Assembly (NCBI GenBank): GCA_022796195.1
Contig: JAAWIE010000006.1
Span: 1-57,027 of the forward strand
From: Lawsonibacter sp.
Lineage (GTDB): Bacteria; Bacillota; Clostridia; Oscillospirales; Oscillospiraceae
Direction of reading: 5' to 3'
DNA length: 57,027 bases
Shown here: one piece after another, positions 1 through 57,027 of the stretch
Layout of the letters: each line of letters starts with the position of its first letter
Position numbering within the stretch: the first letter of the stretch is position 1
Notes under the pieces: generated by a model
Told to the model about the DNA's origin: nothing
Database searches by the model: none
Seen by the model: the letters and a program-made list of their open reading frames with translations, nothing else
Position numbers and translations under genes: made by a program

Positions 1-40
1 GCCGGCCTTGGTATAGGTCTTGATGAAAACGCTGTTGCCC

Positions 41-69
41 TGTACAGAAGCCCGGGGATATGCTATAAT
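41..69 (+). promoter_or_regulatory. Likely sigma-A promoter of queH-lacZ
   Basis: An extended -10 (TG at 61-62, then TATAAT at 64-69) is preceded by a weak -35 TGTACA at 41-46 with a 17-base spacer. It lies 34 bases before the queH start. Confidence 0.55.
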
Positions 70-102
70 CAGTACAAACGCTGTGAAACGAGGTGCCGCC
101 CT

Positions 103-666
103 ATGGACAAGCTGCTTTTGCACACCTGCTGCGCGCCGTGCAGCATCCACTGTGTCGATTCCCTCCGGGCCGAGGGCATCGAGCCCGCCGCCTTCTGGTA
201 CAACCCCAATATCCACCCCTACCAGGAGTACCGCGCCCGGCGGGAGACGCTCCGTGCGTACGCCGCCTCCATCGGCCAGGCGCTGATTCTCCACGGCGAG
301 TACGGCCTGCGCCCCTTCGTCCGGGCGGTGGCGGAGAACATGGAGGGCCGCTGCGGCTTCTGCTACGCCTGCCGCCTGGAGGAGACGGCCAGGTACGCCG
401 CTGAGCACGGCTTTGCCGCCTTCAGCACCACGCTGCTGGTCAGCCCCTACCAGAACCATGACGCCATCGCCAGCGCCGCCGAGCGCCTGGCGGCGCAGTA
501 CGGGGTGGCCTTTTTGTACCGGGATTTCCGCCCCGGGTTCCGGCAGGGGCAGGCCAAGGCCCGGGAGCTGGGGCTCTATATGCAGAAATACTGCGGCTGT
601 GTCTTTTCCGAGGAGGAGCGCTACGCCAAACAGATCGCCCGGGACCGGGCGGCGGAAAACAGATAA
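103..666 (+). CDS. queH: Epoxyqueuosine reductase QueH
   Basis: QueH reduces epoxyqueuosine to queuosine in the wobble base of GUN-anticodon tRNAs, as the cobalamin-independent alternative to QueG. The 187-residue protein carries the family's cysteine pattern: HTCCAPC near the N-terminus (residues 8-14), GRCGFCYACR near residue 85, and YCGC near residue 165; these bind an Fe-S cluster and a second metal. The ATG has a Shine-Dalgarno GAGGTG 7 bases upstream. A lacZ gene starts 24 bases downstream on the same strand, so the two may be co-transcribed without any evident functional link. Length and motifs are complete. Confidence 0.93.
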   Translation: MDKLLLHTCCAPCSIHCVDSLRAEGIEPAAFWYNPNIHPYQEYRARRETLRAYAASIGQALILHGEYGLRPFVRAVAENMEGRCGFCYACRLEETARYAAEHGFAAFSTTLLVSPYQNHDAIASAAERLAAQYGVAFLYRDFRPGFRQGQAKARELGLYMQKYCGCVFSEEERYAKQIARDRAAENR

Positions 667-690
667 GAGAAAGAGTGAGGAGAAAAATGT

Positions 691-3465
691 ATGCAGGCAG
701 AGCTTAACTGGCTGACCGACCCGAGGGTGTTCCAGGTAAACCGGCTGGACGCCCACTCCGACCACCTGTGCTATGCCTCCCCCGGGGAGCTGGAGCGGGG
801 GGAGAGCTCCCTGCGCCAGAGCCTGGACGGAGTATGGCGCTTTGCGTGGAGCCGCTCCCCGGCCCAGCGCCCCGCGGAGTTCTGGCGGGAGGACTTTGAC
901 GACGCCGGCTTCGGGACCATCCAGGTCCCGGGGCACATGGAGCTCCAGGGCTATGGGCAGATCCAATATATCAATACCCTCTACCCCTGGGACGGCCGCG
1001 CGGAGCTCCGTCCGCCCCAGCTCGACTGGGACGACGCCCCGGTGGGCAGCTATGTCCGGGAGTTTGACCTGGACCCGGGCCTGCGGGGGAAGCGGGTCTG
1101 TATCAGCTTCCAGGGGGTGGAGCAGGCCTTCTATGTCTGGCTCAACGGCCGGTTCGTGGGCTACGGGGAGGACAGCTTCACGCCCTCGGACTTCGACCTC
1201 ACCCCCTATATCCGGGACGAGGGCAACCGCCTGTGCGTGGAGGTCCACAAGCGCAGCAGCGCGGCGTGGATTGAGGACCAGGATTTCTTCCGCTTCAGCG
1301 GCATCTTCCGCCCGGTGTTCCTCTACGCCAAGCCCGAGGTACACCTGGCGGACCTGTGGCTCCAGGCGGGGCTGGAGGAGGACAACCGCACCGGCACGCT
1401 CTCGGCGCGGCTCCTGCTGGAGGGGGAGACGGAGGACGTGACGGTCCTCTGCAGCATCAGCCATCCCGCCCAGGGCGTGCTGTTTGACGGCAGCCTGGCG
1501 CTGGAGCGGGACGGCGGCTATTCCCGCAGCCAGGCCCTGCGGTTTGAAAACATTCTGCCCTGGGAGCACGGCGCGCCGGCGCTCTATCAGGTGGTGCTGA
1601 CCCTGTGCGCAGGGGGGGACGCCGTGGAGCTGGTCCCCTATGACATCGGCTTCCGGCGCTTTGAGCTGAAGGACGGGCTGATGCTCCTCAATGGCCGGCG
1701 GCTGGTCCTCAACGGCGTCAACCGCCACGAGTGGAGCCCGGACAAGGGCCGGGCCATCGGCCGGGCGGAGATGGACGCCGCCATCGAGACGTTCCGGCGG
1801 AACCATATCAACGCCGTCCGCACCTGCCACTACCCCAACCAGAGCGAGTGGTACAGCCTGTGCGACCGCAGCGGCATCTGCGTCATGGACGAGGCCAACC
1901 TGGAGAGCCACGGCTCGTGGCAGAAGCTGGGGGAGATCGACCCCGGCTGGAACGTGCCGGGGAGCCTGCCGGAGTGGAGGGAGTGCGTCTTGGACCGGGC
2001 CCGCTCCATGTTTGAGCGGGATAAGAACCACCCCTCCATCCTCTTCTGGTCCTGCGGCAACGAGTCCTACGCGGGGGAGGACATCCTGGCCATGGCGGCG
2101 TTTTTCCGGGCCAGCGACCCCAGCCGGCTGGTCCACTACGAGGGCTGCGTCCACAACCGGGCCTTCGCGGACTGCACCGATGTGGAGAGCCGGATGTACG
2201 CCCCGCCGGCGGATATCCGGGCGTACCTGGAGGGCGGGCCGGAAAAGCCCTTCCTCCTGTGCGAGTATATGCACGACATGGGCAACTCCCTGGGCGGCAT
2301 GGAGAGCTACATCCGCCTGGGGGAGGCGTTCCCCCAGTACCAGGGCGGGTTCATCTGGGACTATATGGACCAGGCCCTCTGGCGCACGGACTGCAACGGG
2401 CGGCGGGTGCTGGGCTATGGCGGGGACTTCGGCGAGCGGCAGAGCGACTATGCCTTCTCCGGCAACGGCATCGTCTTTGCCGACGGCACGGAGAAGCCGG
2501 CCATGCAGGAGGTCCGCTACTGGTATGCCTCCCCCGGGGCCCGCAGGGCCCACGACGAGGCCAACCGCCGGGCGGAGGCCTCCCTGGCGCTTCCTGTCCG
2601 GAGGAGGGAGGCCCCCCTCCGCGTTGTCCATGGCGACGGCGCTCTGGGCGTCCGGGGCGGGGGCTTCGAGCTGCTCTTCTCCTACCCCGAGGGCGGCCCG
2701 GTCTCGCTGGTTTCCGGCGGCAGGGAGTGGCTGTGGAGAGCGCCCCGCCCGGCCTACTGGCGGGCCCCTACGGAGAACGACCTGGGCTGCGGCTTCGCCT
2801 GGAGCAGCTCCGTCTGGTCGGCGGCGGAGAGCTGGCAGCGGTGCTGTGAGCGCAAAATCCTCCGGGAGGGGGAGGAGGCCGTCGGCATCCGCTATGTCTA
2901 CACCTCCCCCGCCATGCCGGAGCTGCGCACGGAGGTCGTCTATACCGTCGATTCCTCCGGCTGCCTGACGGTCCAGGTCTGCTACCACGGGCAGAGGGGC
3001 AGACCCCAGCTGCCCCTGCTGGGGCTGCGCTTTGCCACGCCGGTACCGGTGGAGACGGTGGAGTGGCTGGGCCTCTCCGGCGAGACCTATCCCGACCGGA
3101 AGCGGGGCGGCGCGTTCGGCTGGCACCGGGAGCCGCCTCACATCCCCCCCTACCTGGTCCCCCAGGAGTGCGGGTGTCATATGGACACGCGCTCGGCGAT
3201 TCTGCGCCTGGCGGGGAGCCAGCGGCTGGTGCTGGATATGGAGAAGCAGCCCCTGGCCTTCTCCGCCATCCCCTACACCCCCTGGCAGCTGGAGCAGGCC
3301 GCCCACCGGGAGGAGCTGCCGGAGCCGGTGCGCACGGTAGTGACCCTCTGCGGGGCCATGCGGGGCGTGGGCGGCATCGACAGCTGGATGTCCGATGTAG
3401 AGCCGGCCTACCACGTCAGCGCGGAGGAGGATATCGCGTTTTCCTTTAGGATTTTGCTCGATTAG
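691..3465 (+). CDS. lacZ: Beta-galactosidase, glycoside hydrolase family 2 (LacZ type)
   Basis: A 924-residue cytoplasmic GH2 enzyme that hydrolyses terminal beta-galactosides such as lactose. Domain order is that of LacZ: sugar-binding jelly-roll, immunoglobulin-like domain, TIM barrel, and the C-terminal small-chain region. Visible motifs are NGVNRHEWSPDKG, MDEANLESHG, the acid/base Glu in WSCGNES, and the nucleophile Glu in LCEYMHDMGNS. It is about 100 residues shorter than E. coli LacZ, as many Firmicute members are. No signal peptide is seen. The start has GGAG at 679-682 with suitable spacing. It follows queH closely and ends at a strong stem-loop. Which galactoside it prefers cannot be told from sequence; the GH112 locus at 27 kb also processes galactosides. 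Confidence 0.93.
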   Translation: MQAELNWLTDPRVFQVNRLDAHSDHLCYASPGELERGESSLRQSLDGVWRFAWSRSPAQRPAEFWREDFDDAGFGTIQVPGHMELQGYGQIQYINTLYPWDGRAELRPPQLDWDDAPVGSYVREFDLDPGLRGKRVCISFQGVEQAFYVWLNGRFVGYGEDSFTPSDFDLTPYIRDEGNRLCVEVHKRSSAAWIEDQDFFRFSGIFRPVFLYAKPEVHLADLWLQAGLEEDNRTGTLSARLLLEGETEDVTVLCSISHPAQGVLFDGSLALERDGGYSRSQALRFENILPWEHGAPALYQVVLTLCAGGDAVELVPYDIGFRRFELKDGLMLLNGRRLVLNGVNRHEWSPDKGRAIGRAEMDAAIETFRRNHINAVRTCHYPNQSEWYSLCDRSGICVMDEANLESHGSWQKLGEIDPGWNVPGSLPEWRECVLDRARSMFERDKNHPSILFWSCGNESYAGEDILAMAAFFRASDPSRLVHYEGCVHNRAFADCTDVESRMYAPPADIRAYLEGGPEKPFLLCEYMHDMGNSLGGMESYIRLGEAFPQYQGGFIWDYMDQALWRTDCNGRRVLGYGGDFGERQSDYAFSGNGIVFADGTEKPAMQEVRYWYASPGARRAHDEANRRAEASLALPVRRREAPLRVVHGDGALGVRGGGFELLFSYPEGGPVSLVSGGREWLWRAPRPAYWRAPTENDLGCGFAWSSSVWSAAESWQRCCERKILREGEEAVGIRYVYTSPAMPELRTEVVYTVDSSGCLTVQVCYHGQRGRPQLPLLGLRFATPVPVETVEWLGLSGETYPDRKRGGAFGWHREPPHIPPYLVPQECGCHMDTRSAILRLAGSQRLVLDMEKQPLAFSAIPYTPWQLEQAAHREELPEPVRTVVTLCGAMRGVGGIDSWMSDVEPAYHVSAEEDIAFSFRILLD

Positions 3466-3471
3466 CGGAAA

Positions 3472-3500
3472 AGGAGCCCGGGGCGCTGCCCCGGGCTCCT
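3472..3500. terminator. Bidirectional stem-loop between lacZ and the EF-G-like gene
   Basis: A perfect 13-bp stem (3472-3484 with 3488-3500) closes a 3-base loop between two convergent genes. The minus-strand reading is followed by TTTT; the plus-strand reading lacks a clean T tract. Confidence 0.7.
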
Positions 3501-3539
3501 CTGCCGCTATATATGAGATTACGAGAAAGCGAATCTGAC

Positions 3540-5615
3540 TTACTCGGCCTCCGCCAAAGCCTTGGCCTCGGCGATGGCCTTCTCCTGGGCCGCCGCCGGG
3601 CAGTCCTCGTAGCGGACAAAGTGGAAGGTAAAGGACCCTCTGGACTGGGTCATGGACCGCAGGTCGATGGCGTAGGTGGTCATCTCCGCCATGGGCACCT
3701 CCGCCTCCACCACCTGATCGCCGCCGCCGGTGGGGTTCATACCCATGACGCGGCCCCGGCGCTTATTCAAATCGCCGATTACATCTCCCATGTAGTGGTC
3801 GGGCACAGTAACCTTCAATTCCCCCACAGGCTCCAGAAGTACAGGGTTTGCTTCGGGCATGGCGGCCTTGTAGGCCAGCTGAGCAGCGGTCTTGAAGGCA
3901 ATTTCAGAGGAGTCAACCGGGTGATAGCTTCCGTCGTAGAGGACGGCTTTCAGGTTAACCACAGGGTAGCCAGCCAGAGGGCCATGGACACAGGCTTCCC
4001 GCAGGCCCTTTTCCACGGCAGGGAAGAAATTCTTGGGCACAGAACCGCCGAAGACCTCCTCGGCAAAAACCATCTGCTCCTCCTCCAGGTTGGGCTCAAA
4101 GCGAATCCACACATCACCGAACTGGCCGGAACCGCCGGTCTGCTTCTTATGCCGTCCCTGTTTCTGAACCGTCTTGCGAATCTTCTCCCGGTAGGGCACC
4201 CGCGTCTCGCTCAGCTCCGCCTCCACATTGAAGCGGCTCTTCAGCTTGGCCACCAGCACATCCACCTGGATATCGCCGGAACCAGTCAGCACCATCTGGT
4301 GGGTCTCGCCATTGTTTACCAGGGTGAAGGAGGGGTCCTCCTCGTTGAGGCGGTACAGGCCCTGAGCCACCTTATCCTCCTGACCCCGGGTCTTGGGGGC
4401 GATGGCCACCGAGTAGCAGGGCTCGGCAAAGGGGATCTGCTTCAAGGCCACTACCTTACGGTTGTCGCAGAGGGTGTCGCCGGTTTTGACCTTTTCCATC
4501 TTGCCAATCGCACCAATGTCGCCGCAGGACAGATCCTTCACTTCCTCAGCCCGCTTACCCTTCATCACATACAGACGGCCCAGCTTTTCCGTTGCGCCAG
4601 TGCGGGCGTTGACCAGGGTGAGGTCGGAGGTAATATGTCCGGAAATGACCTTAATGAAGGAGTACTTTCCATACTGGTCCGAGACCGTCTTAAATACGAA
4701 AGCGGTGGGCACGCCGCCGGGAGAGACCACAAACTCTTCGGTCTCGCCATCCTGACGGGTTGCCTTGTGGTAGTTGCCCTCCATAGGTGTGGGGAGCAGT
4801 TCTACGATGTAGTCCATCAGCATCAGGGAACCCATGCAGTTAACGGCAGAACCGCACAGCACCGGGAACAGGGACAGTTCCCGCACACCCTGACGCAGGC
4901 CCTGAATCATTTCGGGGTAGGTAAAGTCCTCACCGTCGAAGAATTTATTCATAAACTCCTCGCTGGTCTCGGCCACAGACTCTTTCAGTGCCTCATAGAA
5001 CTCGTCAATCACACCGGTCTTGTTCTCGGGCAGCTGAATTTCCACCCGCTGGAGCTTCTGCATCTCATAGGCCCGCTTGTTCAGCACGTCAATGATACCG
5101 GTAACCTTTTTGTTGTCGTCCCAAATGGGCACCACCACAGGGGCGATTTTGTTGCCATACTTCTCCCGCAGGGCTTCAAAGGTGGCATTATAGTCCGAGT
5201 TGTCTTCGTCTGTTTTCGAGATATAGATAAAGCGGGGCATATTCCGCTCTTCACAGTATTTCCATGCCTTCTCCAAACCCACAGAGATGCCGTCTTTGGC
5301 GGAGCAGACAATAATCGCCGCATCGGCGGCCCGGAGAGCTTCCATCACTTCGCCCGAGAAGTCGAAGCCGCCCGGAGTATCCAGAATATTGATTTTACAG
5401 CCCTTGAACTCCACCGGGGCCACGGCCAGGGAGATGGAAATTTGGCGTTTGACCTCTTCGGGGTCATAGTCGCATACGGTGTTGCCGTCGGCGGCTCTGC
5501 CCATGCGGTCGATTCCCTTGGTCATGTACAGCAGGCTCTCCGCCAAGGCGGTTTTACCACTGCCGCCGTGTCCAATGAGGGCCACATTGCGAATATTTTG
5601 TACAGAATAGCTCAT
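3540..5615 (-). CDS. EF-G-like translation factor GTPase (FusA paralogue)
   Basis: A 691-residue protein with the five-domain layout of elongation factor G: GTPase domain, domain II, and the C-terminal III-V block. G1 is GHGGSGKT near residue 14. G3 reads DTPGGFDF rather than DTPGHVDF, so the His that positions the hydrolytic water in EF-G is absent. The G4 motif is SKTD rather than NKxD. These features place it with the stand-alone EF-G-like group (T. thermophilus EF-G-2 type), not the housekeeping fusA beside tufA. I chose the ATG at 5615 because AAGGAG lies 11 bases upstream and homologues start at this point; an in-frame extension to 5666 has no ribosome site. It is monocistronic, with its own promoter and terminator. 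Its role is not known from sequence. Confidence 0.88.
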   Translation of the reverse strand: MSYSVQNIRNVALIGHGGSGKTALAESLLYMTKGIDRMGRAADGNTVCDYDPEEVKRQISISLAVAPVEFKGCKINILDTPGGFDFSGEVMEALRAADAAIIVCSAKDGISVGLEKAWKYCEERNMPRFIYISKTDEDNSDYNATFEALREKYGNKIAPVVVPIWDDNKKVTGIIDVLNKRAYEMQKLQRVEIQLPENKTGVIDEFYEALKESVAETSEEFMNKFFDGEDFTYPEMIQGLRQGVRELSLFPVLCGSAVNCMGSLMLMDYIVELLPTPMEGNYHKATRQDGETEEFVVSPGGVPTAFVFKTVSDQYGKYSFIKVISGHITSDLTLVNARTGATEKLGRLYVMKGKRAEEVKDLSCGDIGAIGKMEKVKTGDTLCDNRKVVALKQIPFAEPCYSVAIAPKTRGQEDKVAQGLYRLNEEDPSFTLVNNGETHQMVLTGSGDIQVDVLVAKLKSRFNVEAELSETRVPYREKIRKTVQKQGRHKKQTGGSGQFGDVWIRFEPNLEEEQMVFAEEVFGGSVPKNFFPAVEKGLREACVHGPLAGYPVVNLKAVLYDGSYHPVDSSEIAFKTAAQLAYKAAMPEANPVLLEPVGELKVTVPDHYMGDVIGDLNKRRGRVMGMNPTGGGDQVVEAEVPMAEMTTYAIDLRSMTQSRGSFTFHFVRYEDCPAAAQEKAIAEAKALAEAE

Positions 5616-5690
5616 AATTGGTTCCACTCCTTCTCGTTTGGGTATCGCCCTGGACAAAAGCTGCAAAACGGGCGTTACACGCTATTGGTT

Positions 5691-5719
5691 ATTATACACG
5701 AAAGGAGCGATTCTGACAA
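5691..5719 (-). promoter_or_regulatory. Sigma-A promoter of the EF-G-like gene
   Basis: On the minus strand, TTGTCA (5714-5719) and TATAAT (5691-5696) are separated by exactly 17 bases, about 75 bases before the start codon. Confidence 0.8.
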
Positions 5720-5782
5720 CAGTTTTTTTGAAGGATTTCAGGAAAAGCAAAAAATACCTCTTTTGTCGATCCTTGCCGCTCC

Positions 5783-6163
5783 CTACAACACATTCGTAAG
5801 CGTGGCCTGCTCCATCTCCGCCAGCAGCTCCAGCTGAGCCATGAGGTCTGCGTTGGCAGCGTTGTACTGGTCCGGTTCTTGGAGCTGGAGATACTCCAGC
5901 ACGGTACGAAAGCCGCGCAGCACCTGGTCGGTGTCGCTGTGCCGCATCGTGGTATGGAGATAGAAATGTTGTTTCTGCCAGTTCTCGTAGACCCGCCGGG
6001 TCAGAGCTTCCGCCTTGTCCCACTCCTCCCGGCCGGCCAAAGTCTGGGCCTGCCGCAAGTTCTCCCGCATGGCACTGGTCATGTTCTGGGCGTACCAGCC
6101 ATTGGCCAAACTGGCCCCCAGCAGTACCAGCAGCAGCGCCGCCGCAATCGAAAGCCGTTTCAT
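5783..6163 (-). CDS. DUF4363 family protein
   Basis: A 126-residue protein with an N-terminal membrane helix (about residues 4-21) that may serve as an uncleaved signal anchor, followed by a helical, Gln/Glu-rich extracytoplasmic region. It resembles DUF4363 proteins, which in Clostridia commonly sit directly after a DUF421 gene, as here (13-base gap). The start at 6163 has AAGGAGG 8 bases upstream; a longer reading to 6208 would overlap the upstream gene and lacks a ribosome site. The function is unknown. The pairing suggests a small two-component membrane module. Confidence 0.75.
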   Translation of the reverse strand: MKRLSIAAALLLVLLGASLANGWYAQNMTSAMRENLRQAQTLAGREEWDKAEALTRRVYENWQKQHFYLHTTMRHSDTDQVLRGFRTVLEYLQLQEPDQYNAANADLMAQLELLAEMEQATLTNVL

Positions 6164-6176
6164 TCCGCTGTCCTCC

Positions 6177-6851
6177 TTACGGTTCCTTTTTCGCCAGATA
6201 GACCGCATCCGCCTCGTCCACCAGCATGAGAAACACGGTCTTCAAATCTCTGCATCCCCGCTGTGCCAGCTGTTTGTCCAGCCAGGGCCGGTCATGTCCT
6301 AAAGATTTCAAATTGTGTTCCATCAGCCTTCCGTCACTGACCACCACCCTGGGCAGGCCGCCTTCCTCCACTGAGAGTTTCATGTCCTGGGCCGTGGGCG
6401 GCTTCTGGTTGGCGTAAGGCAGAACCGAGAGCTGGCCATTGGTTTCCAGTATGGCATATTTGATCTGACTCAGGTCAGTATAGCCCTTGCACCGCAATTC
6501 CTCCAGCAGCTCGTCCACGGTGAGGCGGGTTTTGTCCATCTCCTGCTGGTTGATGGCCCCGTTCTGGACGATGATACTGGGCCGTCCGCACAGGACCGCC
6601 CGAAACCGGACGCTTTTCATGGTCAGCACCGATAGAATCATAGTCAGCGACAACAGCGTAAGAATCGGGACAATCCCGGTCAGCAGGGGGATGCCATAGT
6701 CCTGCATGGGCACCGAAGCCAGATCCGCAATGATCAGCGAGAGTACCAGCTCCGACGGTTCCAACTCCCCCACCTGCCGCTTTCCCATCAGCCGCACCCC
6801 GGCGATGATGAGAATGTATAGAATTACGGTGCGTGTAAGTCCGGTAAACAC
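6177..6851 (-). CDS. DUF421 (YetF-type) membrane protein
   Basis: A 224-residue protein with three N-terminal membrane helices followed by the cytoplasmic YetF-like domain. The motif RLMGKRQVGELEPSELV after the first helix is typical of DUF421. The family includes B. subtilis YetF/YdfS-type proteins associated with spore membranes, but the biochemical role is unknown. An ATG at 6857 abuts AAGGAGG (no spacing), whereas the GTG at 6851 sits 7 bases after it and gives an N-terminus that fits the family better, so the GTG was chosen. It is first in a two-gene unit with the DUF4363 gene. Confidence 0.85.
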   Translation of the reverse strand: MFTGLTRTVILYILIIAGVRLMGKRQVGELEPSELVLSLIIADLASVPMQDYGIPLLTGIVPILTLLSLTMILSVLTMKSVRFRAVLCGRPSIIVQNGAINQQEMDKTRLTVDELLEELRCKGYTDLSQIKYAILETNGQLSVLPYANQKPPTAQDMKLSVEEGGLPRVVVSDGRLMEHNLKSLGHDRPWLDKQLAQRGCRDLKTVFLMLVDEADAVYLAKKEP

Positions 6852-6973
6852 AAGCATACCTCCTTGTTTCTATGGACGGTGCGCTCATAGTGTTTCCGGC
6901 CCGCTCAAAAAATATCCTGCGAATTGCCCAAAGCGCACAGCGAATATTTATGCGCATAAAGTCAAAATGTCTC

Positions 6974-7002
6974 TTGAACATTCCCGGCCTTTCCGGTATA
7001 AT
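6974..7002 (+). promoter_or_regulatory. Sigma-A promoter of carAB
   Basis: TTGAAC (6974-6979) and TATAAT (6997-7002) are spaced by 17 bases. The leader to the carA start is only about 45 bases, too short for a PyrR-type attenuator, and none is visible. Confidence 0.82.
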
Positions 7003-7052
7003 AGCGTAATAAATATACAATGTGCAATTGGACAGGAAAGCGAGTGATCAAA

Positions 7053-8147
7053 ATGAAAGCGGCTTTGATCTTAGCCAATGGCTCTGTTTTTTCCGGTGTA
7101 TCCATCGGCTCCACCCAGACCCGGGTGTGCGAGATGGTGTTTAACACCTCCATGACTGGCTACCAGGAAATTTTGACCGACCCCTCTTACGCCGGACAGG
7201 GGGTTGTAATGTCTTACCCTCTAATCGGCAACTACGGTATCAACCATGAGGACAACGAGTCCAGCCGGCCCTGGGCCGAGGCCCTTGTGGTCCGCCGCCT
7301 CTCCCCCCGGGGGAGTAACTTCCGCTGCGAGGGCAGTTTGGGCGACTATTTGCAAGCCCACAACATTCCGGGCATTCAGGGGGTAGACACCCGGGCTCTC
7401 ACCAAAATACTCCGCAGTCAGGGGAGCATGAACGGAATGCTCACTTGTGCAGAACGCTTCGACCTGGACGAAGTCCTCCAGCAGCTCAACGCCTACCGGG
7501 TGGAACATACGGTGTTCCGGGTCACCCGCAGCCAGCCAGAGGTTTTTCCAGCCTGTGGGGAGGAGCGGCTCCATGTGGCTATGCTGGACTACGGAGTCAA
7601 GCAAAACATGATCGAGTGCCTGCGCCGCAGGGGCTGTAAGGTGACAGTTCTTCCCGCCTCTACCTCTGCCGCCCAGGTACTGGCCGGGGGATACGACGGC
7701 GTGATGCTGTCCAATGGTCCCGGCGACCCAGCGGAAAACACCGCTATCATCGAAGAACTGAAGCGGCTTTATGCCAGCGAGCTCCCACTCTTCGGCGTCT
7801 GTCTAGGCCACCAGCTTTTGGCGCTGGCTACCGGGGCTCAGACGGGCCGCTTGGCCTACGGGCACCGGGGCGGCAACCACCCTGTTCGGGACCTGGAGAA
7901 GGGCCGGGTATACATCACCAGCCAGAACCACGGCTATATGGTGCTGACCGAATCGGTGGACCCGTCGGTGGCAGAAATCAGCCACATCAACGTGAACGAC
8001 GGTACCTGCGAGGGCCTGCGGTATAAACGGCCCTACTGCTTCACCACCCAGTTCCATCCAGAGGCCAACGCCGGCCCCAAAGACACTGAGTATTTATTCA
8101 ATCGCTTTATACAAAATATGATCGAATATCGTGGAGGTGACCGGTAA
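7053..8147 (+). CDS. carA: Carbamoyl-phosphate synthase small (glutaminase) subunit
   Basis: CarA hydrolyses glutamine and passes ammonia to CarB for carbamoyl phosphate, the first step toward pyrimidines and arginine. The 364-residue protein has the CPSase small-chain N-domain and a class I glutamine amidotransferase domain with the nucleophile Cys in GVCLGHQ (about residue 250) and the His-Glu pair in FHPE (about 335-337). The ATG at 7053 was chosen because it begins the family-typical N-terminus; a GTG at 7044, closer to AGGAAAG, adds only three residues and is a possible alternative. The stop TAA overlaps the ATG of carB by one base, so translation is probably coupled. Confidence 0.95.
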   Translation: MKAALILANGSVFSGVSIGSTQTRVCEMVFNTSMTGYQEILTDPSYAGQGVVMSYPLIGNYGINHEDNESSRPWAEALVVRRLSPRGSNFRCEGSLGDYLQAHNIPGIQGVDTRALTKILRSQGSMNGMLTCAERFDLDEVLQQLNAYRVEHTVFRVTRSQPEVFPACGEERLHVAMLDYGVKQNMIECLRRRGCKVTVLPASTSAAQVLAGGYDGVMLSNGPGDPAENTAIIEELKRLYASELPLFGVCLGHQLLALATGAQTGRLAYGHRGGNHPVRDLEKGRVYITSQNHGYMVLTESVDPSVAEISHINVNDGTCEGLRYKRPYCFTTQFHPEANAGPKDTEYLFNRFIQNMIEYRGGDR

Positions 8148-11100
8148 TGCCCAAGAATCAAGCGATCAAAAAGGTGCTGGTACTGGGCTCCGGACCAATC
8201 GTCATCGGCCAGGCCGCCGAGTTCGACTACGCCGGTACTCAGGCTTGCCGCGCCCTTCGAGAGGAGGGGCTGGAGGTGGTGCTGGTCAACTCTAACCCCG
8301 CCACCATCATGACGGACAAGGACATTGCCAGCCATGTATACATTGAACCGCTCACCATCCCCTCGGTCACCCGCGTGATAGAACTGGAGCGGCCCGACTC
8401 CATCCTGCCCACGCTGGGGGGACAGACCGGCCTGAATCTGGCTATGGCCCTCCATGAAAACGGCACGCTGGAGCGGTATGGGGTCCGCCTGCTGGGCACG
8501 TCTCCCGAGTCCATCCGTAAGGCGGAGGACCGGCAAGGCTTCAAGGACTGTATGGAGGCCATCGGTCAACCCTGCGTCACCTCTCTTGTGGTGGAGTGTG
8601 CGGCGGATGCGGTTGACTTCGCCGAAACCATCGGCTATCCGGTCATCGTCCGTCCCGCCTACACTCTGGGGGGCACTGGCGGAGGCATCGCCTACGACCG
8701 GGCGTCGCTGGAGGAAATTGCCGGACGGGGTGTCGCTCTGTCCCGGGTGGGACAGGTACTGATTGAGCGATGTATTGCCGGCTGGAAGGAAATTGAGTTT
8801 GAGGTCATGCGGGACGGCGCAGGCAATGTTATCACCATTTGTTCCATGGAAAACATTGACCCGGTGGGCGTCCACACCGGCGACTCCATTGTGGTAGCTC
8901 CCGCCCAAACTCTGGCCAATCTGGAGTTTCAAATGCTCCGCTCCGCCGCTTTGGATATCATCTCTGCCCTGGAGATTGAGGGCGGGTGCAATGTGCAGTT
9001 CGCCCTGAATCCGGACAGCTTTGAATATGCCGTCATTGAGGTCAACCCCCGGGTATCCCGCTCCTCCGCTCTGGCTTCCAAAGCCACAGGCTACCCCATC
9101 GCCAAGGTGGCGGCCAAAGTGGCGCTGGGCTATACGCTGGACGAGATCCCCAATGCTGTTACCGGAAAGACTACAGCTTGTTTTGAACCAGCTATCGATT
9201 ACTGTGTGTTAAAGATTCCCCGCCTGCCCTTTGACAAGTTCACCACCGCAAGCCGCACTCTGGGCACTCAGATGAAGGCCACCGGCGAGGTCATGGCGAT
9301 TGCCAATTCCTTCGAGGGGGCGGTGATGAAAGCCATCCGCTCGTTAGAGCTGAATGTACGGGCTCTCAAGCTGGATAAATTGGAAGAACTTTACACCGAT
9401 GAGATTGAAGAACTGCTGGTCAACATCACGGATGAACGGCTGTTTGTGGTCGCCGAGGCCCTGCGCCGGGGATTTTCTCCCCAAAAAATCTATTCCATCA
9501 CCAAAATGGATATCTGGTTCCTAGATGGTTTCCAGCGCATTATAGACATGGAGGCGGAGCTGTCCCGCTGCAAAGGCGAGCCCAGCGCAGACCTTCTTCG
9601 CCGGGCCAAGGAGATGTGTTTTGCCGACAGCTATATCGGCGCACTGTGCGGTATCGAACAGGCCCAGGTAAAGGCTCTGCGGGAGAAACACGGTATTGTC
9701 CCGGCCTTCAAAATGGTGGACACCTGCGCCGCCGAATTTGATGCCGAGACCCCCTACTATTATTCCACCTACGACGGAGAAAACGAAGCCCAAGACGGCG
9801 GAACCGACCGGAAAAAGGTGCTGGTGCTGGGTTCTGGGCCGATCCGGATCGGCCAGGGCATCGAATTTGACTACTGTTCTGTCCACTCGGTCTGGGCGTT
9901 AAAAAAACTGGGCTGTGAGACTATCATTGTCAACAACAACCCTGAGACGGTCTCCACCGACTTCGACGTGGCGGACAAACTGTACTTTGAGCCGCTCACC
10001 GCCGAGGATGTGCAGAACATTGTGGAACAGGAGAAGCCTTGGGGGGCCGTGGTCCAGTTTGGCGGACAGACCGCCATCAAGCTGGCTAAAGCTCTCACCG
10101 ACATGGGTGTGCAGATTTTGGGCACCTCCTACGACGGGGTGGACGCCGCCGAGGACCGGGAGCGGTTCGACGAAATTTTGCAGAAATGCGGCATCCCCCG
10201 GGCCAAGGGGAAAACGATCTGCACCACCCAGCAGGCATTGGACGCCGCCCATGCGCTGGGTTATCCGGTGCTGGTCCGGCCCTCCTATGTGCTGGGCGGC
10301 CAGGGCATGGAAATTGCCTACTCCGACCGGAATATCGAGGAGTTCATGAAGATCATCAACCTGACCGTCCAGGAGCATCCCATTCTCATTGACAAGTACC
10401 TTATGGGCCGGGAACTGGAGGTTGACGGCGTCTTTGATGGAACAGACATCCTCATCCCCGGCATTATGGAACACGTGGAACGGGCGGGAGTTCACTCCGG
10501 AGACTCTATTGCCGTCTATCCGCCCCTCCACCTGGAGGACAAACACCGGAACCTGATTCTCCAGCATACCCGAAACATGGCAAAACATCTGGGTGTCATC
10601 GGCTTGATCAATGCCCAGTATATCCTGTATAACGACGATATCTACGTCATCGAAGTCAACCCCCGTTCCTCCCGCACCATCCCCTACATCTCCAAGGTAA
10701 CAGGCGTACCTGTGATCGACCTGGCAACCCGGGTCATGCTGGGGGAGAAACTCCGCGACCTGGAGTACGGCACCGGCATTTATCGGGAGGGAGACTACTT
10801 CGCGGTCAAGGCCCCGGTGTTCTCCTTTGAAAAACTCACCGATGTTGACACCGGTCTGGGCCCAGAAATGAAGTCCACTGGCGAGGTGCTGGGTCTGGCC
10901 GAAACCTATCCCCACGCTCTGCTCAAAGCGTTTACCGGCGCAGGGATGCGGGTGCCCAAACGGGGCGGACGGGTCATCATCACTGTCCGGGAGGAGGACC
11001 GGCGTGAGGCCGTCGCCATTGCCCGCGGCTTTGAGGATATGGGGGTGGAGCTTTTTGCGGACGGAGAAACCTGTCAGGCTATTCTCAGCGCGGATATCCC

Positions 11101-11356
11101 CTGTAAACGTGTTAACCAAGTGCATGAGGCCCACCCCAACATGCTGGACATGATCGCCTCCGGCACGGTAGACCTGATCATCAACACCCCCGGCCGGGGC
11201 CGGCGGCACGATTCCCACGGCTTTAAAATACGCCGTTCCGCCGTTGAGCATGGGGTCGGCTGTGTCACCTCCATCGACACCGCCCGAGCCCTGCTCACCG
11301 TATGCAAAGCGGGCCGGAACGAGGAACTGTCCTCCATTGACATAACATCGCTTTAA
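8147..11356 (+). CDS. carB: Carbamoyl-phosphate synthase large subunit
   Basis: A 1069-residue protein of full family length that makes carbamoyl phosphate from bicarbonate, two ATP and ammonia from CarA. The two homologous halves are visible: each has a pre-ATP-grasp start (VLVLGSGPIVIGQAAEFDY near residue 11; VLVLGSGPIRIGQGIEFDY near residue 559) and an ATP-grasp domain with an EVNPR motif. The C-terminal MGS-like allosteric domain follows from about residue 930. A GGAGGTG ribosome site lies inside the carA end. The transcript ends at a stem-loop 40 bases downstream. Confidence 0.97.
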   Translation: MPKNQAIKKVLVLGSGPIVIGQAAEFDYAGTQACRALREEGLEVVLVNSNPATIMTDKDIASHVYIEPLTIPSVTRVIELERPDSILPTLGGQTGLNLAMALHENGTLERYGVRLLGTSPESIRKAEDRQGFKDCMEAIGQPCVTSLVVECAADAVDFAETIGYPVIVRPAYTLGGTGGGIAYDRASLEEIAGRGVALSRVGQVLIERCIAGWKEIEFEVMRDGAGNVITICSMENIDPVGVHTGDSIVVAPAQTLANLEFQMLRSAALDIISALEIEGGCNVQFALNPDSFEYAVIEVNPRVSRSSALASKATGYPIAKVAAKVALGYTLDEIPNAVTGKTTACFEPAIDYCVLKIPRLPFDKFTTASRTLGTQMKATGEVMAIANSFEGAVMKAIRSLELNVRALKLDKLEELYTDEIEELLVNITDERLFVVAEALRRGFSPQKIYSITKMDIWFLDGFQRIIDMEAELSRCKGEPSADLLRRAKEMCFADSYIGALCGIEQAQVKALREKHGIVPAFKMVDTCAAEFDAETPYYYSTYDGENEAQDGGTDRKKVLVLGSGPIRIGQGIEFDYCSVHSVWALKKLGCETIIVNNNPETVSTDFDVADKLYFEPLTAEDVQNIVEQEKPWGAVVQFGGQTAIKLAKALTDMGVQILGTSYDGVDAAEDRERFDEILQKCGIPRAKGKTICTTQQALDAAHALGYPVLVRPSYVLGGQGMEIAYSDRNIEEFMKIINLTVQEHPILIDKYLMGRELEVDGVFDGTDILIPGIMEHVERAGVHSGDSIAVYPPLHLEDKHRNLILQHTRNMAKHLGVIGLINAQYILYNDDIYVIEVNPRSSRTIPYISKVTGVPVIDLATRVMLGEKLRDLEYGTGIYREGDYFAVKAPVFSFEKLTDVDTGLGPEMKSTGEVLGLAETYPHALLKAFTGAGMRVPKRGGRVIITVREEDRREAVAIARGFEDMGVELFADGETCQAILSADIPCKRVNQVHEAHPNMLDMIASGTVDLIINTPGRGRRHDSHGFKIRRSAVEHGVGCVTSIDTARALLTVCKAGRNEELSSIDITSL

Positions 11357-11394
11357 CGGAACACCTTCCTCTAAAAAATCTGATCCTCTTTCAT

Positions 11395-11438
11395 AACCGG
11401 AGAATGGGGCCTTGCCCAACATTCTCCGGTTCTTTTTT
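11395..11438 (+). terminator. Rho-independent terminator after carB
   Basis: A 12-bp stem (11395-11406 with 11420-11431) with an inner GGGC/GCCC pairing is followed by TCTTTTTT. Confidence 0.88.
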
Positions 11439-11474
11439 GGCGCGAAACAGCTCATCGCATTTTCAACTTAGCCC

Positions 11475-11501
11475 TAAACTTTTCTCTTTACAGGCCGATA
11501 A
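11475..11501 (+). promoter_or_regulatory. Sigma-28 (SigD/FliA) promoter
   Basis: TAAA at 11475-11478, a spacer of exactly 15 bases, and GCCGATAA at 11494-11501 match the sigma-28 consensus at every defined position. It stands in the gap after the carB terminator, upstream of the unknown gene at 11628, with a leader of roughly 120 bases. Confidence 0.82.
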
Positions 11502-11627
11502 CAGATAAAAGGGGATAAGTGCTGTGACCTTCGGTATCATGCGCCGCCACTTTGAGTCTGGTATTTTGGACCGCGCCAGCAGAGCGCGGACTGTAACGCA
11601 GTTTTGAGAACGAAAGGGGATAGAACC

Positions 11628-12923
11628 ATGTTTATTGGCAAAATACAGACCCACTCTTACGCGGGCCATATGGGTATTTCGCCGGCAGGTACAAAGAATC
11701 CATTTGCTTCCAAACAAACCACACAGCCGCAGTATGACCAAGTGGAGCTGGGAAGCGGTGCGCAGAATCACCCATACTCCGGTGCATATCGTCCCAACGC
11801 CAACCAGATGAAGCCGCTTGGACCGATTTCTTATACCCAAGCGGCCCCTGACAGCAGCTTGATGAGGGAGATTCTGCCGCCGTCGGAGCAAGCGTCTTAC
11901 ACCGAGGAGGACGCGCTCTACAACCAGTATATGAAGCAATTCCGTGTTGACATCTATCTTTATGGAGATGGCTCTGAAAACTCTTCCTCTGAACCGTTAA
12001 AGCTGATTACGAAAGACGACATCGCAAAAGAGGACTTGGAGAAATTCCGCAGCGAACTCGCCGAGAATGGCCTTGGTGATGAAATCGACTGGCGGGGCGT
12101 CGAGAGCGACCTTTGGCGTATCGGCATCGACTTCGACAACGTCCAGCGGTTTGAGCAAAAAGCCGATTACCTCGCCTCCAGATACGCGGTTTTGAAAGAC
12201 CGCATCCAAACGCAATTTACAGGAGAGAAGCAGGAGGCGGAACTGCAAAAGCTGGAGCAGATTTATACCGAGGCGAAGGAAACGATGGCAAACTCTTACG
12301 CGGACAGCATTGGGAGCTTCTTTGAAGATCTGGGACAGTCCGGAGCGGCAGAAGATATGAAAAATAGTGTTTTGGCCCTTGTGGACCAGAAGGCAGAGGC
12401 ATATACCGATTTCCTTTCTCAAACGGATCTCTACGCCGGTGTAACTGGTCCGGATCAGCTGTGGCTCAAACAGGACGACGGATATATGGCGGCCCAGCTG
12501 CGCAAAAGCGCCGCCGCGTCTCAGGCGGAGCCGCAAGAGCAGCCTGTCAAGGAGCAGGCCCCTTACGATGGAAATGATTTAACCTTTGCAGGCATCTGCG
12601 CCAAACAGCTTTCTCAGCAGCTGAAGGAGCCGTCCTGGAATATGTCCAAACCTGATGCAGAATTGGGGCAGAACCTTGCCGCTCAGTATAGTGAATTACA
12701 ACATGCAGCTGAAAAAGCCGGCGTCAGCGGCAAATTGTCCAAAATGCTCACCGCTTCCTTTCGACCATATATGGATCGGTTGATGGACTCTATGGATTCG
12801 ATGATTGACCAGAATCGGGAATGGGTAAGCGGCAAACCCTGGATGTCCAGCCTCATCCGTACCAAACATATTGACCGAACCAGTGTCTATCAATCCTTTC
12901 AAAACGCTGTCTCGAGAGGGTGA
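11628..12923 (+). CDS. Unknown protein under a sigma-28 promoter
   Basis: I do not recognise this family. The 431-residue product has no signal peptide or membrane helix. The first ~90 residues are rich in Gly, Pro, Ser, Asn and Gln and look disordered. Residues ~110-430 look mostly alpha-helical and acidic, with heptad-like stretches around 180-260. A segment near residue 275 (GPDQLWLKQDDGYMAAQL) recurs in the next gene as GPDHVWLKDHDAYIASQL, and the following ~80 residues also align, so the two are paralogues. The ATG at 11628 was chosen for the AAAGGGGA 7 bases upstream. The perfect sigma-28 promoter points to late flagellar or chemotaxis-linked expression; a secreted or assembly-associated flagellar accessory protein is a possibility, not shown. 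Confidence 0.8.
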   Translation: MFIGKIQTHSYAGHMGISPAGTKNPFASKQTTQPQYDQVELGSGAQNHPYSGAYRPNANQMKPLGPISYTQAAPDSSLMREILPPSEQASYTEEDALYNQYMKQFRVDIYLYGDGSENSSSEPLKLITKDDIAKEDLEKFRSELAENGLGDEIDWRGVESDLWRIGIDFDNVQRFEQKADYLASRYAVLKDRIQTQFTGEKQEAELQKLEQIYTEAKETMANSYADSIGSFFEDLGQSGAAEDMKNSVLALVDQKAEAYTDFLSQTDLYAGVTGPDQLWLKQDDGYMAAQLRKSAAASQAEPQEQPVKEQAPYDGNDLTFAGICAKQLSQQLKEPSWNMSKPDAELGQNLAAQYSELQHAAEKAGVSGKLSKMLTASFRPYMDRLMDSMDSMIDQNREWVSGKPWMSSLIRTKHIDRTSVYQSFQNAVSRG

Positions 12924-12969
12924 CATCCCCTGTCCTGCATAGCAGTTCAATAAAACGGGAGGAAGCACC

Positions 12970-13626
12970 ATGAGCATCTCAAATTTAGGAACTATCTCCA
13001 CCATCACCAGCCAGATTACCACCGGCGCACCCCAGGCGGGGTTCCGCTGTGACCCCTCCGCCTCGCCGGCCACTAACAGAGGAAGTCTATCAGGCCGGAA
13101 AGGCCGGAATGATTGACGGCTATACCCGGCTTTTGCAGGACAACTTGGGACTTTCTGACCGCGACGCCCAGGCGGTTCGTGACAGCTTTTCCACCATTTT
13201 GTCCGAGAAGGTAGAGGCATACTGCGGCGCACTGGAGCAGGTTCACAAGGATGCAGCCCAGACCGGTCCCGACCACGTGTGGCTGAAGGATCACGACGCT
13301 TATATCGCCTCCCAGCTCCGGGCCGCCGGTAACGCCGGTCAGAGCCAGGCCCGGTATTCCATACAGGATCTGACTGCCGCCGGGCAGATTGCCCAAAGTT
13401 ATCGGACGGAGATTGCCGACGCGTCCTCCTGCGGCCGCAATGAAGCGACATTGGCCCTGAACCTGGCTATGGCGGATATGAAGGCGGAGACACTCAGGTG
13501 AACCGGCTGATGATTCAGCTTGGCAAAACTCCCAGTCTGGGCAGTTCCACCTACCAGAAGTTCGCGGACAGCTGGCGGGATTTCCTCACAGGTATTGGCG
13601 GAAACCGGCTGAACCTCAAGGCATAA
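12970..13626 (+). pseudogene. Paralogue of the preceding unknown gene, with two compensating frameshifts
   Basis: Translation from the ATG at 12970 (GGGAGG 7 bases upstream) gives MSISNLGTISTITSQITTG and then leaves frame at about 13038-13041, where a run of four G would read through if it were three. The next frame is open from there to 13501 and holds the GPDHVWLK segment shared with the upstream gene. Near 13489 one base appears missing (GCGGAG-ACACT), after which the original frame resumes through LMIQLGKTPSLG to TAA at 13626. The whole would encode about 218 residues. The frame is restored overall and the coding signal is continuous, so this is either a recently damaged gene or two sequencing errors. 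The currently open middle piece alone is 13049-13501, starting at a GTG. Function unknown. Confidence 0.72.
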
Positions 13627-13627
13627 T

Positions 13628-13671
13628 AACAAGCGGCGAAGCATCCGAGCTTGGATGTTCCGCCGCTTGTT
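13628..13671. terminator. Stem-loop between the unknown pair and the anti-sigma gene
   Basis: An 11-bp perfect stem (13628-13638 with 13661-13671) with an inner ATCC/GGAT pairing lies between convergent genes. T tracts are short, so its strength is uncertain. Confidence 0.65.
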
Positions 13672-13762
13672 CTGTGTTTCCGAACCTATATTTACAGCTG
13701 AGGAAATATCCAATTGCTCTGGAATCCCCCCGCTGTGTCCCCCATTGCCCATTCTGTCTGGT

Positions 13763-14509
13763 TCACGGTTCTCGTATCACCAGAACATATTCTCCTTCGC
13801 TGGGTTGTACCTCAACCGGGATACCCTGTTCCACAGCCATCTGCCGGAGCTGGTCAATGATCTCCTGAGACAGGCCCCGGTAGACAAAGCCGCCGTCTGG
13901 ATGAGAGCTCACCGCCGTCTCGGGAGAAATCAGCTCTTCCGCCCCCTCGGGCATCGTATCCAAGCGCACCTCCATATCTTCCACTGGCGGTATGCTGTAG
14001 AGTGCCGGTCCTGGGGCAAGGTCCAAAAACTTCTGCGATCCGTCTTCAATGGCATCCTGCGACGGCTCCGGGGACGCATAAGCTGCAATCTGAGGGGCGT
14101 CCTCTCCAGCGCCAGACCCATCCGCCGTCCCCATGTGGGGGTCCAGGCCAACTCCCCGTGTCATCGGCGTCAAATCCTGCTCTCGGCTGTTCTGAGTAAA
14201 GCCATACAGTCCCGCTACCAAGACCAAACAGGCAGCCCATCCGGCCAGCGCCCGGAATCGAGGCTTCCACGGAATTACTTTTTGCTTCTGAATGCGGTCC
14301 ATCACGCCCTGAGTAAAGCCCTCAGGCGCAGAAATTTCTTCCAAACCAGCGAAACCGGCTTGGAGCGCAGCCAACTGCGCTCCAACTGTCCGGCACTCCG
14401 GACAGTTGGCCATATGTTCTTCCAGCTCCCGCTCCTCAGACTGGGTCAAAGCACCGTCCAGACGCGCGGAGAGCAATTCAAAATATCGGTCGCAGGCCAC
14501 GGACGTCAC
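13763..14509 (-). CDS. Anti-sigma factor with zinc-finger (zf-HC2) domain
   Basis: A 248-residue single-pass membrane protein. The cytoplasmic N-terminus has the HxxxCxxC zinc motif (HMANCPEC, about residues 32-39) of zf-HC2 anti-sigma factors, the membrane helix is at about 87-106, and the remaining ~140 residues would be extracytoplasmic and acidic. It starts at a GTG whose last two bases overlap the TGA of the upstream sigma gene, so translation is coupled and the partner is almost certainly that sigma factor. The outer domain is probably the signal sensor, since its sequence is not a known domain to me. How release occurs (proteolysis by RseP at 48.8 kb is one option) is inference. Confidence 0.86.
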   Translation of the reverse strand: MTSVACDRYFELLSARLDGALTQSEERELEEHMANCPECRTVGAQLAALQAGFAGLEEISAPEGFTQGVMDRIQKQKVIPWKPRFRALAGWAACLVLVAGLYGFTQNSREQDLTPMTRGVGLDPHMGTADGSGAGEDAPQIAAYASPEPSQDAIEDGSQKFLDLAPGPALYSIPPVEDMEVRLDTMPEGAEELISPETAVSSHPDGGFVYRGLSQEIIDQLRQMAVEQGIPVEVQPSEGEYVLVIREP

Positions 14510-15117
14510 CCCCTCTCGTTTCGTTTCGCTGGTTTAGACGGCGCACTGCGAAAAAAGTTCCCGTCCGCCAGCAAAATATTTCGCAAGGACAGCCGGGCCC
14601 GGGCAATGCGTGACTTGACAGTACCCAGGTCCAGCTCCAGCACCTGAGCGATTTCCTGGTAGCTCAGCCCAGACAGTTCCCGCAGAACCAGCACCCGCCG
14701 CTGCCAATCGGGCAGTTGGGCCAGCCCACGGGCCAGAGCTTTCCCCTGCTCCGAGCGTTCCAGCTCACGCTGGGGGTCGCCCTCCCAGCTGGCAGGCTCC
14801 GCCCAGCCGCTGTCCGGATCATCCAGCGAGACCGAAGCCGCCACATTCTCCCGCCGCTTCTGCTTCCGCAGATGGTCAATACATACATTTGTAGTCAGAC
14901 GGTAGATCCAGGTGGCAAAGCTGCTCTCCCCCTGAAAGGACGCCAGACCCTGCCATGCTTTTACAAAGGCTTCCTGAGCCAAATCCGCCGCCTCTTCCCG
15001 GTCGCCGGTCAGACGCAGGGCCAGCGCGTACACCTTATTTTGATTTTCGGTCACCAGCTGCTCAAAGGCGTTTGAGTCGCCTTTTTTCGCACGCTCCACC
15101 AGCTCCTGGCCGTTCAC
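14506..15117 (-). CDS. ECF-type RNA polymerase sigma factor
   Basis: A 203-residue sigma-70 family member with region 2 (DLAQEAFVKAWQGL; SSFATWIYRLTTNVCIDHLR) and region 4 (LSGLSYQEIAQVLELDLGTVKSRIARAR). These fit group 4 (RpoE/SigW-like) sigma factors that direct a small stress regulon. Start is GTG at 15117 with AAGGAGA 8 bases upstream. It lies 40 bases after dusB on the same strand and overlaps its anti-sigma gene by 4 bases. No distinct promoter was recognised in the 40-base gap, so it may be transcribed from the dusB promoter. Confidence 0.93.
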   Translation of the reverse strand: MNGQELVERAKKGDSNAFEQLVTENQNKVYALALRLTGDREEAADLAQEAFVKAWQGLASFQGESSFATWIYRLTTNVCIDHLRKQKRRENVAASVSLDDPDSGWAEPASWEGDPQRELERSEQGKALARGLAQLPDWQRRVLVLRELSGLSYQEIAQVLELDLGTVKSRIARARLSLRNILLADGNFFRSAPSKPAKRNERG

Positions 15118-15157
15118 CGCTTCATCTCCTTCCCCGTTCCCTCACTGTGCCGTGTGG

Positions 15158-16129
15158 TCAGCACAGGTCCCGTTTAATGCCTTTGGTCACCCGGTACACA
15201 TCCTCCAGGGTGGTAATCTTAACAATCTGTTCCTTATAGTATGCCGCATGAGGAACGCCCTTGAGGTACCAGGCGTATTGTTTTCTGGCCTCCAGGCAGG
15301 CAATTTTTTCCCCTTTGTTGGCGGCAGCCATCTCAAACTGCCGGACCGCCGTGTCACACCGCTCCGCCAGAGCAGGCAGTTCCGGAATAGGCTCGCCGTT
15401 CAAAGCGGCCTTGCATTGGGCAAAGATCCATGGATTGCCGAACACACCACGGCCAATCATCGCCATGTCCGCCCCGGTATATTTGAGGATTCTTGGCGCA
15501 TCTTCCCCCTTGAATACGTCGCCGTTGGCGATTACCGGGATGTTCACCGCCTTTTTGACCTCGCGAATCCAATCCCAGTTGGCGGTTCCAGAGTACATCT
15601 GCACCTTGGTTCTGCCATGAACCGCCACCGCCGCCGCGCCGGCTTCCTCCATCGCTTTGGCAAACTCCACACAGTTGATGGACCCTTTGTCCCACCCCAG
15701 CCGGAACTTCACGGTTACCGGGCATTTTGCACCCCGGATCACGGCCTCGGCCACCTTGACGGCCAGGTCAGGATGCTTCATCAGCCCGGAACCATCCCCA
15801 GAGTTGGCCACCTTTGGCACAGGACAGCCCATATTGATATCGATGATGTCCGCGCCGGACACTTCCCGGGCAATTGCCGCCCCCTCCTCCATACACTTGG
15901 GGTCGCTGCCAAAAATCTGTGCGGCGGCGGGCGTCTCGTTTTCCCCCATTTGCAGAAGGGGAATCGACTTCTTATCCTGATAGCACAGGGCCTTGGCGCT
16001 GACCATTTCGGTGCAGGTCAGTCCGGCGCCCTGTTCCCGGCAGATGGTGCGGAACGCCAGGTCGGTCACCCCAGCCATAGGCCCCAGGGCCAGCGGGGTG
16101 TTGATTGTAATTCCTCCGATGGTGAGCAT
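15158..16129 (-). CDS. dusB: tRNA-dihydrouridine synthase
   Basis: A 323-residue FMN-dependent Dus enzyme reducing uridine to dihydrouridine in the tRNA D-loop. Visible are the N-terminal APMAGVTD-like segment (GPMAGVTDLAFR), the catalytic Cys in the MGCP motif (INMGCPVPKV), the KFRLGW segment, HGRT (VHGRTKVQMYSG), and the IGNGDV-like NGDVF and GRGVFGNPW motifs of the FMN phosphate site. It is nearest DusB by length and N-terminus. AGAGGGA lies a few bases before the ATG. It is the first gene of a probable dusB-sigma-anti-sigma transcript, with a promoter at 16204-16232. Confidence 0.93.
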   Translation of the reverse strand: MLTIGGITINTPLALGPMAGVTDLAFRTICREQGAGLTCTEMVSAKALCYQDKKSIPLLQMGENETPAAAQIFGSDPKCMEEGAAIAREVSGADIIDINMGCPVPKVANSGDGSGLMKHPDLAVKVAEAVIRGAKCPVTVKFRLGWDKGSINCVEFAKAMEEAGAAAVAVHGRTKVQMYSGTANWDWIREVKKAVNIPVIANGDVFKGEDAPRILKYTGADMAMIGRGVFGNPWIFAQCKAALNGEPIPELPALAERCDTAVRQFEMAAANKGEKIACLEARKQYAWYLKGVPHAAYYKEQIVKITTLEDVYRVTKGIKRDLC

Positions 16130-16167
16130 AGGATCCCTCTTTACGTATCTGAATCATTTATGCCTGT

Positions 16168-16190
16168 GGAGGCGGAGCGGCTCCGCCTCC
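16168..16190 (-). repeat. Perfect GC-rich palindrome in the dusB leader
   Basis: Ten-base arms (16168-16177 with 16181-16190) surround CGG. It would form a hairpin in the dusB 5' leader just after the predicted transcription start and about 30 bases before the ribosome site. There is no T run, so it is not a typical terminator. Confidence 0.7.
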
Positions 16191-16203
16191 GCAGAGTTTC
16201 TTC

Positions 16204-16232
16204 ATTGTATCATGTCCTTTCCATGTTGACAA
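16204..16232 (-). promoter_or_regulatory. Sigma-A promoter of dusB, overlapping the divergent promoter
   Basis: On the minus strand TTGTCA (16227-16232) and TACAAT (16204-16209) are 17 bases apart. Its -35 shares five bases with the -35 of the plus-strand promoter. Confidence 0.8.
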
Positions 16233-16254
16233 GGGCCGTTCTAACGATTAAAAT
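16226..16254 (+). promoter_or_regulatory. Sigma-A promoter of the DUF815 ATPase gene
   Basis: TTGACA (16226-16231, consensus) and TAAAAT (16249-16254) are 17 bases apart, 40 bases before the start codon at 16294. Confidence 0.8.
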
Positions 16255-16293
16255 GTAAGAAACGGCTGTTCAGGTTAAAAAGGAGAATTTACA

Positions 16294-17493
16294 ATGGATT
16301 TAAACGCATTACGTGCCGCTACCCAGGGCATTTCCGCCCACCGGGAGTTAATGGGCACTGCTATCATGCAGATGACCGACCAGATTTTTCTGATGCTGGC
16401 CTATCAAAACGGGGAAAACGCTCTCAACGCTTACGCCGAGCTGTTTTACGCATTACGAAAGGAGGGCTGCGAGGGACTGGGCGACTGGCTATGGGACTAT
16501 CTGCGTTATACCGAGACGCCCTATGCCCGGCTGATGGAGCGGGGCGGTTCCGACCCGGCCCTAGAGAACGCCGCCCGGCGAGACATCGACACGCTGGTCC
16601 TTCTCGCGCAAACCGACTGCGACCGGTTTATCGATGCCATGAAGCCCCTCCTGCCCGACGAATACGCCCCTGTGCTGGCCGGCCTGCCCCGCTGGCGGGC
16701 GGCAGCGCCTTTCGACTTTGACCGCTTAACCCGGTTTTACCAGGCGAACGGCGCGGGGCTGTTTGCCAAATACCGAGCGTTCCTGTGGGAGGACGGAAAG
16801 CTGGTGCCTGTGCCCGACCCCGACTGCCCCCGGCCCGAGGACCTGCTGGGCTACGAGCATCAGCGGGGGCAAGTAGAGCAGAACACCCGGCTGATGCTGG
16901 CGGGCCGTCAGCCCAACAATGTTCTGTTGTTTGGCGACGGCGGGACCGGTAAATCGGCCACCGTAAAATCGATGCTCTGTCTTCCCGGCATGGAGGACCT
17001 GCGCCTTATCGAGATCGAAAAAGAAAACCTCACTGGTATGCCCGGCCTCATCCGGTCTCTGGAGGGCCGCCGGCAGAAATTTATTCTCTTTATCGATGAC
17101 CTGGCCTTTGACCAGGACGACAAAACCTATTCCTCCCTCAAAACGATTTTAGAAGGTTCCTTGGAGAAACGGCCGGCCAATGTGTGTATCTGCGCCACCT
17201 CCAACCGCCGGCATCTGGTGCGCCAGAGCTTCGCCGACCGGGCAGGAGACGAAGTGGATACCTTTGAGACCATCTCAGAAAAAACCGCTCTGGCGGAGCG
17301 GTTTGGCCTGCGTATTCCATACCTTACCATGAACAAAACGGGCTATCTGGCCCTTGTAGACCATCTGGCCGCTCAGGCAGGGATTACCATGGACCCGGAG
17401 GCCCTCCACGCTCAGGCAATGACTTGGGAGCTCCGTCACGCTGGACGCACCCCCCGGGTGGCCCGCCAGTTTGTTGCCAGTCTGTCTGTGTAA
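16294..17493 (+). CDS. DUF815 AAA-type ATPase
   Basis: A 399-residue cytoplasmic protein. The C-terminal half is a P-loop ATPase with Walker A GDGGTGKSATVKS (about residue 213) and Walker B FILFIDDLAF (about residue 265), matching DUF815; the N-terminal ~190 residues are helical and have no motif I know. DUF815 ATPases are widespread in Firmicutes and Proteobacteria, with no agreed function. The ATG has AAGGAG 9 bases upstream. It is monocistronic, divergent from dusB through overlapping promoters, and is followed by a separate TetR unit. Confidence 0.88.
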   Translation: MDLNALRAATQGISAHRELMGTAIMQMTDQIFLMLAYQNGENALNAYAELFYALRKEGCEGLGDWLWDYLRYTETPYARLMERGGSDPALENAARRDIDTLVLLAQTDCDRFIDAMKPLLPDEYAPVLAGLPRWRAAAPFDFDRLTRFYQANGAGLFAKYRAFLWEDGKLVPVPDPDCPRPEDLLGYEHQRGQVEQNTRLMLAGRQPNNVLLFGDGGTGKSATVKSMLCLPGMEDLRLIEIEKENLTGMPGLIRSLEGRRQKFILFIDDLAFDQDDKTYSSLKTILEGSLEKRPANVCICATSNRRHLVRQSFADRAGDEVDTFETISEKTALAERFGLRIPYLTMNKTGYLALVDHLAAQAGITMDPEALHAQAMTWELRHAGRTPRVARQFVASLSV

Positions 17494-17539
17494 ATTTCTT
17501 CTCCCGACCGGCCCTGGTACATGCCGGTCAAATCCAATC

Positions 17540-17568
17540 TTGACAGCGGGCAGCGTCCATGCTAAAAT
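17540..17568 (+). promoter_or_regulatory. Sigma-A promoter of the TetR gene
   Basis: TTGACA (17540-17545) and TAAAAT (17563-17568) with a 17-base spacer; the palindromic operator begins two bases downstream. Confidence 0.85.
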
Positions 17569-17569
17569 A

Positions 17570-17590
17570 ATACAGACCGTCGGTCTGTAT
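17570..17590 (+). promoter_or_regulatory. TetR-type operator, 21-bp perfect palindrome
   Basis: Ten-base arms ATACAGACCG and CGGTCTGTAT flank a central T. The site covers the expected transcription start of the TetR gene, implying autorepression. A related site lies before the MFS gene. Confidence 0.82.
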
Positions 17591-17609
17591 CCAAAAGGGA
17601 GGGGCCGCT

Positions 17610-18245
17610 ATGGCCCGGAACAAACATCCGGAGCAGACAATACAATTGATTTTAGATACCGCGTCCAGGCTTTTTTTCCAGCAAGGCTACGACAGGACTA
17701 CCCTCCAGGACATCATTAACGCTACCGGACTATCTAAAGGGGCCATCTATCACCATTTTTCCTCGAAAGAGGCCATTCTGGTTGCCGTTGTGGATCAGAT
17801 AGGGGAGTACAACAGCACCATTTTAGCGCAGGTCCGGGACCGGAAGGGACTGACCGGGGCAGAAAAACTGCGGGAAGTGTTCCGCACCTCTCTACAGTTG
17901 TCCTTCCAAGGACGTGTCCTGAATATGCTGCCCTACCTGATTGAGAACCCCAAGTTTATGGCTCTCCAGATGCAAAGTATTTTGTATGAGGCATCCCCCG
18001 ACTATATCCTCCCCATTTTGCAGGAGGGGCTTGCCGACGGCTCCATCCAAACCGAGTATCCAGAGCAGCTCTCCGAAGTGCTGCTCATCCTGTCCGACCT
18101 GTGGCTCCATCCCATCTTCCGGCCCAGCACTCCAGAACAGGTGCGGAACCGGTGCGGCTTCTTCAATCACTTTACCCGGCAGTACGGCTTTGAACTGTTG
18201 GACGCGGAGCTCATTGACACCATGACCAAGTTTTGCAAACCTTAG
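17610..18245 (+). CDS. TetR/AcrR family transcriptional regulator
   Basis: A 211-residue repressor with the N-terminal TetR helix-turn-helix (residues ~10-56; LDTASRLFFQQGYDRTTLQDI then TGLSKGAIYHHFSSKE) and a ligand-binding helical C-terminal domain. It sits directly before an MFS exporter, the usual regulator-transporter arrangement, with operators in front of both. Ribosome site AAGGGAGG lies about 12 bases before the ATG. Ligand unknown, but an inducer exported by the neighbouring pump is likely. Confidence 0.92.
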   Translation: MARNKHPEQTIQLILDTASRLFFQQGYDRTTLQDIINATGLSKGAIYHHFSSKEAILVAVVDQIGEYNSTILAQVRDRKGLTGAEKLREVFRTSLQLSFQGRVLNMLPYLIENPKFMALQMQSILYEASPDYILPILQEGLADGSIQTEYPEQLSEVLLILSDLWLHPIFRPSTPEQVRNRCGFFNHFTRQYGFELLDAELIDTMTKFCKP

Positions 18246-18258
18246 GTGTTTGCTCATA

Positions 18259-18278
18259 AAACTGCCGAGGGGCAGTTT
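18259..18278 (+). terminator. Weak terminator/attenuator after the TetR gene
   Basis: An 8-bp stem (AAACTGCC with GGCAGTTT, loop GAGG) runs into TTTTATTT. It lies just before the MFS operator, so MFS expression may depend on read-through or on a promoter around TATTAT at 18287-18292. Confidence 0.6.
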
Positions 18279-18294
18279 TATTTCCGTATTATAC

Positions 18295-18311
18295 AAACCG
18301 ACGGTCGGTTT
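18295..18311 (+). promoter_or_regulatory. Second TetR-type operator, before the MFS gene
   Basis: A 17-bp perfect palindrome (AAACCGAC-G-GTCGGTTT). The left half, ATACAAACCGACGGTC, aligns with the operator at 17570, and a TATTAT -10-like element lies immediately upstream. Confidence 0.75.
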
Positions 18312-18330
18312 ATAGAAAGGAGTCTCCAAC

Positions 18331-19581
18331 ATGGACGCACAAAAACACCCTCTCTTCACCCGAGATTTTACCCTGGTTGTCATCGGGCAAATCGTCTCCC
18401 TATTCGGCAACGCAATTCTACATTTCGCTTTGCCCCTGTACCTCCTGCGGGAAACCGGTTCCCTTACACTCTTCGGCGTGGTAAACGCCTGCTCCTTCCT
18501 GCCCATGATTCTAATGGGACCCATTGGCGGGACGGCGGCGGACCGGGTCAACAAGCGCAACATCATGGCAGCGTTAGACTTTCTGACCGCCGGCCTGACC
18601 TTGTGTTACATGCTCCTGTGGGGAAAGGTCCCCTTGGTTCCGCTTATTATCGTCACCCTGATGCTTCTCTACGCCATCGCCGGGGCCTACCAGCCGTCCG
18701 TTCAGGCCAGCCTGCCGTTACTGCTGGCTCCGGACCAGCTGACGCAGGGCAACGCGGTGGTAAACATGGTACACACCCTGGCAAATCTGCTTGGCCCCGC
18801 TTTGGGCGGCGTGATTTTCGGTCTGTGGGGGCTGGGTCCCATCCTGGTCATTGGCGGCGCATGCTTTTTCTCCTCGGCCGTGATGGAACTTTTTATCCAC
18901 ATTCCCCATGAACGCCGTCCCCGTTCCTCCGGGGTGCTGGCCACCGTGCGGCAGGATCTGTGTGAGAGCTGGCGGTTCATTGCCCAGGAGCGGCCCATCT
19001 TTTTGTCGGTGACGCTGGTGCTCTCCGCCTTTAATTTTCTGCTTTCGGCGGTGATGATTGTCGGCATTCCCGCTCTTGTGGCACAGGTATTGGGCATGAG
19101 CGACACCTTTATGGGCCTGACGCAGGCGGCCCTGGGCCTGGGCGGACTTTTGGGCGGGCTGCTTGCGGGCGTATTGGGCCCCCGCTTGAAGCCCCGGCAC
19201 GGTTCGTTCTGTCTGCTGGCCTGTTCCGCTCTCGCGGCGGTGATGGGCCTGTCCGTCCTGCCCGGGGTACCTGTTTGGGTCAGCTATTGGATGGTCACCG
19301 CTGCGGCGCTGTTGACCATGTCCGCCGCCACCCTGTTCACGGTAGTGCTTCTCACGTTGGTTCAGTCCCAGGTGCCGCCCCAGCTGCTGGGTAAGGTAAT
19401 TGCCTGTATTCAAGCGGTCGCCAATTGTGCATCTCCCCTGGGACAGGCGGCATATGGGGTTCTATTCGATTTCCTGCCGCCCTGGAGCGTTCTGCTGGGT
19501 GCGGCGGCTCTGTCCGCCCTGACTGCCTTGCGGTCCCGCCGGGTATTTCTGCGCCTGGAGACAGAAGCTGTCCCAGAATGA
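18331..19581 (+). CDS. MFS transporter, probable drug exporter
   Basis: A 416-residue integral membrane protein with about 12 hydrophobic helices. The loop motif GPIGGTAADRVNKRNIM between helices 2 and 3 is the MFS signature, and the overall form fits the MFS_3/DHA3 exporters (macrolide-efflux-like). AAAGGAG is 11 bases before the ATG. It is coupled to the TetR gene by position and operators, implying substrate-induced efflux. The substrate cannot be named from sequence. Confidence 0.9.
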   Translation: MDAQKHPLFTRDFTLVVIGQIVSLFGNAILHFALPLYLLRETGSLTLFGVVNACSFLPMILMGPIGGTAADRVNKRNIMAALDFLTAGLTLCYMLLWGKVPLVPLIIVTLMLLYAIAGAYQPSVQASLPLLLAPDQLTQGNAVVNMVHTLANLLGPALGGVIFGLWGLGPILVIGGACFFSSAVMELFIHIPHERRPRSSGVLATVRQDLCESWRFIAQERPIFLSVTLVLSAFNFLLSAVMIVGIPALVAQVLGMSDTFMGLTQAALGLGGLLGGLLAGVLGPRLKPRHGSFCLLACSALAAVMGLSVLPGVPVWVSYWMVTAAALLTMSAATLFTVVLLTLVQSQVPPQLLGKVIACIQAVANCASPLGQAAYGVLFDFLPPWSVLLGAAALSALTALRSRRVFLRLETEAVPE

Positions 19582-19672
19582 CGAACGTACAGCGGTCACA
19601 CACAAAAAAGTGCAAGATAAGACCCCACTGCCTCCCTGCGCCAATTGCAACACCAGACTTTACGATTGAATA

Positions 19673-19708
19673 AAGACCCAGACAGCGTATTTTTGCTGTC
19701 TGGGTCTT
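19673..19708. terminator. Bidirectional terminator after the MFS gene
   Basis: A 14-bp perfect stem (19673-19686 with 19695-19708) separates convergent genes; the minus-strand reading is followed by TTTATTC. Confidence 0.78.
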
Positions 19709-19710
19709 CG

Positions 19711-19974
19711 TTATGTACCATTCTTCCATTGCTTACACTGCTCAATCCTCTGCCCATTGTCGCTCTGTTCCATGTCATAAGCGAACTGATGGAGCAGCGC
19801 GCATGGAAATTCGCTGCATAAACCACAGTGCTCCAGCTTCTTTTCCTCACAGCAGCTCTTGACCGGACAGCTATCGCCCCAAAAAGGTTTCTCCATCTGC
19901 GTACAACCGGGGCAATTCATTTGCTCCCGAAATTCACACGAACTGCACAGCAGACCGCACCTTGACTCAACCAT
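19711..19974 (-). CDS. DUF3795-like cysteine-rich small protein
   Basis: An 87-residue protein with many paired cysteines (CGLLCSSC, CPGC, CPVKSCC, HCGLC, FPC), probably metal-binding, as in DUF3795 proteins of anaerobes. I chose the ATG at 19974: GAGGGA lies 6 bases upstream and the family-typical start follows. A longer reading to 20109 is not supported. It follows the WYL regulator on the same strand (gap ~140 bases) and ends just before the shared terminator. Function unknown. Confidence 0.75.
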   Translation of the reverse strand: MVESRCGLLCSSCEFREQMNCPGCTQMEKPFWGDSCPVKSCCEEKKLEHCGLCSEFPCALLHQFAYDMEQSDNGQRIEQCKQWKNGT

Positions 19975-20116
19975 GTTCATTCCCTCTTTCTTTTCGAGCC
20001 TATTTGAAACAGGCCGCATGTCCAAACAGCGATTTTCACTATTTTGGATGCTTTCATCCTTCAAATACAACTCTGATATACCGCCAGTATACCAGAGGAA
20101 ACAAGACAACAGTATG

Positions 20117-21022
20117 TCATGTTTCCTGGTACGCCTTTAAAAGGTTCTCTGCCTGACGGCGCAGGTCGGCACGGAGCCGCTCCGGTTCCAACACATAAAC
20201 GCGGTCGCCAAAACTCAGTATCCACTCACGCATGTTGTCATAGTGGACAAAATCCCGCTCCAGCATCAGATTGCCGTCCGCATTCCGCGTATAACAGTCC
20301 AACCCGTACTCCTCCACAAGCCGGTGCGTCTGCTCCGGGGAAAACACCGCTTTTAAACGAAGTGTTTCCCCGGAAAAGTCGGGGCCAAAACTGGGCTCCG
20401 GCAGCGGCCTGGGTTCAAAGATATTGGGCAATACCTCCAGATTCCACAGGCGGTTCAGCTTGAACAGCCGGAAATCCTCCCGTATCTGGCAATACCCCCA
20501 AACATACCATGCGGCCCACTGGAACACCAGCCGGTAGGGCTCGATGATTCTCCGGCACTCGCCCTTGGCGGAGAAATATTGAAAGGCGAGGCACCGCCGC
20601 TCCTGAATGGCCGCTTTGATTCTCTCCAGCTTCTGGGGCAGCGTCAGACGGTAGTGAGAGGCCAGATCAATGACAAATGTATCCGCACAGGAAGCGGGGC
20701 CCCCCCGCCCCGACAGCCTCTCCTGTACAGAGGTGGAGACAGGCCGTTCTGAAATGCTGTCCATTCCCCCCAAGCCAGCAAAAATAGCCTGTAATTCCTC
20801 CGATGTTAATAAGGAACTGCTGATTTTATAGCCTTCTGCGATGGATATTCCGCCCCCGCGGCCTTGGGTGGTTACCAGCGGGATTCCAGCTTGGCAGATG
20901 GTCTCAATATCCCGGTTGATGGTTCTGCGTGAGACCTCGAAACGGCTGGCCAGCTCAGGGGCGGTAATTTTGTCCTGCCGCAGAAGGATGGTGATAATGC
21001 CAATTAAACGATCCATTTTCAT
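20117..21022 (-). CDS. HTH/WYL-domain transcriptional regulator (YafY type)
   Basis: A 301-residue regulator with an N-terminal winged helix-turn-helix (KITAPELASRFEVSRRTINRD, about residues 18-37) and a WYL domain (about 140-220; the motif appears as WAAWYVWGYC with FRLFKLNR after it), then a WCX-like C-terminus. Such proteins respond to ligands or nucleic acids through the WYL domain. A weak promoter with TATGAT at 21067-21072 is upstream. A GGGGAGGTG ribosome-like site is about 28 bases from the ATG, with a GC palindrome between them (see findings). No target gene is evident; the cysteine-rich gene downstream may be one. Confidence 0.88.
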   Translation of the reverse strand: MKMDRLIGIITILLRQDKITAPELASRFEVSRRTINRDIETICQAGIPLVTTQGRGGGISIAEGYKISSSLLTSEELQAIFAGLGGMDSISERPVSTSVQERLSGRGGPASCADTFVIDLASHYRLTLPQKLERIKAAIQERRCLAFQYFSAKGECRRIIEPYRLVFQWAAWYVWGYCQIREDFRLFKLNRLWNLEVLPNIFEPRPLPEPSFGPDFSGETLRLKAVFSPEQTHRLVEEYGLDCYTRNADGNLMLERDFVHYDNMREWILSFGDRVYVLEPERLRADLRRQAENLLKAYQET

Positions 21023-21196
21023 ATCCGAACAGCCCCGCGCGGGGCCGCGTTCACCTCCCCGCCAGTATCATAACACAGCTTTCGCCCTTTTAACATCCCC
21101 ATTCCACATCTCCCCGATTTTGCCGCCGCCCCTGTGCCGCTTCGCCTGTACGTCAACGTTCATAAGTCGGGAAACGTAAAAATTTATAAAAAACAG

Positions 21197-21225
21197 TTGA
21201 GTTTTCTGCCCAGCTATGTTATCAT
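21197..21225 (+). promoter_or_regulatory. Likely sigma-A promoter of the DegV gene
   Basis: TTGAGT (21197-21202) and TATCAT (21220-21225) are 17 bases apart, giving a leader of about 70 bases. Confidence 0.6.
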
Positions 21226-21301
21226 TGCTCTAATACCCACCGGGCGGTACCCGGTCACGGCCTGCCAGGAGAGCGGCGGGCCACGGAAAAAGGAGACCAA
21301 T

Positions 21302-22201
21302 ATGAAATTCCATATTGTCAGCGACAGTTCCTGCGACCTGGGCCGGGAAGCCCTGGAACGGCTGGACGTGAGTATGGTGTCCTTCTATGTATCTTTCGAG
21401 GATGAAATCTATTACCGGGAAGAGCGGGACCTATCCACACGACAGTTTTACCAGACGATGGCGGCGCGGCCTGGTATATTTCCCAAAACCTCAATGCCCA
21501 CTGTAGAGGACTATTTAGAGGCGTTCCGCCCCCCGGCGGCGCGGGGGCTTCCCATCTTGTGTATCTGCCTCAATTCCCAGTTCAGCGGTTCCTATCAGTC
21601 GGCACGGAATGCCGCCCGAGAACTGGAGGAGGAATTTCCTAAGGCACGCGTAGAGGTTGTGGATTCCACTTTAGCCACGGTACTTCAAGGGCTGTTTGTT
21701 CGGGAGGCGGTATCCCTCCGGGACCGGGACTGTACGCTGGACGAGGCGTTGGAAGCGTTAAAGCCGCTTCCTGCCACCGGACGGATTTTTTTCACCACCA
21801 ATGATCTGGAGTATCTGCGTCACGGCGGTCGAATCGGCCGTGCGGCGGCGGCCACCGGCACACTGTTGAAGGTGAAACCGCTCATTGGCTACAAGGACGC
21901 AGAACTGATTTCCGATGGCATAGCCCAGGGGCGGAAAAAGTCCCTAGTTAAGGTGCGGGAGCTGTTTTTCCGCCACCTGCGGCGGGAGGAAATCGATTTG
22001 AACAACTGGGCTCTGGCCACCGGCTTCGGCCTGGACCGGGACGAGCATCAGGCATTTGCGCAGACGGTCTACGGCGGTTTGCTGGAACTGGGCCACGACC
22101 GCCCCGAGGTCAAAACCCCCTGCCAGATCGGCGTAACCATCGGCGTCCACACCGGTCCCTCCCCCATTGGGGTCGGACTGCTCCGCCATGCGGTAATTTG
22201 A
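21302..22201 (+). CDS. DegV family fatty-acid-binding protein
   Basis: A 299-residue DegV/FakB-type protein, which binds a fatty acid and presents it to the FakA kinase. The N-terminal ISDSSCDL-like motif (IVSDSSCDLG), the FPKTSMPT loop, the SGSYQSARNAA helix and the RHGGRIG segment are all present. AAGGAG lies 8 bases before the chosen ATG at 21302; the upstream in-frame extension is non-coding in character. Single gene with its own promoter and terminator; no fakA is in this window. Confidence 0.92.
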   Translation: MKFHIVSDSSCDLGREALERLDVSMVSFYVSFEDEIYYREERDLSTRQFYQTMAARPGIFPKTSMPTVEDYLEAFRPPAARGLPILCICLNSQFSGSYQSARNAARELEEEFPKARVEVVDSTLATVLQGLFVREAVSLRDRDCTLDEALEALKPLPATGRIFFTTNDLEYLRHGGRIGRAAAATGTLLKVKPLIGYKDAELISDGIAQGRKKSLVKVRELFFRHLRREEIDLNNWALATGFGLDRDEHQAFAQTVYGGLLELGHDRPEVKTPCQIGVTIGVHTGPSPIGVGLLRHAVI

Positions 22202-22209
22202 ACAAAACG

Positions 22210-22242
22210 CCTCCGGTTCCCACACAGAGCCGGAGGTATTTT
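22210..22242 (+). terminator. Terminator after the DegV gene
   Basis: A 7-bp CCTCCGG/CCGGAGG stem (22210-22216 with 22230-22236) followed by TATTTT. Confidence 0.65.
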
Positions 22243-22325
22243 CACGCGGACAGTTCAGCCTCCTTTGAACCGAACGCAAATTCCCCTAGGAAGAAGCTGG
22301 CAAAAAAATGTAATGATTTTGTCAC

Positions 22326-22353
22326 TTGAATTTTACCGAAAATATGTTATTCT
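22326..22353 (+). promoter_or_regulatory. Possible promoter of the SGNH hydrolase gene
   Basis: TTGAAT (22326-22331), 16-base spacer, TATTCT (22348-22353). Confidence 0.5.
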
Positions 22354-22406
22354 GAATTAGCACGGATTCGACCGTGTATGACGGTCTGGCGGGAGGTGTT
22401 CGTTTT

Positions 22407-23345
22407 ATGTCTGACGGCTACAGGGGGAAAAATTCCTCCCGTAATATCCTTGTAATGGTCCTTGCGTTTCTGGCCACGCTGGCCCTGGCGGCGGCCATTT
22501 TCCTTTTCTTCCAGACGCGGCAGACCGGCACAGAGCTCGACAGCTCGCAGAGCGGGTCCAGCTCAGCGGCGAAAAGTGAAATTCCAAGTCCAGACCCGCA
22601 AGAGCAAATCGTCCCGTTGCCCCCGGCCTACGACTTCAGCCAGCCCGCCCCGGCGCGGGAGGCGGTGGACAACCTCTATTTTGAGGACGCGGCGTTTGTA
22701 GGCGACTCCCGAACCGACGGTTTTATGCTCTACAGCGGCATTGCCTGCGGCAAAAATTTAACCTCCAACGGACTTTCCATCTTCCGGCTGGCAGACAAAA
22801 AGGTCCTCACCATTGAAAACGAGGAATATACCCTGTTGGAGGCCCTGGCCTTGGAGGAATACCGCAAGGTCTATCTCTCGCTGGGCATCAACGAACTGGG
22901 CATCTACCAGGATGACCACTTTTATGAGAGCTACTGCGACGCCATTGACCAGATTCGCCGGCTTCAGCCCCGCGCCGTCATCTATATTCAGGGCCTGATC
23001 CCCCTGAATGAGGGGCAGATTGTGGAGGCCAATGGCAACAAGTTCAATCTGAACAACGAGCACCTCCGGGTATACAACGATTTAATGCGCAAGGCGGCGG
23101 AGGAAAAACAGGCGGTTTATCTGGACCTGTACAGCGACTTTGTCGATGAGAACGGCGAACTGCCCCTGGGGGCCAGCCGGGACGGAGTCCACCTGAAAAA
23201 GGAAGCCTGCCAGCAGTGGCTGGAATACCTCAAAACGCATACTGTGGATTTCGACACCCTCTATCCCAACGGTCCGCCCCCTGTGGCGGAACCTGAACCG
23301 TCCCAGCCGGACGCCACTACTTCTAACGGGAGTGAACCGGGATGA
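22407..23345 (+). CDS. Membrane-anchored SGNH/GDSL-type hydrolase
   Basis: A 312-residue protein with one N-terminal membrane helix (about 14-35), a Ser/Pro linker, and an SGNH-fold domain facing outward. Block I is GDSRT (99-103), block III is SLGINELG (158-165), and block V holds DGVHL with Asp259 and His262. Such enzymes often act as acyl-esterases on cell-wall or surface polysaccharides. The ATG at 22407 was chosen over an upstream frame extension because GGGAGG lies 10 bases before it. The stop overlaps the next gene by 4 bases (ATGA), so the two are translationally coupled. Confidence 0.85.
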   Translation: MSDGYRGKNSSRNILVMVLAFLATLALAAAIFLFFQTRQTGTELDSSQSGSSSAAKSEIPSPDPQEQIVPLPPAYDFSQPAPAREAVDNLYFEDAAFVGDSRTDGFMLYSGIACGKNLTSNGLSIFRLADKKVLTIENEEYTLLEALALEEYRKVYLSLGINELGIYQDDHFYESYCDAIDQIRRLQPRAVIYIQGLIPLNEGQIVEANGNKFNLNNEHLRVYNDLMRKAAEEKQAVYLDLYSDFVDENGELPLGASRDGVHLKKEACQQWLEYLKTHTVDFDTLYPNGPPPVAEPEPSQPDATTSNGSEPG

Positions 23346-23815
23346 AACAATTTTTACATATCATGCTGGCGCTGGTCCTTCTCCTGAGTCTGACCGCCTG
23401 CGGCGGGCAGGAAAACGACGCCCCGCCCCTCTACGCCCCGGCCCATGTGGAGAGCATCCGCGAGGCCGGCGCTTTCTCTGAGGAACTGGAGGAATTGGAC
23501 AGCGACACCGCGTTTTCCCTGTACAAGCTGGCTGGCAGCGGGCTGGACCGGGAAGATTTGAAAGAATGCGCGGTCTTGCGCTCCGCCGGGGCCACCTGTG
23601 AAGAGGCGGCGGTGCTGGTATTCACCAGTGCAGACAAGGCCAAAAGCGGTGCAGAAGCCCTGCAAACCTATCTCCAAGGTCAAATCGATGCCAACACGGA
23701 CTACCGTCCCGCCGAGATCCCTAAGCTGGAAGAGGCGTTCGTGGATCGTCGAGGAGAAACGGTCCTTCTGGTGGTTGCCAGCGATTTAGACGCTGCAAAA
23801 AAAGCGATTGCGTAA
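23342..23815 (+). CDS. DUF4358 lipoprotein
   Basis: A 157-residue lipoprotein: signal peptide with lipobox LTAC (Cys20), then a mixed alpha/beta domain that matches DUF4358. In Clostridia this domain commonly accompanies an SGNH hydrolase and cell-surface polysaccharide (MBOAT) genes; here only the hydrolase is present. The 4-base overlap with the hydrolase gene indicates coupled production, so the lipoprotein may act as its partner at the membrane surface (inference). A strong terminator follows. Confidence 0.84.
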   Translation: MKQFLHIMLALVLLLSLTACGGQENDAPPLYAPAHVESIREAGAFSEELEELDSDTAFSLYKLAGSGLDREDLKECAVLRSAGATCEEAAVLVFTSADKAKSGAEALQTYLQGQIDANTDYRPAEIPKLEEAFVDRRGETVLLVVASDLDAAKKAIA

Positions 23816-23820
23816 CTGAA

Positions 23821-23852
23821 ATCCCCGGCCGTTTATGGCCGGGGATTTGTTG
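23821..23852 (+). terminator. Terminator after the DUF4358 gene
   Basis: A 10-bp perfect stem (23821-23830 with 23837-23846) followed by TTTGTTGTT. Confidence 0.82.
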
Positions 23853-23878
23853 TTAGAACGCAATTACACATCGGGAAT

Positions 23879-24412
23879 TCAAAGGATTTTTTCCAACATC
23901 TTTTCTGGCGGCGCACTGTGGCCGCACACCGCCGCCGCCCATCCAGATCCGTGCCAGGTACGGAACCACAGACCATCCATTTGAACCGGCCCGTCTGCGG
24001 GAAGTGGCACTTGAATCCCACGAATGGAGGTAGTCAGCCCTTGGCCGCTCTCCTTTACCCGGCTCTCCTTCAAAGTCCACAGCTGAGCGAAGGAGGGCCA
24101 GAACTCCGGCTGCGCCTCCAGCCAATCCAGCTCAAGCTGGGAGCAGACCCGCCGGGGCAAGGCGGGCCGCCACGCCTTCACAATCTGGATATCCACCCCC
24201 ACCGGAGCCTCATCCAGCGCACAAAGGGCAAACTCCCCGCTGTGCGATAAATTGAACTGAAGCCCCTCATGCTCCGGAAAGAACGGTTTGCCCCCCTTTC
24301 GCCGGGATATCTCCGGCAGGGAAGCCAGTCCCCAGACCTCCGCTGCCGCCAGGGCCAGCAGTTCCCGGGCCTGACTGCGGGCAGTAAGACCTTCTGCACG
24401 GTATAAGAACAC
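23879..24412 (-). CDS. 4'-phosphopantetheinyl transferase, Sfp type
   Basis: Transfers phosphopantetheine from CoA to a carrier-protein serine. The 177-residue product has the superfamily motifs FNLSHSGEFALCAL, the Mg-binding VGVDIQ, and WTLKES with a following Lys. I chose GTG at 24412 because AGGAGGGG lies 6 bases upstream and a promoter ends about 23 bases above; a longer open frame to 24652 runs into the neighbouring gene. It is short for an Sfp protein (usually 210-230 residues), with part of the N-terminal domain missing or compressed. No NRPS, PKS or fatty-acid synthase is nearby, so the substrate is unknown. Confidence 0.85.
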   Translation of the reverse strand: MFLYRAEGLTARSQARELLALAAAEVWGLASLPEISRRKGGKPFFPEHEGLQFNLSHSGEFALCALDEAPVGVDIQIVKAWRPALPRRVCSQLELDWLEAQPEFWPSFAQLWTLKESRVKESGQGLTTSIRGIQVPLPADGPVQMDGLWFRTWHGSGWAAAVCGHSAPPEKMLEKIL

Positions 24413-24434
24413 AAAAATCCCCTCCTGTTCCTCC

Positions 24435-24463
24435 AGTATACCAGAGGGAACGGGAGGGGGCAA
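24435..24463 (-). promoter_or_regulatory. Promoter of the phosphopantetheinyl transferase gene
   Basis: On the minus strand TTGCCC (24458-24463) and TATACT (24435-24440) with a 17-base spacer. Confidence 0.65.
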
Positions 24464-24539
24464 CCTTGGAAAACCGAACCTCCCAGAGAAACCGGCTGAT
24501 AAGCCCCCCTGCAAAAAGCAGAGACAACGCCCTCCGAAA

Positions 24540-25055
24540 TCAGCAGGGCAGGGGGAGCCAAGACCCCACAGCGGCCAGGTCCCGGAAGAGCAGTCCCGCC
24601 GGGGGATAGAGGGTAAACCAGCCAATGAGCAGCGCCAGGGCCAAGACAGCAAGGATAGGCAGTACCCATTTTATTCCCTTGAACGGCCCGGAGAACCGGG
24701 TGGACAGCCAGAAGCCCAGCGTCATCACCAGGGCGTAGATGGCAATATCCACCCACATGGCCTCGCCGCCCAGTGCGATGTGGTACAGCCAGCCCAATGC
24801 CAACATCAGCACACACATCAAAGGCAGGACCAGAAGCCAGGGGCGCATTCCGCCGGGCCGGTCCCGATTAAGAACCAGCGCGGCGCCCAGGAGAGGCCAA
24901 AACACCAGCTTCACATGTTCCCACAGGCTTTCGTTCGCCGGAGAGAACAGGGCGGTGACGGCGTTCGGCCACCAACCATAGAGGAAATGGAGGACACAGC
25001 CTGCCAACAGGGCGGCGGTCCAGGTTACAAACAGCTGCCGCTTAGGATAGAACAC
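24540..25055 (-). CDS. DUF6512-like membrane protein
   Basis: A 171-residue protein with five or six hydrophobic helices spanning nearly the whole length; a conserved-looking ANESLWEHVKL segment lies between helices 1 and 2. It resembles DUF6512 proteins of Clostridia, whose function is unknown. A GTG at 25064 touches the AAGGAG ribosome site, while the GTG at 25055 is 8 bases away, so the latter was chosen. It is separated from the phosphopantetheinyl transferase gene by 127 bases containing that gene's own promoter. Confidence 0.72.
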   Translation of the reverse strand: MFYPKRQLFVTWTAALLAGCVLHFLYGWWPNAVTALFSPANESLWEHVKLVFWPLLGAALVLNRDRPGGMRPWLLVLPLMCVLMLALGWLYHIALGGEAMWVDIAIYALVMTLGFWLSTRFSGPFKGIKWVLPILAVLALALLIGWFTLYPPAGLLFRDLAAVGSWLPLPC

Positions 25056-25166
25056 TTCTCTCACTCCTTCCAGTACAACCTATGCGGAACAGGCCGGTTT
25101 CATTCAAAACCGCATATTTTTTCCCCAGCGTGGAATACTGAAGTAAAATCGGAAGGAGCGAAAAAT

Positions 25167-25604
25167 ATGACCAATCAGGACTATGGCAAGCTGGTCAATG
25201 AGAAATCGAAGCCCTCTCCTATGGGAAAAAACATGGTGTGGGCCTTTCTTGTGGGTGGGGCCATCTGTACGCTGGGGCAGGGCTTACTGAACCTATTTCA
25301 GAATTATGGCCTGGATAAAGAGAAAGCCGGAACGGCGGTGTCTGTCACATTGATTTTTGCCGCCGCATTGCTCACCGGTCTGGGCGTTTTTGATAAACTG
25401 GCCAAGCGTGCAGGGGCAGGTACGCTGGTGCCAATCACCGGTTTTGCCAACGCCATGGTGTCCCCGGCGCTGGAGTTCAAAAGCGAGGGCTTGATTACCG
25501 GTACAGCGGCCAAGCTCTTCACTGTGGCTGGACCGGTCTTGGTCTTCGGTATCAGCGCCAGCGTCATCTATGGCCTTATTTTATGTCTGCTCAAGGCATT
25601 TTAA
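25167..25604 (+). CDS. spoVAC: Stage V sporulation protein AC (dipicolinate channel component)
   Basis: A 145-residue membrane protein with three to four helices that matches SpoVAC, part of the SpoVA complex moving Ca-dipicolinate into the forespore and out on germination. The N-terminal KPSPMGKNMVWAFLVGGAIC and the FANAMVSPALEFKSEGLI-type segments are typical. ATG at 25167 has GGAAGGAG 8 bases upstream. SpoVAC is normally followed by spoVAD and spoVAEB; here it is alone, ending at a terminator. No forespore (sigma-G/F) promoter could be recognised with confidence. Confidence 0.82.
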   Translation: MTNQDYGKLVNEKSKPSPMGKNMVWAFLVGGAICTLGQGLLNLFQNYGLDKEKAGTAVSVTLIFAAALLTGLGVFDKLAKRAGAGTLVPITGFANAMVSPALEFKSEGLITGTAAKLFTVAGPVLVFGISASVIYGLILCLLKAF

Positions 25605-25650
25605 TACTTCCAACGAGTGGACTGATTCACAGGCTGGATGAGCAAAAAAG

Positions 25651-25690
25651 CAGGACTGCGGCCCTTTTCCGCCGCAGTCCTGCACTTTCT
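25651..25690. terminator. Bidirectional terminator between spoVAC and the glycan operon
   Basis: A 12-bp perfect stem (25651-25662 with 25671-25682). The minus-strand reading continues into CTTTTTTG; the plus-strand reading into CACTTTCTTTC. Confidence 0.88.
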
Positions 25691-25724
25691 TTCTCCTTGA
25701 GCTCACTCCGGCCCCCATGTCGAA

Positions 25725-25790
25725 TCAACGCTGGATGCGTCCGGAACCGTCGCCGCCGGCCAGTTTCTCCACTTCAGCCACGGTGACCAT
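25725..25790 (-). CDS. Possible 21-residue peptide at the end of the glycan operon
   Basis: An ATG at 25790 lies 8 bases after a strong AAGGAGG, 19 bases downstream of the GH88 stop, and opens a 21-codon frame beginning MVTVAEVEKLAGG, closed by TGA before the operon terminator. The clear ribosome site is the main support. It could be a small protein or the remnant of a longer deleted gene; no family can be assigned. Confidence 0.4.
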   Translation of the reverse strand: MVTVAEVEKLAGGDGSGRIQR

Positions 25791-25809
25791 GTTGTAGTCC
25801 TCCTTTAGT

Positions 25810-26907
25810 TCAGTACCAGTAATCACAGCTGCCGTAAAGCAGACGGAACAGAGCCTCTATATAGTAATAATCTCCCCAAATCGTACATTCGTCCACACCC
25901 CGGTTGTCGGGCTTGGAGTATACTCCGTGGAGCAGAAGACCGTCGGCCTGGGGCAGGTTCCAAGTGGTGTACCCCTTCGCTAAGGCCAGGATAGTCCGGT
26001 TCAAAGCGGCCTCATAGGCCATCCGCCGGGGATGGGTCAGGGGCAGGTGCTTGAGCAGTTCCAAAATCCCGCAGCAGACGATGGCGGCGGCGGAACTGTC
26101 CCGGGGCTCACTGCCCTGGGTAAAGTGCAGGTCCCAATAGCACACCCCGTCTTCGGGCAGACGCTCCAGATAGTAGTCCAACAGCTTGCAGGAGGTATCC
26201 AAAAAGCTCCGGTCGCCGGTGTGCCGGTAACTCAGGGCAAAGCCGTACACCCCCCACGCCTGTCCTCGGGCCCAGCAGGAACTGTCGCTATAGCCTTGAG
26301 CGGTCCGGCCAAAGCGAGGTTCGCCGGTGTCCACATCCATATAAAATGTGTGGTAGGTGGTACTGTCCGGACGAACCAGATGCTTTTGCGCCTGTTTGGC
26401 GTGGCAGTAGGCCATCTCCCAAAAGCTGCGGTCTCCGGTCAGGCGTGCAGCCTGATACAGCAAAGGCAGATTAAGCAGACAATCAATAATCATGCGGCCC
26501 CGGTTTTGGGGGTCGCCCAAATTCCCCCACGCCTGGATAATTCCCGCCTGGGGGAAGTACCGGCTGCGCAGTGCCTGAGCCGCTTTGAGAAAACACGCCT
26601 CCGCCCTGGGATCCTTTTGGAGCAGCACCGCAGGGTAGCAGGACAGAGAGTAGAGAAAACCCAGGTCGTGGGTATCCAAAGAGCCGGGGGCCTCCACCCG
26701 CTCATAGAAGCTCTCCAAGTGTTTTTGCAGGATGGGCCGATAAACGGGGTCCCCGGTGTGTTCATAGAGCAGCCAGAGCATACCGGAGAAAAAGGAAGTA
26801 GTCCATTCAAAATTCTCATACTCAGCGGGATAAACCAGCCCTTCGGTATTGGCGGCGGGAAAGCAATCCGGAAACCGGGGCATCATAGCCGCAATTTTTT
26901 CTGACAA
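25810..26907 (-). CDS. Unsaturated glucuronyl hydrolase, GH88
   Basis: Removes the 4,5-unsaturated uronic acid left at the non-reducing end when lyases cut hyaluronan, chondroitin or similar polymers. The 365-residue open frame aligns along its length with Bacillus UGL: Asp81 in THDLGFLY and Asp142 in IIDCLLNLPLL correspond to the catalytic Asp88 and Asp149, and SSCWARGQAWGVYGF and SSAAAIVCCGILE are conserved. No signal peptide, so it acts on imported oligosaccharides. The frame can only begin at a TTG with no good ribosome site; an ATG at 26972 with AAGGAGG upstream reads into the same region one base out of frame, suggesting a frameshift at 26906-26909. Last main gene of the ABC-GH112 operon. 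Confidence 0.88.
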   Translation of the reverse strand: MSEKIAAMMPRFPDCFPAANTEGLVYPAEYENFEWTTSFFSGMLWLLYEHTGDPVYRPILQKHLESFYERVEAPGSLDTHDLGFLYSLSCYPAVLLQKDPRAEACFLKAAQALRSRYFPQAGIIQAWGNLGDPQNRGRMIIDCLLNLPLLYQAARLTGDRSFWEMAYCHAKQAQKHLVRPDSTTYHTFYMDVDTGEPRFGRTAQGYSDSSCWARGQAWGVYGFALSYRHTGDRSFLDTSCKLLDYYLERLPEDGVCYWDLHFTQGSEPRDSSAAAIVCCGILELLKHLPLTHPRRMAYEAALNRTILALAKGYTTWNLPQADGLLLHGVYSKPDNRGVDECTIWGDYYYIEALFRLLYGSCDYWY

Positions 26908-26972
26908 AAGGTCAGTTCTTGTTGGAGAAACGCGGTCGAAACGGTCTCATTCTGAGAAGGCTGCTGTGTCAT
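26905..26972 (-). other. Probable true N-terminus of the GH88 gene, out of frame by one base
   Basis: The ATG at 26972 follows AAGGAGG (11 bases) and reads MTQQPSQNETVSTAFLQQEL, then TF; adding one T to the T4 run (plus-strand 26906-26909) would fuse it to the GH88 frame. The fused helix supplies the seven or so N-terminal residues that the TTG start lacks relative to Bacillus UGL. Confidence 0.6.
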
Positions 26973-27014
26973 GGCGGAGTTTTCCTCCTTATTTCGCGGT
27001 TTTATTGGGCTTGC

Positions 27015-27044
27015 GTCCGGCGGGCCCTTTTGGGACCCGCCGAC
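27015..27044. repeat. Stem-loop between GH112 and GH88 genes
   Basis: An imperfect GC-rich inverted repeat (27015-27027 with 27032-27044) sits in the 83-base gap. On the operon's strand no T run follows, so it may protect or process the mRNA rather than terminate it. Confidence 0.6.
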
Positions 27045-27055
27045 GGTTGTTTATT

Positions 27056-29218
27056 TTAGATCTCGTACCAGCGAATCTCGTTGGCAGTAAGCTCCAGCTG
27101 GAAGCTGGAACCGTCGCCCCGGTGGACCGTGGTGGACTGGGGCTCATAGGTGTTGTTCACCACGCAGAATTTTCCATTTTTTACATAGGCGTGAACGTCC
27201 ACATTGTAGTTAGAGGACAGCCACAGATTCAGCTCGTCCTCACTGTGGGCAGACCACAGCACGGCCCGGTGGAGCAGGCGGCTGTTTGCAAAGGAGTAGG
27301 GCAGGCCGGAGATATACACGCCGCGTCCCTTTCCGAAGGCGTTGACGGCAAGCTGGACCTCTTTATCCCGCTGAACCAGAACCTGGGCCCCTTCCAGCGC
27401 ATAGATGCCTTTCTTCCCCTCGCCAAAGTCGATGCTCTCGCCGCAGTCGGCCAGAATAAAGTGGTCGGGATGTTCGCTCCAGTTGTATTTGTCATAATTC
27501 AGAGTAAGGCCCGTCTCTTTCTCCACGCCCAGCACCCCGGCCAGCTGGAGATAGCGGCCCTGATACTGGTGCCCGGAGGGCTCACCCACGCCGATAAAGC
27601 CTCCGCCGTTGAAGACGAATCTCTTCACCGTGGCGGCAACCTCCGGGTCCTCCCATATGGCCCCGCCGGTGTGGGCGGTGTCGCCGTCGCCCACGTTGAT
27701 CAGCACGTCCACCCCTTCCAGGATGGCGGGGTCAGCCTTGACATCGTCGAAACTGATAAACCTCACATCGTACGGGGCCCCGGACAGGGCCTCAATCACC
27801 CCGGCATAGGAGTAGTTCTGCTTCTGATACAGGGCGTGGTGAACCATGTGGCAGCCCCAGGACCGGGCCTTGCCCCAGCTATTGAGGACGGCTACCGTCT
27901 TTACACAGTAGGGCGTAGTACCCTTGATGTTCTCATACAGCTCCCGGAACTCGCCGCAAACGCTCTCCACATAGTCGATAAACTCGGGGAACTGGCAGGC
28001 CAGTTTCAGATAGCCGCCGTAGCCAATGCGGTCGATGGGTTTTCTCAAAATGGCCCGGCGGGCGGTGACCCAGTTCTCCTTGGCCTCCCGGACGGGGTCG
28101 CCCCCCTCATGGAAGGTGTCGGGGAAAAAGTAGGGCAGGAACCGGCCCTCGGTGTACTTCACACCGGGGATGTCGGAGATGAGCCGCAGGGTAGAGCCGT
28201 TGCCCACACTGCCGACCACCGCGTCCAGGCCGATGGACTTAAATTCCTCCATATAAGGCTCCGTGCCAATCCAGTGGTCGCCCAGGAACATCATGGCCTC
28301 CTTGCCCAGTTCGTGGGTGATGTCCACCATCTCTTTGGCCAGCGCGGCTACCTCCCGGCGTTGGAAGGCCATAAAGTCTTTAAACTCCTTGGAGGGGGTC
28401 CGATATTGGTTGTTGTAATACCCCTGGTCAATGATAAATTCAGGGCGGAACTTGTAGCCCACTTCTTTCTCGAACTGCTCCAGAATGTAGGGCGAGACCG
28501 AGGCGGAATAGCCAAACCAGTCTACATACTTCTCCCGCTTCAGCTCATCAAAGACCAGTGTAAACTGGTGGAAGAAGGTGGTATACCGGATCACATTCAC
28601 ATAGGGGTGCTCTGCAATAAACTTCCGCAGACGCTCCATGGTGAATGCCCTGGTTTTGGGCTGGCGGACATCAAAAGTAATCTGGTGTTCAAAATCCTTC
28701 CAGTCGTTGGTGACGGCGTTGTACATGTGGACCGGGTCCCAAATCAGGTAGGCCAAAAAGCTGACGGTGTAGTCGTGGAACTCCACCGGGGTTTCGATTA
28801 CCACCTTGCCGTCCTCATACCGCCAGCCGGCGGGGTCCAGCGGCTGGCCCGTGGTGCGGTCCATCACTTCCCACCAGCGTTTGATGTCGTCTCGGGTGTT
28901 GACCTCCATCAGTTCGCCGCTGATCCCCTGCATCAGGGGGATAGACAGCGGACCGCCTGGCGCGGTGTGAAAACCGGTCATAATATAGCACTGCTGAACC
29001 TCATCCGGATTGGCCTTGGCCCAGGCATTGTCTTTCCGGGTGGTGTAATAGGTGGAGTAAACTTTGGCGTCCACGTCTTTCAGTTCCTCGGGATAGTCGG
29101 TGCCATCGCAGTCTCGGATGGCGTCCGCCCCCCAGAGTTTCAGCAGTTCCAGGGTTTCGGGCACTACATCCACATCGGTGGGAATGGTAACCCGGCCTTT
29201 GCTGTGTTCCTTCTTCAT
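27056..29218 (-). CDS. 1,3-beta-galactosyl-N-acetylhexosamine phosphorylase (GH112)
   Basis: Phosphorolyses galacto-N-biose and/or lacto-N-biose I, the core disaccharides of mucin O-glycans and human milk oligosaccharides, to galactose-1-phosphate and GalNAc or GlcNAc. The 720-residue length and the entire sequence fit GH112: an N-terminal TIM barrel with the proposed general-acid Asp at about 314 in FLGDHWIGTEP (Asp313 in the Bifidobacterium enzyme), a middle beta/alpha Rossmann-like domain (VDVLINVGDGDTAHTGG; FNGGGFIGVGEPSG), and a small C-terminal beta domain. It is cytoplasmic. It lies directly after the permease genes (gap 19 bases). Preference for GalNAc or GlcNAc cannot be decided here. 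No NahK or galactose-1-phosphate uridylyltransferase gene is in the window. Confidence 0.95.
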   Translation of the reverse strand: MKKEHSKGRVTIPTDVDVVPETLELLKLWGADAIRDCDGTDYPEELKDVDAKVYSTYYTTRKDNAWAKANPDEVQQCYIMTGFHTAPGGPLSIPLMQGISGELMEVNTRDDIKRWWEVMDRTTGQPLDPAGWRYEDGKVVIETPVEFHDYTVSFLAYLIWDPVHMYNAVTNDWKDFEHQITFDVRQPKTRAFTMERLRKFIAEHPYVNVIRYTTFFHQFTLVFDELKREKYVDWFGYSASVSPYILEQFEKEVGYKFRPEFIIDQGYYNNQYRTPSKEFKDFMAFQRREVAALAKEMVDITHELGKEAMMFLGDHWIGTEPYMEEFKSIGLDAVVGSVGNGSTLRLISDIPGVKYTEGRFLPYFFPDTFHEGGDPVREAKENWVTARRAILRKPIDRIGYGGYLKLACQFPEFIDYVESVCGEFRELYENIKGTTPYCVKTVAVLNSWGKARSWGCHMVHHALYQKQNYSYAGVIEALSGAPYDVRFISFDDVKADPAILEGVDVLINVGDGDTAHTGGAIWEDPEVAATVKRFVFNGGGFIGVGEPSGHQYQGRYLQLAGVLGVEKETGLTLNYDKYNWSEHPDHFILADCGESIDFGEGKKGIYALEGAQVLVQRDKEVQLAVNAFGKGRGVYISGLPYSFANSRLLHRAVLWSAHSEDELNLWLSSNYNVDVHAYVKNGKFCVVNNTYEPQSTTVHRGDGSSFQLELTANEIRWYEI

Positions 29219-29237
29219 AATGTTAACCTCCTGGTTC

Positions 29238-30083
29238 TCAGCCCTTGACGCCGCCGCCCGTCACGCCGGCAATAATCTTTTCCGACATGAAGATATACAG
29301 CAGGAAGGTGGGCAGGAATACGATAATAACCGCCGCAAACATGCCGCCGTAATTGCCGGTATACTTCATGGAGTTGATGATGTTCAGCAATCCTACGCCC
29401 ACAGGGGTCATGCTCTCGCTGCTGGTGAAGATCAGGGCCATAAAGAATTCATTCCATACGGACATAAAATTGAAAATGGTGACCGTCACAATCGCGGGCT
29501 GAACCAGAGGGAGCATGATTTTTAAAAAGGTGTTTGGGCCGCTGCATCCGTCCAGATAGGCGGCCTCCTCATAGGTGCGGGACAGGGTGGAAAAGAAGTC
29601 CAGCAGATAGATGGTGGTGTAGGGCACCCGAATCATGATGTACAGCAGAATCAGCAGAATCTGGCCCTTGATCCCCAGCTTGACCGCCATGGAGTAGATC
29701 GGCATGATCACCATAATAATGGGAACGCTCATAGCGATTACCAGCCCAATGCGCAGGGTTTTGCCCCCAGTGAATTCCCAGCGGGAGAGCACATAGGCGG
29801 CAGGGGCGGAGATGGCCAGCACGCCTACGCAGGAGATTATAGAGTACAGCAGAGAATTTTTAAAGAATATTGACACGTTTTGGGCCTTCCAGGCGGTGAT
29901 GTAGTTTTCCCAGTGGAAGCCGGAGGCAAATTTATAAATCTGGCCAGAGAAGATCTCCCGCGAGGTGGACAGGCTGGCACCTACAATCCAGCACAGCATA
30001 ACCGCTGTAAAGGCCACCCAGACCAGGACGATGAGATAACCGGGCAGGAGCCGCGCCTCTTTTTTCCAGTTGATTTTCGTCAT
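29238..30083 (-). CDS. Sugar ABC transporter permease (MalG/CUT1 type)
   Basis: A 281-residue membrane protein with six helices and the EAA loop that docks the ATPase (EEAAYLDGCSGPNTFLKIMLP, about residues 185-205), typical of the second CUT1 permease. With the partner permease (17-base gap) and the binding lipoprotein it forms a carbohydrate importer. No ATPase gene accompanies the set, as is common for Firmicute CUT1 systems served by a shared MsmX-like ATPase. Context implies import of lacto-N-biose/galacto-N-biose or GAG-derived disaccharides. Confidence 0.93.
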   Translation of the reverse strand: MTKINWKKEARLLPGYLIVLVWVAFTAVMLCWIVGASLSTSREIFSGQIYKFASGFHWENYITAWKAQNVSIFFKNSLLYSIISCVGVLAISAPAAYVLSRWEFTGGKTLRIGLVIAMSVPIIMVIMPIYSMAVKLGIKGQILLILLYIMIRVPYTTIYLLDFFSTLSRTYEEAAYLDGCSGPNTFLKIMLPLVQPAIVTVTIFNFMSVWNEFFMALIFTSSESMTPVGVGLLNIINSMKYTGNYGGMFAAVIIVFLPTFLLYIFMSEKIIAGVTGGGVKG

Positions 30084-30099
30084 ATCTCTTCCTCCTCCC

Positions 30100-30993
30100 T
30101 TAATATTCCAGGTCGCTCTTCTTAAACAGCCGCTCGGTAATGAGATACACCGCTATGATGATCAGCGTAAGCACCACACCCACCGCGGCGCCTGCCCCGG
30201 CGTCTCGGGTGGTGATACCCTTTCCGCCGAATACCATGTCGTATAGGTACACCACCGGCACAATGGTGGACTGTTCGGTGTCAATGGGGGAAAACATCTT
30301 GGTCCACAGGAAAAATGTTGTGGTGTTGATGCTCCAGAAGGTAATGGACGTTTTGATGACGCCCTTGAGCAGAGGCATCGTGATGTGGGTAAACTGGTGA
30401 ACCTTGCCTGCCCCGTCAATGGTGGCAGCCTCGTACAGGTCCCGGGGAATTCCTTCGATGCCGCTGATATAGATGAGCATGTAGTAGCCCACACTGCCGA
30501 AGATAAACGCGGCGGTCATCGCCCAGAACTTCATATCGGTACCCAGCCATTTGATTTTATCCCCGCCCAACAGTTTTACAACGGCGTTCAGCAAACCATA
30601 ATCATAGTTAAAGATGTATTGAATCCACATGGTAGCCAAGGCCACGGCGCTGATGATGTTAGGCATGTAGATCGCGGCCCGAAAGAACTTTTTGCCCCGG
30701 ATGCCGCTGGTGATGACGACGGCCATCAGCATGGACAGCGCCAGGGTAATCAGTCCGCCTACAAACCAGATCAGCAGCATGTTGTTCATGGAGGTGCGGA
30801 AGCTTTGACTGCTGAAAATCTTGTTGAAATTCCCCAGCCCATAGAAGGTCCAGTCCGACATACTTGCAGTGACGCTTTCCACCTGGAAAAAGCTCATCAA
30901 TACTGTGCGGCACACGGGATAGACGTACATGATAAGCAGCGTCAGCAGGGCGGGCAGGCAAAACCAGAAGATCATGGTCTTATTTTTTCTCAT
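30100..30993 (-). CDS. Sugar ABC transporter permease (MalF/CUT1 type)
   Basis: A 297-residue membrane protein with six helices and an EAA loop (YEAATIDGAGKVHQFTHITMP, about 205-225). It is the first-permease type of CUT1 importers and pairs with the downstream MalG-like gene. AAAGGAGAGCG lies before the ATG. It is separated from the upstream binding-protein gene by 77 bases that hold a strong stem-loop, so the permeases are probably made in lower amounts than the binding protein. Confidence 0.93.
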   Translation of the reverse strand: MRKNKTMIFWFCLPALLTLLIMYVYPVCRTVLMSFFQVESVTASMSDWTFYGLGNFNKIFSSQSFRTSMNNMLLIWFVGGLITLALSMLMAVVITSGIRGKKFFRAAIYMPNIISAVALATMWIQYIFNYDYGLLNAVVKLLGGDKIKWLGTDMKFWAMTAAFIFGSVGYYMLIYISGIEGIPRDLYEAATIDGAGKVHQFTHITMPLLKGVIKTSITFWSINTTTFFLWTKMFSPIDTEQSTIVPVVYLYDMVFGGKGITTRDAGAGAAVGVVLTLIIIAVYLITERLFKKSDLEY

Positions 30994-31023
30994 TTCTTCG
31001 CTCTCCTTTCCTGTTTTGGGTAT

Positions 31024-31061
31024 AAAAAGCAGGCGGCGCTTAGGGGCGCCGCCTGCTTTTT
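31024..31061 (-). terminator. Partial terminator between binding-protein and permease genes
   Basis: A perfect 15-bp stem (31024-31038 with 31047-31061) with an A-tract/T-tract pair at its base; the minus-strand reading ends in TTTTT. Inside an operon this acts as an attenuator. Confidence 0.82.
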
Positions 31062-31070
31062 CACGGGTTT

Positions 31071-32468
31071 TTAATACAGGGCGTCCAGAGCCTTGCAGAA
31101 GTCTGCTCCGGTGGCATACTTGCCTTCAAACAGCTCAATGCACATAGACTTGATGGCGTCCTTAACATCGGCGTTGGCGTGGATGCCGGCGCACCAGCTC
31201 ATGGGCTTCTCAGCAGCCAGCAGAGTTTCCACCGTGCCGGTAAGGGCGGCGGGAGCCTTGTTGCGGCTGTCAGCGGGGATCTGGGCAGCGGTATCGGCCA
31301 TCTTCTGGTCGAACTCGCCGGTGGTCAGGAACATGATGAAGTCAAACGCGGCCTGGGGGTTGGCGCTGTACTTGGTGATGGCCAGGGAGTTGGCCCCAGC
31401 ATAGGCGGAGGAATTATCCACACCGTTGTCCACAGCGGGATAGCCGAACAGGCCCCAGTTGACCTCAGTACCGGTCTGCATGTTCACCTCGGCAGTGACG
31501 TAGTTGGCGCAGACGATCATCGCAGCCTGCCCAAAACCAATTTTGTTCTCGCTGCTGGGGAACTCATCAGGAGCGCCGTCCACAAAGTAGCCGGCCTTCA
31601 TCAGGTCGATGATCTCCTGAGCAGCTACCACTGCGTCAGAATTGCTCCAGCCGCCGTTCATGTCCAGTTCCTCAATCTTCTCCTCGCCCAGGTGGCGGAC
31701 CAGCTGGTGATAGAAGGCGAAGTCACAGTAGGCGCTGTCCTGAGCGATGGGGCCTACGCCGGAATCCTTAAGCTTCTGGCAGGCGTCCAGGAACTCGGCC
31801 CAGGTCTTGGGCTCAGCTGCTACGCCGGCCTTGGAAAAAGCGTCCTTATCGTAGAAGATACCGCCGACCTGGGGCTGCTCCACGATGGAGTTGAGGTAAC
31901 CGGGAACGGAAATCTTTTCGATGTCCTCCGCGCTCTTGCCCTCTTTCTCAGCCTTTGCCTGTTCCGCCTTGGTGAGTGTATTGCCAACCCACGTAATAAC
32001 CTGATTGTTCAGGCAGGCATAGCTGTAGCTGTCATAGCTGGCGGCCTTGGCCATGTCGGTCAGGTCCAGCGTATAGTCCGTATAGACATTGGCGATGCGC
32101 TGATAGTCATCCTCGTAAATATCGAACTTCTCCTCGGCTTCCAGAGAGGCAGAGAGCACCTTGTTCACGTCGCGGCCCTTGAACTCGATGTTCACAGTGG
32201 CGCCGGTCTGTTCCTTAAATGCGGCGGCGGCCTCCTCGATCACGTTGGCCTGGGGCTCGCCGGAGGACCACATGGACCACATGGTCAGCTCCACGCCGTC
32301 GTACTGCTTATCGGCCGTGCCTTGGCTGGTGCCGCCGCTCTGGCTGGTGGAGTTGTTGGCAGGGGGATTGGGGCTGCTGGTAGAAGCGGGCGTGCCGCCG
32401 CACCCGGCCAGCAGGGACAGGGACAGCGTGGAAGCCAGCAGCAGGCTGAACGTCTTTTTCATTTTCAT
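31071..32468 (-). CDS. Carbohydrate ABC transporter substrate-binding lipoprotein
   Basis: A 465-residue family 1 extracellular solute-binding protein. The signal peptide ends in the lipobox LAGC (Cys23), followed by a Ser/Thr/Pro/Asn-rich linker and a two-lobed binding domain (ELTMWSMWSSGEPQ at the start, YAGANSLAITKYSANPQAAF in the second lobe). It captures the sugar for the MalFG-type permeases downstream. AGGAGG is 11 bases before the ATG at 32468. First gene of the operon, with its promoter and a 21-bp palindrome in the divergent region facing the AraC gene. Confidence 0.93.
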   Translation of the reverse strand: MKMKKTFSLLLASTLSLSLLAGCGGTPASTSSPNPPANNSTSQSGGTSQGTADKQYDGVELTMWSMWSSGEPQANVIEEAAAAFKEQTGATVNIEFKGRDVNKVLSASLEAEEKFDIYEDDYQRIANVYTDYTLDLTDMAKAASYDSYSYACLNNQVITWVGNTLTKAEQAKAEKEGKSAEDIEKISVPGYLNSIVEQPQVGGIFYDKDAFSKAGVAAEPKTWAEFLDACQKLKDSGVGPIAQDSAYCDFAFYHQLVRHLGEEKIEELDMNGGWSNSDAVVAAQEIIDLMKAGYFVDGAPDEFPSSENKIGFGQAAMIVCANYVTAEVNMQTGTEVNWGLFGYPAVDNGVDNSSAYAGANSLAITKYSANPQAAFDFIMFLTTGEFDQKMADTAAQIPADSRNKAPAALTGTVETLLAAEKPMSWCAGIHANADVKDAIKSMCIELFEGKYATGADFCKALDALY

Positions 32469-32536
32469 TTTCTAAAAACCTCCTGATAAAAATAGGAACT
32501 TTGCCTTCGACCATCTCTTCGGCCCTTTCGCATACA

Positions 32537-32542
32537 ATTATA
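32537..32542 (-). promoter_or_regulatory. -10 element of the glycan operon promoter
   Basis: TATAAT on the minus strand, about 70 bases before the binding-protein start. The -35 position (AGCTTT, 32560-32565) is far from consensus and lies inside the palindrome at 32546-32566, consistent with activator dependence. Confidence 0.65.
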
Positions 32543-32545
32543 TGA

Positions 32546-32566
32546 TAGCTTTCCCTCGGAAAGCTA
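32546..32566. promoter_or_regulatory. 21-bp palindrome covering the -35 of the glycan operon
   Basis: Nine-base perfect arms TAGCTTTCC and GGAAAGCTA flank CTC, just upstream of the -10. It could be an operator. The rest of the 349-base divergent region (32469-32817) shows no gene and no convincing sigma-A promoter for the AraC gene. Confidence 0.65.
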
Positions 32567-32817
32567 CCCGTTTTTTGCTCTCTTATTTAGATATCGTGCT
32601 TTTTCTTCTTGAGGGAATTGTCTAAAATAACGGATATTTTCACAGATGCTCTGGACATTTTTCCGATTCTCCGCCCAGCCGATTGGGCGGTGTGCCCAGG
32701 ATACTGGAATTTATGTTAAAATAGTTCGGAGTATTGCATAATCTCCTTTGCCGATGTATAATACAAGACAAGATTTTGCAGTTCGATTCTTTTATTAAAT
32801 TGCAAACGAAAGCGGGT

Positions 32818-33660
32818 GTGACTTTGATACGATATCAGTTCAGCTGTTCCGGTACACCGGAACAGCCGGGGTCCGCAGTACCCCGGCTCAGCTACATCGC
32901 CACAGACCGTTTCTCTACGGATTGGAGTTCAGAACTGCATACCCACGGCTGTGCGGAGCTGTTTTTCATTCTGGACGGCCATGGATACTTCCGGACCCTG
33001 TATGAGGAATTCCCCATTTCGGTACAGGATCTGCTGATTGTAAACGCCAACGTGCCCCACACAGAGGTAAGCTCCATGAAAAGTCCCCTTCGATACATTG
33101 TCTTGGGCGTTGAGGGGCTGAAGGCCGCCGCCTCTGACGAGGGCCACGCCATGTTCCACATCTACGACGGCTGGACCGAGTTGAACAACTGTCTGGAGCT
33201 GATGCTTCAGGAGTCCTCCAGAACCCTCCCCGGGCACGAGGAGATCTGCGGACATCTTTTAAAGGTGGTGCTCATTCGTCTGGAACGTCAGCAGGACTTG
33301 TCTTTCTCCGGTGAAATTACGGGGCCCAGGGCCAGTAAGGAGTGCGCATTTATCCGCCGCTACATAGACAACCATTTTAAAGAGGACCTGACTCTGGATC
33401 ATCTGGCCCGGCTGGCCCATTTGAATAAATACTATCTGTCCCACTCCTTCCGCCGGGAATTCGGCACGTCTCCGATTAACTACCTCATCTCCCGGCGGGT
33501 GGATGAGAGCCGCTTTCTCCTGCGAAAAACCGACCACTCCCTCTCCCTGATCGCTGAGATTCTGGGCTTCTCCTCCTTGAGCTATTTCTCCCAGTGTTTC
33601 CGGCGGGTGGAAGGCATCAGCCCTACCGAATACCGCAAACAGAACCGAAAAAAGGCATAG
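32818..33660 (+). CDS. AraC family transcriptional regulator
   Basis: A 280-residue regulator: N-terminal cupin-like sugar-sensing domain (HTHGCAELFFILDGHGYF) and a C-terminal AraC double helix-turn-helix (LTLDHLARLAHLNKYYLSHS and SLIAEILGFSSLSYFSQCFR, then GISPTEYR). It is divergent from the glycan operon and is its likely activator. The start is uncertain: GTG at 32818 gives the family-typical length but has only a weak ribosome site, and the open frame extends upstream to a TTG at 32734. Confidence 0.88.
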   Translation: MTLIRYQFSCSGTPEQPGSAVPRLSYIATDRFSTDWSSELHTHGCAELFFILDGHGYFRTLYEEFPISVQDLLIVNANVPHTEVSSMKSPLRYIVLGVEGLKAAASDEGHAMFHIYDGWTELNNCLELMLQESSRTLPGHEEICGHLLKVVLIRLERQQDLSFSGEITGPRASKECAFIRRYIDNHFKEDLTLDHLARLAHLNKYYLSHSFRREFGTSPINYLISRRVDESRFLLRKTDHSLSLIAEILGFSSLSYFSQCFRRVEGISPTEYRKQNRKKA

Positions 33661-33858
33661 CGGCGGGAACTGTGCCCGCGAACCACCGAATGGCAGTCCC
33701 TGCGGGCACTGCCTTGGATTCCGGCGGCCTGGAACCCGGTGTGTTCGGGCCGGCTTATGGTGCACCCGCGCTCCTTATTCCGGAGGGCGGGGTTTTCTAT
33801 GCCCTTTTCCGCCCGCAGCAGTTTTTTTCCCTGCCCTATTCTATTTTCGCTCAAAATT

Positions 33859-33867
33859 TGCTATAAT
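33859..33867 (+). promoter_or_regulatory. Extended -10 promoter of the murB cluster
   Basis: TG-C-TATAAT at 33859-33867, about 35 bases before murB; the -35 (TTCTAT, 33839-33844) is weak. Confidence 0.6.
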
Positions 33868-33901
33868 CATTTGCAGTACATCAATTTGTCTGGGAGGGCC
33901 T

Positions 33902-34804
33902 ATGGAACAACTGGAAAAACGGTTAAAGGAACGCTGTCCGGCACTGGAGCTGCGGGCCAAAGAGCCTATGGCGAAGCATACCACCTTCCGCATCGGGGGA
34001 CCGGCGGCGCTGATGGCGCTGCCCAGAACCGGCGCAGAAGCAAAAACAGCGGTACAGACTGCCCGCGAGCTGGGGATCGTCCCCTTTTTTCTGGGCAACG
34101 GGAGTAACCTGCTGGCGGCTGACGAGGGATACCCCGGCTTTGTCGTCAAGCTGACAGGGGACTTTGAGGAGATCCGGGAAGTGAACTGGAGCCTGGAGAC
34201 CGGAAGCGCAGTTCTTCTGCCCCGGCTGGCAAACGCCCTCTTGGGCAGGGGCCTCACTGGACTGGAATTTGCCAGCGGCATTCCCGGCAGTATAGGCGGC
34301 GCGGTGACCATGAACGCCGGGGCCTACGGCGGGGAACTTGCGCAAGTGCTGGAGTCGGTCACCTTTCTGGATGAAGCGGGCAAGGTTTCCACCCTTCCCG
34401 CTTCCGCCTGCGGCTTTGGCTACCGAACGAGTATCTTTTCCCATCGAACGTGCCTGATCTTGAAGGCACGGTTCCGCCTGGAACAGGGGAAACCGGCAGA
34501 AATCAAGGCCCGCATGGAAGAGCTTTCTACAAAGCGCAGAGAAAAACAGCCCATTGACCTGCCCAGCGCCGGGTCTATGTTTAAGCGGCCTCCGGGACAC
34601 TTCGCCGCCGCCCTGATCGACCAGTGCGGCTTGAAGGGCCTCACAGTGGGCGGGGCTCAAGTCTCGGAGAAGCACGCTGGTTTTGTGGTCAACCGGGGCG
34701 GAGCCACCTGCGCCGACGTGCTGGAACTGGTAAATCAAGTGAAGACACAAGTTCTCCGGCAGACGGGCGTGGCGCTGGAGATGGAGGTCAAGGTATTGCG
34801 CTAA
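33902..34804 (+). CDS. murB: UDP-N-acetylenolpyruvoylglucosamine reductase
   Basis: MurB reduces UDP-GlcNAc-enolpyruvate to UDP-MurNAc with NADPH and FAD in peptidoglycan precursor synthesis. The 300-residue protein has the FAD-binding segments FRIGGPAALMALP, FLGNGSNLLAADEG, GLEFASGIPGSIGGAVTMNAG, and the catalytic-site GSMFKRP and HAGFVVNRGGAT motifs of the short (type IIb-like) MurB. GGGAGG lies 5 bases before the ATG. It leads the conserved murB-rapZ-yvcK-whiA row. Confidence 0.95.
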   Translation: MEQLEKRLKERCPALELRAKEPMAKHTTFRIGGPAALMALPRTGAEAKTAVQTARELGIVPFFLGNGSNLLAADEGYPGFVVKLTGDFEEIREVNWSLETGSAVLLPRLANALLGRGLTGLEFASGIPGSIGGAVTMNAGAYGGELAQVLESVTFLDEAGKVSTLPASACGFGYRTSIFSHRTCLILKARFRLEQGKPAEIKARMEELSTKRREKQPIDLPSAGSMFKRPPGHFAAALIDQCGLKGLTVGGAQVSEKHAGFVVNRGGATCADVLELVNQVKTQVLRQTGVALEMEVKVLR

Positions 34805-34847
34805 AACGGGTGTGACCCAGAAATGCACTGCAAGAGAGAGTGATATC

Positions 34848-35711
34848 ATGGAATTTGTTATTATTTCCGGCCTGTCCGGGGCAGGAAAGAGCAAAGCAGC
34901 CTCCTTTATGGAGGACATGGACTACTTCTGTGTAGATAATCTGCCCGCGCCTCTGATTCCCAAGTTTGCCGAACTGGGTATGGCAGGCTCTGGGGCGTAT
35001 GACCGGGTAGCTCTGGTCACCGACGTCCGGGCGGGTACCAACTTCGACGGGCTCTTTCACGCTCTGAACGCCTTGGAGGCTATGAAGTGCGCCTACCGTA
35101 TCCTGTTTATGGACGCCGCCGGAGCGACTATCATCCAGCGGTATAAGGAGACCCGCCGCGCCCATCCTTTGGCAGAGGCGGCGGACAGCCTGGAAGAAGC
35201 CATTGCCCTGGAGCGGCAGATGCTGGCCCCTCTGCGGGAGCGGGCGGACAAGGTCGTGGATACCACCAATCTGTCCACCGCGAAGCTGAAAGGGGTATTA
35301 CGGCAAATGTTCGGCCGTGAGGGCACCTCCGAGGGGCGGATGGAGGTGCGGGTCACCTCCTTTGGCTTCAAACATGGGGTGCCCATGGAAGCCGACTTGA
35401 TTTTCGACGCCCGCTTCCTGCCCAACCCCTTTTACCTCACCGAACTGCGCGCCCTTACTGGGCTGGACCGTCAAGTGCGGGATTATGTGTTCCAGAGCGG
35501 TCAAGCAGAGGAATTTTTAAAGCGGCTGTGGGACCTGGTGGGCTGGCTCCTGCCCCGATACGAAGAGGAGGGAAAAACCTCTTTGGTAATTTCCGTCGGA
35601 TGTACCGGGGGGCACCACCGCTCTGTAGCGATTGCCCACGCACTGGGCGAGACCATCAAGGCGCAGGGCTGGCCGGTGTCCGAAAGCCACCGGGATTTGG
35701 GTCGGAATTGA
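34848..35711 (+). CDS. rapZ: RapZ/YvcJ family nucleotide-binding protein
   Basis: A 287-residue P-loop protein with Walker A GLSGAGKSKAA at residues 8-18 and the C-terminal signature GCTGGHHRSVAIAHAL. In E. coli RapZ is an RNase E adaptor controlling GlmS; in Firmicutes (YvcJ) it hydrolyses GTP and affects cell-wall metabolism and competence. ATG at 34848 was chosen: it begins the canonical MEFVIISGLSG start with a purine-rich ribosome site upstream; the frame extends to 34812 without one. Part of the murB cluster, 43 bases after murB. Confidence 0.95.
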   Translation: MEFVIISGLSGAGKSKAASFMEDMDYFCVDNLPAPLIPKFAELGMAGSGAYDRVALVTDVRAGTNFDGLFHALNALEAMKCAYRILFMDAAGATIIQRYKETRRAHPLAEAADSLEEAIALERQMLAPLRERADKVVDTTNLSTAKLKGVLRQMFGREGTSEGRMEVRVTSFGFKHGVPMEADLIFDARFLPNPFYLTELRALTGLDRQVRDYVFQSGQAEEFLKRLWDLVGWLLPRYEEEGKTSLVISVGCTGGHHRSVAIAHALGETIKAQGWPVSESHRDLGRN

Positions 35712-35742
35712 CAAGGGGCGCGGCAGTTTAGGAGGAAACAAA

Positions 35743-36780
35743 ATGTCTGACACATACGCCCTCCAGCAGTGGGAGCGGGGCCCCAGAATTGTCGCCATTG
35801 GCGGCGGAACCGGGCTGTCTACCATGCTCCGGGGGTTGAAAAAATATACCCGAAATCTTACCGCCATTGTTACGGTGGCGGACGACGGCGGCGGCTCTGG
35901 CAGGCTGCGCCAAGACCTGGGGATGCCTCCTCCAGGGGACATCCGCCACTGTATGGAGGCTCTGGCCAACACCGAACCAGTGATGGAAAAGCTGCTGACC
36001 TATCGCTTTACCGACGGTTCCCTGTCGGGGCAGTCCTTTGGCAACCTGCTTTTGGCCGCGCTTCATGGGGTGACAGGTTCCTTTGAAGAGGCCGTTACCC
36101 AGATGAGCCATGTACTGGCAATTACAGGCCAAGTAATTCCAGTAACCAGCGCCGACGTACAGCTGGAGGCGGTCTTTGAGAACGGGGCCCGGGTGGTAGG
36201 CGAGTCCCAGATTGCCGCGGTCAAAAAGGAACAGGACTGCCGTATCCACCATGTCTCCCTGATCCCCGACCACCCCAAGGCCACCCCCGCCGCCTTGGAG
36301 GCCATCAGCGAGGCCGACCTGATTTTACTGGGGCCAGGGAGTCTGTATACCAGCATTATCCCCAATCTGCTGGTGGAGGGGGTAGCCAAAGCGGTCGCCC
36401 AGTCAGAGGCCCCGAAAATTTACATCTGCAACATCATGACCCAGGACGGCGAGACGGAGGGCTACACCGCTGCCGACCATCTGGAAGCCCTGCTGGTCCA
36501 CGGTGCGCCCGGCCTGCTGGACCTGTGCCTGGCCAACTCCGCGCCGGTGGATCCCGTCCTGCTCGCAAAGTATCAGGAAGAGGACGCCGTCCCCCTAACC
36601 GTAGACCGGGAGCGGATCGCACGGCTGGGTCTGGAACTGGTGGAGCACCCGGTAGCCTCAGAGCGCGGCTGTTTTGCCCGCCATGACCCGGAAAAACTGG
36701 CCGGGGCCGTCTTGGAGATCTACCGCCGCAGGGCGGTGCGTATTTTCCACGGTACACGGCGGTACGTTTTGGAGGAGTGA
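35743..36780 (+). CDS. yvcK: YvcK/CofD-like gluconeogenesis factor
   Basis: A 345-residue Rossmann-like protein that binds UDP-sugars and adjusts carbon flow to cell-wall synthesis. The N-terminal IGGGTGLSTMLRGLKKYT, VTVADDGGGSGRLRQDLG and LLGPGSLYTSIIPNLL motifs are diagnostic. AGGAGG is 7 bases before the ATG at 35743. It is between rapZ and whiA, as in most Firmicutes and Actinobacteria. Confidence 0.95.
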   Translation: MSDTYALQQWERGPRIVAIGGGTGLSTMLRGLKKYTRNLTAIVTVADDGGGSGRLRQDLGMPPPGDIRHCMEALANTEPVMEKLLTYRFTDGSLSGQSFGNLLLAALHGVTGSFEEAVTQMSHVLAITGQVIPVTSADVQLEAVFENGARVVGESQIAAVKKEQDCRIHHVSLIPDHPKATPAALEAISEADLILLGPGSLYTSIIPNLLVEGVAKAVAQSEAPKIYICNIMTQDGETEGYTAADHLEALLVHGAPGLLDLCLANSAPVDPVLLAKYQEEDAVPLTVDRERIARLGLELVEHPVASERGCFARHDPEKLAGAVLEIYRRRAVRIFHGTRRYVLEE

Positions 36781-36782
36781 CT

Positions 36783-37673
36783 ATGTCCTTTGCGGTGGAA
36801 GTAAAAACAGAGCTGTGCCGCGTCCCGCTGAGCCGCAAGTGCTGCATCCAGGCGGAGGCGTACGGCGTACTGCTCTATTGCAATACCTTCAACGCGGGAG
36901 AGGTGCGAATTGTCACCGAAAACGAAGCGTTTGCCCAGCGTCTGCCCGCGCTGTTCAAAAAGGCGTTCCGGCTTACCTTCGACCGCCTGCCAGAGGGCGG
37001 CGGCAAGCAGATTTTCGCCATCACCGCCCCAGAAAAGCTGATTGTCGTGAATCAGACCTTTGGTTCAGACCTTCGGGCGCTGGCCCTCCACCTGAATTTC
37101 GCCGTGGTAGAGGAGACCTGCTGCCGCGCCGCCTTCCTCCGCGGGGCCTTTCTGGCCGGCGGGGCGGTCACCGACCCCCGAAAGGGCTATCATCTGGAGC
37201 TGGCGACTTCCCACCACAGTGTCAGCCGGGAGGTTCTGGCCCTGATGCGGGAACTGGACCAGGAGGCCCGAGCGGCCCAGCGCAAGGGAAATGCGGTGAT
37301 CTATTTTAAGCAAAGTGAAAAAATCGAAGATTTTCTCACCTGCATCGGGGCTCCCATTGCCTCAATGCAGGTGATGAACGCCAAATTGGAGCGGGACCTG
37401 CGCGGCAAGGTAAACCGCCGGGTGAACTGCGACGCCGCCAACCTGGACAAGGCTGTGGAGGCCGCCATGGTCCAGGTGGAGGCCATCCGCAGACTGGATG
37501 TGGTCGGGACGCTCATCACCCTGCCGGACAAACTGCGGGAAGCTGCCGCCCTCCGTCTGGCCCACCCGGAAGACACCCTGGCCCAGCTGGCCGAGCGATG
37601 CGACCCGCCCATTACCAAATCCGCACTCAACCACCGGCTGCGCAAGCTGATCGAGCTGGGAAAAAAACCTTGA
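36783..37673 (+). CDS. whiA: DNA-binding protein WhiA
   Basis: A 296-residue protein combining a LAGLIDADG-like homing-endonuclease-fold N-terminal half (AAFLRGAFLAGGAV region) with a C-terminal helix-turn-helix (TLAQLAERCDPPITKSALNHRLRKL). WhiA influences division and chromosome segregation in Firmicutes and sporulation in Streptomyces. The ATG is 2 bases after the yvcK stop, with GGAGG in the end of yvcK, so translation is coupled. Confidence 0.95.
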   Translation: MSFAVEVKTELCRVPLSRKCCIQAEAYGVLLYCNTFNAGEVRIVTENEAFAQRLPALFKKAFRLTFDRLPEGGGKQIFAITAPEKLIVVNQTFGSDLRALALHLNFAVVEETCCRAAFLRGAFLAGGAVTDPRKGYHLELATSHHSVSREVLALMRELDQEARAAQRKGNAVIYFKQSEKIEDFLTCIGAPIASMQVMNAKLERDLRGKVNRRVNCDAANLDKAVEAAMVQVEAIRRLDVVGTLITLPDKLREAAALRLAHPEDTLAQLAERCDPPITKSALNHRLRKLIELGKKP

Positions 37674-37841
37674 CGCACGTCACACAGGAGAACCGCGCCG
37701 CCTGCTCAGGTGCGCAAAAAGCTCCTTTCCCAAGGCGGCCTTCTGTCCCTGCGGGAATGATTGGCCTTTTGTCCGCTTGAGCGCCCGGTGGGGCAGAGAA
37801 TACAAAAATACAGCCGGAATCAACGTTAGGAGGAATCTGCC

Positions 37842-40800
37842 ATGTCCTTTGTCCACTTACACCTACATACCGAGTTTTCCCTTCTGGACGGCGCCTGCCG
37901 CATTAAAAAGCTGGTGGAACGGGTGAAGGACCTGGGCCAAGAGGCGGTAGCCATCACAGACCACGGCTGTATGTACGGGGTGATCGACTTCTACCGGGCC
38001 TGCAAAGGCGCGGGGGTAAAACCCATCATCGGCTGTGAAGTCTACGTAGCCCCACGAGGGCGCACTCGGTTCCAGAAGGTCCATGAGTTCGACGCGGAGT
38101 CGCGGCATCTGGTCCTCCTGTGCCGGAACGAGGAGGGCTACCGGAATCTGTCCTACATGGTGTCCAAAGCCTATCTGGAGGGCTTTTATGTCAAGCCCCG
38201 CATCGACTTGGACCTTTTGCGGGAACACGCCGGAGGCCTGATAGCCTGTTCTGCCTGTCTGGGCGGCGAAATTCCCCAGCTGCTGCTGGCGGGGAACTAC
38301 GAACAGGCCCGGGAGGCGGCCCTGGAGATGCGTGGACTCTTCGGAACAGACGGCTACTATCTGGAACTTCAGGACCACGGCATCGCCGCCCAAAAGAAGG
38401 TAAATGAGGCGCTGGTCCGTCTCAGCCGTGAGACGGGTATCCCCCTCATCGCCACCAACGACGCCCACTATCTGCGCCGGGAGGACGCGGATATGCAGGA
38501 CATCTTGATGTGCATTCAGACAGGAAAAACCCAGGACGACCCCAACCGGATGCGCTTTGAAACCAAGGAGTTTTTTGTCAAGTCCGAAGAAGAGATGGCC
38601 GCACTCTTTCCGGAATGTCCGCAGGCCATCGAAAATACCGCAAAAATCGCCGAACTGTGCCAGGTGGAATTTGAGTTCGGAAGGTATCACCTGCCTCTTT
38701 TCCAGCTCCCCCAGGGCTGGACAGACGGGGAGGCATATTTCCGCCAGCTGTGTCTGGACGGCTTTTCCCAGCGTTACCCGAACCAGCCGCCGGAGTATTT
38801 GAAACAGCTCCACTACGAGATGGACATGATCCGCAAGATGGGCTTTGTGGACTACTTTCTCATCGTCTCCGACTTTATCGGCTACGCGAAGGGCGCAGGG
38901 ATCCCGGTGGGACCGGGACGCGGCTCAGCGGCGGGGTCCATGGTAGCCTACTGCCTGAACATTACCAATGTAGACCCCATGGAATACGGTTTGTATTTTG
39001 AACGCTTCCTCAACCCGGAGCGGGTATCCATGCCCGATATCGACATCGACTTTTGCCCCCGCCGAAGACAGGAGGTTATCGACTACGTCAAGCACAAATA
39101 CGGAGAGGACCACGTAGCCCAGATTGTTACCTTCGGCACCATGGCCGCACGGGGCTCCGTCCGGGACGTGGGCCGGGTGCTGGGCGTGCCCTACGGCGAA
39201 GTAGACGCCCTAGCCAAACTGATCCCCAGCGGGCCGGGAGCTCTGCACATTACGCTGGAAGACGCGTTGAAGCTGTCCAAACAGCTCAAGGACGCCTACG
39301 ACGAAAACCCCGCGACCAAAAAGCTCATCGACACCGCCATGGCCATTGAGGGAATGCCCCGGAATACCTCTACTCACGCCGCCGGAGTAGTGATTACCCG
39401 CCGGCCGGTGGTGGACTATGTTCCCCTTGCCGCCAACGACGGCCAGCCCGTTACGCAATATGTGATGACCACTTTGGAAGAGCTGGGCCTGCTGAAAATG
39501 GACTTTCTAGGTCTGCGCAACCTGACGGTGCTGGACGACGCGGCCAAAATGGTCCGAAACCAGGTTCCCGGCTTCACCCTGGATTCCATCCCGGAAAACG
39601 ACCCGGCCACTATGGGTATGTTGTCCGAAGGCAAAACCTCTGGGGTGTTCCAGCTGGAATCCGCCGGCATGACCGGTGTGTGCGTGGGCCTGAAACCCAA
39701 AAGCATTGAGGATATCTGCGCCGTAATCGCCCTGTACCGTCCAGGCCCCATGGACTCCATTCCCCGCTTTCTGGCCTGCGCCCAGGACCCGGCCAAGGTC
39801 ACCTATAAAGACCCCTCTCTGGTCCCCATTCTTTCGGGCACTTACGGCTGTATCGTCTATCAGGAACAGGTCATCCGAATTTTCCAGGACTTAGCGGGCT
39901 ACTCCCTGGGACAGGCGGACATGGTACGCCGGGCCATGAGTAAGAAGAAGGTCAAGGAGATCGAGAAGGAGCGGGAGTCCTTCCTCCATGGCGACCCGAA
40001 GCGGGGAATTGCAGGGTGTGTGGCAAACGGCGTGCCCGAGGCGGCGGCAAAAGCGATTTATGATGAGATGTACGACTTTGCCGAGTACGCCTTCAACAAG
40101 TCCCACTCTTTGGTATACGCCATTGTGTGCTACCAGACTGCATGGTTCAAATGCCACCATCCCAAGGAGTATATGGCCGCCCTGCTTACCTCCGTGCTGG
40201 ACTCCACCGAGAAGGTGGCCGAGTATATCTCTGAGTGCCGGGAGATGGGAATTCAGCTCCTCCCCCCCGACGTCAACCAGTCTGGGGCCGACTTTACGGT
40301 GGTAGAAGTGGGAATTCGCTTTGGTCTTGTGGCTCTGAAGGGGGTTGGACGGGCCTTTATCGCCAATTTGCTGGCGGAGCGGGAGAAACACGGTCTCTTT
40401 GCCGACTTCATGGACTTCTGCGACCGCCTCTTCGACCAGGATATGAACCGGAGGGTGATTGAGAGCCTGATTAAAAGCGGAGCCTTTGACACTATGGGCT
40501 ACCGCCGCTCCCAGCTGATGAAGGTCTACGGCCAGGTGCTGGACGGCATTGCCGCCGCCCGAAAGCGGAACGTGGAGGGCCAGCTGGACCTGTTTGGCCT
40601 GGGTGGAGATGAACAGATCCCCCTGCCCACACTGGTACTCCCTGACCTGCCCGAATACACCCCCCAAGAGCTGATGAACATGGAGAAGGAGACGACCGGG
40701 CTCTATCTGTCCGGCCACCCTATGGACCAATACCGTGAACTTGCCAAGCAGTACGGTGCAGTAACCATCGGCTCCATCCTGAACGACTTCCATCGGGAGG

Positions 40801-41303
40801 ACGGCCCCAGGGAGTACCGGGACGACCAGCGGGTATCTATCGCCGGGGTAGTTGCCACCTACCGCACCCGCACCACCCGAAACAATACCCTGATGGCCTA
40901 TGTGATGCTGGAGGACGACACCGCGGCCCTGGAGCTGCTGTGTTTTTCCCGCACCCTCAACGAAAGCGGCAGCTTTATCCGGGAAAACAGCGCCATACTG
41001 GCTACCGGCAAGATTTCCATCCGTGACGAGAAGGAACCGCAGCTGATGGTAGACTCCATCCGCCCGCTGAGCGACCTCCAGGCCACTGAGGAGGGGGAAA
41101 CCTTATACCTCCGTCTGCCCAGCCGGGAGGACTCCCGCCTGCGCAAGGTGCGGCTTGCCCTGTCCTTCTTCCCGGGGCAGAATCCGGTGGTCATCTACTT
41201 TGAGGACTGTAAAAAACGGGTCGGCTCCCGGTGCGAGATTCACTCTTCTCTTTTAAAGGAGCTGTCTGAGCAGCTGGGCGAGAAAAACGTGGTGGTAAAG
41301 TGA
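37842..41303 (+). CDS. dnaE: DNA polymerase III alpha subunit DnaE
   Basis: A 1153-residue C-family polymerase. The N-terminal PHP domain begins at residue 4 (HLHTEFSLLDGACR), the catalytic palm carries PDIDIDF near residue 400, then the fingers, a helix-hairpin-helix and an OB fold (RVSIAGVVATYRTRTT). There is no exonuclease domain. In low-GC Gram-positives DnaE extends primers before handover to PolC, which is encoded 10 kb downstream. AGGAGG lies 7 bases before the ATG. The stop TGA shares a base with the ATG of the first MgtC-like gene. Confidence 0.96.
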   Translation: MSFVHLHLHTEFSLLDGACRIKKLVERVKDLGQEAVAITDHGCMYGVIDFYRACKGAGVKPIIGCEVYVAPRGRTRFQKVHEFDAESRHLVLLCRNEEGYRNLSYMVSKAYLEGFYVKPRIDLDLLREHAGGLIACSACLGGEIPQLLLAGNYEQAREAALEMRGLFGTDGYYLELQDHGIAAQKKVNEALVRLSRETGIPLIATNDAHYLRREDADMQDILMCIQTGKTQDDPNRMRFETKEFFVKSEEEMAALFPECPQAIENTAKIAELCQVEFEFGRYHLPLFQLPQGWTDGEAYFRQLCLDGFSQRYPNQPPEYLKQLHYEMDMIRKMGFVDYFLIVSDFIGYAKGAGIPVGPGRGSAAGSMVAYCLNITNVDPMEYGLYFERFLNPERVSMPDIDIDFCPRRRQEVIDYVKHKYGEDHVAQIVTFGTMAARGSVRDVGRVLGVPYGEVDALAKLIPSGPGALHITLEDALKLSKQLKDAYDENPATKKLIDTAMAIEGMPRNTSTHAAGVVITRRPVVDYVPLAANDGQPVTQYVMTTLEELGLLKMDFLGLRNLTVLDDAAKMVRNQVPGFTLDSIPENDPATMGMLSEGKTSGVFQLESAGMTGVCVGLKPKSIEDICAVIALYRPGPMDSIPRFLACAQDPAKVTYKDPSLVPILSGTYGCIVYQEQVIRIFQDLAGYSLGQADMVRRAMSKKKVKEIEKERESFLHGDPKRGIAGCVANGVPEAAAKAIYDEMYDFAEYAFNKSHSLVYAIVCYQTAWFKCHHPKEYMAALLTSVLDSTEKVAEYISECREMGIQLLPPDVNQSGADFTVVEVGIRFGLVALKGVGRAFIANLLAEREKHGLFADFMDFCDRLFDQDMNRRVIESLIKSGAFDTMGYRRSQLMKVYGQVLDGIAAARKRNVEGQLDLFGLGGDEQIPLPTLVLPDLPEYTPQELMNMEKETTGLYLSGHPMDQYRELAKQYGAVTIGSILNDFHREDGPREYRDDQRVSIAGVVATYRTRTTRNNTLMAYVMLEDDTAALELLCFSRTLNESGSFIRENSAILATGKISIRDEKEPQLMVDSIRPLSDLQATEEGETLYLRLPSREDSRLRKVRLALSFFPGQNPVVIYFEDCKKRVGSRCEIHSSLLKELSEQLGEKNVVVK

Positions 41304-42028
41304 TGGAGCTGTTGAGCTATCTGCGGGAATTTAATACGCCCTCCGTCCTTCTGCGGCTGACTATGGCGGTGCTGTGCGGCGGAATGATCGGCGTCAACCG
41401 GGAACATAAACGCCGGCCCGCAGGTTTTCGCACCTACATGCTGGTCTGTCTGGGGGCCGCACTGACCATGATTCTGGGACAGTATCAGCATATGATGTTT
41501 GGGACCGTATGGAAAAGCGAACAGCTGATGGTGGGCATGACCACCGACGTAACCCGGTTTGGGGCGCAGGTGATCAACGGCATCGGTTTTTTGGGAACGG
41601 GCACCATCCTTATCACGGAACAGCGTGAGGTTAAGGGGCTGACGACTGCGGCGGGACTTTGGGCCTGCGCCTGTATGGGTCTTGCCATCGGCGCAGGGTT
41701 TTACGAGGGCATGCTGCTGGGCTTTGGGGCTATTTTCCTGAGCATCAAGGTACTGCCCTATATCGAGGGGTTCCTGATGGCCCGCTCCCGGAACATGAAC
41801 CTGTATGTGGAGTTTACCGCCATGGAGCGGATGCAGGACTTTATCCGTCTGCTGAAGGACCAGGGCATCCAAATCTACGACGTGGAGATCGACCGCCGCG
41901 GAAACGTCCGCAAGCAAAACGGACCGAGCGTGGTCTTTTATCTCCATCTGCCCAAATACCAGTCCCACACCCGACTGCTGGCCGACCTGTCCTACAGTCC
42001 CGACGTGCGGACGATTGATGAAATTTAG
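41303..42028 (+). CDS. MgtC/SapB family membrane protein, first of two
   Basis: A 241-residue protein with four to five N-terminal helices and the MgtC signature (MIGVNREHKRRPAGFRTYM; GIGFLGTGTILI; GLTTAAGLWACACMGLAIG), then a cytoplasmic ACT-like domain of about 90 residues. MgtC proteins act in low-Mg2+ adaptation in pathogens; the role in commensals is not established. The ATG overlaps the dnaE stop by one base, so it probably depends on the dnaE transcript. A paralogue follows 11 bases after. Confidence 0.88.
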   Translation: MELLSYLREFNTPSVLLRLTMAVLCGGMIGVNREHKRRPAGFRTYMLVCLGAALTMILGQYQHMMFGTVWKSEQLMVGMTTDVTRFGAQVINGIGFLGTGTILITEQREVKGLTTAAGLWACACMGLAIGAGFYEGMLLGFGAIFLSIKVLPYIEGFLMARSRNMNLYVEFTAMERMQDFIRLLKDQGIQIYDVEIDRRGNVRKQNGPSVVFYLHLPKYQSHTRLLADLSYSPDVRTIDEI

Positions 42029-42039
42029 AAGGTGACGCC

Positions 42040-42729
42040 ATGTTTCCCGCACTGAATTTTCTCCGTGAGCCCGATTTGCTGGGGATGACAATCCGGGTAC
42101 TGCTGGCCCTGGTGTGCGGCGGAGCCATCGGCATTGAGCGGACGGGCAAGCGCCGGCCAGCCGGCTTCCGCACCCACATTCTCATCTGTTTAGGCGCGGC
42201 CATGACCACCGCTACCAGCCAATATTTGTATATCACCATGCACTACCCAATCAGCGTCAGCCGTATGGGAGCTCAGGTCATCGCCGGAGTCAGCTTCATC
42301 GGTGCGGGAGCCATTATGATGACCAAGTGGCAGCGGGTACGGGGCCTGACCACCGCCGCCGGGCTGTGGGTGGTAGCTATCGTTGGGCTGTGCTGCGGCA
42401 CCGCATTTTATGAAGGAGCAGTCTACGCCACTGTTCTGGTTTTGATTGCGGAAGTGTTTTTCTCCAAGCTGGAGTATCGCCTGCTCCGGGAAACCAAAGA
42501 GGTTACGGTGTACGCTGAGTATGCAAAACCCTCCTGCCTGGAGGATATCGTCTCCCGATGCCACACGCTGGGCGTCAAGGTGGTGGATTTGGAGGTCACG
42601 AAAAAAAGTGATGCAAGCGGAAATTCCTGCGCTGTGCTGTCCCTCCTCTCCCGACAGGGGGCCGGGAAGGGGGAAATCCTTCAGGAGCTGGCCGGCGTGG
42701 ATGGCGTACAGACCGCAGTGGAGGCATAG
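42040..42729 (+). CDS. MgtC/SapB family membrane protein, second of two
   Basis: A 229-residue paralogue of the preceding gene with the same signature (AIGIERTGKRRPAGFRTHI; GVSFIGAGAIMMT; GLTTAAGLWVVAIVGLCCG) and a C-terminal ACT-like domain. The two differ mainly in the ACT-like region, suggesting different signals or a heteromer. Ends at a strong shared terminator. Confidence 0.88.
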   Translation: MFPALNFLREPDLLGMTIRVLLALVCGGAIGIERTGKRRPAGFRTHILICLGAAMTTATSQYLYITMHYPISVSRMGAQVIAGVSFIGAGAIMMTKWQRVRGLTTAAGLWVVAIVGLCCGTAFYEGAVYATVLVLIAEVFFSKLEYRLLRETKEVTVYAEYAKPSCLEDIVSRCHTLGVKVVDLEVTKKSDASGNSCAVLSLLSRQGAGKGEILQELAGVDGVQTAVEA

Positions 42730-42748
42730 CGGCGTTGAGCGGCAAAAA

Positions 42749-42776
42749 AGCGGGGCAGGTAGATACCTGTCCCGCT
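42749..42776. terminator. Bidirectional terminator between the MgtC pair and ribU
   Basis: A 13-bp stem (42749-42761 with 42764-42776), one G-U-type mismatch, loop GA. The minus-strand reading runs into TTTTTT. Confidence 0.85.
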
Positions 42777-42805
42777 TTGGTTAAGGGAGGACTGGAAAAA
42801 TCGGC

Positions 42806-43492
42806 TCAGATAACCCCGGCCAGTACCAGGGCGAAGGTGACAAAGGTAGCTAGCAGGGCCAGGGAAAACAGCAGAAAGCCCAGGTTAAACCTCTTGCTTT
42901 CAGTACTTTGGGAGGGAGGCACTAGCCCGGACTTGCGCAGGGCGGTAACCACGGGCTTGTAAAGCAACAGGGTGGCGGCCATGTTCATGCCTCCCTTGGC
43001 CAAGTTGAAGGGGAGGAACAGAGTGGGAAGCATAGCGGCTACCGTCTCCCGGGGATAGCCCATGTAGATGGGGGTGACCAAGTAGTTCCACAGCAGCATC
43101 ACAATGACCAGGCAGACCACCCCCATACTCAACCCCAGCACAGCGCCGGTTTTCGTGCGCTTTTTCTTGTACACAAAAGAGGCGGTACAGCAGAAGGAAA
43201 CGGTGGCCAGCACATTCATCAAAAAGCCCCAGCCGCCGGTGTGGCTGATAGTGATCATTTCGATGAAAGCTACCACAATGGAGATCATTGCAGCAGCCAG
43301 AGGGCCAAAAGTGAAGCCACCAATACAGATGACTACATCTTTGAAGTCGAAGTCCAGAAACATGACAGAGGGCATCAGTTTGGATACCAGCATAACGATG
43401 TAGGCGACAGCGGTGAGGGTAGCCAGACTGACCATAGTTTTGGTATCCATTTTGGAGCTGGAGGGGGACTGGGTAATGGTGGGTGTGGACAT
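42806..43492 (-). CDS. ribU: ECF transporter substrate-binding (S) component, riboflavin RibU type
   Basis: A 228-residue membrane protein with six helices that fits the RibU S component of energy-coupling factor importers: a DFDFKDVVICIGGFTFGPLAA segment, the EMITISHTGGWGFLMNVLA region near the riboflavin pocket, and NLAKGGMNM. It needs the shared EcfA/EcfA'/EcfT module, not in this window. AAGGAGTG lies 5 bases before the ATG. An FMN riboswitch in the leader shows it is controlled by flavin and supports the substrate call. Confidence 0.92.
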   Translation of the reverse strand: MSTPTITQSPSSSKMDTKTMVSLATLTAVAYIVMLVSKLMPSVMFLDFDFKDVVICIGGFTFGPLAAAMISIVVAFIEMITISHTGGWGFLMNVLATVSFCCTASFVYKKKRTKTGAVLGLSMGVVCLVIVMLLWNYLVTPIYMGYPRETVAAMLPTLFLPFNLAKGGMNMAATLLLYKPVVTALRKSGLVPPSQSTESKRFNLGFLLFSLALLATFVTFALVLAGVI

Positions 43493-43611
43493 AAAAACAC
43501 TCCTTTTTTATATTTGACCGCTGAAAGACCATGTCTTCCAGGTGTCAAAACAAACAAGGAGGTGCGCTTTTGTGCGCCAAAACAGCGCGTGTATTGTTTT
43601 ACACACATCTT

Positions 43612-43777
43612 CTTCCATCCGGACTAGGAAAACCCCGGTATGCGCCAGCGCCGCTGGGAAAACCAGAATCTTCGTCACCGTTGGTCCCGGAGTTTCACCG
43701 GGTCAGCGGACACGTCTCCGTGTCCGGTCGCGGACTATACCGCCAGTGGGGAATTTCACCCCGCCCTGAAGACATCG
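43612..43777 (-). promoter_or_regulatory. FMN riboswitch (RFN element)
   Basis: On the minus strand the conserved core is intact: AGGGCGGGGTGAAATTCCCC, then GGCGGTATAGTCCGCGA, a variable stem, CCGGTGAAACTCCGGGACC, AACGGTGA, and the closing AGTCCGGATGGAAGAAG. The closing helix pairs GATGTCTTC with GAAGAAGAT. It precedes ribU by about 120 bases. Confidence 0.93.
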
Positions 43778-43796
43778 TATTCAGTTGTCTGTTCGC

Positions 43797-43825
43797 ATTA
43801 TACAACAGACCGGGAGAAAATGCAA
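43797..43825 (-). promoter_or_regulatory. Promoter of the FMN riboswitch-ribU transcript
   Basis: On the minus strand TATAAT (43797-43802) lies 17 bases from a weak -35 TTGCAT (43820-43825), placing the start about 12 bases before the riboswitch. Confidence 0.7.
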
Positions 43826-43948
43826 GCCCCAAATAGTACCCCTGGGCAAACTTGTGGACAATTTAAAAAAGTTTGGCTTACCCTCTAGGCAAACGGTAAA
43901 AATTATATTAAAATAGGGTGCAAGAAAAAGAACGGGAGAGTGGTTTTA

Positions 43949-44665
43949 ATGGCACAGCCAAAATATAAACGGGTACTGCTGAAAATCAGCGGCGAGGCTC
44001 TGGCGGGTGAGGCGTCCCGGGGGCTGGACTTTCAGGTAATCGGCAGTGTGTGCGACGTTATCAAACGGTGCGCGGAGGAAGGCGTTGAGGTAGGCGTTGT
44101 GGTAGGCGGCGGCAACTTCTGGCGCGGTTTGAAGGACGGCGGAGACGCGATGGAACGGGTCCGGGCCGACCACATGGGGATGCTGGCCACCGCCATTAAC
44201 GCTTTGGCCGTGGCCGATGTGCTGGAGCAGAAGGGCGTCGAGGTCCGGGTGCAGACGGCCATCGTCATGCAGGCTATGGCCGAGCCGTACATCCGCTCCA
44301 AGGCCATCCGCCACCTGGAGAAGGGCCGGGTGGTCATCTTCGGCTGCGGCACCGGCAACCCCTTCTTTTCAACCGACACCGCAGCCGTCCTCCGGGCTGC
44401 GGAGATTGACGCGGATGTGATTCTTCTGGCAAAAAATATCGACGGAGTGTACTCCGCCGACCCGAAAAAGGACCCAAATGCCAAAAAGTACAGCAAAATC
44501 AGCTACGACGAGGTGCTCGCCAAACATTTGGCCGTGATGGACACCACCGCCACCTCCCTATCCATGGATAACAAGATTCCCGTCCTTCTCTTTGCCCTCA
44601 AGGACCCAGAAAACATCTACCGGGTGGTTATGGGCGAGGAAATCGGGACCATCGTAGATTTTTAA
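43949..44665 (+). CDS. pyrH: UMP kinase
   Basis: PyrH phosphorylates UMP to UDP. The 238-residue protein has the amino-acid-kinase fold motifs [22 protein letters not shown], the [12 protein letters not shown] loop and [17 protein letters not shown] is 8 bases before the ATG at 43949; a GTG at 43940 is too close to it. It begins the pyrH-frr-uppS-cdsA row; rpsB and tsf, which usually precede it, are absent here and ribU stands instead. Confidence 0.96.
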
Positions 44666-44701
44666 AAAACGAAAAATGAAGTAAGGAAAGGAAGACACAC
44701 C

Positions 44702-45256
44702 ATGAGCGCAGACATTAAAAGCTATGACGAGAGAATGAAAAAGACCATCGAGGTGGTCAAAAGCAATTTCACCGCTGTCCGGGCGGGCCGGGCCAACGCC
44801 GGTGTGCTGGATCGGATCACAGTGGAATACTATGGCGCCCCCACCCCTCTGAATCAGGTGGCCAATATCAGCTCCCCCGACCCCCGCACCCTGACCATCC
44901 AGCCCTACGATATGTCTCTGCTAAAGGTGATTGAAAAAGCCATTCAGACTTCCGACCTGGGGATTAACCCGCAGAACGATGGCCGCCTGATCCGCTTGTC
45001 CTTCCCTCAGCTCACCGAGGAACGCCGCAAAGACTTGACCAAGCAGGTGCGAAAATACGGCGAGGAGGGCAAAGTAGCTCTGCGCAATATCCGCCGGGAC
45101 GCTATGGACGAGATTAAGAAACTGACCAAAAAGTCTGAACTCACCGAGGACGACCAGAAACAGCTGGAGAAGGAACTGCAAGATTTAACCGACAAACGCT
45201 GCAAAGACATCGACGAACTGACCGCCAAGAAGGAAAAGGAACTCATGGCGGTGTAA
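44702..45256 (+). CDS. frr: Ribosome recycling factor
   Basis: RRF splits post-termination ribosomes together with EF-G. The 184-residue length and motifs RAGRANAGVLDRITVEYYG, SLLKVIEKAIQ, and the C-terminal three-helix bundle (RRKDLTKQVRKYGEEGKVALRNIRRD) are complete. AAGGAAAGGAAG precedes the ATG. It follows pyrH by 36 bases; a stem-loop follows. Confidence 0.97.
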   Translation: MSADIKSYDERMKKTIEVVKSNFTAVRAGRANAGVLDRITVEYYGAPTPLNQVANISSPDPRTLTIQPYDMSLLKVIEKAIQTSDLGINPQNDGRLIRLSFPQLTEERRKDLTKQVRKYGEEGKVALRNIRRDAMDEIKKLTKKSELTEDDQKQLEKELQDLTDKRCKDIDELTAKKEKELMAV

Positions 45257-45341
45257 CCAGATGTTCCCTTCAGGCGGTCTACCGGGAGGCAGAGAACCGA
45301 ATGTATAAAATTATGACCGAAAACCTGGATAAATAAAAATC

Positions 45342-45365
45342 AGGCCCCCTACTCAGGGGGCCTTT
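45342..45365 (+). terminator. Stem-loop between frr and uppS
   Basis: A perfect 9-bp stem (AGGCCCCCT with AGGGGGCCT, loop ACTC) followed by only TT; probably a partial terminator within the cluster. Confidence 0.65.
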
Positions 45366-45404
45366 GAATGAATCTAACGATCATCCCAAAAAGGAGCGAC
45401 CCGA

Positions 45405-46154
45405 ATGGCTTTTTTCTCCAAAAAAACCGAATCAGTTCCGACTGAGGTGGATTTCTCCCGTCTGCCCAAACACATCGCCATCATCATGGACGGCAACGGG
45501 CGTTGGGCGAAAAAACGGAGCCGGCCCAGAACCGTGGGCCACGCGGCGGGGGCGGAGAATTTCCGTACCATCGCCACCTACTGCAAGGAGATCGGCATTG
45601 ATTACCTTACCGTTTACGCCTTTTCTACCGAAAACTGGAAACGTCCGGCGGACGAGGTGGGAGCCATCATGGGGCTGCTGAAAAAGTATCTGCTAGAGGC
45701 CATCGGGCAGATGGAACGGGACCGGGTGAAAATGGAATTTTTTGGGGATTTGTCCCTTCTGGCCCCAGAACTGCGGGAACTGTGTGAACGCACGCGGGAG
45801 ATTTCCCGGCACTATGAGGGCTGTCAAGTAAATATCTGCCTCAATTACGGGGGGCGGGACGAGCTTGTCCGTGCGGCTCAGGCGTTTGCACAAGACTGCA
45901 TCGACGGCAGGGCCGACCCCAACCACCTGAGCCAGGAACAGTTTGGCGGCTATCTGTTCTCCAAGGGAATTCCCGACCCTGACCTTGTCATCCGGCCCAG
46001 CGGAGAACTGCGGCTGTCCAACTTCCTGCTGTGGCAGTCCGCCTATGCAGAGTTCTATTTCACCGATGTGTTGTGGCCCGACTTCTCCAAAGAGGAGCTG
46101 CATCGGGCAATCGCGTCCTATCAGAACCGGAACCGCCGGTTTGGAGGTGTATAA
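45405..46154 (+). CDS. uppS: Isoprenyl transferase (undecaprenyl diphosphate synthase)
   Basis: Builds the C55 lipid carrier for cell-wall synthesis from FPP and IPP. The 249-residue protein has the catalytic Asp in IIMDGNGRWA (about residue 26), TVYAFSTENWKRP, and the C-terminal IRPSGELRLSNFLLWQ and YAEFYFTDVLWPDF motifs. AAGGAG lies 9 bases before the ATG. Its final codons contain the GGAGG used by cdsA. Confidence 0.96.
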   Translation: MAFFSKKTESVPTEVDFSRLPKHIAIIMDGNGRWAKKRSRPRTVGHAAGAENFRTIATYCKEIGIDYLTVYAFSTENWKRPADEVGAIMGLLKKYLLEAIGQMERDRVKMEFFGDLSLLAPELRELCERTREISRHYEGCQVNICLNYGGRDELVRAAQAFAQDCIDGRADPNHLSQEQFGGYLFSKGIPDPDLVIRPSGELRLSNFLLWQSAYAEFYFTDVLWPDFSKEELHRAIASYQNRNRRFGGV

Positions 46155-46155
46155 G

Positions 46156-46974
46156 TTGGCAACACGGATTATCGTGGGTCTGGCTTTAGGTCCGGCCTTT
46201 CTTGCGGCGCTCTTTTTTCTGCCTCCCCTCCCGCTTGCGGTTGTGGTGGCCTTTATCGCGGGAATGGCCTCTTTTGAGCTGCTGCGGGCCACAAAAGCGG
46301 CCCCCTTCCGCAGTATGTACATCTTTACCGCAGCGGCGGCGGCTGTAATCCCGCTGGGCCATGGCCTTGGCTTTGGCAGCTGGACTACTCGGGCAGTGGC
46401 ACTGCTGTTGATGGCGGCGTTGTTCCTCCCCGCGCTGGGCCGGTATGGCACCGCAGATGAAATCAAATTTGAGCAAATCATGGCGTGCCTCTTCGGCGGC
46501 GTGGGGGTCCCCCTGTTTCTATCCGCCTTAATCCAGCTCAAGCACTTTGAACATGGACCATTCTTGGTTCTGCTTCCTGTGATCTGCGCCTTTACCACCG
46601 ATATTGGGGCCTATTTTGCCGGGGTTTTCCTGGGAAAGCACCGTGGCATTACCCAAGTCAGCCCGAACAAGTCGCTGGAAGGCTACATCGGCGGCATCCT
46701 GTCCGGGTGTCTGTTCATGCTGGTCTATGGGCTGCTGGTGCAAACGATTGGCGGGCTGGAGGTCAAGCTGCCAGTCATGGCCCTCTATGGCCTGCTGGGC
46801 AGCACCGTGACGGAATTGGGCGACCTGTCCTTTTCCCTCATCAAGCGTCAGCATGGCGTAAAGGATTACGGCACCCTGCTCCCCGGCCACGGAGGCATGA
46901 TGGACCGCTTCGACTCCACAACCTTCGCCGCGCCAATGCTCCTGCTGCTGGTGGAGATTCTGCCTGCATTTTAA
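46156..46974 (+). CDS. cdsA: Phosphatidate cytidylyltransferase
   Basis: Makes CDP-diacylglycerol for phospholipids. The 272-residue, roughly eight-helix protein ends with the CdsA signature SLIKRQHGVKDYGTLLPGHG followed by GMMDR. The start is TTG at 46156, one base after the uppS stop, with GGAGG 8 bases upstream; no ATG in frame gives the first helix. Confidence 0.94.
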   Translation: MATRIIVGLALGPAFLAALFFLPPLPLAVVVAFIAGMASFELLRATKAAPFRSMYIFTAAAAAVIPLGHGLGFGSWTTRAVALLLMAALFLPALGRYGTADEIKFEQIMACLFGGVGVPLFLSALIQLKHFEHGPFLVLLPVICAFTTDIGAYFAGVFLGKHRGITQVSPNKSLEGYIGGILSGCLFMLVYGLLVQTIGGLEVKLPVMALYGLLGSTVTELGDLSFSLIKRQHGVKDYGTLLPGHGGMMDRFDSTTFAAPMLLLLVEILPAF

Positions 46975-47053
46975 ATCTACGCCCCGCCGCTGCGGCAAAA
47001 AAGCTCTTTGGGGAAGGAACCTCGGCCCTGCGGGGGACGCAGGGAGTTTCCGG

Positions 47054-47320
47054 TTACGCCTGTTCCAGCGCGAAAAGTACCTCTTGACGAATGGAAAGTC
47101 CAAAGAGATAATAGGCATGGACATACTGGGCAAGATAGTCGGCGAAGACCTCTTCCAAGTCGCTTGCCTCCGCCCTTCCCAGCTGCGCTTCCAGGTGTTT
47201 CAGGCGGGTGTTGTAACGCTTTTCCGCATCCCGGAACTCGGGAAGCCGGTTGCAGAACGTGTAGATCTGTTCCGGAATATAGGGATTGTCGAGGAATAAT
47301 GTCTTTATCATTTCATTCAT
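47054..47320 (-). CDS. Small unknown protein (88 residues)
   Basis: Not recognised with confidence; it vaguely resembles small helical Firmicute proteins of the DUF6809 kind. It is predicted soluble and helical, with no cysteines of note beyond one. AAGGAG lies 10 bases before the ATG. It stands on the opposite strand inside the otherwise conserved cdsA-dxr row, divergent from the broken XRE gene, so both were probably inserted together. Confidence 0.6.
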   Translation of the reverse strand: MNEMIKTLFLDNPYIPEQIYTFCNRLPEFRDAEKRYNTRLKHLEAQLGRAEASDLEEVFADYLAQYVHAYYLFGLSIRQEVLFALEQA

Positions 47321-47374
47321 GGAAAGCAGCTCCTTTATGGTCTTTAAGGTCGTGTCAAGTTCTTTGGAGGAATT

Positions 47375-47585
47375 ATGGCAACTTTTGGCGAACGTGTAAA
47401 AGTATTACGCAAAGAGCGCGGTTTGAAGCAGAGAGATGGCTGAACTTCTAGGTTTGAATGTGCGCAGTTATCAATATTATGAGTACAATGAGGGTTATCC
47501 TGAAGTTCCCGGTCTGCTTTTCCTAGCTGACTACTTTGGGGTCAGCTTGGATTATCTGATGGGACGGAAAGACGAGCGCGTGTAG
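47375..47585 (+). pseudogene. XRE-type HTH regulator with a frameshift
   Basis: The ATG at 47375 (GGAGG 4 bases upstream) gives MATFGERVKVLRKERGLKQR and then hits TGA; one frame over, the sequence continues as MAELLGLNVRSYQYYEYN... to DYLMGRKDERV and TAG at 47585. The break is in the AGAGAGA stretch near 47431-47438. The repaired protein would be about 69 residues, a single helix-turn-helix of the Cro/CI type. It is either truncated, damaged, or misread. Confidence 0.72.
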
Positions 47586-47625
47586 GGACGGCCTATGGCC
47601 GACCCGGACGGAAAGGAAAACATCT

Positions 47626-48762
47626 ATGAGCAGAAAAATTACGGTACTAGGTTCCACCGGTTCCATTGGGCGGCAATCATTAGATGTGATTGCCGCCTGC
47701 GGCATGGAGGCGGCGGCGTTAGCGGCCAACTCCAACGCAAAGCGGATGGAGGAACAGGCCCGGCAGTTCAAACCCTCCATCGCCGCACTGGCGGACGAGA
47801 AAGCCGCCGCTGACCTGCGGGTGCGGCTGGCAGACACTAATGTCCATGTGCTGAGCGGGCTGGAAGGGGTTTTGGAAGCCGCAACCATCCCCAGTGCAGA
47901 CACAGCCATCGCCGCCCTGGTCGGTATGGCGGGCCTACGGCCCACGCTGGCCTCTGTCCGGGAAGGGAAACGGGTTTGCCTTGCCAACAAAGAGACGCTG
48001 GTTTGCGCCGGCCCGCTGGTACTGGAAGAAGCCAAGGACTACGGCGCTAAAATTTACCCTGTGGACTCTGAACATTCTGCGTTGTTCCAGTGTCTGGAGG
48101 CCAACCGGGACCGGGGCGAGGTCAAGCGGCTGATTCTCACCTGTTCCGGAGGACCCTTTTACGGAAGAAAACGGGATGAGCTGACCGGCATAACCGTCGA
48201 GGACGCCCTCAAACACCCGAACTGGTCCATGGGGGCGAAGATTACTGTGGACTCCGCTACCTTGATGAACAAAGGGCTGGAGGTCATCGAGGCTATGCAC
48301 CTGTACCGCATGCCCGCGGAAAAAATTTCGGTGGTAATCCATCGCGAGAGTATGATCCACTCCTTCGTGGAATACTGTGATAATGCCATACTGGCCCAAC
48401 TGGGGGCGCCGGACATGCGCCTGCCCATCCAGTACGCCCTGACCTACCCCAAACGGATTCCAGGCCCCTCCGCCCCCTTGGATTTGTGGAACTGCGGCCC
48501 CCTCACCTTTGGAAGCCCCGACCTGGATACGTTCCCCTGTTTGGCCCTGGCTCTGGAGGCGGCAAAAACCGGCGGTACCGCCGGGGCCATCCTCAACGGG
48601 GCCAACGAGGCGGCGGTGGGGCTCTTCCTAGCCGGAACAATCGGCTTCCTGGATATTCCCGCCAAGGTGGAACAGGCTTTGGCCCAGGTGAAGGCAGTGC
48701 AGGAACCGTCTATGCAGGACATTCTGGAGGCAGATGCCGCCGCCCGGGCTGTCGTCGGCTGA
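47626..48762 (+). CDS. dxr: 1-deoxy-D-xylulose 5-phosphate reductoisomerase
   Basis: Second step of the MEP isoprenoid pathway: DXP to MEP with NADPH. The 378-residue protein has the nucleotide motif GSTGSIGRQSLDV (residues ~7-19), LANKETLVCAG, the metal and substrate residues in PVDSEHSALFQCL, and SATLMNKGLEVIEA. AAAGGAAAA lies before the ATG. With ispG it supplies two MEP-pathway enzymes in one cluster, feeding uppS. Confidence 0.96.
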   Translation: MSRKITVLGSTGSIGRQSLDVIAACGMEAAALAANSNAKRMEEQARQFKPSIAALADEKAAADLRVRLADTNVHVLSGLEGVLEAATIPSADTAIAALVGMAGLRPTLASVREGKRVCLANKETLVCAGPLVLEEAKDYGAKIYPVDSEHSALFQCLEANRDRGEVKRLILTCSGGPFYGRKRDELTGITVEDALKHPNWSMGAKITVDSATLMNKGLEVIEAMHLYRMPAEKISVVIHRESMIHSFVEYCDNAILAQLGAPDMRLPIQYALTYPKRIPGPSAPLDLWNCGPLTFGSPDLDTFPCLALALEAAKTGGTAGAILNGANEAAVGLFLAGTIGFLDIPAKVEQALAQVKAVQEPSMQDILEADAAARAVVG

Positions 48763-48847
48763 CACATCCTGTGCGCCCATACAACCGGGTGAATAACCGG
48801 CAGGCGGACCACGCCCGCCCCTACAAACGCATTTCTGGAGGCACTCT

Positions 48848-49912
48848 ATGCTCTACATCATCGTTTCGATTTTGATTTTCGGTATTCTGGTGGCCACCCA
48901 CGAGCTGGGCCACTTCGCCACCGCAAAGCTGCTGGGGGTGAAGGTAAACGAGTTTGCTGTGGGCATGGGACCGGCTCTGTTTAAGCGCCAAAAAGGGGAA
49001 ACCCTGTACAGCCTGCGCCTTCTGCCCATTGGAGGCTTCTGCGCCATGGAGGGGGAAGACGACGACTCGGCCGACCCTCGGGCGTTCGGGCGGGCAGTAT
49101 GGTGGAAAAAAACCATCATTCTGTGCGCCGGAGCCTCCATGAATTTCCTCACCGGATTGCTAATCTTGGTGATCCTCTTTTCCCCCGCCGCCGGATTCCG
49201 GACGGAGTTCTATGGCGGACCCATTGAGGGCTACGGCACCGAAGACTGCGGACTCCTGGCCGGCGACCAATTCTTGTCGGTAGACGGCCACAAGGTACTG
49301 ATCTATGGCAACGCCCGTTTCTTTCTCGACCGGGCAGGTGAAACGCTGGACTTTGTGGTAAGACGGGATGGTCAGGTGGTGGAACTGAAGAATGTTCATC
49401 TGCCCTATCAGGAACGTACCGACGAAAACGGGAATTTTACCCGTCTGCGTGGGGTGACCCTGCACTCCGTCGGAGAAGCTGCGGACTTCTTGGGAAAGCT
49501 GGACTACGCCTGGAAGACAGCTCTCGACCTTGTGCGCACAGCATGGATCAGTTTGGGCGATCTGGTAACCGGCGCGGTTGGCCTGCGGGACCTGTCCGGG
49601 CCGGTTGGGATTGTGAACATGATGGGTGAGGTGGGCAGTCACTCCCCCACGCTCTACGACGCGGCTTGGAATTTAGGCTATCTGGCCGCGCTCATCGCCG
49701 TGAATCTGGCCGTGATGAATCTGCTCCCCCTGCCTGCCCTGGACGGGGGACGGGTGTTTTTCCTGCTGCTCAACGGTCTGCTTTATACCCTGTTCCGGCG
49801 GAAAATTGACCCGAAGTATGAGGGATATGTCCATTTAGCTGGACTGGCCGCGCTGATGTGCCTGATGCTGGTGGTTACCCTCAGTGATGTTGGAAAACTA
49901 TTTGGCAAATAG
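48848..49912 (+). CDS. rseP: Site-2 intramembrane metalloprotease RseP/RasP
   Basis: A 354-residue membrane protease with HELGH at residues 18-22 in the first helix, a central PDZ domain (DCGLLAGDQFLSVDGHKV), and the C-terminal metal-site motif NLLPLPALDGGRV. In Firmicutes it cleaves anti-sigma factors and signal-peptide remnants. It is a candidate for the second cut of the anti-sigma factor at 13.8 kb (inference). GGAGG lies 7 bases before the ATG. Confidence 0.95.
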   Translation: MLYIIVSILIFGILVATHELGHFATAKLLGVKVNEFAVGMGPALFKRQKGETLYSLRLLPIGGFCAMEGEDDDSADPRAFGRAVWWKKTIILCAGASMNFLTGLLILVILFSPAAGFRTEFYGGPIEGYGTEDCGLLAGDQFLSVDGHKVLIYGNARFFLDRAGETLDFVVRRDGQVVELKNVHLPYQERTDENGNFTRLRGVTLHSVGEAADFLGKLDYAWKTALDLVRTAWISLGDLVTGAVGLRDLSGPVGIVNMMGEVGSHSPTLYDAAWNLGYLAALIAVNLAVMNLLPLPALDGGRVFFLLLNGLLYTLFRRKIDPKYEGYVHLAGLAALMCLMLVVTLSDVGKLFGK

Positions 49913-49926
49913 AAGGAAGCAAGACT

Positions 49927-50964
49927 ATGACGAAACAAATTCAGGTAGGCGGCGTCCCCATCGGCGGGGGCGCACCTGTTACCATTCAGTCCATGACAAA
50001 TACCCCCACCCAGAATGCGCAAGCAACGTTGGACCAGATTCAAAAGCTGGCCTCTGCCGGATGCGAGATTGTCCGGGTGGCCGTTCCCGACCTGGAGGCC
50101 GCCCGCGCGGTGGGAAAAATTAAGGAACACAGTCCTATACCAGTTGTTGTGGATATACACTTCGATTTTAAATTGGCATTAGAGGCAATAGCCGCTGGGG
50201 CAGATAAGGTACGCATTAACCCAGGCAACATCGGTGGAGAGGACCGGGTAAAGGCGGTGGCGGATGCCTGCCGCCTGCACAACATTCCCATCCGCATCGG
50301 CGTGAACGGCGGTTCCTTGGAAAAAGACATTTTGTCTAAATACGGCAAAATCTGCCCCGAGGCTCTGGTAGAATCCGCCTTTGGGCACATTCGTCTCTTG
50401 AATAAGTTCGACTTTGATGACATCTGCATTTCCCTCAAGTCCTCCAGCGTGCCAGTCACCATGCAGGCCTATCAGCTCATGAGGCAGACAAGCGATTATC
50501 CGTTACATATAGGCGTCACTGAGGCGGGGACCGTAAAGATGGGTACCCTCAAATCTGCCGTGGGCATTGGGGGATTACTGGCCCTGGGAATTGGAGACAC
50601 TATGCGGGTCTCTCTGTCTGCCGACCCGGTCGAGGAGATTTATGCTGCCCGGGACATCTTGAAGGCCGCTGGCGTCCGCCGGGAAGGCCCAGAGCTGGTG
50701 GCCTGTCCCACCTGTGGACGGACGAAAATCGACCTGATTGCCTTAGCAAATCAGGTCGAGGAGCGGCTGAAAACGGTGGACAAGCCCATTACTGTGGCGG
50801 TTATGGGCTGTGCCGTCAACGGCCCCGGCGAGGCTTCCGCCGCCGACTGCGGCATCGCCGGCGGAATCGGTGAGGGCCTGCTGTTCCAAAAGGGAAACGT
50901 AATTCGAAAAGTCCCCCAGGACCAGCTGGTGGAAGAACTGTTTGCACTGATTGAACATCTATAA
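49927..50964 (+). CDS. ispG: 4-hydroxy-3-methylbut-2-enyl-diphosphate synthase (flavodoxin)
   Basis: Converts MEcPP to HMBPP in the MEP pathway. The 345-residue protein has the N-terminal PVTIQSMTNTPT motif and the Fe4-S4 ligands in ACPTCGRTKID and MGCAVNGPGEA. It follows rseP by 14 bases. Confidence 0.97.
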   Translation: MTKQIQVGGVPIGGGAPVTIQSMTNTPTQNAQATLDQIQKLASAGCEIVRVAVPDLEAARAVGKIKEHSPIPVVVDIHFDFKLALEAIAAGADKVRINPGNIGGEDRVKAVADACRLHNIPIRIGVNGGSLEKDILSKYGKICPEALVESAFGHIRLLNKFDFDDICISLKSSSVPVTMQAYQLMRQTSDYPLHIGVTEAGTVKMGTLKSAVGIGGLLALGIGDTMRVSLSADPVEEIYAARDILKAAGVRREGPELVACPTCGRTKIDLIALANQVEERLKTVDKPITVAVMGCAVNGPGEASAADCGIAGGIGEGLLFQKGNVIRKVPQDQLVEELFALIEHL

Positions 50965-51014
50965 GGCCCCTTGCGACAAAGAGGCTGGATTGAGGAAAGA
51001 AACGAGGAGACCCT

Positions 51015-54000
51015 ATGTCCCAAAAGATACCATTTTTACAGATGTTTTCCGCCCTGAGCCCCTGGACTGAGTTGTCCAATGGAGTGAAGGGCTGGCTTAT
51101 TCTGTCTGCCGCCATTGACAAGGCCAGCCGCAGCGCAAAAATCGTAGTGGAAGGGGCCGCCGGGGCGGGCCCCAACCTGATTGCGCAGGCGGAAGAGGCG
51201 CTCTGTCGGGCCTATGGTCTGAACAGCGTAAAGATTGAGGCCCCGGCCGCGCCGAAGGTGGATGCCCCTTGCCCGCCCCAACAGGAGCCCTTGGTGGACA
51301 AGCCCGCCTCGGAGGCAGACGCCTTCGCCCGCACCGAAGCCATCCGGAGAGCGGCACTGAAAAGCGGTCCACGGCCCGCCGCCCCCGCCCATACCAAGGG
51401 GGAGAAAAAGCCCAAGTCCATCTTTGGCCGGAGCGTCGTAAAGGCCCCCACCCCAATCGGCGAATTAGAGTTGGATATGGGTATGGTGGTAGTGGAGGGA
51501 GACGTATTCGCCATCGACAACCGGGAGCTGAAAAAGCGGGGCGCCTGGGTGGTAGCATTCGACATGACCGACTACACTGGTTCCATCCGAGTCAACAAAT
51601 TTTTCCCTGGTGACGACGGTAAACCCCTGGTGGAGGGTATCCGAAAAGGGATGCACCTAAAAGTTCAGGGGCGGCTGAACATGGACCGGTTCTATGGCGA
51701 CATGGTGTTGGAACCGGTGGCGATAACCGTTTCGGAAAAGAAAATGAAGCAGGACACCGCCCCGGAGAAACGGGTAGAACTCCACCTCCACACCACTATG
51801 TCCAGTATGGACGCCCTCACCTCTGTGTCGCCCAAACTGGGACCCGACAAAAACGTGGTCAAACGGGCGGAGAGCTGGGGGCATCCGGCGCTTGCTATCA
51901 CCGACCACGGCGTAGCCCAGTCCTTCCCTGACGCTTGGCACTCAGCCAAGAAAATTAAGATCTTGTACGGGGTGGAGGCCTATTTCATCAACGATGTGGA
52001 CGACCGGGTCGCCGTCCACGGTGCGGTAAACGCACCTTTTGAAGATGAGATTGTCTGTTTCGATATTGAGACTACCGGTCTGAACAACAAACATGAGGTA
52101 ATCATTGAAATTGGAGCGGTCGTGCTGAAAAACGGAGCGGTTACCGAAACCTTCAACACCTTCGCTTCCCCAGGGCGCATGCTCTCTCTGGAGATTATCC
52201 ACCTGACCGGGATTACCGACGAGATGCTGCGCGGTGCGCCCACTCAAGAGGAGGCCCTGCGGGCCTTTCTGGCTTTCGCCGGGAACCGGCCCCTTGCCGC
52301 TCATAACGCGGATTTTGATATGGGCTTTATCGCCGCCGGATGTAAAAAATATGGAATCCCCTTCCATAACTCCTCCATTGACAGTCTGATTCTGGCGCAA
52401 AACCTTCTGCCTCAGCTGAACCGCCACAAGCTGGACCTTGTGGCGGAACATCTCCATTTGCCCTCCTTCAACCACCATCGTGCCAGCGACGACGCCGCCA
52501 CGGTAGCCTACATGCTGCCCCACTTTTTCGCAATGCTGGAAAATATGGGGGTCCACAATCTCTCTGAAATCAACCCCTGCATGATTCAGCTGAGAGGGAA
52601 AAACGGCGGAAAAATTAAACGCAGGCCCAAGCACCTGATTGTGCTGGCCAAAAATCAGACCGGCCTGCGCAACCTGTATAAGCTCATCTCGCTTTCCCAT
52701 CTGGAGCACTTCAAACGCAACCCCATTATGCCCAAATCCCTCATCGACGCCAACCGTGAGGGTCTGATTCTCGGCTCTGCCTGCGAGGCTGGAGAGCTGT
52801 TCCAGGCCATGGTGGACGGCCGGAGCTGGGGAGAGCTGAAACGCATCGCCTCCTGGTACGACTACTTGGAGATTCAACCCACCTGCAATAACATGTTCAT
52901 GGTCCGCAAAGGCGAGAAGGCCAAACATGAAGAGGACCTGCGGGACTTCAACCGAGCCATTGTGCGCCTGGGGGAGGAACTGGGCAAACCGGTCTGCGCC
53001 ACGGGTGACGTCCATTTTCTGGACCCCGAGGACGAGATCTACCGGCACATTCTGCTGGCCTCCAAGGGCTTTGAGGATGCGGACGAGGACCTGCCCATCT
53101 ACTTCAAAACCACGGATGAAATGCTAAGGGAGTTCTCCTATCTGGGCAAAGAGAAGGCCCACGAGGTAGTGGTGAAAAACACCAATCTGATTGCCAGTTG
53201 GTGCGACCCCATTGAGCCTCTGCCGCAGGGGCTGTTCGCCCCCAAGCTGGAGGACTCCGACGGAGAACTGAAGCGGCTGGTCTGGGGCAAGGCCCATGAG
53301 CTGTATGGGGAAAATCCCCCCCCAATCGTGGTGGACCGCATCGAAGCGGAGTTAGGGGACATCATCCGCTGCAAGTACGACGTGATCTACATGTCCGCCC
53401 AGAAGTTGGTGCAAAACTCTCTGGAACACGGCTATCTGGTGGGGTCCAGAGGGTCGGTGGGGTCGTCACTGGTAGCGTTCATGTCGGGCATCACCGAGGT
53501 AAACTCCCTGCCCGCCCACTACCGCTGCCCCAACTGCAAACACACCGACTTCGACTACGCCCAGGACCCCAAACATCCCTACGGCTGCGGCGCGGACATG
53601 CCGGATGCAGTTTGTCCGGTATGCGGAACTCCATACGCCAAAGACGGCTTCAATATCCCCTTTGAAACCTTCCTAGGCTTCGGCGGCGACAAAGTCCCCG
53701 ATATCGACCTGAACTTTTCCGGCGAATATCAGTCCAGCGCCCACAAGTACACCTTTGAGCTGTTCGGCCAAACCCACGTGTTCCGGGCGGGAACCATCGG
53801 CACAGTGGCAGAAAAAACAGCCTTCGGCTATGTGAAAAAGTACCTGGATGAGAAGGGCAAAACCGCCTCTAAGGCTGAGGAAAACCGGCTGGCCATCGGC
53901 TGTACCGGCGTGAAGCGCACCACCGGCCAGCACCCTGGCGGCATGGTGGTCATCCCTCAGGACAAGGAAATTTATGATTTCTGTCCCGTCCAGCACCCCG

Positions 54001-55139
54001 CCGACGACCCCACCAGCGACATCATTACCACCCACTTTGAATACCACTCCATGGAGTCCAACCTTCTCAAGCTGGACATGCTGGGCCACGATGACCCAAC
54101 CATGATTCGAATGCTGGAGGATCTCACGGGAGTCAATGCCCGAGAGATTCCCCTGGATGACCCGGACACCATGTCGCTGTTCTCCTCCTCTAAGGCCCTG
54201 GGGTACGAGGACGACAAGATTTTGGGACCTACGGGCGGTACCGCCATTCCGGAATTTGGAACCTCCTTCGTTCGGGGTATGCTGGAGGAGACCCAGCCCA
54301 ACCAGTTCGACATTCTGGTGCGGCTGTCCGGCTTCTCCCATGGCACGGACGTGTGGCTGGGCAACGCCCGGGACCTGATTCTCCAGCAGGGCATTCCCGT
54401 TGGACAGGCCATTGGCTGTCGTGACGATATCATGCTGTTTTTGATCTCCAAAGGAATGCCCCCCAAGAGGTCCTTCAAAATTATGGAGGCAGTCCGAAAG
54501 GGCCGCGGCCTGCCCGAAGGCGCCGAGGACGAGATGAAAGCCGCCGGCGTTCCCGACTGGTATATCGGCTCCTGCAAAAAGATCGCCTACCTCTTCCCCA
54601 AAGCCCATGCCGTAGCCTATGTAATGATGGCCTTCCGTATCGCATGGTTCAAGGTCCACCGTCCGCTAGCCTTCTACGCCGCCTACTTTTCCATTCGGGC
54701 CAAAGCCTTCGATGAGGCATATATGTGCCGTGGAATGGACGTATGCCAGAAGAAAATGCGGGAAATTATCGCTAAGGATAAGGATGCTTCCGCAGTAGAA
54801 CAGGATATGCTCACCACGTTGGAAGTGTGCTATGAGTTTTATCTGCGCGGGTTCCAGTTCGACCGTATCGATTTGTATCAGTCAGAAGCAATCCGCTTCG
54901 CGGTAGATGAGGAAAAAGGCGCATTGCGTCCCCCCTTTGTGTCAGTGGCCGGACTGGGTGAGACCGCAGCGATCTCCCTGGCAGAACAGCGGGTGGGCCG
55001 GGAATTTATCTCCATCGAAGAGGTGTCTGCCGCCTGCCCCAAGGTGTCCAAAACCCATATTCACCTGCTTACAGAGGCTGGCGCATTTGGAAATCTGCCA
55101 GAAACCAGTCAGATGGATCTGTTTTCCATGTTGAGTTAG
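51015..55139 (+). CDS. polC: DNA polymerase III alpha subunit, PolC type
   Basis: The main replicative polymerase of Firmicutes, 1374 residues. Domain order: N-terminal domain and OB fold (to about 245), PHP domain starting at HLHTTMSSMDA (about 255) and interrupted by a DEDD proofreading exonuclease (CFDIETTGLN about 346; HNADFDMGF), resumption of PHP, then the polymerase core with a Cys4 zinc site (YRCPNCKHTDF ... CPVCGTPY) and PDIDLNFSGEYQ near residue 894, and helix-hairpin-helix/OB-like C-terminus. It is at the cluster end, as in many Firmicutes. A stem-loop follows. Confidence 0.97.
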   Translation: MSQKIPFLQMFSALSPWTELSNGVKGWLILSAAIDKASRSAKIVVEGAAGAGPNLIAQAEEALCRAYGLNSVKIEAPAAPKVDAPCPPQQEPLVDKPASEADAFARTEAIRRAALKSGPRPAAPAHTKGEKKPKSIFGRSVVKAPTPIGELELDMGMVVVEGDVFAIDNRELKKRGAWVVAFDMTDYTGSIRVNKFFPGDDGKPLVEGIRKGMHLKVQGRLNMDRFYGDMVLEPVAITVSEKKMKQDTAPEKRVELHLHTTMSSMDALTSVSPKLGPDKNVVKRAESWGHPALAITDHGVAQSFPDAWHSAKKIKILYGVEAYFINDVDDRVAVHGAVNAPFEDEIVCFDIETTGLNNKHEVIIEIGAVVLKNGAVTETFNTFASPGRMLSLEIIHLTGITDEMLRGAPTQEEALRAFLAFAGNRPLAAHNADFDMGFIAAGCKKYGIPFHNSSIDSLILAQNLLPQLNRHKLDLVAEHLHLPSFNHHRASDDAATVAYMLPHFFAMLENMGVHNLSEINPCMIQLRGKNGGKIKRRPKHLIVLAKNQTGLRNLYKLISLSHLEHFKRNPIMPKSLIDANREGLILGSACEAGELFQAMVDGRSWGELKRIASWYDYLEIQPTCNNMFMVRKGEKAKHEEDLRDFNRAIVRLGEELGKPVCATGDVHFLDPEDEIYRHILLASKGFEDADEDLPIYFKTTDEMLREFSYLGKEKAHEVVVKNTNLIASWCDPIEPLPQGLFAPKLEDSDGELKRLVWGKAHELYGENPPPIVVDRIEAELGDIIRCKYDVIYMSAQKLVQNSLEHGYLVGSRGSVGSSLVAFMSGITEVNSLPAHYRCPNCKHTDFDYAQDPKHPYGCGADMPDAVCPVCGTPYAKDGFNIPFETFLGFGGDKVPDIDLNFSGEYQSSAHKYTFELFGQTHVFRAGTIGTVAEKTAFGYVKKYLDEKGKTASKAEENRLAIGCTGVKRTTGQHPGGMVVIPQDKEIYDFCPVQHPADDPTSDIITTHFEYHSMESNLLKLDMLGHDDPTMIRMLEDLTGVNAREIPLDDPDTMSLFSSSKALGYEDDKILGPTGGTAIPEFGTSFVRGMLEETQPNQFDILVRLSGFSHGTDVWLGNARDLILQQGIPVGQAIGCRDDIMLFLISKGMPPKRSFKIMEAVRKGRGLPEGAEDEMKAAGVPDWYIGSCKKIAYLFPKAHAVAYVMMAFRIAWFKVHRPLAFYAAYFSIRAKAFDEAYMCRGMDVCQKKMREIIAKDKDASAVEQDMLTTLEVCYEFYLRGFQFDRIDLYQSEAIRFAVDEEKGALRPPFVSVAGLGETAAISLAEQRVGREFISIEEVSAACPKVSKTHIHLLTEAGAFGNLPETSQMDLFSMLS

Positions 55140-55164
55140 GGCCTGTTTCCAAGCGGCTGCAAAA

Positions 55165-55208
55165 AATACGGCCCCGCTATTCTGTATACCAGAAAGCAGG
55201 GCCGTATT
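55165..55208. terminator. Bidirectional terminator between polC and the DUF4230 gene
   Basis: A 10-bp stem (55165-55174 with 55199-55208) with an inner TTCTG/CAGAA pairing. The minus-strand reading continues into TTTTTT; the plus-strand reading into CCTCATTTT. Confidence 0.82.
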
Positions 55209-55210
55209 CC

Positions 55211-55915
55211 TCATTTTACTGTAAGCGCATAGGTATCCATACCGGGAATAAGCGCAAGGAATGTACGAACGACGTTCTTTGCATTGTTATCCGCACTGGA
55301 AAGCAGACCCAGTTCAATGGCCCGCTGTTCCATGCTGTCTTTCTGTGAGGCGACAAAATCGTTGTAGTTTTCTATGGTGATTTTATTGAATACACTGTCT
55401 CTCTCGTCAAAAACCCGGATGTTATCTTCAAAAATTTCATGGGATGTGATTTTACTTTTCGGGAGTATCACTGTGACCCTGCGAGACTTTTCCTCCACTT
55501 CAATCCGGATATCCTTCAAGTCCACCCCGGCTTTGATCCGGCCATCATAAGCCAGCAGAAAGCTCTTGGTCGTAAAGGGCAGATTGATGCTCCATTTATG
55601 TACCGATACCTGATTTTGATTCTCGTATTTATCTGCGTTGGTGTAGAGATACTCAACCGTTACCAGTTCCCCCAGCGAGTTGAGCCGTTCTACCACCGTA
55701 TCGCTGGTGATAACCGGTTCAGCTTCCGAAAGAATAGAATCCTTCTTTTCCTCCAAAACCAACTCCATATCACGGTACATTTCTAACTGCCGCTCAATCT
55801 CCTGCTGCCGCTGGTAAGTCGCATATAACCCCCAAAATAAGCCGGCAATGCACACAGTCAACCCCATTATGACCAATATCAGTTTTCCACTTCTTTTTTT
55901 CATGTCATTCATCAT
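55211..55915 (-). CDS. DUF4230-like membrane-anchored protein
   Basis: A 234-residue protein with one N-terminal membrane helix (about residues 12-33), a short coiled coil (residues ~35-60) and an extracytoplasmic alpha/beta domain typical of DUF4230. Function unknown. Start taken at the ATG at 55915, since the helix follows and a strong promoter ends about 30 bases above; ATGs at 55912 and 55903 are possible. The open frame upstream overlaps sigK and is not coding. Confidence 0.78.
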   Translation of the reverse strand: MMNDMKKRSGKLILVIMGLTVCIAGLFWGLYATYQRQQEIERQLEMYRDMELVLEEKKDSILSEAEPVITSDTVVERLNSLGELVTVEYLYTNADKYENQNQVSVHKWSINLPFTTKSFLLAYDGRIKAGVDLKDIRIEVEEKSRRVTVILPKSKITSHEIFEDNIRVFDERDSVFNKITIENYNDFVASQKDSMEQRAIELGLLSSADNNAKNVVRTFLALIPGMDTYALTVK

Positions 55916-55945
55916 AAATCTACCGCATTTCTTATTTTCAACGCC

Positions 55946-55974
55946 ATTATAACAGAAGCCGCCAGGCTTTGCAA
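55946..55974 (-). promoter_or_regulatory. Sigma-A promoter of the DUF4230 gene
   Basis: On the minus strand TTGCAA (55969-55974) and TATAAT (55946-55951), 17-base spacer. Confidence 0.8.
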
Positions 55975-56006
55975 GTATTATAAAAGATGCTTTTTGCCTC
56001 AGCAGG

Positions 56007-56047
56007 TAAAAAACTCCAGCCGGTGAATCCTTTTCACTGGCTGGAGT
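56007..56047 (-). terminator. Terminator of sigK
   Basis: A 15-bp stem (56013-56027 with 56033-56047, one G-T pair) followed on the minus strand by TTTTTT. Confidence 0.88.
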
Positions 56048-56051
56048 TCTT

Positions 56052-56747
56052 TTAGGGCGTCCAACCCTCCATACCCACCTGGAGTTTTTCCAGAGCTTTT
56101 TTTTCAATACGGGATACATAGGAGCGGCTGATGCCACATTGGGTGGCAATTTCCCGCTGGGTGCGGGGTGGGATATCATCCAGTCCATATCGCATTGTGA
56201 TGATGGTCCGTTCTCGGGGAGTAAGACAGGTTTGAACGCATTGCCGGACTTTGAGACAGGCGTCTCGGGTATCCAGGTCTTCCAGCATATTGTCGTCCAC
56301 AGCAATGACATCCATCAAGGAGAGGTTGCCGCCTTCTCCCGCCGCTTCCAGCGTATCGGTTAACGAAACTTCACCCTGGAGTTTGCGCTGGGCTCGGAAG
56401 TGCATCAAAATTTCGTTTTCTATGCACCGGCTTGCGTAAGTGGCCAGACGTACATTTTTATCGGGCTTAAACGTGGAAATTCCCTTAATAAGTCCAATGG
56501 TTCCAATGGAAATCAGGTCATCCTGATCACCAGTTTGTGCGTAATACTTCTTAACGATATGCGCCACAAGACGAAGATTGTGTTCCACAAGGATATTTCG
56601 GGCCTCCAGGTCACCTTGGGCACAGCGGTCCAAGCATTCTTTTTCCTCTGCCGCTTTCAGCGGACGGGGAAAGGAACCGCCTCCACCGGATAGGCGCAGG
56701 GTAAAAAACAGCCCATTCATAATGAGATAAACCACCGGCGACAGCAT
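56052..56747 (-). CDS. sigK: RNA polymerase sporulation sigma factor SigK
   Basis: Late mother-cell sigma factor. The 231-residue protein starts with a hydrophobic pro-sequence (MLSPVVYLIMNGLFFTLRL) like that removed from pro-sigma-K, then region 2 (ARNILVEHNLRLVAHIVKKY; DDLISIGTIGLIKGI; YASRCIENEILMHFR) and region 4 (PPRTQREIATQCGISRSYVS). The gene is whole: no skin-type element interrupts it. GGAGG lies 10 bases before the ATG. SigE could be considered, but the N-terminus and region 2 fit SigK best. Confidence 0.9.
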   Translation of the reverse strand: MLSPVVYLIMNGLFFTLRLSGGGGSFPRPLKAAEEKECLDRCAQGDLEARNILVEHNLRLVAHIVKKYYAQTGDQDDLISIGTIGLIKGISTFKPDKNVRLATYASRCIENEILMHFRAQRKLQGEVSLTDTLEAAGEGGNLSLMDVIAVDDNMLEDLDTRDACLKVRQCVQTCLTPRERTIITMRYGLDDIPPRTQREIATQCGISRSYVSRIEKKALEKLQVGMEGWTP

Positions 56748-56767
56748 AATTACAACACCTCCGCCAC

Positions 56768-56797
56768 AATGTATTCTGCTCCGGCACGTCCCTATGC
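56768..56797 (-). promoter_or_regulatory. Possible sigma-E-type promoter of sigK
   Basis: On the minus strand GCATAGG (56791-56797) and AATACATT (56768-56775) with a 15-base spacer resemble the sigma-E boxes. The start would fall nearly on the ribosome site, which weakens the call. The rest of 56798-57027 shows no supported gene; an ATG at 56987 is open to the window edge for 13 codons only. Confidence 0.35.
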
Positions 56798-57027
56798 CAG
56801 CAAACAGGGCGTGGACAGGCGAAAAAATGCCGCAGAGCATAGTTGTTATTATATTACTAATAATGCTATTGAGTGCAGCCAAGTAAACAAAGTATTGAGA
56901 AAGGAAATGTTTATGAAAAAATTTTTGTCCTCTAAATGAGCAAATCTGAAAAATAAACAAAGGCAAACCTCAGCGGAAGTGGTAAGATGTGGGATGACGA
57001 ATCACCACAAGACCACAAACCCAAAGA

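Follow-up and report, generated by a model that had tools for sequence, protein, structure and literature searches.

A gene of no named family linked to the flagellum behind a sigma-28-type promoter element in a Lawsonibacter sp. genome

The locus studied here raises the question of what a gene that fits no named protein family does behind a promoter element of the flagellar sigma-28 type. It lies in a window of 57,027 nt, the whole stretch of contig JAAWIE010000006.1 that was analysed. The gene, called A below, is very probably one of the late flagellar genes, of a family that the libraries searched leave unnamed, and it probably encodes an accessory or exported protein of the flagellum. Its link to the flagellum is strong, and a family that those protein libraries do not name is now tied to this organelle. 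Export of the product is plausible from its sequence. The features of the locus are as follows (G and L numbers are our own handles for genomes and loci).

11396 to 11430, + strand: terminator-like hairpin, then UUCUUUUUU (fold -23.6 kcal/mol, z -4.3)
11475 to 11501, + strand: putative sigma-28 promoter TAAA-N15-GCCGATAA (pattern match and matrix score)
11502 to 11627, + strand: 5′ leader of gene A, with a predicted transcription start near 11508
11628 to 12923, + strand: gene A, flagellum-linked protein of no named family (intact open frame, 431 codons)
11730 to 11756, + strand: FlgM-like N-terminal motif QYDQVELGS, codons 35-43 of gene A
12970 to 13065, + strand: gene B remnant, N-terminal piece (MSISNLGTIS...), 75% identity to residues 1-32 of the L032 protein
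13064 to 13495, + strand: gene B remnant, middle piece in the other frame, 76% identity to L032 residues 189-332, with a profile match
13543 to 13602, + strand: gene B remnant, C-terminal piece in the first frame, 65% identity to L032 residues 472-491
13628 to 13671, + strand: long terminator-like hairpin 3′ of the gene B remnant, with a weak T tail (fold -30.2 kcal/mol, z -6.7)

Gene A and the remnant of gene B

Gly, Pro, Ser, Asn, Gln and Thr make up 51% of residues 1-90 of the gene A product, which would be mostly helical if judged from composition only. By hydropathy alone, it has neither a hydrophobic N-terminus nor a membrane helix (top 19-residue mean, 0.24), and the first-pass annotation had likewise seen no signal peptide. 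Neither Pfam nor NCBIfam gave a match over a cut-off. PHROGs yielded nothing convincing (best E 0.0044), and the family had no convincing relative among PDB chains (best E 0.046, chain YIII(Dq)4CqI). An anti-phage role was rejected, as PADLOC, run on 12 members with an E limit of 0.01, gave no match. The earlier suggestion of an undescribed family thus agrees with Pfam, NCBIfam, PHROGs and PADLOC, none of which gave anything over a cut-off. Homology to FlgK, FlgL, FlgB, FlgN, FliJ, FlgD, FliC and FlgM was also rejected, with probabilities of at most 1% in profile comparisons that used alignments of 1 to 7 sequences. For flagellin, FlgK and FlgL, kinship was found neither by Pfam in 12 family members nor by profile similarity (3 to 7 sequences).

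Two working paralogues had been proposed behind the promoter. The paralogy stood (32% identity, E 2e-16), but the second gene survives only as a decayed remnant, in pieces that occupy two frames, and it is this remnant that begins with MSISNLGTIS. Two internal deletions removed about 156 and 139 residues, with a frame change at both. Gene B represents, in decayed form, a sister subfamily (B) of gene A. Intact relatives, of about 490 residues, are found in G284 (three copies) and G184, and a copy in G122 is cut by the contig end. Profile comparison relates the A group to the B-C-D group with 99.9% probability. Before its decay, gene B may once have followed gene A in one unit. A weak match of the remnant to DUF7798 (E 0.0033) was under the cut-off of that family and was rejected. 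On the - strand, a pair of genes for an ECF sigma factor and a zf-HC2 anti-sigma factor (13763-15117) converges on the remnant.

The promoter element and its recurrence

The first-pass annotation had read a sigma-28 consensus promoter at 11475-11501, and three counts bear this out. TAAA-N15-GCCGATAA occurs once in the window, on the + strand, it occurred in none of 100 shuffles, and its matrix score was 22.5. The matrix was built only from flagellar promoters of other genes, none from A genes; its eight source sites, from flagellin-type, CheA and GGDEF genes, were chosen by eye and by pattern. The background was 6000 random 200-nt stretches, the tested sites among them, of which 1% exceed 11.7 (the 99% quantile). 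In the whole 2.68 Mb genome, TAAA-N14-16-GCCGATAA matched twice, against one match for the pattern read backward. The element also fits the sigma-28 consensus of Butyrivibrio, TAAA-N16-17-MCGATAa, in the passage of PMC3720852 that quotes it. From its -10 end to the ATG of gene A there are 126 nt; another passage of that paper gives distances of 47-375 bp between flagellin gene starts and the sigma-28 promoters inferred for them in Eubacterium and Roseburia (PMC3720852). From these matches, we infer that gene A is transcribed by sigma-28.

The sigma-70-type scan of the + strand of 11300-13800 found no promoter. The hairpin at 11396-11430, with its T-rich tail, sets the promoter element apart from the gene upstream, which is carB by eye. 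A simple terminator scan listed neither this hairpin nor that at 13628-13671; the scan finds fewer sites than it does in shuffles (1 vs 3.3). A structured leader was rejected because 11508-11627 has no special fold (z +0.96), and a search of the 5′ leader for a DUF3879 remnant gave no real match.

The element recurs before related genes. By the same matrix, five of the six A genes scored 17.9-25.0 and both D genes 27.0 and 25.9, against the random quantile of 11.7. The closest A orthologue, L030 (67%), scored -1.4 over 200 nt and lacks such a promoter there, and no sigma-28 site was found by the matrix within 200 nt of the B and C genes. Upstream of flgM, TWAW-N15/16-N-MCGATA was present within 500 nt in 12 of 13 carriers, the host genome's own flgM included, and was missing at L109. 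The flagellins of G053, G198 and G138 have the same element as gene A. If the promoter is used, late flagellar expression would be common to A, flagellin, FlgK and FlgL; in sequence, these three differ from A, as described above.

A looser scan of the host genome with TWAW-N16-CCGATAW gave 11 sites, vs 7 in the backward control. Six of the 11 lie upstream of gene starts. Five of the genes concerned encode A, CheA, a protein with Flagellin_N, one with GGDEF and one of 264 codons; the sixth, serine acetyltransferase-like by eye, probably has its site by chance. The other five sites fall within frames, and one of these coincides with the beginning of a gene that looks CheD-like by eye. The pattern alone is thus weak, yet it mostly precedes genes of flagellar kind. 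These loose counts, and the lack of the element at L030, are what would be expected if the match were a coincidence and the gene unrelated to flagella. We regard this as very improbable, because the element stands before five of six A genes and 12 of 13 flgM genes, and because the family co-occurs with FlhA and FlgM (see below).

Two of the proteins behind such sites are worth describing. The 264-codon protein (L045:461-1252, G000:C172) belongs to no family, stands behind a strict sigma-28 element and has DSVTISEEG at residues 35-43; its contig also holds a GGDEF gene and a chemotaxis receptor gene. A Flagellin_N protein (L127:6938-10033, G000:C25) has 1031 codons and lacks the usual flagellin start.

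Carriers of the family and the flagellum

The first-pass annotation would have been contradicted by a genome without flagella. The host genome has FliA, FlgM, FlhA and flagellins. Two FliA and two FlhA are over curated cut-offs, five proteins match Flagellin_N (two over the cut-off), and runs of flgM-flgN-flgK-flgL-fliW and flgB-flgC-fliE-fliF were recognised by eye. The two fliA and two flhA genes lie on short contigs, and together with a contamination of 7.88% they suggest that the bin may mix two strains.

A profile search of 300 genomes from the taxonomic family found the gene family in 10. FlhA was found in 63 of 300 (62 over the cut-off), and all 10 carriers are among these 63; the two counts were taken as the same 300 genomes from shared handles. 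By genome, the co-occurrence has P = 9e-8, a value too small owing to relatedness; by genus, it is 5/5 vs 33/106 (P = 0.002). Of the genomes sampled in the genus, two (G000 and G189) have both, and G039, G128, G237 and G275 have neither. Homologues mainly in non-motile strains, which would have spoken against the earlier note, were not seen. G198, which keeps only a residue of A, is a carrier in the protein search and not in the profile search, which has G172 instead; all 11 genomes have FlhA. FlgM was present in 13 of 13 carriers tested, including G172, G198 and the genomes of L028 and L029. Flagellin_N was found in nine of 10 carriers (over the cut-off in seven), with none in G189. L028 and L029 are two further A orthologues from the genome collection, in bins labelled Dorea and Mediterraneibacter; both bins have FlgM behind the element, and L028 adjoins a chemotaxis receptor gene. 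A class-wide search matched three of 371 genomes, one of them the host itself. A wider spread in the class was rejected, as the two outside matches are weak and fall in frames that resemble, by eye, a chemotaxis receptor in one case and a CBS-type protein in the other. Among the genomes searched, confident carriers are restricted to bacteria with flagellum genes.

Gene A seems dispensable, because G198 lacks nearly all of it and still has FlhA and FlgM. G198 and G053 match at 88-94% on both sides of the locus, and where G053 has about 1.3 kb containing the promoter and nearly the whole of A, G198 has instead about 0.66 kb of different DNA with another open frame. As 40 C-terminal codons are left, loss of A in G198 is favoured over gain. 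Such a scattered distribution with decayed copies might also be expected of mobile-element cargo that acquired a sigma-28 promoter and serves the element instead of the flagellum. In G053, the copy of A is flanked by genes for large serine recombinases, one about 5 kb and the other about 0.5 kb away (L033:2010-11956 and L042), and a B copy of G284 (L035) is on a short contig with a piece of a recombinase. In the window, on the other hand, the neighbours of the copy are carB (by eye) and the ECF sigma gene, no recombinase was seen next to it, and every confident carrier has flagellar genes. We therefore consider mobile cargo improbable.

The FlgM-like leader and the role of the product

FlgM of the carrier genomes has a motif, such as FDQITLSA, that starts near residue 35 (33-41 in nine sequences). 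We built a motif matrix from nine of 13 FlgM loci; L112 and L117 were left out and both have the motif on reading, and L114 and L120 are near-copies. Among the 20 proteins scored, only gene A, L030 and an unnamed protein (L037:5428-6504) exceeded all 153 background frames. The A orthologue L033 was matched by seven of the 153 (5%), and L028, L029 and L034 were no better than background (18-43% of frames as good). The tested B, C and D leaders had no match (48-86%). DUF4885 proteins were matched by 3-16% of background frames (four copies) and the 264-codon protein by 5%.

The motif hints at export of the gene A product by the flagellar type III route. The likeness to FlgM is of two kinds: a sigma-28 element stands upstream of both, and the leader of A shares the D-x-hydrophobic-x-hydrophobic-S motif. 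However, A is four times longer, it lacks the FlgM domain PF04316 in Pfam, and the profile comparison between them is not significant (0.5%, E 0.12).

With modest confidence, we favour the interpretation that A is a class III gene read by FliA, and that it encodes an accessory protein, soluble and mostly helical, whose leader resembles that of FlgM and which the type III apparatus probably exports. Export of FlgM would free sigma-28, and FliA would then read gene A late from its own promoter. The product, with a leader of about 45 residues, would probably be recognised and exported by the flagellar apparatus, as FlgM is, and it would act outside the cell or on the filament. If export is true, flagellin is not the only protein that motile relatives send out through their flagella.

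The promoter and the co-occurrence also fit with a late flagellar protein that stays in the cell, such as a chaperone, a regulator that rivals FlgM for a shared partner through the motif, or an accessory of chemotaxis or the motor. The absence of a signal peptide by hydropathy is in keeping with this, and CheA, a cytoplasmic protein, has the same element. However, A shows no similarity to FlgN or FliJ, and flagellar chaperones are unlike a protein of 431 codons with a long N-terminus rich in Gly, Pro, Ser, Asn, Gln and Thr. An intracellular role is thus possible, though we think it rather unlikely.

The exported accessory protein that we favour might not be the only one of its kind. In a wider reading, the flagellar export machine would be a general secretion route in these bacteria: a set of unrelated unnamed proteins (gene A, the DUF4885 and 264-codon proteins, and unnamed neighbours such as L037:5428-6504) would share a FlgM-type leader and leave through the flagellum, several of them under sigma-28 control. 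This wider proposal is tentative, and we would sooner doubt it than accept it. DUF4885 (PF16226) exceeded its cut-off in four of 300 genomes, all of them carriers of the A family, so that a Pfam family of unknown function is tied to the same genomes; a sub-threshold match was found in G191, which is not a carrier. The promoter element precedes one of three DUF4885 copies tested. A and 11 relatives, by contrast, give no DUF4885 match. YjcM of B. subtilis is, we presume, a DUF4885 protein. The yjcM gene appears in a list of genes known to be SigD-controlled, in the part of PMC5200910 that gives it.

DUF3879 (PF12995) is a further family met near these genes. The gene upstream of B in L037 has a weak match to it (E 7e-5, below the cut-off), and DUF3879-like pieces (by eye) precede B in L035 and L036. 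The B genes of G284 lie downstream of a sigma-28-like site that is farther up, before the DUF3879-like gene or piece (L035, L036 and L037). In L037, this site is about 260 nt from the DUF3879-like gene, beyond the 200-nt range of the matrix, with other frames separating it from B. A literature search for DUF3879 and DUF4885 found no paper. In the L037 region (895-14952, G284:C11), 13 open frames, none with a signal peptide by eye, come after an ECF sigma gene and one other gene; among the frames scanned, only DUF4885 was over a Pfam cut-off, and the rest include the DUF3879-like protein and the B copy.

Two observations concern the flagellins of these genomes. In G122, a B gene adjoins a gene for a flagellin of 1064 residues with N and C domains (L038:1190-4384). 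In addition, we read the leaders of 16 of 32 flagellin matches. A bulged palindrome, TTTCA..CGGCTgacgAGCCG..TGAAA, had no match in Rfam; it is clear before nine of these 16 genes, within about 190 nt upstream of the starts (L061, L064, L066, L067, L070-L073 and L076). Three of these hairpins were folded, and their stems differ with matching changes (z -3.0 to -5.9).
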